A stretch of DNA of 21,025 nucleotides from IMG/VR virus record IMGVR_UViG_3300014050_002791, positions 1 through 21,025 of that record; one strand, written 5' to 3'. The notes beneath the pieces were generated by a model. It saw only the letters and a list, made by a program, of their open reading frames with translations. It searched no databases and was not told where the DNA came from. The stretch comes from a virus. Positions 1 to 21,025 of this stretch are shown here, one piece after another. A program made the position numbers and the translations under genes. Position 1 is the stretch's first letter. Every line of letters begins with the position of its first letter.

Positions 1-1194
1 ATGCCAAAAATTTATCGCAAACTTTCTGATCGGGAAATCAGGGAAGCAAAACCAAAAGATAAAAATTACTTTTTGTTTGATGATGGAAATTTAAGACTGT
101 TGGTAAGACCAAGTGGCACGAAGGTTTGGCAGTATCCTTATCAATTAAGCGGAAAAAATAATACTGTTACACTTGGAAAATATGGCGATAGAACAGGATT
201 TGTGTCATTGGCTGAAGCTCGAAAAACGAGAGATGAAATTAGAGATCTACTTTCTCGCGGTCTTGATCCAAACAAAAATAAAAAAGCTCAAAGACAGCAA
301 GCGTTGCTGAAAGCTGAAAATAAATTTGAAACTATTGCTGAGGAATGGAGACAAAAACAATCATGGACTGAAAAACACTCTAAAAATATTCAAAGCCGAT
401 TACAAAAAGATGTTTATCCGATAATTGGTTGGAAAGGAATCAAAGAAGTTACGATCCAAGATATTTTGCAAATTTTACGCAACATTGAACAGCGTGATGC
501 AGTTTCGGTAGCACAAAGAATTAACGGCTATTGCACCGAAATATTTGATTACGCTTTGGTGATGGGAATTTGCGATTCCAACCCTGCCCTCGGTAGATCA
601 AAATTTTTAAAAGCTCAAACGATACAAAATCGCGCTCATCTTTCAGACAAAGAATTACCTGATTTTATCAGAAAACTTTATTCATCCGATGACACGAACA
701 CAACTTTACTCGCAATCAAACTATTGGTTCTAACCATACAGCGTCCCGGTGAAATCAGACTTGCTGAGTGGAAAGAGTTTGATGAGAAAAAAGCAATTTG
801 GCATATTCCAGCTGGGCGAATGAAGAAAAAGCGTGAACATCTTGTACCGCTGCCAAAACAAGCTTTGGAACTTCTAAAAAAGATTCGTACTTTGACTGGT
901 GACTCCCCTTACCTCTTTCCAGGGAAATTATTGATGAAAAAACCAATCTCTGATGTAGCACTTATCAAAGCCATGAAAAAACTCAGCGAAAATAAGATGA
1001 CTCCTCATGGAATCCGGCACACCGGATCAACTATATTAAACGAGAGCAGTTTTAATTCAGATTGGATTGAAAGACAGCTTTCGCACGTAGAAGAAAACAA
1101 AGTTCGCGGTACTTACAACAAAGCTGAATATTTAGAACAGCGAAAAGAGATGATGCAGTGGTGGGCTGATTATTTAGACAAATTAAACAGATAA
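1..1194 (+). CDS. int: P4-type tyrosine recombinase (phage integrase)
   Basis: This is a site-specific recombinase that would integrate the phage into the host chromosome and excise it with a directionality factor. The first ~90 residues match the DUF4102 arm-binding domain typical of P4-like integrases. A SAM-like core-binding domain follows at ~105-190 and the catalytic domain at ~210-385. The expected active-site residues are visible: Arg248 (in QRPGE), His336-x-x-Arg339 (PHGIRH), His362 (LSHVEEN) and the nucleophile Tyr372 (GTYNKAEY). A lysine of the GRMKKKREH turn supplies the beta-hairpin Lys. The length of 397 residues is normal for the family. It stops one base before the end of the convergent alpA-like gene. 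The start cannot be tested because upstream sequence is missing. Confidence 0.96.
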   Translation: MPKIYRKLSDREIREAKPKDKNYFLFDDGNLRLLVRPSGTKVWQYPYQLSGKNNTVTLGKYGDRTGFVSLAEARKTRDEIRDLLSRGLDPNKNKKAQRQQALLKAENKFETIAEEWRQKQSWTEKHSKNIQSRLQKDVYPIIGWKGIKEVTIQDILQILRNIEQRDAVSVAQRINGYCTEIFDYALVMGICDSNPALGRSKFLKAQTIQNRAHLSDKELPDFIRKLYSSDDTNTTLLAIKLLVLTIQRPGEIRLAEWKEFDEKKAIWHIPAGRMKKKREHLVPLPKQALELLKKIRTLTGDSPYLFPGKLLMKKPISDVALIKAMKKLSENKMTPHGIRHTGSTILNESSFNSDWIERQLSHVEENKVRGTYNKAEYLEQRKEMMQWWADYLDKLNR

Positions 1195-1195
1195 C

Positions 1196-1417
1196 TTACT
1201 TAAGCTCATAACTTTTAATTAAGGATTTTATATCCTCTACCCTCCAAGCTACTGCTCTCTCAGCTATTTTTATAGGTTTTGGATATTTTCCATCTTTCAC
1301 ACCTTGCCACCAAGTCGACCTTCCTACGGGAAAGATATTTAAGATTACCGGAAGACGCACAAATCCAATTTCTGGCAATGAATAATTATAAGTTTCTGTT
1401 TTCATCATTACATTCAC
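1196..1417 (-). CDS. AlpA-family helix-turn-helix protein, probable excisionase/regulator
   Basis: A 73-residue DNA-binding protein of the AlpA family. These MerR-type winged-helix proteins act as excisionases or activators of P4-type integrases. The signature runs GFVRLPVILNIFPVGRSTWW, then KYPKPIKI and AWRVEDIKSLI, which is the normal arrangement of recognition helix and wing. It lies tail to tail with the integrase, one base between the two stop codons, so excision control and recombinase are physically paired. Two further in-frame ATGs sit at codons 4 and 5 and no clear Shine-Dalgarno marks any of them, so the true start is uncertain by a few codons. Its upstream region holds the left copy of the 59-bp duplicated operator-like sequence, which suggests shared control with the rightward early operon. 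Confidence 0.87.
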   Translation of the reverse strand: MNVMMKTETYNYSLPEIGFVRLPVILNIFPVGRSTWWQGVKDGKYPKPIKIAERAVAWRVEDIKSLIKSYELK

Positions 1418-1444
1418 ATTTTTGTTAAAAACTGTGAGCGAAAC

Positions 1445-1503
1445 CTAAAAAGTGGGAGGTATGAAAATCGGTATGGCAGCGGTATTAAAACCGGTATTAT
1501 TTT
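1445..1503 (-). promoter_or_regulatory. Left copy of duplicated operator-like element (four ATACC/GGTAT iterons)
   Basis: This 59-bp stretch is the reverse complement of 3635-3693 with a single mismatch (1457 against 3681). Inside it GGTAT recurs at 1458, 1470, 1481 and 1493, spacings of 12, 11 and 12 bp, about one helical turn each. It lies just upstream of the leftward alpA-like gene in the same orientation relative to that gene as the right copy has to the early operon. On the minus strand a TATAAT (1505-1510) directly precedes the iterons and could be a -10 box, but no convincing -35 accompanies it. The likeliest role is an operator for a phage repressor. Binding is inferred, not shown. 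Confidence 0.75.
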
Positions 1504-1530
1504 GATTATACCGCAAGGAAGAGATGAGTT

Positions 1531-2076
1531 TTAAATGATAGCTGGTTCGTAATTTCTGATAACTCTAGTAACAACACCCCAGATTCTATCAAGCGAGCTT
1601 TCATCAATTTCAATGTCGGGACAATCGTCATTGCTGCAAGTGAGTTTAATCTTATCGCCTTCTTTGATCAGTTTTTTGATAACAGCCTTACCAGTATCAG
1701 CGATAGCGATTACGATATTATTGTTGTTCAGATCTTTGGTGTGATTAACCAATAAAAGATCATTCTCCAATATGCCTTCTTCTTGCAAATTGCAGCCAGA
1801 CATCTGAATCAGAAAGTGATCCCGAATATTGTTAATCAGTAAATTTTCAGTTGGTTTACGTTTTTCGTGCTGTTCTTTGTTGGCAATTGAAGGAACGCCA
1901 TCTTCAAATTTCATTTCGTAGAATGGCAGATCATGTTTTTTGTAATCGCTTAAAAGCTTGATGTCATCTTTGGTTATTTCTGCTGGAATTCTTCTCGATT
2001 TTGTACTGCTATGTTTTGGCTTTCTACCAGCTCCAGCTCTATACCCACCATGTTTAATTGTCTCGCTAGAATTCAT
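1531..2076 (-). CDS. UmuD-like S24 family protein with the catalytic serine replaced
   Basis: The 181-residue product aligns well with UmuD. After a HGGYRAGAGRKPK N-terminus, common in UmuD-like proteins, DGVPSIANK matches the UmuD cleavage segment CGFPSPAAD. LIQMSGCNLQEEGILENDLLLV matches the nucleophile segment [21 protein letters not shown], and AVIKKL matches FTVKKL with the general-base lysine kept (Lys134). The UmuD nucleophile Ser60 aligns with Asn96 (codon AAT, 1789-1791), so classical autocleavage should be impossible; the scissile Cys-Gly is Asp-Gly. No umuC is nearby. UmuD works in translesion synthesis. Here the position between duplicated operators suggests a regulator instead, but there is no classical cI-type HTH, only a basic N-terminus. 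It could also be a decaying polymerase V accessory subunit. Confidence 0.82.
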   Translation of the reverse strand: MNSSETIKHGGYRAGAGRKPKHSSTKSRRIPAEITKDDIKLLSDYKKHDLPFYEMKFEDGVPSIANKEQHEKRKPTENLLINNIRDHFLIQMSGCNLQEEGILENDLLLVNHTKDLNNNNIVIAIADTGKAVIKKLIKEGDKIKLTCSNDDCPDIEIDESSLDRIWGVVTRVIRNYEPAII

Positions 2077-2101
2077 CTGTTAATTGTCCAAAAATGACAC
2101 G

Positions 2102-2117
2102 ATTTTATTAATAAAAT
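2102..2117. promoter_or_regulatory. Perfect 16-bp palindrome in a divergent gene junction
   Basis: ATTTTATT/AATAAAAT forms a perfect 16-bp dyad in the 51-bp gap between the leftward UmuD-like gene and the rightward unknown gene. TTGTCC (2084-2089) with a 17-bp gap to ATTAAT (2107-2112) is a weak promoter candidate for the rightward unit, and the dyad would overlap its -10. Position and symmetry fit an operator, but in AT-rich DNA such a dyad can arise by chance. Confidence 0.35.
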
Positions 2118-2127
2118 TTTCTAGAAC

Positions 2128-2652
2128 TTGAATTCTGTGGTAAAAAATCAAAATGACCAATGTATTCGGCATCCCTCAAAATCAAATTTTCTTAAGCTCT
2201 TCTTAAGATTTACTGTTAAACGACCGAACTCTACCACGATGAATAGTAATGCAGTCTTATTTAAGAAATCATTCAATATCTCCCGAAGTTTTGAAAAATT
2301 GATCGATGGCTTCAAATTTTCTACAGATCCCAGAGACGGAATAAAGGATGTCAAAATTAAAGATGTAACCGTTGTTTCTCCTTGTGAAAGTTATGACTTT
2401 TCTTTTGCCATAAACGACAACAAAAAAGCGATATTTGATGCCATGAAGGCTAAGAATATTTCCGCAAGATGTCTTGTTGTTAAGGAAATAGCACTCGACA
2501 TAGTTTTTTATGATGGAGTTTTGGAAAAGAAGAAAAACAACAAAATACCGGTTAAAATCAGCTATTTTAATCAGCACAAAACCGCTAATGAGCACCCTGT
2601 AATCAACAAATATCTAGAATCATGGGGCTTGCTAGAAGTGCAAAATTACTAA
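2128..2652 (+). CDS. Unrecognised protein in the regulatory cassette
   Basis: I do not recognise this 174-residue product. It is predicted soluble, with no signal peptide or membrane segment. The middle (roughly 60-150) alternates short hydrophobic strands and charged turns, for example VTVVSPCESYDFSF and ARCLVVKEIALDIVFYDG, which suggests a compact mostly-beta fold. The start at 2128 is TTG with no clear Shine-Dalgarno. An ATG at codon 38 (2239) would give a 137-residue protein whose N-terminus MNSNAVLFKKSF is equally plausible. It is followed 49 bp downstream by another unknown gene on the same strand and is divergent from the UmuD-like gene. Both unknown genes lie between the inverted operator copies, so roles in lysogeny control, immunity or a lysogenic-conversion trait are possible guesses only. 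Confidence 0.6.
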   Translation: MNSVVKNQNDQCIRHPSKSNFLKLFLRFTVKRPNSTTMNSNAVLFKKSFNISRSFEKLIDGFKFSTDPRDGIKDVKIKDVTVVSPCESYDFSFAINDNKKAIFDAMKAKNISARCLVVKEIALDIVFYDGVLEKKKNNKIPVKISYFNQHKTANEHPVINKYLESWGLLEVQNY

Positions 2653-2701
2653 ATAACTTTTACCGATGTAATAAATCTCTCGCCTGAAAATATTTACCAC
2701 A

Positions 2702-3595
2702 ATGAAAAATCAACTACTCAAGGAATCATTCCTTTTTGCTTGCGACATATGTGAAAATGACAACCCGTCAGTAACTCACCGAGTAGCTACTCACTTCGCC
2801 GATGAAATGAGCAATCTCGTGTCAAATAATGCCTTTGTGACCGACAGCTTGAATTACTGCATCAATAAAAATGGTGATGCTGAAGAGCTTTACTTTAAGA
2901 GCAACCAGCCTGGATATTTTGATGACAACAACAACTTCATTTCAGTCTCTTTCGAAAATTTTACGAAGTACAATTTGAAGCTGGATTGGATCGTCAATAA
3001 TATCAGTCACGACTTCGGTTTTTACAAAGGAGATTGTGAAGAAATTTTACCACACGTGCTTTGGAGTGTTGGTATTGCAAATCTTGATCTGGAAGTGCCG
3101 ATTTTCTTTGCCAGAAAAATCAGACAAGAAGAAATATTCGACAGAATTAAAAAGGCTCTTAATCAAAGAAAATCAAACTTTCAGGGGTTAATTCTGACCA
3201 GTTGCAGCGATATTCCAAGTTACTTCAGTTCCAAGATCGCCGGCAATAAAATTGTTCCTCTAAAAAGCTGTCTTTCTGTCCATAACAAAGAATTCCACAT
3301 TGATAAAGGCGTTTTGAAATCAGCGATGATAAAAACCGGAAAAGATGGCTTTACCACTGGTTATCGTAGCGCGCGTTTTAACGGCGAATATTTCAGATTT
3401 ACCAAACAAGAAGCTGATGTTTTGGAGTATCTGCACAAAGCAGGAAAGCCAGTTCACAAAGATGAGATAATGGTGGAAGTAACAGAAAGCAGCACCGAGT
3501 TAAAAACATTATTTCGCAGCTCTGATTCCAGAAATATTCGCCAGAATATTTTGCAGTATGACAACAAAGGCTATTACTGGCTGAACCTCAATTAA
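2702..3595 (+). CDS. Unrecognised protein with probable C-terminal winged helix
   Basis: The 297-residue product has no family I can name. Residues 1-~225 show no obvious motif and no membrane segment. The C-terminal ~70 residues read like a winged helix-turn-helix: FRFTKQEADVLEYLHKAGKPVHKDEIM, then a second helical stretch and the ending KGYYWLNLN. That pattern (F-x-F/L-T-x-x-Q/E-A-x-V-L-x-x-L) occurs in response-regulator-like and phage-encoded DNA-binding tails. The gene begins with ATG 49 bp after the preceding unknown gene and ends 39 bp before the right operator copy. The likeliest role is a transcriptional regulator of the phage, perhaps the one that reads the duplicated operators. This is inference from position and the C-terminal domain. 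Confidence 0.7.
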   Translation: MKNQLLKESFLFACDICENDNPSVTHRVATHFADEMSNLVSNNAFVTDSLNYCINKNGDAEELYFKSNQPGYFDDNNNFISVSFENFTKYNLKLDWIVNNISHDFGFYKGDCEEILPHVLWSVGIANLDLEVPIFFARKIRQEEIFDRIKKALNQRKSNFQGLILTSCSDIPSYFSSKIAGNKIVPLKSCLSVHNKEFHIDKGVLKSAMIKTGKDGFTTGYRSARFNGEYFRFTKQEADVLEYLHKAGKPVHKDEIMVEVTESSTELKTLFRSSDSRNIRQNILQYDNKGYYWLNLN

Positions 3596-3634
3596 TCTCA
3601 CAACTTTTCCTCGAGTAAGTCTAGCAGTATAGAT

Positions 3635-3693
3635 AAAATAATACCGGTTTTAATACCGCTGCCATACCGATTTTCATACCCCCCACTTTTTAG
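3635..3693 (+). promoter_or_regulatory. Right copy of duplicated operator-like element (four ATACC iterons)
   Basis: This is the inverted partner of 1445-1503, 58 of 59 positions identical. ATACC occurs at 3641, 3653, 3664 and 3676 (spacings 12, 11, 12). It precedes the first gene of the rightward early operon. TATAGAT at 3628 occupies the place of the TATAAT seen beside the left copy, so iterons may overlap the transcription start in both cases. Similarity breaks down within a few bases on both sides, so the conserved block is sharply bounded, as expected for selected binding sites rather than a large recent duplication. Confidence 0.75.
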
Positions 3694-3769
3694 CTTTGCG
3701 CAAATCAAATCACCAAGTCCGTTTTTGGCTTCAAGTGACTTTGATTTTATCAATCAACGCAAAGCACAA

Positions 3770-3985
3770 ATGACAAAAGAAACTTATTACTCTGAGAAAT
3801 GTGTCGCCAAAAAATGGGGGCTTTCTCGCAAAACGCTACAGCGCTGGCGCTTAACTAATGAAGGTCCGCAGTATGTCAGGATCAGTAACAGAGTCAGATA
3901 CTCTGAAAGCGCCATCAAGAAATACGAAGAAGAACGCTTCCTTGATAAAAAATCAAAAAATCAGGGGGTGCAAGATGGTAGATAA
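3770..3985 (+). CDS. Small helix-turn-helix protein (excisionase/MerR-like), first gene of the early operon
   Basis: The 71-residue protein from ATG 3770 carries a DNA-binding domain of the excisionase/HTH_17 type: YYSEKCVAKKWGLSRKTLQRWRLTNEGPQYVRISNRVRYSESAIKKYEEER. The first helices (VAKKWGLSRKTLQRWR) are the HTH, and VRISNRVRYSESAIKKY is the usual wing and following helix. An upstream in-frame TTG at 3725 would add 15 residues that look unrelated to the domain, so ATG is preferred, though no strong Shine-Dalgarno precedes either. It lies directly behind the right operator copy and its stop overlaps the next gene's start. The likely role is excision or early transcription control. It parallels the alpA-like gene behind the left operator copy. 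Confidence 0.8.
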   Translation: MTKETYYSEKCVAKKWGLSRKTLQRWRLTNEGPQYVRISNRVRYSESAIKKYEEERFLDKKSKNQGVQDGR

Positions 3986-4463
3986 AATCACACTAGAACA
4001 AGTTCCAAATATTCCGGTTGGAAACTTATCAAAGCTACCCCCCGAAGAATTGTTGTCGCTTCAAGAGCAAGCGGCAAAGCATCTTCAGCGAGCTAAAATG
4101 CTTAAAGAGTGGTTAGACAATAGCATCGCGCTAAAATATCGCGATGTTGCATCAAACATTCGTAGGCTTGATTCAAAAGATACTGGAACTGTCCATTTTA
4201 CCGATGGCGATTTCAAGGTCACTTCGGTTTTAACAAAAAAAGTCGAATGGAATCAGGACAGATTAAAAGATGTTGTCACTGCTATCAAGAAGCACGGAGA
4301 TAATCCTGACGAATATGTCGAAACCTCCTACAAAATTTCTGAGACCAAATACACCGCGTGGCCAGAGCATATCAAAAACATCTTCAAGCCAGCACGTGTT
4401 TTAAAAACCGGCGCCGAAACTTTTAAGATTCAGCCGCTTGCTGAAGGAGGTTCAAATGAATAG
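3975..4463 (+). CDS. Conserved phage protein upstream of the Sak4-like ATPase
   Basis: A 162-residue cytoplasmic protein of unknown function. It begins at ATG 3975 (GGGGGTG six bases upstream), overlaps the preceding HTH gene by 11 bp and the following ATPase gene by 8 bp, so it is translationally coupled to both. Residues ~20-55 (PPEELLSLQEQAAKHLQRAKMLKEWLDNSI) should form a helix or short coiled coil. The C-terminal half (DGDFKVTSVLTKKVEWNQDRL ... YVETSYKISETKYTAWPEHIKNIF) is a mixed fold and resembles small proteins I associate with Sak4-type recombinase operons. A role in recombination or replication is suggested by position only. Confidence 0.75.
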   Translation: MVDKITLEQVPNIPVGNLSKLPPEELLSLQEQAAKHLQRAKMLKEWLDNSIALKYRDVASNIRRLDSKDTGTVHFTDGDFKVTSVLTKKVEWNQDRLKDVVTAIKKHGDNPDEYVETSYKISETKYTAWPEHIKNIFKPARVLKTGAETFKIQPLAEGGSNE

Positions 4464-5295
4464 CCTTCCAATTATCAGTGCGGATGAGCGCTTAAAAGAA
4501 ACCAGAGGAATCAAAGGCTGCATCTTCGGAAAATCTGGTATCGGCAAAACTTCTCTGCTTTGGACTCTCAATCCAAAAACCACTTTATTTTTTGATCTTG
4601 AAGCTGGCGATCTCGCTGTTGAAGGCTGGCAAGGTGACACCATTCGACCAAAAACTTGGTCAGAATGTTGTGACTTTGCGGTTTTCATCGGCGGACCGAA
4701 TCGCGCACTTCGTCCCGATCAAAAATTTTCTCAGCGCCATTATGACGAAGTTTGCCAGAAGTTTGGCGACCCCGCAATTCTCGATAAATACGACACGATC
4801 TTCATCGACAGCATAACAGTCGCCGGTCGTTTGTGTTTTGGATATTGCCAAGGTCAACCAGAAGCATTCAGTGAAAAATCGGGAAAGCCGGATACACGCG
4901 GAGCTTATGGTTTGCATGGTCGCGAGATGATTTCTTGGTTAACTCACCTTCAGCATACGCGCAGTAAGAATATTTGGTTTGTCGGCATCTTGGACGAAAA
5001 GCTCGATGATTTTAATCGCAAATATTACGCGCCACAAATCGAAGGAAGCAAAACTGGATTAGAGCTGCCAGGCATTGTCGATCAGGTAATTACAATGGCA
5101 GAAATCCAACCTGATGATAAAGGCAAATCCTACCGCGCCTTCATCTGTCACACGATAAATCAGTTCAACTATCCGGCTAAAGATCGCTCACGAAGACTTG
5201 AAGTAATTGAGGAGCCACACCTCGGCAATCTCATGCAAAAGATCAGGTCTGAAGCCAAGCCAATCAACGAACAACTCATTTTTAATAATAACTAA
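4456..5295 (+). CDS. Sak4-like RecA-family ATPase (phage single-strand annealing/recombination protein)
   Basis: This 279-residue P-loop ATPase matches the AAA_24/Sak4 type of phage recombination protein, a minimal RecA/Rad51-like core. The Walker A motif is GKSGIGKT (25-32), and Walker B is YDTIFIDS with Asp118. Further conserved stretches are RGAYGLHGREMISWL and a motif resembling a RecA sensor (NIWFVGILDEK). The ATG at 4456 is well supported by GAAGGAGG eight bases upstream. The gene overlaps its upstream neighbour by 8 bp and is followed 18 bp later by a probable ssDNA-binding protein. Known Sak4 proteins promote annealing or strand exchange together with a phage SSB, which fits this pairing. 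Confidence 0.85.
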   Translation: MNSLPIISADERLKETRGIKGCIFGKSGIGKTSLLWTLNPKTTLFFDLEAGDLAVEGWQGDTIRPKTWSECCDFAVFIGGPNRALRPDQKFSQRHYDEVCQKFGDPAILDKYDTIFIDSITVAGRLCFGYCQGQPEAFSEKSGKPDTRGAYGLHGREMISWLTHLQHTRSKNIWFVGILDEKLDDFNRKYYAPQIEGSKTGLELPGIVDQVITMAEIQPDDKGKSYRAFICHTINQFNYPAKDRSRRLEVIEEPHLGNLMQKIRSEAKPINEQLIFNNN

Positions 5296-5313
5296 AAACA
5301 ACAAGGAGATTTT

Positions 5314-5886
5314 ATGTCTATGGATTTTAACAACAGCGAAAACCAATCAAATTTTGACCTAATTCCAAACAACACTCTGGCCAAAGTCAGAATGTCAATC
5401 AAGCCAGGTGGCTATGATGATCCAAACCAAGGCTGGGTTGGTGGTTACGCAACAAGAAATGAAAATACCGGCTCAATTTATCTATCCTGCGAATTTGTGA
5501 TTTTGGAGGGCGAATATGCCAAACGAAAAGTCTGGGGCATCATCGGTCTTCACAGCAACAAAGGAGCAGAATGGGGAAATATGGGTCGTTCCTTCATCAA
5601 AGCGATTCTCAATTCTGCTCGCGGCGTCTCTGAAAATGACAACTCACCAGCTGCACAAAATGCCAGAAAAATTAACGGCTTTGCTGATTTAGATGGCATT
5701 GAGTTTGTAGCAAAAATCACAATCAGAAAAGATCAAAACGAAGAGAGCAGAAATGAAATCCGTTTTGCCATAACTCCTGATCACAAGGATTATCAAGCAT
5801 TCATGGGAAGTGTTGCGCCGGTGGCTGTCAAAGCACCAACTCCTGCAGCACCCGCTGCTAACAATCGTCCAGCTTGGGCTAGATAG
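5314..5886 (+). CDS. Probable single-stranded DNA-binding protein partner of the Sak4-like ATPase
   Basis: A 190-residue soluble protein preceded by a strong AAGGAG six bases before ATG. The N-terminal and central parts (LIPNNTLAKVRMSIKPGGYDD ... YLSCEFVILEGEYAKRKVWGIIGL) look beta-rich, as in OB-fold or DUF669-like phage proteins. The C-terminus becomes Ala/Pro-rich (APTPAAPAANN) and ends RPAWAR, an arrangement of folded domain plus flexible tail reminiscent of SSBs, although the acidic tip is absent. I recognise the family as conserved beside Sak4-like genes in phages, but I know of no firm function. The SSB call is inferred from partner and architecture; a recombination mediator is the main alternative. 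Confidence 0.65.
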   Translation: MSMDFNNSENQSNFDLIPNNTLAKVRMSIKPGGYDDPNQGWVGGYATRNENTGSIYLSCEFVILEGEYAKRKVWGIIGLHSNKGAEWGNMGRSFIKAILNSARGVSENDNSPAAQNARKINGFADLDGIEFVAKITIRKDQNEESRNEIRFAITPDHKDYQAFMGSVAPVAVKAPTPAAPAANNRPAWAR

Positions 5887-5900
5887 ATTAAGGAGCAGCC

Positions 5901-7634
5901 ATGATACTTCGCAAAAGACAACAGGAGTTTGTGAGCCGAAGTGTTACCGCACTTAAAAAACACGGCAACACTCTTGGCATCGCGCCAACAGGAGCTGGCA
6001 AAACGCTTATGTTCTCTGCTGTTGTTGGCGAGCTTCTTGGAACTGATAGCAAAGCCTTAATTCTTGCTCATCGCGATGAATTAACTTTGCAAAATCAGAA
6101 AAAGTTTTTGCGGATTAATCCGAAGATAAGCACTTCTGTCTTTGATGCTAAAACCAAATCATTCGCTGGTCAGGCAGTTTTTGCGATGGTGCAAACCTTA
6201 TCGCGTAAAGAAAATTTAAACCTGATTCCAGCAATTGATATTTTGGCAATTGATGAAGGACACCACTGCGTTTCACCGAGCTATCGCAACATCATCAACG
6301 AGGTAAAAGAAAAAAATCCGTCAGTTCTGATTTACGGCGTGACTGCCACACCAAGTCGCGGTGATAAAAAAGATTTGGGAGATATTTTTTCCAATGTCGC
6401 TGATCAGATCAAAATTTCTGAATTGGTTGCATCTGGTCATTTAGTTCGTCCACGAACTTACATCATTGATGTTGGAACTCAAAGCGAGTTGAAGAATGTC
6501 AAAAAAACTGCCGGCGATTTTGACATGGCAGCGGTTGAAAAAATCATGAATAAATTGCCGATCACCGAAGAAGTTTTTGCTAAATGGCAGGAACTCGCTG
6601 GCAATCGCAAAACAGTAATTTTTTGTTCAACTGTTGCCCATGCCAAATCGGTTGCAGAAGTTTTTAATGCTCACGGAATCAAAACAGTTTTTATCAGCGG
6701 TGATTTATCAGAGTTAGAAAGGAAAAATGTTTTAGCTGAATTTGAACAAGGTGATGCACAAGTAATCGTCAATGTCGCTGTGCTCACTGAGGGCTGGGAT
6801 TATCAACCAACTTCCTGCGTAGTTTTACTTCGCCCGTCATCTTTCAAATCAACCATGATTCAGATGATTGGGCGCGGGCTTCGTGTTGTTGATACCGAGC
6901 TTTATCCCAATGTTATCAAAGAAGATTGCGTTGTTCTTGATTTTGGAACTTCGAGCTTAATTCACGGCTCGCTTGATGTGGATGTTGATCTTGAGAAGGT
7001 AAAGCAACCAAAGAAAAAAAGCGAATCAAGATTTCAGAAAGAATGCCCGTTATGCGCGATGCTTGTTCCATCTGCATCAAATAGCTGTCCGATTTGTGAT
7101 TACGAATTTGAAAAAGCAGAAGCGGATTCATCAAAAGGTGAATTATCAGGATTCGTTATGTCGGAAATTGATCTGCTAACTCAGAGATCAAACTTCGAAT
7201 GGTGCGATATTTTTGGTGATGGCGCGGCTTTGATGGCATCAGGTTTTAATGCTTTTGCCGGAATCTTTTTCTTAAACGATCACTGGTATTCAATCGGCGG
7301 AACTGAGTTTGGCATTAAAATTCTGAGCTTTGGATCACAGGAAATTTGCCTCGCGCAAGCTGATGATTTTCTCAATGAAAATGAAACTGCTGACAATGCC
7401 CACAAATCAAAAAGTTGGTTAAAACAAACTGCATCAACAAGGCAGCTCCAATGCCTGCCTTTGGCATACCGCAACGATTACAGCATCACAAAATATAAGG
7501 CTGCCAATCTTCTAAAATTCTACTTCAACAAAACCTCAATTCAAAAACTTTTGTTTGAAGCTGATGCCAAAAGAGCCGTGGGGACTGGTTCGTATCCACA
7601 AGTTGAAAATCCACGCATGGGAGGTGTCTCATGA
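5901..7634 (+). CDS. SF2 DEAD/DEAH-box helicase (SSL2/UvsW-like) with zinc ribbon
   Basis: A 577-residue superfamily 2 helicase. Motif I is APTGAGKT (28-35) and motif II is DEGH (118-121). SAT-like motif III is visible as TATPSR, and motif VI is QMIGRGLR (321-328). Between the helicase domains lies VIFCSTVAHAKSVAEVF, a typical motif IV. A four-cysteine zinc ribbon follows at Cys382, Cys385, Cys396 and Cys399. The last ~170 residues are an uncharacterised extension. AAGGAG precedes ATG 5901. Related phage helicases unwind branched or R-loop DNA during replication, recombination and late switching, and its place after the Sak4/SSB pair supports this. Its last four bases overlap the start of the next gene. 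Confidence 0.9.
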   Translation: MILRKRQQEFVSRSVTALKKHGNTLGIAPTGAGKTLMFSAVVGELLGTDSKALILAHRDELTLQNQKKFLRINPKISTSVFDAKTKSFAGQAVFAMVQTLSRKENLNLIPAIDILAIDEGHHCVSPSYRNIINEVKEKNPSVLIYGVTATPSRGDKKDLGDIFSNVADQIKISELVASGHLVRPRTYIIDVGTQSELKNVKKTAGDFDMAAVEKIMNKLPITEEVFAKWQELAGNRKTVIFCSTVAHAKSVAEVFNAHGIKTVFISGDLSELERKNVLAEFEQGDAQVIVNVAVLTEGWDYQPTSCVVLLRPSSFKSTMIQMIGRGLRVVDTELYPNVIKEDCVVLDFGTSSLIHGSLDVDVDLEKVKQPKKKSESRFQKECPLCAMLVPSASNSCPICDYEFEKAEADSSKGELSGFVMSEIDLLTQRSNFEWCDIFGDGAALMASGFNAFAGIFFLNDHWYSIGGTEFGIKILSFGSQEICLAQADDFLNENETADNAHKSKSWLKQTASTRQLQCLPLAYRNDYSITKYKAANLLKFYFNKTSIQKLLFEADAKRAVGTGSYPQVENPRMGGVS

Positions 7635-7996
7635 AAATTTGTGCCATCTGCAAAAGAGAATCGCACGGATTTGGTTTTATTCCACCACCGCTGCGCGCCA
7701 GCAATCCAAATAATCGCAAGATGATGAAGCATTTTTGCTCGATGAATTGTCAGGAAATTTTTAGCAAAATTTACAAAGAAAAAAATATGATAGACCTAAC
7801 CAAAACAGAAAAAGAAGCCATTGAATCTGCATTAAAACCAGTTGGTGAATATGTGGCAGAAATCGGTATGGATCGCCCACTCTCGGCTTACTCAAGAGAA
7901 GAAGTTTTGTGCTTAATTGAAGTGGCGCTCGGTGCTTATTTCGACTTTATGCAAGGCAAAGAATCTGAAACCGAAATGTTGGAGGTGCCATGCTAG
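7631..7996 (+). CDS. Small zinc-knuckle phage protein (DUF6511-like)
   Basis: The 121-residue protein begins with an ATGA overlap on the helicase stop, so it is translationally coupled. Cys4-x-x-Cys7 (CAICKRE) and Cys36-x3-Cys40 (HFCSMNC) form a probable treble-clef-like zinc site. The PP-rich segment GFGFIPPPLRASN between them is typical of proteins annotated DUF6511 next to phage helicase and nuclease genes. The C-terminal part (~55-115) is a helical domain of the type LTKTEKEAIESALKPVGEYVAEIG. The molecular function is unknown; its position argues for a helper of the helicase or nuclease. It ends seven bases inside the next gene. Confidence 0.72.
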   Translation: MKICAICKRESHGFGFIPPPLRASNPNNRKMMKHFCSMNCQEIFSKIYKEKNMIDLTKTEKEAIESALKPVGEYVAEIGMDRPLSAYSREEVLCLIEVALGAYFDFMQGKESETEMLEVPC

Positions 7997-8748
7997 ATTT
8001 TAATCACCGACCAAAAATTTCAGAAAAAATAAATCTGCTGATCGACAAAGCGCTGACGGCAGAACATTCAAAACAAAATTCCAGAGATTATCTTGGTGCA
8101 TCGCGTCTTGGTGTTTCATGCAATCGCGCTTTGCAGTTTGAATATACTGATACGCCAAAAGATGAAGATCAAAATTTCACCGGCAGAACTTTAAAAATTT
8201 TTCAGGCTGGTCATGTTTTTGAAGAGTTGATGATCAAGTGGTTAAGGCTTGCTGGCATCAATCTCATCACTCAAAAACAAAACGGAAATCAATTCGGATT
8301 TGCTGTCGCCGGCGGCAAAGTTAAGGGTCATATTGATGGCGTTATTGTTGATGCTCCCGAAGATTTGGATTTCAAATTTCCAATGCTTTGGGAATGCAAA
8401 TCGCTGAATGATAAATCGTGGAAAGAGACGCAAAAAAAAGGTCTCACTGTTTCAAAGCCAATCTATGCGGCACAAGTCGCAATCTATCAGGCTTACATGG
8501 AAAATCAGATTGAAGGCATTTGCAAAAATCCTGCACTCTTCACCGCAATCAACAAAGATACCGCCGAAATTCATTTTGAACTAATCGACTTTGATCAAGA
8601 GCTTGCACAAAAAACCAGTGACAAAGCGGTAAAAATTTTATGCGCCACCGAAGCGCACGAATTGCTTCCACGAATCGCAACTGATTCAACCCACTTTGAG
8701 TGTAAATTTTGTCCGTGGCAGCAACGTTGCTGGGGGTTAAAATTATGA
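7990..8748 (+). CDS. PD-(D/E)XK exonuclease with Cas4/AddB-type four-cysteine site
   Basis: A 252-residue nuclease. LGASRLGVSCNRALQFEY (35-52) is the typical N-terminal motif, and GHIDGVIV followed by LWECKSLNDKSW supplies the catalytic Asp and Glu-x-Lys. Cys44 with Cys238, Cys241 and Cys247 (ECKFCPWQQRCW) matches the 1+3 cysteine pattern that holds an iron-sulfur cluster in Cas4, AddB and related phage nucleases. The start at 7990 has GGAGG eight bases upstream. Such nucleases resect DNA ends to single strands for a recombinase, which fits with the Sak4-like ATPase earlier in the operon. No CRISPR genes or arrays accompany it, so a Cas4 adaptation role is unlikely. Confidence 0.86.
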   Translation: MLDFNHRPKISEKINLLIDKALTAEHSKQNSRDYLGASRLGVSCNRALQFEYTDTPKDEDQNFTGRTLKIFQAGHVFEELMIKWLRLAGINLITQKQNGNQFGFAVAGGKVKGHIDGVIVDAPEDLDFKFPMLWECKSLNDKSWKETQKKGLTVSKPIYAAQVAIYQAYMENQIEGICKNPALFTAINKDTAEIHFELIDFDQELAQKTSDKAVKILCATEAHELLPRIATDSTHFECKFCPWQQRCWGLKL

Positions 8749-10865
8749 ATCACACTCTCGATTTTAACGATGCTAACAACCAACCAAAAGAAAAAGAAAG
8801 AGTTGATGTTGAGCTAATCAGACAGGCACTTTTAAGCAGAATTGAAGATGTTTTGTTTTATCTTCTTCCAAGCGGTCACATCAAAAATAACTGCTTTCAT
8901 ATTGGCAGTATTAAAGGCGAAGCGGGAAAAAGTTTAATCGTTCAGCTTGCCGGTGAAAAGCAAGGTCACTGGTTTGACTTCGCAACAAATCAAGGCGGTG
9001 ATATTTTTGCTTTGTGGGAAGAGGTCAGAGGTTATCACAAGTCAGATTTTAACAAACTTTTAATCGAGATTAGTGAGTGGCTTGGAAGCCCTTTGAGTTC
9101 AGAAATTCAGCAAAAAAATATTCGTCGCAACTTTACTGATGATCTTGGAAAACCAACTGCCAAGTGGGATTATTTTGACAAAAACAATAAGCTGATTGCC
9201 TGTGTTTACCGCTACGACACCGAAGATGGAAAAGAGTTTAGAGTTTGGGATGTAAAAAATCGCAAAGCAAAATCTCCTGATCCACGGCCACTTTACAATA
9301 TTCCTGGAATCACTGCGGCAAAAAAAATCATTCTTGTCGAAGGTGAAAAATCTGCTGACAGTTTAATTGCTTATGGTCTGACCGCGACAACCGCAATGTT
9401 TGGTGCAAATGCTCCAATCAATAAAACTGATTGGTCGCCGCTAATTGGCAAAGAAGTAATCATCTGGCCAGACAATGACGAAGCAGGAAAAGAATACGCG
9501 CAGAAAGTTGCACAACATTTGCTGAAAGTTGCATCTTTTGTTTCACTGATAACACCACCAAAACATAAGGCCCACAAGTGGGATGCTTTTGATGCAGTTG
9601 CCGAAGGCTTCAACATCAATTCGCTTTTTGAAAGTGCTAAAAGTTTTGAGCAAAGATTTCCGCGTTATCTTGGCGATGATTTGTGGAATGATAACAGTCC
9701 AATGCCAGATGATTTAATTTCGCCAAGATTTTTAACACCGCGCGGAATGTTGCTAATTGGCGGTGCGCCGAAAGTTGGTAAGAGTGATTTTCTGATCAAT
9801 TTTCTTATCCACATTGCAGCTGGTGAAAGTTTTCTTGGATTAAAACCACCAAAACCACTTCGTATTTTTTATCTGCAATCAGAGATCGGTTATCACTATC
9901 TGCGCGAGCGCATAAAAAATCTGCAAATTCCAAAAGATATTCTTCAGCGCGGATTAAAAAATTTCTGCGCCACGCCACAAATCGAAACCATTTTAAATGA
10001 TCACGGTGTTGAGATGGCTTACAACACGATTAAGAATTGTTTTGGCGATGATTTGTCACCTGACATTGTGTGTATTGATCCAATTCGAAATGTCTTTGAT
10101 GGCGGCGCAGAAAGCGGCAGTGAGAACGACAACAATGCAATGCTGTTTTTCCTGCAAAATCGCATAGGAAAACTTCGCTCAATGATCAATCCCGACATCG
10201 GAATTATCCTCTGCCATCACACCAAAAAAATAAAAAAGAAGGATGTTGAGGATGATCCATTTCAAGCTTTTTCCGGCGCTGGAAGTTTAAGAAGTTTTTA
10301 CACCAGTGGCTTAATTTTGCATCGCCCCAACGAGCATGAAGCAAAAATTAATCTTTATTTTGAGCTGCGAAATGGTTCATCAATTCCAAAAAAAATCGTT
10401 GAGAAAGTTGATGGAAAATGGGTCGAATTAAATCCGTTTTCTGAAAGATTAATCCAACAAGATTATGGTCAGAAACTAGATGCAGAAAGAGACCGCAAAG
10501 CTGATGTTATTTTGCAGCTGATCGCCGATGAAGCGCTGAAAGGAAATGTTTATGTCGGAAATCAGTTTGCAGAGAAGTTTGAAAACAAAGCTGGATTGGG
10601 ATGCAAAACTACTATTGTCGATAGAGTCTCAGTTCTTGCTACCAAAGGCTATATCAAGTTTAGCCGCAACTTATCAGAGTTTGCAATCCAAGGTGCGAAA
10701 TCAAAATATGGTGTTCTCTGTGTTGAAGGAATGCTGTTCAAAAACTATGATGAAAAGCTAATCCAAGTTCTACCAACACACTTTAAATGCTCCAATAGCG
10801 GCGCTGTTCTTCCGGTTGAAAATCCTGCCGTGTGGATTCTTCATGATGACGAGGTTCAGCCATGA
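8745..10865 (+). CDS. Primase-helicase: Toprim domain fused to RepA-like hexameric helicase
   Basis: This 706-residue replication protein starts at ATG 8745, overlapping the nuclease stop (ATGA), with GGGGG upstream. Residues 1-~110 resemble a primase N-terminal module (HWFDFATNQGGDIFALWEEV) but lack the CHC2 zinc cysteines. A Toprim domain follows, with VEGEKSAD (198-205) and WPDNDEAG (241-248). The RecA-fold domain has Walker A GGAPKVGKS (339-347), Walker B DIVCIDP (440-446) and the helicase motif IILCHHTKK. The final ~120 residues are probably a winged helix. The protein would synthesise primers and unwind the phage origin. The AAGAAACCA repeat array immediately downstream is the natural candidate for its target. 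The missing zinc site is common in phage enzymes of this type. Confidence 0.9.
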   Translation: MNHTLDFNDANNQPKEKERVDVELIRQALLSRIEDVLFYLLPSGHIKNNCFHIGSIKGEAGKSLIVQLAGEKQGHWFDFATNQGGDIFALWEEVRGYHKSDFNKLLIEISEWLGSPLSSEIQQKNIRRNFTDDLGKPTAKWDYFDKNNKLIACVYRYDTEDGKEFRVWDVKNRKAKSPDPRPLYNIPGITAAKKIILVEGEKSADSLIAYGLTATTAMFGANAPINKTDWSPLIGKEVIIWPDNDEAGKEYAQKVAQHLLKVASFVSLITPPKHKAHKWDAFDAVAEGFNINSLFESAKSFEQRFPRYLGDDLWNDNSPMPDDLISPRFLTPRGMLLIGGAPKVGKSDFLINFLIHIAAGESFLGLKPPKPLRIFYLQSEIGYHYLRERIKNLQIPKDILQRGLKNFCATPQIETILNDHGVEMAYNTIKNCFGDDLSPDIVCIDPIRNVFDGGAESGSENDNNAMLFFLQNRIGKLRSMINPDIGIILCHHTKKIKKKDVEDDPFQAFSGAGSLRSFYTSGLILHRPNEHEAKINLYFELRNGSSIPKKIVEKVDGKWVELNPFSERLIQQDYGQKLDAERDRKADVILQLIADEALKGNVYVGNQFAEKFENKAGLGCKTTIVDRVSVLATKGYIKFSRNLSEFAIQGAKSKYGVLCVEGMLFKNYDEKLIQVLPTHFKCSNSGAVLPVENPAVWILHDDEVQP

Positions 10866-11185
10866 AAAATCCAAGAAACCAAATTAAGAAACCAAGAAAC
10901 CAAACCAAGAAATCGGAATTTTGGTTTCTAAGCTGTAATCCTTACTCCCAAGGTAACTCCCAAGAAACCAACCAAGAAACCGCCAAGAAACCAGAATTAA
11001 AAAATTGGCATCAAACAAAAACTCCGCAAAGCCTTGTGGGACAAGGAATTCCGCAAGAAACCAGAAAACCAAAATCTTTTCAAAAAAATTTGTCAATTTT
11101 AGTGTCTGGGAAGCGTCTATTTTACTGTGCTCGTAGGTTATTTTCCAAGAAACCAACTGCACCCCCTCCATTACATGGAGGGTAA
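10862..11185 (+). CDS. Doubtful small ORF across the AAGAAACCA repeat array
   Basis: This open frame starts with ATGA on the primase-helicase stop and would encode 107 residues rich in Lys, Asn, Gln, Thr and Pro (KKPRNQ, SQETNQETAKKPE). The apparent peptide repeats come from one DNA repeat, AAGAAACCA, read in all three frames. This indicates selection on the DNA rather than on the protein. There is no recognisable domain, and the tail is basic (GKRLFYCARRLFSKKP). The stop lies inside the hairpin cluster at 11164-11212. It may be translated by coupling yet functionally secondary to a replication origin, or be no gene at all. Confidence 0.35.
   Translation: MKNPRNQIKKPRNQTKKSEFWFLSCNPYSQGNSQETNQETAKKPELKNWHQTKTPQSLVGQGIPQETRKPKSFQKNLSILVSGKRLFYCARRLFSKKPTAPPPLHGG
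10873..11155 (+). repeat. Iteron-like array of AAGAAACCA, candidate replication origin
   Basis: Seven exact direct copies of AAGAAACCA begin at 10873, 10886, 10894, 10962, 10985, 11055 and 11147. Near-copies lie at 10907 and 10974, and an inverted near-copy (TGGTTTCT) lies at 10922-10929. The copies fall in all three reading frames of the overlapping ORF, so they are conserved as DNA. The array sits directly after a primase-helicase gene, where many phages and plasmids keep the origin. AT-rich DNA between the copies could serve for unwinding. Binding by the replication protein is inferred. Confidence 0.7.
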
Positions 11186-11212
11186 ATATACCCTCCATGG
11201 ATGGAATGGAGG
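11164..11212. promoter_or_regulatory. Four alternating CCCTCCAT half-sites forming alternative hairpins
   Basis: CCCTCCAT (11164-11171), ATGGAGGG (11175-11182), CCCTCCAT (11191-11198) and ATGGAGG (11206-11212) alternate in orientation. Pairs 1-2 and 3-4 each form a hairpin. Pair 2-3 forms a longer perfect stem, CATGGAGGGTA with TACCCTCCATG (11174-11184 and 11189-11199, four-base loop). The structures are mutually exclusive. There is no following T-run, so it is not an ordinary terminator. It could be a cooperative operator for the adjacent DUF6362 gene, part of the origin, or an RNA switch between the early operon and the next gene. Confidence 0.6.
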
Positions 11213-11270
11213 TTCCGATTTTTCGGCTTCCAGATTTTGCAATTTTACCAACAAAAAAATTTGAGAAAAA

Positions 11271-11654
11271 ATGAAAGAAATTCAAAACGAGAGATTCAGC
11301 GAAGAACAAGTCATCACAATTTTTAAAGAGGCAGCAAGAACTTTGGAGAAGTTGCCAGCAGTTAGAATTCAAGGCTATTTCAACGCATGGCCTGAGATAA
11401 TCTATACTGAAAGAGAGGTCGCAAGAATGGATCAAAAAAGCAAAGTTTGGCGCGCAACTCCTGATGCAATTTCGCGAATGGAAAAAGCGATTGATTGGTT
11501 GAGCCTTCTTGAAGACGTAGTTGAGAGAAAAATTGTGTGGATGAGAGCGAGTAATATTCCTTGGGAAATTATCAAAAAAACTTTCGGATTTTCACGAGTA
11601 ACTGCGAATAAAAAATACAAAAACGCCATAAAATTTATTACTAACAATTACTAA
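11271..11654 (+). CDS. DUF6362-like helix-turn-helix protein
   Basis: A 127-residue protein with the layout of the DUF6362 phage family: an N-terminal helical part (SEEQVITIFKEAARTLEKLP), a conserved AWPEI segment (residues ~44-48), then ATPDAISRMEKAIDWL. The C-terminal helix-turn-helix is IPWEIIKKTFGFSRVTANKKYKNAI, resembling sigma-region-4-like HTHs. GAG lies close upstream of ATG 11271. In prophages I know this family from the zone between the replication and packaging modules, where a late-gene regulator is expected; that function is unproven. It follows the alternating hairpin cluster by about 60 bp, which may be its operator or leader. Confidence 0.75.
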   Translation: MKEIQNERFSEEQVITIFKEAARTLEKLPAVRIQGYFNAWPEIIYTEREVARMDQKSKVWRATPDAISRMEKAIDWLSLLEDVVERKIVWMRASNIPWEIIKKTFGFSRVTANKKYKNAIKFITNNY

Positions 11655-11735
11655 GACTTACCTTTGTGAGGACATTTCAAAAAAGCACTTTACACTTTGA
11701 GACTGTAAGGCTTAACTTTTTGTCACATTCTAAAA

Positions 11736-12341
11736 ATGTGTCTAAAAAAAGTGGCAATCATAAACATAAAACTCGAAGATAAGGCGACAGAAAATTTAAG
11801 ACAAATCGCCACAAAACATATCCCCTTCGCAGTTGCAAAAACTCTGACGCAAATCGTGCAGCAAAGTCAGCAGGAAGTTAGAAGAAGTATCAAAGAAAAA
11901 TTCTTTATCAGAAAAAAATCAGGCGGATTTGAAAGTTCAATTCGAATTAAACCAGCAACAAAAACAAAATTAACCGCTGAAGTTTACACGATGGCTGCCT
12001 TTGCAGCATTGCAGCAAACAGGCGGTATCAAAAAAGCAAAAGACGGACGGCTTGCAATCCCCTCTTATCAGGCAATCAACCAAGTAAAGAAGAGAAGCGA
12101 TTCAAACAGTCCATCATCTTACCTCGCAGGCGACGCCTTCAAGATCAAAACAAAATCTGGCGCAGAAGCTATCGCGCAGCGCAAAGGTAAGGAATTAAAA
12201 ATCCTCTATTTCTTGCGTAAGAGCGCTCAGGTTGATAAGAAACTCGATATGATTGAGATAACAACAAACACAGTTAAGGATCGCTTTGACGCGCAGCTAA
12301 AGGGCAATGTGAGCGAGGTATTAAATCAAAAGGTACTGTGA
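11736..12341 (+). CDS. Possible minor tail protein Z-like phage protein
   Basis: A 201-residue basic protein. The segment LRQIATKHIPFAVAKTLTQIVQQSQQEVRRSIKEKF (~20-57) recalls the N-terminus of prophage minor tail protein Z (GpZ). A short Gly-rich turn (KKSGGFESSIRI) and a conserved-looking ALQQTGGIKKAKDGRLAIP follow, the latter typical of tail-completion proteins. No signal peptide is seen. The position is odd for a structural gene: it lies upstream of the methyltransferases and terminase rather than among tail genes. The ATG overlaps a small hairpin (CACATT/AATGTG, 11724-11740), and no Shine-Dalgarno is evident; GTG at codon 6 is an alternative. The family call is moderate; an unrelated DNA-associated basic protein is the alternative. 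Confidence 0.5.
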   Translation: MCLKKVAIINIKLEDKATENLRQIATKHIPFAVAKTLTQIVQQSQQEVRRSIKEKFFIRKKSGGFESSIRIKPATKTKLTAEVYTMAAFAALQQTGGIKKAKDGRLAIPSYQAINQVKKRSDSNSPSSYLAGDAFKIKTKSGAEAIAQRKGKELKILYFLRKSAQVDKKLDMIEITTNTVKDRFDAQLKGNVSEVLNQKVL

Positions 12342-12404
12342 CGCACTTTTTTTCACGGGTAACGCGCCACCCCAGGCCTTTTCTACCGACAGAATTTTTA
12401 AAAG

Positions 12405-12490
12405 GGTGCGCAGTTGGTGCGCATTTTTAAGTTAGAACCAATAAACAACAGCATTCGCAAGGTGCGCACCTGAAGTGATTTAGGTGCGCA
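12405..12490 (+). repeat. Four copies of GGTGCGCA
   Basis: GGTGCGCA occurs at 12405, 12416, 12461 and 12483, two per hairpin. The core TGCGCA is self-complementary. The four copies are explained mostly by the two hairpins built from the same sequence, but the sharing between the two suggests duplication of one terminator, or a second role as binding sites. Confidence 0.6.
12407..12428 (+). terminator. Weak hairpin plus T-run (first of a tandem pair)
   Basis: TGCGCA at 12407-12412 and 12418-12423 can pair across a five-base loop, with TTTTT following at 12424-12428. The six-base stem is short, and because TGCGCA is itself palindromic the two copies could instead be protein-binding sites. It shares its core with the stronger terminator 40 bp downstream. 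Confidence 0.4.
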
Positions 12491-12498
12491 TTTTTTTT
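12463..12498 (+). terminator. Rho-independent terminator before the methyltransferase genes
   Basis: A perfect 9-bp stem, TGCGCACCT (12463-12471) with AGGTGCGCA (12482-12490), encloses a 10-base loop and is followed by eight T residues (12491-12498). It would end transcription coming from the DUF6362 and tail-Z-like genes and isolate the methyltransferase unit, whose first start codon lies 28 bp beyond. Confidence 0.85.
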
Positions 12499-12523
12499 GC
12501 GTGAAATTTTTATGAAAGATTAA

Positions 12524-13720
12524 GTGTGGATTTACATCCCTTCAGAATTTTATCCCTCTGCTCAGGAGTTGGCGGCATCGAGCTTGGATTTAAACTCGCA
12601 GAGCCAACTTCTCGAACAGTTTGTTATGTCGAGATCGAAGCCTTTGCGTGCGAAATCTTGGCTCGCCGCATGGAAGAAAAAAGATTGGATGCAGCGCCTA
12701 TTTGGACGAATCTTAAAACCTTCGATTGTCTGCCTTGGCGTGGAAAAGTGGATTGCATCACTGGCGGATATCCCTGCCAGCCGTTTAGTGTTGCTGGAAA
12801 AAAACTTGGAAAAGATGACCCAAGACATCTCTGGCCAGACATCAAAAGACTCATCACAGAAATTGAGCCACCAATCTGCTTCTTTGAAAATGTTTCCAAC
12901 CATTTACGAGTTGGATTTGAAGAAGTCGCAAATGACCTACGACAGTTGGGTTATCAAATTAAGGCAGGCTTGTTTACAGCGGCAGAAGTTGGTGCGCCTC
13001 ACAAGAGAGAAAGATTATTCATCTTGGCCTACAGTGATAGTTTCGGATTACCTTTGCAATCCGACAGAAACGCCGCAGCGTTGGAAAGAAAGAGCGCAGG
13101 AGAAGAAAACGGAAGGAATCAATTTACACAAACCGCTGAGGATTGTTGCTCAAGAAGCATGGCCGACAATAACAGTTACCGATGCTTCGGTGATGAAAGC
13201 AAGACCTCCGGAAAAGATGATCAGGAAAGATGGTCGCAACATGTTAAGGAATCCATCGCTGGCGGAAACGATTTTGCAACCCGTGAATTTTCCGAAGAGC
13301 AAGGAAGACCTGAAGAACAAGAATCAGGGTTTGCCTTATCAGACGAAGCAAAGCTGGCCGACTGTAAGAACATCTTCTGCAAATGGTGCGAGCGCCAAAG
13401 AAGTGGAAGCAGGAAATCCGAAGCAAAGGCTGGAAGTTATGATAACGAACTGGGCGACTCCAACAACGAGAGATTGGAAAGACACGGCCAATGCCAATGT
13501 TCCGGTGAAATCCCTGCTTGGCCGCCAAGCCCCTCGGACTATGAAAGATGGGGTAGAATTTCAGATGACCTTAAACCCGCGCTTCACCGAATGGCTGATG
13601 GGATGGCCTTTAGGGTGGACAGAATTCGAGCTTGCGGAAACGGAGTGGTTCCACTGGTTGCAGCGTATGCGTGGCGAACTCTTACGAATGGAATGTATCT
13701 TACAAAAGACAATTAACTGA
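12524..13720 (+). CDS. Candidate overprinted gene inside the cytosine methyltransferase gene
   Basis: A second frame of 398 codons stays open from two bases before the methyltransferase start to four bases after its stop. Its product contains four W-[PA]-T units (Trp168, Trp213, Trp278, Trp310; the last is NWATPTTRDWKD), followed by LNPRFTEWLMGWPLGWTEF (350-368). I recall similar protein segments next to or within phage cytosine methyltransferase genes, often annotated as hypothetical; I cannot check this here. Start is GTG 12524 or perhaps ATG 12626. Part of the similarity may be a shadow of conserved methyltransferase motifs: GWTEFELAET is the shifted reading of RVDRIRACGN. Whether it is translated is unknown. 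Confidence 0.4.
   Translation: MWIYIPSEFYPSAQELAASSLDLNSQSQLLEQFVMSRSKPLRAKSWLAAWKKKDWMQRLFGRILKPSIVCLGVEKWIASLADIPASRLVLLEKNLEKMTQDISGQTSKDSSQKLSHQSASLKMFPTIYELDLKKSQMTYDSWVIKLRQACLQRQKLVRLTREKDYSSWPTVIVSDYLCNPTETPQRWKERAQEKKTEGINLHKPLRIVAQEAWPTITVTDASVMKARPPEKMIRKDGRNMLRNPSLAETILQPVNFPKSKEDLKNKNQGLPYQTKQSWPTVRTSSANGASAKEVEAGNPKQRLEVMITNWATPTTRDWKDTANANVPVKSLLGRQAPRTMKDGVEFQMTLNPRFTEWLMGWPLGWTEFELAETEWFHWLQRMRGELLRMECILQKTIN
12526..13716 (+). CDS. DNA (cytosine-5-)-methyltransferase
   Basis: A 396-residue C5-methyltransferase that transfers a methyl group from S-adenosylmethionine to cytosine in a short target. Motif I is LSLCSGVGGIELGF (9-22). Motif IV is GGYPCQPFS with catalytic Cys84, motif VI is ENV (121-123) and motif VIII is PHKRERLF (158-165). 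Motifs IX-X are RVDRIRACGNGVVPLVAAYAW (363-383). The target-recognition region (~170-350) is unusually loose and contains recurring LAD/LGD-type segments. The only in-frame start is GTG 12526. No cognate endonuclease is nearby, so phage-DNA protection or regulation is likeliest. Almost the whole gene is overlapped by another long open frame shifted by one base, and the strange target-recognition composition may reflect that. Confidence 0.93.
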   Translation: MDLHPFRILSLCSGVGGIELGFKLAEPTSRTVCYVEIEAFACEILARRMEEKRLDAAPIWTNLKTFDCLPWRGKVDCITGGYPCQPFSVAGKKLGKDDPRHLWPDIKRLITEIEPPICFFENVSNHLRVGFEEVANDLRQLGYQIKAGLFTAAEVGAPHKRERLFILAYSDSFGLPLQSDRNAAALERKSAGEENGRNQFTQTAEDCCSRSMADNNSYRCFGDESKTSGKDDQERWSQHVKESIAGGNDFATREFSEEQGRPEEQESGFALSDEAKLADCKNIFCKWCERQRSGSRKSEAKAGSYDNELGDSNNERLERHGQCQCSGEIPAWPPSPSDYERWGRISDDLKPALHRMADGMAFRVDRIRACGNGVVPLVAAYAWRTLTNGMYLTKDN

Positions 13721-13721
13721 T

Positions 13722-14996
13722 ATGGATGACTTTGCACCAAAAATGGCGGATCACATCGAGCTTAAAAAAGTCGATGAATTGATCCCTTACAGCAAAAATG
13801 CACGGCTTCACTCAGAGGCGCAAGTTGCACAAATTGCTGCCAGCATAATCGAATTTGGTTTTACAAATCCAGTTTTGATTGATGGTGAAAAAGGAATTAT
13901 TGCTGGTCACGGAAGATTGATGGCGGCAAAGAAACTGGGGTTAAAAGAAGTGCCGGTTGTTGTTCTTGATCACCTAAGCGAAACACAAAAGAAGGCTTAC
14001 ATTATCGCCGATAACAAACTCGCAGAAAATGCTGGATGGGATGAAGAAATTTTGGCAAGCGAATTGGCGGATTTAAAAAATGAGGATTTTAACCTCGATC
14101 TGATTGGCTTTGAAGATCAGGAACTCGAAAAGATTTTTGCCAATCTTTACGAAAAAGAAAATGAGCAAGAAACAGAAGAAATTCCTGAGCCTGAAGAAAA
14201 ACCAATCTCAAAGTCAGATGATGTTTGGCTGCTTGGAAAACACAAATTGATTTGCGGCGATTCCACTGATCAAAAAACTTACCAAACCCTTCTTGGCGAT
14301 GAATTAGCTGATATGCTTTTCACTGATCCACCCTATAACGTGGATTACGGCAACACTATGAAAGACAAAGTCAGAGGCAATAACACCAAAATCCTCAATG
14401 ACAATCTTGGCGAAAATTTTGGAAAGTTCCTTTTCGATTTTTGCAAAAACGCTTTAGAGATAACAAAAGGCACATGCTATGTTTGCATGAGTTCTTCCGA
14501 GCTTCACACTTTACAAAAAGCCTTCACAGACGCTGGTGGCAAATGGTCAACTTTCATTATCTGGGCAAAGAATCACTTCACGCTTGGTCGTTCAGATTAT
14601 CAGCGACAATATGAACCAATCCTCTACGGATGGAAACAAAGCAATGATCATTATTGGTGCGGCGATCGCAATCAAGGTGATGTCTGGTATTACAACAAGC
14701 CAAACAAAAGCGATCTTCATCCAACAATGAAACCAGTTGAGCTTTGCAAGCGCGCAATTCTCAACTCGAGTAAAACTGATGATATTATTTTGGATTGCTT
14801 TGGCGGCTCCGGCTCAACTCTGATCGCATCCGAACAAACCAACCGAAGATGCAGAATGATTGAACTCGATTGTAAATATGTCGATGTGATTGTAAAAAGG
14901 TGGCAAAATTTAACTGGTAAAGACGCGATTCTTTTTGAAACCGGTGAGAGTTTTAATAAAATTTTTAAAAGAGAGAATGACCCAGAATCTGAATAA
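13722..14996 (+). CDS. ParB-domain DNA methyltransferase (N6-adenine or N4-cytosine)
   Basis: This 424-residue protein has an N-terminal ParB/Srx-like nuclease-fold domain (LKKVDELIPYSKNARLHSEAQ to ~100, including GIIAGHGRLMAAKKLG). A beta-class amino-methyltransferase follows, in which motif IV DPPY (202-205) precedes motif I DCFGGSGST (358-366). The C-terminus ELDCKYVDVIVKRWQNLTG is typical of the family. It would methylate exocyclic amino groups of adenine or cytosine using S-adenosylmethionine. ATG 13722 lies immediately after the cytosine methyltransferase and its overlapping frame; an in-frame start further upstream (13632) would fall inside those genes and adds no domain. Such ParB-methyltransferase fusions are common orphan enzymes in phages. 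It ends inside the next small gene. Confidence 0.92.
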   Translation: MDDFAPKMADHIELKKVDELIPYSKNARLHSEAQVAQIAASIIEFGFTNPVLIDGEKGIIAGHGRLMAAKKLGLKEVPVVVLDHLSETQKKAYIIADNKLAENAGWDEEILASELADLKNEDFNLDLIGFEDQELEKIFANLYEKENEQETEEIPEPEEKPISKSDDVWLLGKHKLICGDSTDQKTYQTLLGDELADMLFTDPPYNVDYGNTMKDKVRGNNTKILNDNLGENFGKFLFDFCKNALEITKGTCYVCMSSSELHTLQKAFTDAGGKWSTFIIWAKNHFTLGRSDYQRQYEPILYGWKQSNDHYWCGDRNQGDVWYYNKPNKSDLHPTMKPVELCKRAILNSSKTDDIILDCFGGSGSTLIASEQTNRRCRMIELDCKYVDVIVKRWQNLTGKDAILFETGESFNKIFKRENDPESE

Positions 14997-15162
14997 CAAA
15001 GAACTAAAAAACAGAGCGAAAGAGTTAGTAGAAAAACACGGAAAAGGTGCGATAGAAATCGCTAAAAGAAAAGCCAACGCTTTTCAAAAAGATTGTCGTG
15101 AAAAGGATTCTGCCTTAATGCTTCTAACTGAAGTTGAGAAGCTGGCAGAAAATTTTATTTAG
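14977..15162 (+). CDS. Small conserved phage protein, helical
   Basis: A 61-residue protein whose ATG (14977) lies 20 bp inside the methyltransferase gene, preceded by AAAGAGAG. The sequence NRAKELVEKHGKGAIEIAKRKANAFQKDCREKDSALMLLTEVEKLAENF should form two or three helices. It resembles a small-protein family common in alphaproteobacterial prophages, with AxELxxxHG at the N-terminus and a C-terminal helix. Function is unknown. Its stop overlaps the stop of the convergent gene by four bases, which marks the end of the rightward methyltransferase unit. Confidence 0.7.
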   Translation: MTQNLNNKELKNRAKELVEKHGKGAIEIAKRKANAFQKDCREKDSALMLLTEVEKLAENFI

Positions 15163-15464
15163 TAAGGGATATAAATCTTCCCAAGTGACTTGCAGATATT
15201 TTGGCAAATTTTGTAAGCCTCTTTATTCCAAGATTTAGCGGTGTTTTCTTCTTCACTTAAAAATTTACTAAGCGACAACTCTACCAAGATTCTGACATCT
15301 GAGTCGCCTTTTTCTTTGGCTTCCAAGATGTTGTCAAAAAGATCGTCATCGCCAAGCAGATTATAAAGTTTGTCTTCAGCAACTTTTGGTGACAAAGGTT
15401 TTGCCACCAATTTTTGTAATTCTTTAGCTTGTTTAACAGTTTGCGGTAATGCCCAAACTCCCAT
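15159..15464 (-). CDS. Conserved hypothetical phage protein (MGVWALP type)
   Basis: A 101-residue predominantly helical cytoplasmic protein. GAGAGG lies five bases before the ATG, a good ribosome binding site. The N-terminus MGVWALPQTVKQAKELQKLVAKPL and the acidic GDDDLFDNILEA, followed by DVRILVELSLSKFL, resemble small proteins I associate with alphaproteobacterial prophages near DUF3489 genes, but I know no function for them. It converges on the rightward methyltransferase unit with a four-base stop overlap. Its 5' leader (about 15490-15560) carries an element repeated in front of the 65-residue gene at 16114, so the two may be co-regulated. Confidence 0.68.
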   Translation of the reverse strand: MGVWALPQTVKQAKELQKLVAKPLSPKVAEDKLYNLLGDDDLFDNILEAKEKGDSDVRILVELSLSKFLSEEENTAKSWNKEAYKICQNICKSLGKIYIPY

Positions 15465-15490
15465 AAAAACCTCTCTTTTTTGTTATTATT

Positions 15491-15560
15491 AAATGCCTCT
15501 TGAAGGCTCTAATAGTATGGCTTCGGTGACGATTACTAGCAAGTCAATTATGACAATTTT
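15491..15560 (-). promoter_or_regulatory. Leader element, copy A (upstream of the 101-residue gene)
   Basis: Reading toward the gene, this stretch contains TAATTGACTTG, then TAGT, a variable nine-base stretch and AGCCATACT, then a CCT...AGG mini-hairpin. The same order, with identical spacing, recurs at 16143-16213 before the 65-residue gene; 28 of 37 core positions match. TTGACT is a perfect-looking -35, but the spacing to TACTAT (24 bp) is too long for a standard promoter. It may be a promoter with an unusual -10, an operator or a structured RNA leader. Confidence 0.5.
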
Positions 15561-15881
15561 TTAATCTTTTTTTGGTAATTTATAGACTCGATCGCCATTG
15601 GCTGATTTTTCATTTGTAATCCCAAGATTTTGGCTGTTATTTAAGCGTGAAATTGCCGATCTTGCGGTGTGTGCCTGCCATGTTAATTTTTCACAAATTT
15701 GCTTAAGCGCAACTCCCTCTTCGGCTGTTTTTATCATCTCGATTAATTGGGAATTTTTAGTGGTAGTTTTAGGGTTTTCAGTTTTCTGAACTTCCAATTC
15801 TTTGATTGGATTTTCTTTAACTTCGACAACCACTTTTTTAACTGCTTTTTTAGCAACAGATTTTGAACTTTTTTTAGGCAT
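15561..15881 (-). CDS. DUF3489-like protein with basic N-terminal tail
   Basis: A 106-residue protein with two parts. Residues 1-~40 are a Lys/Val-rich tail (KKSSKSVAKKAVKKVVVEVKE) that should bind nucleic acid non-specifically. Residues ~44-105 match DUF3489: QLIEMIKTAEEGVALKQICEKLTWQAHTARSAISRLNN, a helix-turn-helix-like fold, then the strand pair ITNEKSANGDRVYKL. DUF3489 genes are common in alphaproteobacterial prophages and lie near recombinase genes or small hypothetical proteins. A DNA-binding role is plausible, though undemonstrated. No strong Shine-Dalgarno precedes its ATG. It lies 35 bp downstream of the 65-residue gene on the same strand and may be cotranscribed with it. Confidence 0.82.
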   Translation of the reverse strand: MPKKSSKSVAKKAVKKVVVEVKENPIKELEVQKTENPKTTTKNSQLIEMIKTAEEGVALKQICEKLTWQAHTARSAISRLNNSQNLGITNEKSANGDRVYKLPKKD

Positions 15882-15916
15882 AAATTTTAAGAAATTTTGA
15901 TTAATAATTAGATTGA

Positions 15917-16114
15917 CTAAATGCAGTTAAACCAACGCTGACAAACTTGTAAAAGATGATCGTAATCGTCTTCTTCCGCTTCATTTGTGAAGTTTTCGAT
16001 TTCTTCTTTTGTCAGACCCGCTTTTTTTGCTGCAACTCTGCATCTAGCTAATATTGCAAAAGCGTTTCCATCCTCGTTGGTAAGATTAACTTCGATATTT
16101 GGATATTTTGGCAT
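15917..16114 (-). CDS. Small conserved phage protein (MPKYPNI type)
   Basis: A 65-residue acidic protein starting at the ATG with AAGGAG six bases upstream; a longer upstream extension lacks such a site. MPKYPNIEVNLTNEDGNAFAILARCRVAAKKAGLTKEEI followed by EAEEDDYDHLLQVCQRWF is a pattern I recognise from small proteins widespread in proteobacterial prophages and mobile elements (GNAF-IL and YDHLL are the most constant parts). Function is unknown. The gene is probably transcribed with the DUF3489 gene behind it, from a leader at 16143-16213 that resembles the leader of the 101-residue gene. Confidence 0.78.
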   Translation of the reverse strand: MPKYPNIEVNLTNEDGNAFAILARCRVAAKKAGLTKEEIENFTNEAEEDDYDHLLQVCQRWFNCI

Positions 16115-16142
16115 TTTACTCCTTGTTTTGATTAATAAGAAA

Positions 16143-16213
16143 AACCTCATAGAGGCTTATCCAGTATGGCTCGGCGAAGCATCACTATCAAGTCAATTAA
16201 GATGATTTTTTGA
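16143..16213 (-). promoter_or_regulatory. Leader element, copy B (upstream of the 65-residue gene)
   Basis: This is the second copy of the leader described at 15491-15560. It shares TAATTGACTTG, CTA/TAG spacing, AGCCATACT and a terminal CCTC/GAGG mini-hairpin followed by T residues. The nine-base centre differs completely in places while the flanks are kept, as expected for two short recognition blocks with a free spacer. Confidence 0.5.
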
Positions 16214-16262
16214 ACAATTTTTAAAAAATTTTTGAAGTGCCAAAACTATGACAAATGACGCA

Positions 16263-16275
16263 GGAGCTTTGCTCC
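16263..16275. other. Short hairpin in the 215-bp gap before the terminase genes
   Basis: GGAGC-TTT-GCTCC forms a five-base stem with a three-base loop, without a T-run. Apart from leader copy B and this hairpin, the gap 16115-16329 is AT-rich. I see no convincing rightward promoter or cos site in it. Confidence 0.3.
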
Positions 16276-16329
16276 GAGTAATTTGCAACTCATTCAATTA
16301 AGAATAAAAATTTATGAGTATGAATAAAT

Positions 16330-16836
16330 ATGGAACTTTCGATCAGAGGATACGCCAGACATCGCGGCGTTGCCGAGTCGGCGGTTAGAAAAGCAATCAC
16401 GCAAGGAAGGATTACCAAGGGCAAAAATGGTAAGATAAACCCTAAAATTGCCGATAAAGAATGGGGTCAAAATAGTGACCCAGCGCAAATCAAGGCAGAA
16501 AACACCTTTGATTCACCTGATTATAGCCAAAATTCTACACCAAGTTCGCTAAGTGGACCAAGTTATCAGCAAAGCCGAGCTATTAAAGAGGCTTATGGTG
16601 CAAAACTGCTTCGACTTCAGTTTGAAAAAGAATCAAAAAAATTGATTCCAGTTGATCAAGTCAAAATTGCTGCATTCAACGCTGCAAGAATGACCAGAGA
16701 TCGCATTTTAAATATTCCTGATCGCGTAATTCCGCAGCTTGTCGGCAAAACCAACATTTTTGAGATGAAAGAAATTCTGAAAGCAGAACTGATCAAGGCA
16801 CTTGAAGAGTTATCAAAAGCGCATGAAAGATTATGA
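16330..16836 (+). CDS. Terminase small subunit (Nu1-like)
   Basis: A 168-residue DNA-packaging protein. The N-terminal MELSIRGYARHRGVAESAVRKAITQGRI is a winged helix-turn-helix of the Nu1/terminase-small type. A linker rich in Asn, Ser and Pro (~50-85) follows, then a helical C-terminal part (SRAIKEAYGAKLLRLQFEKESKKLIPVDQVKIAAFNAARMTRDRILNIPDRVIPQLVG) characteristic of this family's multimerisation and large-subunit-binding region. It recognises the packaging site and delivers DNA to the large subunit, whose gene overlaps its 3' end by 14 bp. The 16115-16329 intergenic stretch before it is the natural place to look for cos or a late promoter, but I see no decisive motif there. Confidence 0.88.
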   Translation: MELSIRGYARHRGVAESAVRKAITQGRITKGKNGKINPKIADKEWGQNSDPAQIKAENTFDSPDYSQNSTPSSLSGPSYQQSRAIKEAYGAKLLRLQFEKESKKLIPVDQVKIAAFNAARMTRDRILNIPDRVIPQLVGKTNIFEMKEILKAELIKALEELSKAHERL

Positions 16837-18691
16837 GCACATTTATTTTCAGCAACATTGCGAAGGTTTAACACCAGATCCAAATTTTACAGTATCATCA
16901 TGGGCGGATAATCACCGAATTTTAAGCAGTATTTCTTCAGCCGAGCCTGGTCCGTGGAGAACTGACAGAACACCATATCTCAAAGAGATTATGGATTGTT
17001 TGTCGCCATCAAATTCTTGCGAAAAAGTTGTCTTCATGAAAGGCGCGCAAATTGGCGGAACTGAGTGTGGAAATAACTGGATGGGTTTTGTAATTCACCA
17101 TGCACCAGGACCAATGCTGATTGTTAATCCAACAGTTGAGACTGCCAAGCGCACCTCAAAAATGAGGATTGATCCAGCAATAGAAAATTGTCCCGTGTTA
17201 AAAGAAAAAATCTCCGATCCAAGATCGCGGGATTCAGGCAACACGATTTTGATGAAAGAATTCCCTGGTGGAGTTCTGGTTATGACTGGTGCGAATTCTG
17301 CTGTTGGGCTTCGTTCAATGCCGATTCGTTATCTTTTTTTAGATGAAGTTGACGGCTATCCTGACGATGCCGCTGGTGAAGGTGATCCGGTAAATCTTGC
17401 GATTCAAAGAACTGCTACTTTTAGCAATCGCAAAATTTTCATGATCTCGACACCAACGATCAAAAATTTTAGCCGGATTGAAACTGCATTTTTGGAAGGT
17501 GATCAGCGTTATTATTTTGTGCCATGCCCTGATTGTGGCGAATTTCAAATTCTCAAATGGAAAAATATTAAATGGCCTAAAGGTAAGCCAGAATTAGCTT
17601 ACTACGCCTGCGAAAAATGCGGCAGCGTTTGGGAAGATCACCAAAAAGCAGAAATTTTAAGGCAAGGTAAATGGGTAGCAACCAACCTAAGCGCTAACAG
17701 CAAAACAATTTCTTTTCACCTATCATCACTTTACAGCCCGCACGGCTGGACAAGTTTTGGTGATATAGCGCAGGAATTTTGCGAGGTTCACAAAGACCCT
17801 CCCAGACTTCAGGTTTGGACGAATACCAAACTTGCAGAAACTTGGGAAGACATGGCGGGAGAAGTTATTGATCCAACCGGATTAATGAAACGCCGTGAAA
17901 ATTTTGGCACTCGTCTTTTCAAAGATATTGCCATCATCACTGCTGGCGTGGATGTGCAAGACAATCGTCTTGAAATCGAAATTGTTGGCTGGGGAAAAGA
18001 TGAAGAAAGTTGGTCACTTGATTACCAAGTGATTTACGGCGACCCATCAACTCCGCATCTTTGGAATGATCTTGATAAAATTTTAGAAACAAATTTTGAG
18101 CATCAAAGAGAATTGCCGAATTTTCCGATTACGGTCGTGTGCATTGATAGCGGTGGCCACTATACGGATCATGTTATCAACTACTGTGACGCGCGTAGAC
18201 ACAAAAAAGTTTTTGCCATCAAAGGAAGTTCAAGTGGAGCTGGCGTTCCAATCTGGCCGCCTCGTGCCAGTCAAAACAAAAGATTAAAAAAACCTGTTTA
18301 TGTCATTGGTGTTAACGATGCCAAAGAAACTTTGATGCAACGACTTCGCATTGTCGAAGAAGGCGCTGGTTACTGGCATTTTCCAATGGAACGCAATGCT
18401 GAATGGTTCGCACAAATCACTTCGGAAATTGTCAGAACAAAATATTCAAAAGGCAGACCAGTTCGGCAGTGGTCACCGCGCCGCGAAGGAGCAAAAACTG
18501 AGGCACTTGATTGCAGGGTTTATGCTTTTGCGGCGCTCCGTGGTTTAGTTCGTAACTGGAAATTTGATTTAAACAAAGCAGTTGAACGGATTAAAGAAAT
18601 TCCATTTAGACCAGAAAATAAGCAGGTTCAAAACATTCAGCCAACAGTGCATCAACGAGCAAGAAGAGTCAGAAGCAAAGGAATTTACTAA
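16823..18691 (+). CDS. Terminase large subunit, GpA family
   Basis: A 622-residue packaging ATPase-nuclease of the lambda GpA family. The Walker-A-like KGAQIGGTE lies at 73-81 and Walker B LFLDEVD at ~171-177, with coupling motif MISTPT following. A zinc ribbon (CPDCGEF ... YACEKCGSVW) sits in the linker, and the nuclease domain begins with AGVDVQDNRLEIEIVGWG and has VVCIDSGGHYTDHV. It cuts concatemeric phage DNA and pumps it into the prohead. ATG 16823 overlaps the small-subunit gene by 14 bp; an upstream TTG (16802) is less likely. The stop is followed three bases later by the gpW start. Zinc ribbon and length agree with family norms. Confidence 0.95.
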   Translation: MKDYEHIYFQQHCEGLTPDPNFTVSSWADNHRILSSISSAEPGPWRTDRTPYLKEIMDCLSPSNSCEKVVFMKGAQIGGTECGNNWMGFVIHHAPGPMLIVNPTVETAKRTSKMRIDPAIENCPVLKEKISDPRSRDSGNTILMKEFPGGVLVMTGANSAVGLRSMPIRYLFLDEVDGYPDDAAGEGDPVNLAIQRTATFSNRKIFMISTPTIKNFSRIETAFLEGDQRYYFVPCPDCGEFQILKWKNIKWPKGKPELAYYACEKCGSVWEDHQKAEILRQGKWVATNLSANSKTISFHLSSLYSPHGWTSFGDIAQEFCEVHKDPPRLQVWTNTKLAETWEDMAGEVIDPTGLMKRRENFGTRLFKDIAIITAGVDVQDNRLEIEIVGWGKDEESWSLDYQVIYGDPSTPHLWNDLDKILETNFEHQRELPNFPITVVCIDSGGHYTDHVINYCDARRHKKVFAIKGSSSGAGVPIWPPRASQNKRLKKPVYVIGVNDAKETLMQRLRIVEEGAGYWHFPMERNAEWFAQITSEIVRTKYSKGRPVRQWSPRREGAKTEALDCRVYAFAALRGLVRNWKFDLNKAVERIKEIPFRPENKQVQNIQPTVHQRARRVRSKGIY

Positions 18692-18694
18692 AAA

Positions 18695-18898
18695 TTGAAA
18701 ACACTCGAAGAGCAATTAACGGAAGTCCAACAGGCAATTTCTGACATTTTGTTAAACGCCCAAGAAGCGTGGTATAACGGGCAGAAAGTTAGAAAAGCTG
18801 ATCTTGCTACGCTTGAGCAACGCGAAAAAAGATTGCTGGTGCAAATCAAAAGAAAAAATCGCGGTGGCATTAGAGTTAGAGGGGTTACTCCAGTATGA
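18695..18898 (+). CDS. Head-tail joining protein gpW-like
   Basis: A 67-residue protein in the canonical place between terminase and portal. LTEVQQAISDILLNAQEAWYNGQKVRKADLATLEQREKRLLVQIKRKN is the gpW-type helix-hairpin-helix. In lambda, gpW stabilises packaged DNA in the head and forms the platform for tail attachment. The start codon is TTG at 18695, three bases past the terminase stop, with AAAGGA upstream; no ATG is available. The last four bases overlap the portal start (ATGA). Confidence 0.85.
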   Translation: MKTLEEQLTEVQQAISDILLNAQEAWYNGQKVRKADLATLEQREKRLLVQIKRKNRGGIRVRGVTPV

Positions 18899-20463
18899 GA
18901 AAATTTCCTAAAATTTCTGAAAGCTGGTTGGATAAAACCATTTCTTACATCAATCCTCAAGCAGGATTAAAAAGATTTGAAGCCAGAACGAGATTAGCAA
19001 TTGCCGGTGGCTACACAGGCGCAAGGCGTGATCGTAGGCAAACTTCAAGTTGGAATGCAACTGATGGCTCCGCTGATAATGTCACGCTTCCTGATCTTCC
19101 GGACTTACGCCAAAGATCACGCGATTTACTTCGCAATGCTCCGCTTGCTTGTGGTGCGGTGAATACAGTTGTCACGAATGTTGTTGGAACTGGTCTTAAA
19201 GTTCAGTCGCACTTGGATCGCGATGTGCTTAAGGATTATTTCAAAAGCGAAGATGAGTTTGATGTTTTTGAAAGAAATGCTGAACGGATATTTCGCAACT
19301 GGGCGGAAAATCAGGATTGCGACATTACTCGCTGCCAAACTTTTAGCGAAATTCAAAATTTGGTTTTGCGTTCAGTTCTTGAAAGTGGCGATGTTTTTAT
19401 TCTTAAACGCTATGCCCCGCGACCAAATAGAAACATCAATCTTGCTCTGCAAATTGTTGAAGCTGATCGCGTTGCTAATACTGATTTTAAAGCTGACTGC
19501 GCAACTCTTGCTGGTGGCGTTGAAATGGACTCTGACGGCGCACCAATTTCTTATTCAATTTGTAATCAACATCCCACTGATTATCAAAACCAGAAAGAGA
19601 AAAAATTTGTTAAAGTTCCAGCTTTTGATAAATACGGCAACCGCCAAGTATTTCATATTTTTAGCAGAACCAGACCAGGCCTTACACGAGGCATTCCGTA
19701 TTTAGCGCCAGTAATTGAAAGCCTTAAGCAACTCGATCGCTACACTGAGGCAGAAATTATGGCTGCTGTGGTTTCAGCAATGTTTACAGTTTTTGTAAAA
19801 TCAGAAGATGAAGAAGGACTCGCATCAATGACTCCCCCTGAAGGTGGCGCAAGAGATGATGGAGATTACAAGCTAGGACCAGGCGCAATTCTTGATTTGC
19901 AGCCAAATGAAAATATTGAAATCGCCGATCCAAAAAGACCAAACCAAGCCTTTGATCCGTTTGTGCAAGCTGTGCTTCGTCAAGTTGGTGTAGCGTTGGA
20001 ATTGCCGTTTGAAATTTTAATCAAACATTTCACAGCAAGTTATTCAGCAGCTCAGGCAGCTTTAGTTGAAGCATGGAAATTTTTCTCAAGTAGACGCAAG
20101 TGGCTATCAATCCAGCTCTGTCAGCCGATTTACGAAATGGTTATCACCGAAGCGGTAGCAAAAGGCGAATTAAATGCACCGAATTTTTTCGCCAATCCAA
20201 CAATCAAAAATGCTTACTTGGGAGCTGAGTGGATTGGACCACCTAGAGGACAAATTGATCAGTTAAAAGAAGTAAGAGCCGCACAAACCAGAATTGAAAT
20301 TGGTGTCAGCACACTCGCTGAAGAAACAGCAATTTTAACTGGTGGTGATTTTGAGAAAAAATATCCGCAAATCCTTAAGGAATACCGACTCAAACAAGAA
20401 GCAGGATTGATTCCAAAAGAAGTTATTCAAGCATCACAACCAACTAAAAACAGCAATGCATGA
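18895..20463 (+). CDS. Portal protein, lambda gpB-like
   Basis: A 522-residue portal protein of the lambda family, forming the dodecameric ring through which DNA enters and leaves the capsid. Typical stretches are RQRSRDLLRNAPLACGAVNTVVTNVVGTGL near residue 70, FSEIQNLVLRSVLESGDVFI near 155, VFHIFSRTRPGLTRGIPYLAPVIESLKQLDRYTEAEIMAA around 255-290, and ELPFEILIKHFTASYSAAQAAL around 375-400. The gene overlaps gpW by four bases and the following protease gene by eight. Length and order are normal for lambda-like heads. Confidence 0.95.
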   Translation: MRKFPKISESWLDKTISYINPQAGLKRFEARTRLAIAGGYTGARRDRRQTSSWNATDGSADNVTLPDLPDLRQRSRDLLRNAPLACGAVNTVVTNVVGTGLKVQSHLDRDVLKDYFKSEDEFDVFERNAERIFRNWAENQDCDITRCQTFSEIQNLVLRSVLESGDVFILKRYAPRPNRNINLALQIVEADRVANTDFKADCATLAGGVEMDSDGAPISYSICNQHPTDYQNQKEKKFVKVPAFDKYGNRQVFHIFSRTRPGLTRGIPYLAPVIESLKQLDRYTEAEIMAAVVSAMFTVFVKSEDEEGLASMTPPEGGARDDGDYKLGPGAILDLQPNENIEIADPKRPNQAFDPFVQAVLRQVGVALELPFEILIKHFTASYSAAQAALVEAWKFFSSRRKWLSIQLCQPIYEMVITEAVAKGELNAPNFFANPTIKNAYLGAEWIGPPRGQIDQLKEVRAAQTRIEIGVSTLAEETAILTGGDFEKKYPQILKEYRLKQEAGLIPKEVIQASQPTKNSNA

Positions 20464-21025
20464 AATTCTAAAAATCGCAAAATATTGGGCGATCGAGCCC
20501 GATATTTTGAAGAGTCTTTGTCGCCTGGACGAAATTAAATCACTCTCATTTCAGTCAGAAAGACGATTAAGCAATACTAGATCAGTCATGATTCGGGATG
20601 GCACTGCAGTAATTCCATTGCACGGACCAATCACTGCAAGAAGTGATCTCTTCAGCTTCTTTTTAGGCGGAACTTCTTTGTCAGATTTGGCAAAAGATTT
20701 TCAGACAGCTCTCGATGACGATCAGGTGAAAGCAATTTTATTTGATGTCGATTCTCCAGGTGGAGTTGCACTCGGACCATCAGAAATGGCCGACGCTATT
20801 TTCAAGGCACGAGGCAAGAAACCAATCTGGAGTTATGTCGGTAGAAACTGTTCATCAGCAGCTTATTGGATCGCATCAGCAACAGAAAAAATTATCGCCA
20901 ACCCTTCCGCACTTTTGGGAAGTATTGGTGTTGTTACAACAATTCCAGTGCAAGAGCAGCCTGATTCTGAAGGCTACAAAAACATCGAAATTGTTTCCAG
21001 TAACGCCAAACAAAAACGACCTGAT
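20456..21025 (+). CDS. S49 family head-maturation protease (lambda gpC-like), 3' truncated by the window
   Basis: The first 190 codons of a signal-peptide-peptidase-A-like protease used in lambda-type head maturation. VIPLHGPIT, ILFDVDSPGGVALG and NCSSAAYWIASA mark the ClpP/SppA fold; the catalytic Ser is probably Ser134 in the last motif, and GSIGVV follows. The lysine partner expected further on is outside or near the window end. ATG 20456 overlaps the portal stop. A second possible ATG at 20460 reads into a stop after three codons and can be ignored. In lambda such genes also encode the scaffold as a nested C-terminal product, which cannot be checked here. Confidence 0.93.
   Translation, partial: MHEILKIAKYWAIEPDILKSLCRLDEIKSLSFQSERRLSNTRSVMIRDGTAVIPLHGPITARSDLFSFFLGGTSLSDLAKDFQTALDDDQVKAILFDVDSPGGVALGPSEMADAIFKARGKKPIWSYVGRNCSSAAYWIASATEKIIANPSALLGSIGVVTTIPVQEQPDSEGYKNIEIVSSNAKQKRPD

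Follow-up and report, generated by a model that had tools for sequence, protein, structure and literature searches.

The stretch of DNA analysed here (the window) is a virus record of 21,025 bases whose genes include those for an integrase, an S24 repressor-like gene, a helicase, an exonuclease, a primase-helicase, two DNA methyltransferases and terminase genes. The primase-helicase, 706 residues in length, ends in a TGA stop codon that overlaps an ATG at 10862, and the DNA directly behind it is filled by a cluster of short repeats, followed by a hairpin element and the next gene. The features concerned, all on the plus strand, are:

8745 to 10865, plus strand: primase-helicase gene, the proposed initiator (phrog_239/phrog_13004; PF13481, PF01751), with Toprim, an AAA_25 core and a C-terminal winged helix
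10470 to 10862, plus strand: C-terminal domain of that protein, residues 576-706, a winged helix as predicted by AlphaFold2
10605 to 10646, plus strand: residues 621-634, which form the predicted recognition helix (positions 46-59 of the modelled domain; starts K T T I V D R)
10671 to 10673, plus strand: codon of Leu643, after the first wing strand, the best single column of the association test described below
10862 to 11185, plus strand: 107-codon ORF over the array, its frame open in the clade and its amino acids under little constraint
10871 to 11156, plus strand: repeat (iteron-like) array immediately after the primase-helicase gene, about 285 bp with 10 copies
11165 to 11212, plus strand: hairpin element, with inner arms at 11174-11184 and 11189-11199 and outer arms at 11165-11176 and 11201-11212
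11271 to 11654, plus strand: DUF6362 gene (PF19889), behind the hairpin element

Re-counting of the array gave seven exact copies of AAGAAACCA (starting at 10873, 10886, 10894, 10962, 10985, 11055 and 11147), two near copies, AAGAAACCG at 10974 with one mismatch and AAGAAATCG at 10907 with two, and one inverted copy, TAGAAACCA, at 10922-10930, which is the tally that a first-pass annotation of this DNA had reported for 10873-11155. Short, mostly direct repeats are clustered here beside the gene of the proposed initiator. The commonest 8-mer of the array was found eight times in 282 bp. When the window was shuffled 100 times with dinucleotides preserved, the most frequent 8-mer in any 300 bp reached three copies in 91 shuffles and four in the other 9, which excludes a chance cluster as the source of the array. 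When up to one mismatch was allowed, the 9-mer matched 22 times in the window, with nine of the matches in the array and the other 13 close to the 12.0 expected. The window gave no Rfam match at the gathering score, which excludes a known RNA family as the identity of the array.

Relatives were gathered by several routes. The primase-helicase itself found three viral and five bacterial contigs at 72-92% identity, some match in 110 of the 343 genomes of the order of G007, and relatives in named phages that include Wolbachia phage WO (34-47% identity). Further viral contigs were reached via the primase-helicase tail and via the RuvC-like gene which, in many relatives, occupies the position of the DUF6362 gene (best 80 matches listed for the RuvC-like search); DUF6362 as a handle yielded no locus. 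A profile of the tail yielded 104 distinct combinations of tail and downstream DNA, 98 of which were scored, the six regions under 250 nt being left out, and 70 representatives were retained after near-identical or gappy tails had been dropped.

Arrays were sought by a two-strand motif search of the 430 nt behind the gene, compared with 20 dinucleotide shuffles of the same stretch. The array proved to be a family trait in this place, with 86 of the 98 distinct downstream regions beating all 20 of their own shuffles (no array above shuffles was found in the other 12), compared to 11 of 97 for the last 430 nt of the primase-helicase gene and 14 of 91 for the stretch 430-860 nt behind it. The relatives' arrays have 5 to 12 copies of about 10 bp over 200-300 bp, with copies on both strands in many of them.

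The repeated word is subject to turnover, differing even at 89-92% identity of the primase-helicase. The window word, AAGAAACC, is AAGATTCC in L005 (primase-helicase 89% identical) and takes AAGATT and AAGATC forms in L003 (92% identical); other words are AAGTTTCC in L006 and L013, AAGAATCC in L007, L008 and L010, and AAGTTCAG in L009. Among more distant relatives, the words include AAGTTGGC or CAGTTGGC (L088 group), AAGTTCCGC (L079), GAAGTTGGGA (L081), CAGAATCC (L123), CAGAATGCA (L142), CCAGTTTGG (L117 and L146), AGTGGGGT (L027) and others. Most words have a constant [AC]AG followed by variable bases. The spacers of close relatives can still be aligned by eye, whereas the copies themselves have changed in concert. 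In Wolbachia phage WO, ten AAG[AT]TGGC-like sites lie directly behind RepA. The two WO records (L172 and L173) also have a long AT tract (TA runs) behind the array, with only short hypothetical genes annotated there and no conserved ORF over the array. Genome G007 carries two family members, L049 (G007:C23) and L010 (G007:C52), with related words, that of L049 being degenerate; this is perhaps an array caught mid-change.

As the array lies under an ORF, its repeats might be a by-product of repetitive coding sequence, or selfish short repeats, and three groups of loci do have an open frame there. All ten window-clade loci lack a stop over 83 codons in the frame set by the overlapping ATG, while each of the other two frames contains 31 stops; in the L088 and L075 groups the frame is open in 14 of 14 and 5 of 5 loci, respectively, and the other frames again have stops. 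An ORF of at least 70 codons covers the array in 45 of the 70 representatives, and in 34 its length was reached by at most 2 of 50 shuffles. The repeats, however, use all three frames of the 107-codon ORF, as the first-pass annotation had stated, with exact copies in frame 0 (10886, 10985, 11147), frame 1 (10962, 11055) and frame 2 (10873, 10894) counted from the ORF start at 10862 (frames 2, 0, 2, 1, 0, 1, 0 in order along the DNA). Changes were spread near evenly over codon positions 1, 2 and 3 (1589, 1414 and 1677, summed over 36 pairs), and pN/pS over the array frame was 0.82 in the window clade (the same number of pairs, from nine of the ten loci, with L009 left out as its ATG lies elsewhere) and 0.88 and 0.96 in the other two groups, compared to 0.22 for RuvC as an in-frame control. 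Purifying selection on the ORF amino acids was thus not found in these three groups, and these ratios exclude a conserved peptide as the cause of the array. Arrays were furthermore present without the ORF in seven relatives picked for its absence, as well as in phage WO. A mere coding repeat as the origin of the array is refuted in the main by the frames, the pN/pS values and the arrays lacking an ORF and, as the word also follows a DNA-binding helix (see below), we regard a by-product or selfish origin as extremely improbable.

Within the window clade the word and the peptide both change and the frame stays open. In some lineages the frame is kept open, for translation or coupling, and the peptide is not what is preserved, because substitutions are near even by codon position, pN/pS is 0.82-0.96 across the three groups and the array is found without the ORF. 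As the closest pair alone (L007/L010) gave a pN/pS of 0.37 on 28 differences, some constraint on recent amino-acid changes is conceivable. The first-pass description of a weak ORF therefore stands for the peptide, which is hardly constrained, and falls short for the frame, which is kept open in close relatives. Its view that the repeat is maintained as DNA agrees with the use of three frames, the arrays without an ORF and the near-equal change of codon positions; the comparison it had proposed, with relatives carrying a different ORF, found the array kept where the ORF was lost, and the opposite case, a conserved peptide with a lost repeat, was seen in none of the relatives examined. The array frame of the L088 group continues into the RuvC-like gene, with no stop between the two in members such as L091, L098, L103 and L135. 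The resolvase of this group may therefore carry a long N-terminal extension encoded by the array.

In the window clade, the hairpin element stands between the array and the next gene, with arms that bear GGAGG. Its stems are altered in sequence in relatives, with nested pairing retained in a few places and few compensatory changes. Treated as two separate hairpins, the element showed covariation no higher than shuffles (score reached in 162 of 500); the score of the nested folding was reached in 6 of 500, which is weak evidence for that folding because it comes from nine distinct rows and only two covarying pairs. Hairpins of at least 8 bp were found in 37 of 69 regions (69 of the 70 representatives being included) compared to 1.6 expected, some of them being paired inverted iterons. 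The hairpins may be priming sites, or may serve in translational control of the next gene. Searching with the hairpin pattern gave six stretches, two of them in the family (L013 and L015, the latter being the contig of L005); the other four (L011, L012, L014 and L016) look unrelated, judging by their flanks.

The last 131 residues of the primase-helicase, modelled by AlphaFold2 with 57 aligned relatives, were predicted to form a winged helix (mean pLDDT 88.6), in which the third helix spans residues 621-634 and is followed by the wing. A fold search with the tail gave, among the matches listed, generic winged helices only; sequence search gave no solved relatives of note, and no solved RepA was matched. 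Association between 9-residue windows of the tail and the difference in word, with the rest of the tail allowed for, was measured across the 62 representatives that have an array above shuffles. The four top-ranked of the 111 windows, with partial r of 0.34-0.35, all lie where the third helix begins, and the best single columns include 643, 622, 621 and 625; window rank is used here and p values are not, because the pairs are non-independent and partial correlations on distances overstate significance for nested relatives. The pairs were also compared in four bands of matched relatedness: similar helices accompanied more similar words in three of them, and the remaining band had only one contrasting pair. 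In a stricter test on 31 disjoint nearest-neighbour pairs, word similarity gave 0.72 against the rest of the domain and 0.63 against the helix, so that the helix was not singled out, with the best windows lying elsewhere in the domain.

The residue at 625 within the window clade is Val with AAGAAACC, Gly with AAGATTCC, Asp with AAGAATCC (three loci), Asn with AAGTTTCC (two loci) or Ser, and residue 643 is Leu or Trp. Helices of the form ER[ST]IRER pair with AAGTTGGC-type words in groups whose domains are otherwise only about 43% alike, and the helix of Wolbachia phage WO RepA, SERSIRER, belongs with this pairing. There are exceptions: L049 has Asn at 625 and the helix of L006, yet a degenerate AAGAATCC array, a mismatch which its Leu for Trp at 643 could at best explain; L028 and L034, and likewise L051 and L035, have common helices and different words; and L055 has the helix without the word. 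Comparison across relatives supports the tracking of the recognition helix by the array word, qualified by the 31-pair test and by these exceptions, and gives indirect support to a binding of the array by the predicted winged-helix tail, one of the two binders that the first-pass annotation had put forward.

An array that was the target of some other factor (a host protein, a restriction-modification system or a phage repressor), or that acted as RNA, for instance in antitermination, would be in keeping with the S24 repressor-like protein and two DNA methyltransferases encoded in the window and with the hairpin element behind the array. We consider this very unlikely, as the array accompanies the primase-helicase across many genomes, with a word that tracks the recognition helix of this protein. 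The many relatives whose copies lie on both strands also point to a DNA element sooner than to an RNA one, and the window, as noted, matches no Rfam family.

Iteron origins behind initiator helicases are already known. In the accessible text of PMC7581432, the C-terminal domains of SaPI Rep and SCC Cch2 bind iterons just behind their own genes, and that of PMC6092414 describes, for the PICI, a pri-rep-ori module in which iterons surround an AT-rich region. As far as these texts describe them, SaPI Rep and SCCmec Cch2 resemble the window system in having a helicase with a C-terminal DNA-binding domain and repeats just downstream of its own gene; they differ from it in the helicase, which in the window protein has an AAA_25 match and is joined to a Toprim primase, and in the setting of the repeats, the window-type array being covered by an open frame in many relatives. 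By this likeness to SaPI and PICI origins directly behind the rep gene, a replication origin would be the natural reading of the array, and we consider it probable that the array is an iteron-type phage replication origin bound by the winged-helix tail of the upstream primase-helicase.

The window protein shares with SaPI/P4-type initiators the feature of a C-terminal winged-helix domain, here a predicted one. The helicases of SaPI, SCC and P4 are of the SF3/AAA+ kind; Pfam at E 0.001 found AAA_25 and Toprim and no SF3 helicase family in the window primase-helicase. Because it has these in place of an SF3 core, the window initiator is said, by analogy, to work like the SaPI/P4-type initiators and not to belong to them. 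P4 alpha is a fused primase-helicase-origin-binding protein; the window system differs from it, with its ori/crr, and from the PICI pri-rep-ori module in its helicase core. PICI iterons flank an AT-rich region; no AT-rich tract between two iteron sets was seen in the window array. Of the 50-bp stretches near the array, the weakest lies at 11232, only at the 98.6th percentile, with still weaker places elsewhere in the window. The oriV of RSF1010 is laid out as iterons, RepA helicase and ssi hairpins, which are priming sites, and its iterons are bound by a separate RepC. The window system is like it in its RepA-like helicase, iterons and nearby hairpins, and a Wolbachia phage WO record is annotated as 'similar to RepA of plasmid RSF1010'; it differs in that the tail of the primase-helicase itself is proposed to bind the iterons.

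The same tail might instead bind the array for autoregulation or copy control, as an operator or crr-like element, with the origin elsewhere, and the array does belong to the part of its operon that is transcribed and is covered by an open frame, with no GC-skew switch at the array in the window. It lies behind the gene, however, and not at the promoter, and 5 to 12 copies over 200-300 bp are more origin-like than operator-like; SaPI and PICI origins hold the same position, as far as the cited texts describe it, and an AT-rich tract follows the array in phage WO. On balance we find a purely regulatory array unlikely.

For an array that serves as the origin, we infer the following course. The tail would bind each copy of about 10 bp, made up of the near-constant [AC]AG and then about five bases; the first residues of the recognition helix (621-627), together with the surroundings of residue 643, would recognise these variable bases. 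Many bound copies would gather the primase-helicase at the 3' end of its own gene, where the gathered protein would help to open nearby AT-rich DNA and the helicase would load, with the Toprim primase then priming, perhaps at the hairpins behind the array, and replication starting there. Initiator and word would change together, and each phage type would therefore have a private origin. The word turnover may stem from conflict, as in the PLE satellites, where the initiator DNA-binding domain and iterons covary and an initiator-mimicking phage nuclease selects for change (PMC8263062, in its accessible part). The PLE RepA of Vibrio cholerae satellites is a RepA_N-type initiator without a primase-helicase and has three iterons of about 30 bp, compared to up to 12 of about 10 bp here. 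In geminiviruses, the accessible text of PMC12548392 describes iterons that keep their positions, differ in sequence among closely related viruses and correspond to the cognate Rep; that Rep is a rolling-circle protein of ssDNA viruses and is unrelated to the window protein. A bolder extension, offered only tentatively, is that the origin sits in a frame which is open for ribosomes and codes for nothing conserved, that transcription and translation traffic, passing from the primase-helicase over the iterons toward the resolvase, might help or time initiation, and that word and helix might be repeatedly rewritten together, as a natural code between initiator and origin guarding related prophages from firing or attack through each other's origins.

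What is new in this system is the other helicase core, the open but weakly constrained frame and the rich series of helix-word changes. A description of such an array was not found in the open-licence literature; the term 'iteron' is absent from the WO genomics paper PMC9203015, and open-licence literature on Wolbachia phage WO and iterons gave as its match a Francisella phage with a lambda-like origin. For Wolbachia phage WO and its relatives, the array and primase-helicase make a candidate origin and initiator that can be tested, and the dozens of natural helix-word pairs form a data set on change of winged-helix specificity and on origin diversification. An open, unconstrained reading frame over a candidate origin is unusual and directly testable.

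Two further observations were made downstream in the window. A second short array, at 12405-12490, has five copies of GGTGCGCA (four on the plus strand and one on the minus strand; 0.42 expected) and adjoins the C5 methyltransferase gene on its upstream side; it is perhaps an operator of the methyltransferase or late genes. In L024, three copies of GTGCGCAC lie behind the primase region, with flanking sequence similar to that of the GGTGCGCA array. At 12524-13720, two long frames overlap over their full length, a 396-codon C5 cytosine methyltransferase (from 12526) and a 398-codon frame (from 12524) whose own PHROG matches are to families annotated as DNA methyltransferase (best E 1.1e-16), which makes this a possible case of dual coding.

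Follow-up and report, generated by a model that had tools for sequence, protein, structure and literature searches.

A stretch of viral DNA that can be read from end to end in two overlapping frames very probably encodes a single phage C5-cytosine methyltransferase, made as two separately translated polypeptides of the M.EcoHK31I type. The locus lies in IMG/VR record IMGVR_UViG_3300014050_002791, positions 1-21,025, and the window considered here is this full 21-kb viral contig. To our knowledge, long same-strand gene overlaps have rarely been demonstrated in bacteria and their phages; the present one is complete, spans about 1.2 kb, and belongs to a kind that turns up again in hundreds of contigs and genomes. 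It is also a natural system in which to study the evolution of two frames under joint selection.

Two Complete Frames in One DNA

The first-pass annotation had described two long frames that start within GTGTG, at 12524 and 12526, and end with stops 4 bases apart, and reading of the open frames bears this out: neither frame A (12526-13716) nor frame B (12524-13720) is interrupted over its length of about 1.2 kb, while the third forward frame contains many stops across the locus. The four W-[PA]-T units noticed in the shifted product are present as well (B residues 168, 213, 278, and 310), as is LNPRF..EWLMGWPLGWTEF (B residues 350-368). The features of the locus are the following.

12524..12528, + strand: double start GTGTG, with B beginning at 12524 and A at 12526
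12524..13720, + strand: frame B (+1), 398 aa, proposed second subunit, with its GTG start lying 2 bases ahead of that of A
12526..13716, + strand: frame A (frame 0), proposed large (catalytic) subunit of the C5-cytosine methyltransferase, 396 aa, GTG start
12524..13018, + strand: N-terminal part of frame B over the catalytic region of A, doubly constrained DNA
12538..13050, + strand: catalytic region of frame A with motifs I (LCSGVGG), IV (PCQ), VI (ENV), and VIII (RER)
12772-12780, + strand: motif IV (PCQ), frame A
12886-12894, + strand: motif VI (ENV), frame A
13006-13014, + strand: motif VIII (RER), frame A
13025..13570, + strand: W-[PA]-T modules of frame B (W codons at 13025, 13160, 13355, and 13451), at the position of a target-recognition domain
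13054..13530, + strand: linker of frame A, predicted to be disordered (A pLDDT 33-50), with differences at B codon position 3
13571..13621, + strand: motif IX, frame B, LNPRFTEWLMGWPLGWT, from profile alignment to 18 one-frame methyltransferases
13621..13689, + strand: motif X, frame A, RIRACGNGVVPLVAAYAWRTLTN, from profile alignment (E 0.0012), with a helix at 376-386 in the model

Shuffling the own codons of A with its protein kept introduced a mean of 7.65 stops into B, and the reciprocal shuffle, with protein B kept, a mean of 17.1 stops into A; with the codon usage of the window the means were 9.6 (B, A fixed) and 27.7 (A, B fixed). As none of 5000 own-codon shuffles was free of stops in either direction, the double openness is not due to chance. 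The improbability of the second frame had been correctly anticipated, albeit from the mistaken premise of AT-rich DNA; the gene has a GC fraction of 0.47, which does not affect the conclusion.

Frame A, the Catalytic Chain

Frame A matches PF00145 (2.4e-37) in residues 6-210 only, with the match ending at profile position 195, and phrog_363 in the PHROG search (4e-61). Motifs I, IV, VI, and VIII stand in this one chain, as they do in monomeric PF00145 enzymes, and the motif columns of the catalytic region are invariant among 53 homologues; the methyltransferase frame is real in its catalytic parts, as had been claimed. Motif IX and the recognition domain are not joined to them in the same chain, as a monomeric enzyme would have them; motif IX is found in frame B. 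From alignments that, for either chain, left out three rows from the annotated phage collection, a model of A was predicted which is confident over most of residues 1-175 (pLDDT >90 for most of the catalytic region) and which, in a structure search, matches M.HhaI and M.HaeIII in their large domain; a helix at 376-386, at motif X, is also predicted with confidence. The recognition region of A had been called degenerate, as if constrained by the other frame. The constraint holds up, as the middle evolves as B codons, whereas the region itself is predicted to be a disordered linker; in some relatives the middle of A carries up to 14 stops, with B intact there.

Frame B and Its Probable Part in Target Recognition

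Frame B matches phrog_1008 (1e-16), and its homologues are 35-91% identical. A Pfam search of its product returned no domain, its profile nothing significant among PDB sequences, and its predicted model no match among PDB folds. This model is weak overall (pLDDT 59, low confidence); it is ordered in two blocks, residues 181-200 and 221-270 (pLDDT 84-94), and in a C-terminal helix, and pLDDT is low across most of residues 1-178. Predicted order therefore appears largely complementary between A and B, the model of B being one of low confidence that lacks a PDB match.

In C5-methyltransferases, the specific DNA contacts are those of the small domain, in which the variable region lies together with motif IX (PMC3404938). 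Target recognition is probably carried by the W-[PA]-T modules of B, considering their position between motifs VIII and IX, their exchange between relatives, as seen on comparison of homologues, and the freedom of A in this region; since PMC3404938 puts the predicted recognition domain of M.EcoHK31I in the large subunit, this is a role that we infer for B. In the genomes checked, B accompanies an A-type gene, the sole exception being one fragment of 68 codons.

Motifs IX and X Are Divided between the Frames

Judged by alignment, A carries the C5-cytosine-methyltransferase motifs I-VIII and X, and B carries motif IX. The reference profile was built from 18 one-frame C5-methyltransferases of related host genomes, with locus L020 left out because it shares the motif. 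Against the motif IX profile, the C-terminal block of B gave an E of 0.0013 in a short match, compared with 0.01 for the best of 100 column shuffles, and in the 18-enzyme profile the motif IX match ends 7 positions ahead of the start of the motif X match. An hhalign comparison of the C-terminus of B with only five divergent methyltransferases missed motif IX (E 0.73). A composite of A and the motif IX of B did not extend the Pfam match (131.9 bits, profile 1-165) and is for this reason not counted as support.

The distribution of the motifs was followed in 330 sequences, gathered by searches with B, with A only, and with an any-frame DNA pattern for WLMGxP; the B-based searches favour B, a bias that the other two do not share, and certain contigs were retrieved by more than one search. 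With the catalytic frame as reference, about 290 of 307 loci have the LNPxFVEWLMG motif at +1 and the GNxVP motif at 0; motif IX and the W-[PA]-T modules lie in B, at +1, in almost every one of about 300 loci. The A-only search had the motif at +1 by pattern in 20 of 29 loci and, on reading, in three more (L039-L041); L045 is AquI-like, L046 and L047, which were not individually read, probably are too, and L031, L032, and L044 lack the motif in the fetched DNA, the contig or match ending early there. The DNA-pattern search gave both landmarks in their usual frames in 99 of 120 loci.

The division is not invariable. Motifs IX and X are joined in frame A in L020 and L021, and the A product of L020 matches PF00145 over 1-319; in L223, L231, and L045 they are joined in the B frame, A being broken soon after motif VIII. 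Among related host genomes, most A-type genes match PF00145 only to about position 168, ordinary ones over 1-322. As pieces of the enzyme occur in either frame among relatives, B is tied to the enzyme.

Some loci depart from the common form in other ways. Five (L017, L019, L147, L148, and L151) have the middle of frame A broken by 4-14 stops, and in the same five the motif X part forms an ORF of its own of 87-99 aa, with an ATG at a similar place and GATGARGGYGTSGC ahead of it; by sequence they are possible three-piece methyltransferases. Two others contain dinucleotide runs within the overlap, (CA)9 at L111:3703-3720 and (AC)11 at L123:3792-3813, which coincide with a shift in frame from the catalytic part to motif IX; slippage at these runs could switch frames.

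Selection on Both Frames

Routine breakage of the shifted frame in homologues, or unreduced variability at synonymous sites of the methyltransferase, had been named as outcomes that would speak against a second gene. Neither was seen. Among 279 loci, the catalytic part has A broken in none and B in 31, while in the middle B is broken in only one and A in 13, with B intact in these; at fourfold sites the variability of the methyltransferase is about 2- to 5-fold below that of the flanking genes. Codon permutation over 82 dereplicated loci yielded 86 observed B stops in the catalytic part where 264 were expected, none in the middle where 99 were expected, and 15 A stops in the middle, 14 of them from one locus, where 307 were expected.

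Between the window and its near relatives, the middle differs mainly at position 3 of B codons (in L130 there are 6, 10, and 32 differences at B positions 1, 2, and 3), and the N part mainly at position 3 of A. Fourfold sites in the catalytic part of A differ at 6-15%, as against 26-49% in the downstream and 19-42% in the upstream gene (Fisher P from 0.019 to 8e-7 for the comparison with the downstream gene). Those of B differ at 0-11% in its N part versus 23-42% in its middle, so that the low divergence of the N part is not accounted for by a recent exchange of the gene as a whole. Purifying selection thus acts on both frames, as in a dual-coding pair, and on this evolutionary evidence B is a selected protein. 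What survives of the earlier suggestion of an overprinted gene is a real and selected second gene, but not an independent novelty: B carries the motif IX that the enzyme is missing in A and probably its target-recognition part.

Start Sites and Alternative Explanations

A weak Shine-Dalgarno-like GAAAGA (12514-12519) lies 5′ of the double start, and GTGTGG or ATGTGG double starts are common to many relatives. B starts, which were assigned by rule, fall into two classes: those a few bases from the A start (GTGTGG, ATGTGG, xTGAATGAGYTGG), to which the window belongs, and those inside A, mostly 50-180 bases in. The nested starts are preceded by GGAG, GAGG, or AGGA in 20 of 28 cases, compared with 14% of background positions. 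A start of its own, either overlapping that of A or nested with a ribosome-binding site, fits two polypeptides better than frameshifting.

Farther upstream of the double start (window 12404-12499) there are four copies of a GTGCGCA-type motif, two of them followed by T runs and one within the palindrome GGTGCGCACC; these are possible regulatory or terminator elements.

Two programmed frameshifts, from A to B after motif VIII and back before motif X, would also give one full-length methyltransferase, and the joined motifs would come in the usual order I-VIII, target-recognition domain, IX, X. In such a gene A would be free past the shift and B before it, and both stretches could gather stops; yet both are kept open (15 stops against 307 expected in the middle of A, 86 against 264 in the N part of B), and the N part is synonymously conserved, with low fourfold divergence. 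B moreover has its own starts, the nested ones with Shine-Dalgarno-like sites, and separate starts together with the constrained middle of A and the constrained N part of B argue against a frameshift fusion, which was rejected on this evidence of constraint and start sites and which we regard as unlikely. We think it quite unlikely, too, that B is a real overlapping gene with a role that has nothing to do with methylation, for instance that of a regulator or an anti-restriction protein. Its lack of a Pfam domain or PDB fold match and its distinct N-terminal part would suit such a role, but B has the motif IX that is absent from A, motif X or IX shifts between the frames in relatives, and B goes with an A-type gene in the genomes checked, bar the one short fragment.

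Coding sequence can bias other frames, and A is clearly an enzyme in its catalytic part, so B might be a shadow frame that is not made and that stays open through the sequence and codon usage of the methyltransferase; this was rejected on the codon shuffles, since those that preserve A put stops into B, and it is highly improbable also in view of a middle that evolves as B codons and of 13 loci in which A is broken there and B intact. A methyltransferase that is decaying or was mis-sequenced, with two errors of frame, would account for the displacement of motif IX and of the recognition position out of frame A, but the arrangement recurs in isolate phages and in the genomes of many hosts, a recurrence on which this explanation was rejected, and is under purifying selection; we give it hardly any chance.

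Distribution and Annotation

Searches by tblastn with A and with B matched the same place in a cyanophage genome. Reading in three frames revealed the same pattern in six phage records (phages of Synechococcus, Acidovorax, Paenibacillus, Microcystis, and Komagataeibacter, and phage C75C1) and in records from Klebsiella, Salmonella, Lacticaseibacillus, Cylindrospermopsis, Leptospira, Acinetobacter, Shinella, and Rhodoplanes. The nearest relatives come from metagenome-assembled genomes that bear the labels Rhizobium sp. Q54 (91%) and Proteobacteria bacterium REEB439 (81%), and Alphaproteobacteria contain many others. The double-coded gene thus occurs in many bacteria, in their phages and prophages, and the usual annotation shows one gene there; since either frame may be picked as the methyltransferase, such an enzyme could be cloned without a half that it needs. 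Public annotation is inconsistent for members of this family such as L005 and L004: the CDS of the Acidovorax phage is frame B, named “methyltransferase,” while for Paenibacillus phage Bloom the two frames are annotated under one name.

The other genes of the window include a phage integrase, an AAA protein, a helicase, a Toprim-domain protein, a gpA-type terminase, and a lambda-type portal. One base past the stop codon of B begins another gene for a DNA methylase (N6_N4_Mtase, also matching ParB_N weakly; window 13722-14996), and elsewhere an antisense ORF of 183 codons (window 10884-11435, − strand) overlaps one of 107 codons (10862-11185).

Proposed Synthesis, Function, and Origin

In the proposed two-polypeptide methyltransferase, ribosomes would start at either GTG of GTGTG and so make both proteins from one message. 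A would build the large domain, with motifs I-VIII, a disordered linker, and motif X; motif IX would come from B, as most likely would the target-recognition part, in the form of a series of W-[PA]-T modules; and the two would assemble into an active enzyme much as in M.EcoHK31I. Phage methyltransferases usually serve for self-protection against host restriction, and the enzyme presumably protects the phage DNA in this way. A plausible origin is an ordinary methyltransferase whose middle was displaced to +1 by an indel after motif VIII, with a compensating indel between IX and X and the gain of a B start upstream; the parts that would be new under this scenario, the linker of A and the N part of B, are those which the models predict to be disordered.

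The chances seem evenly balanced that the locus represents a large and mostly mis-annotated class of phage methyltransferases, in which two frames of one gene, with an overlap that is extensive or complete, encode a catalytic and a modular specificity subunit, target recognition can be reshuffled by exchange of modules in the second frame, and two-piece, AquI-like, and possibly three-piece forms occur.

Comparison with Known Systems

The small-subunit gene of M.EcoHK31I lies inside the large-subunit gene in another frame, and M.EaeI is similar. Two-polypeptide C5-methyltransferases are known as few enzymes; a phage-wide description, the full overlap with a double start, and the modular second subunit were not found in the literature searched, which consisted of open-licence papers. 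M.HhaI and M.HaeIII share with A the fold and motifs of the large domain and have all motifs in one chain, whereas in the present locus a second frame holds motif IX. The families phrog_363 and phrog_1008, both labelled DNA methyltransferase, are matched by A and B, respectively, but stand as separate families in the library and are not shown there as possible two frames of one DNA.

M.EcoHK31I (YGGCCR) and M.AquI (CYCGRG) are natural two-polypeptide C5-methyltransferases (PMC3404938). M.AquI, like the present enzyme, is split over two polypeptides after motif VIII (PMC3404938); its second subunit holds both IX and X, while in the window motif X remains in A, and no second polypeptide with IX and X is found. 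The M.AquI order is shared by L223, L231, and L045. Closest by description is M.EcoHK31I (Lee, Kam and Shaw 1995, as cited in PMC3404938), whose large subunit has motifs I-VIII and X and whose motif IX is in a smaller, separate polypeptide; A likewise has I-VIII and X without IX, and the placement of IX in a separate polypeptide is indicated here by sequence and start sites. The two differ in that B starts ahead of A and overlaps it completely, and in that the recognition-like modules are in B, whereas the predicted recognition domain of M.EcoHK31I is assigned to its large subunit (PMC3404938).
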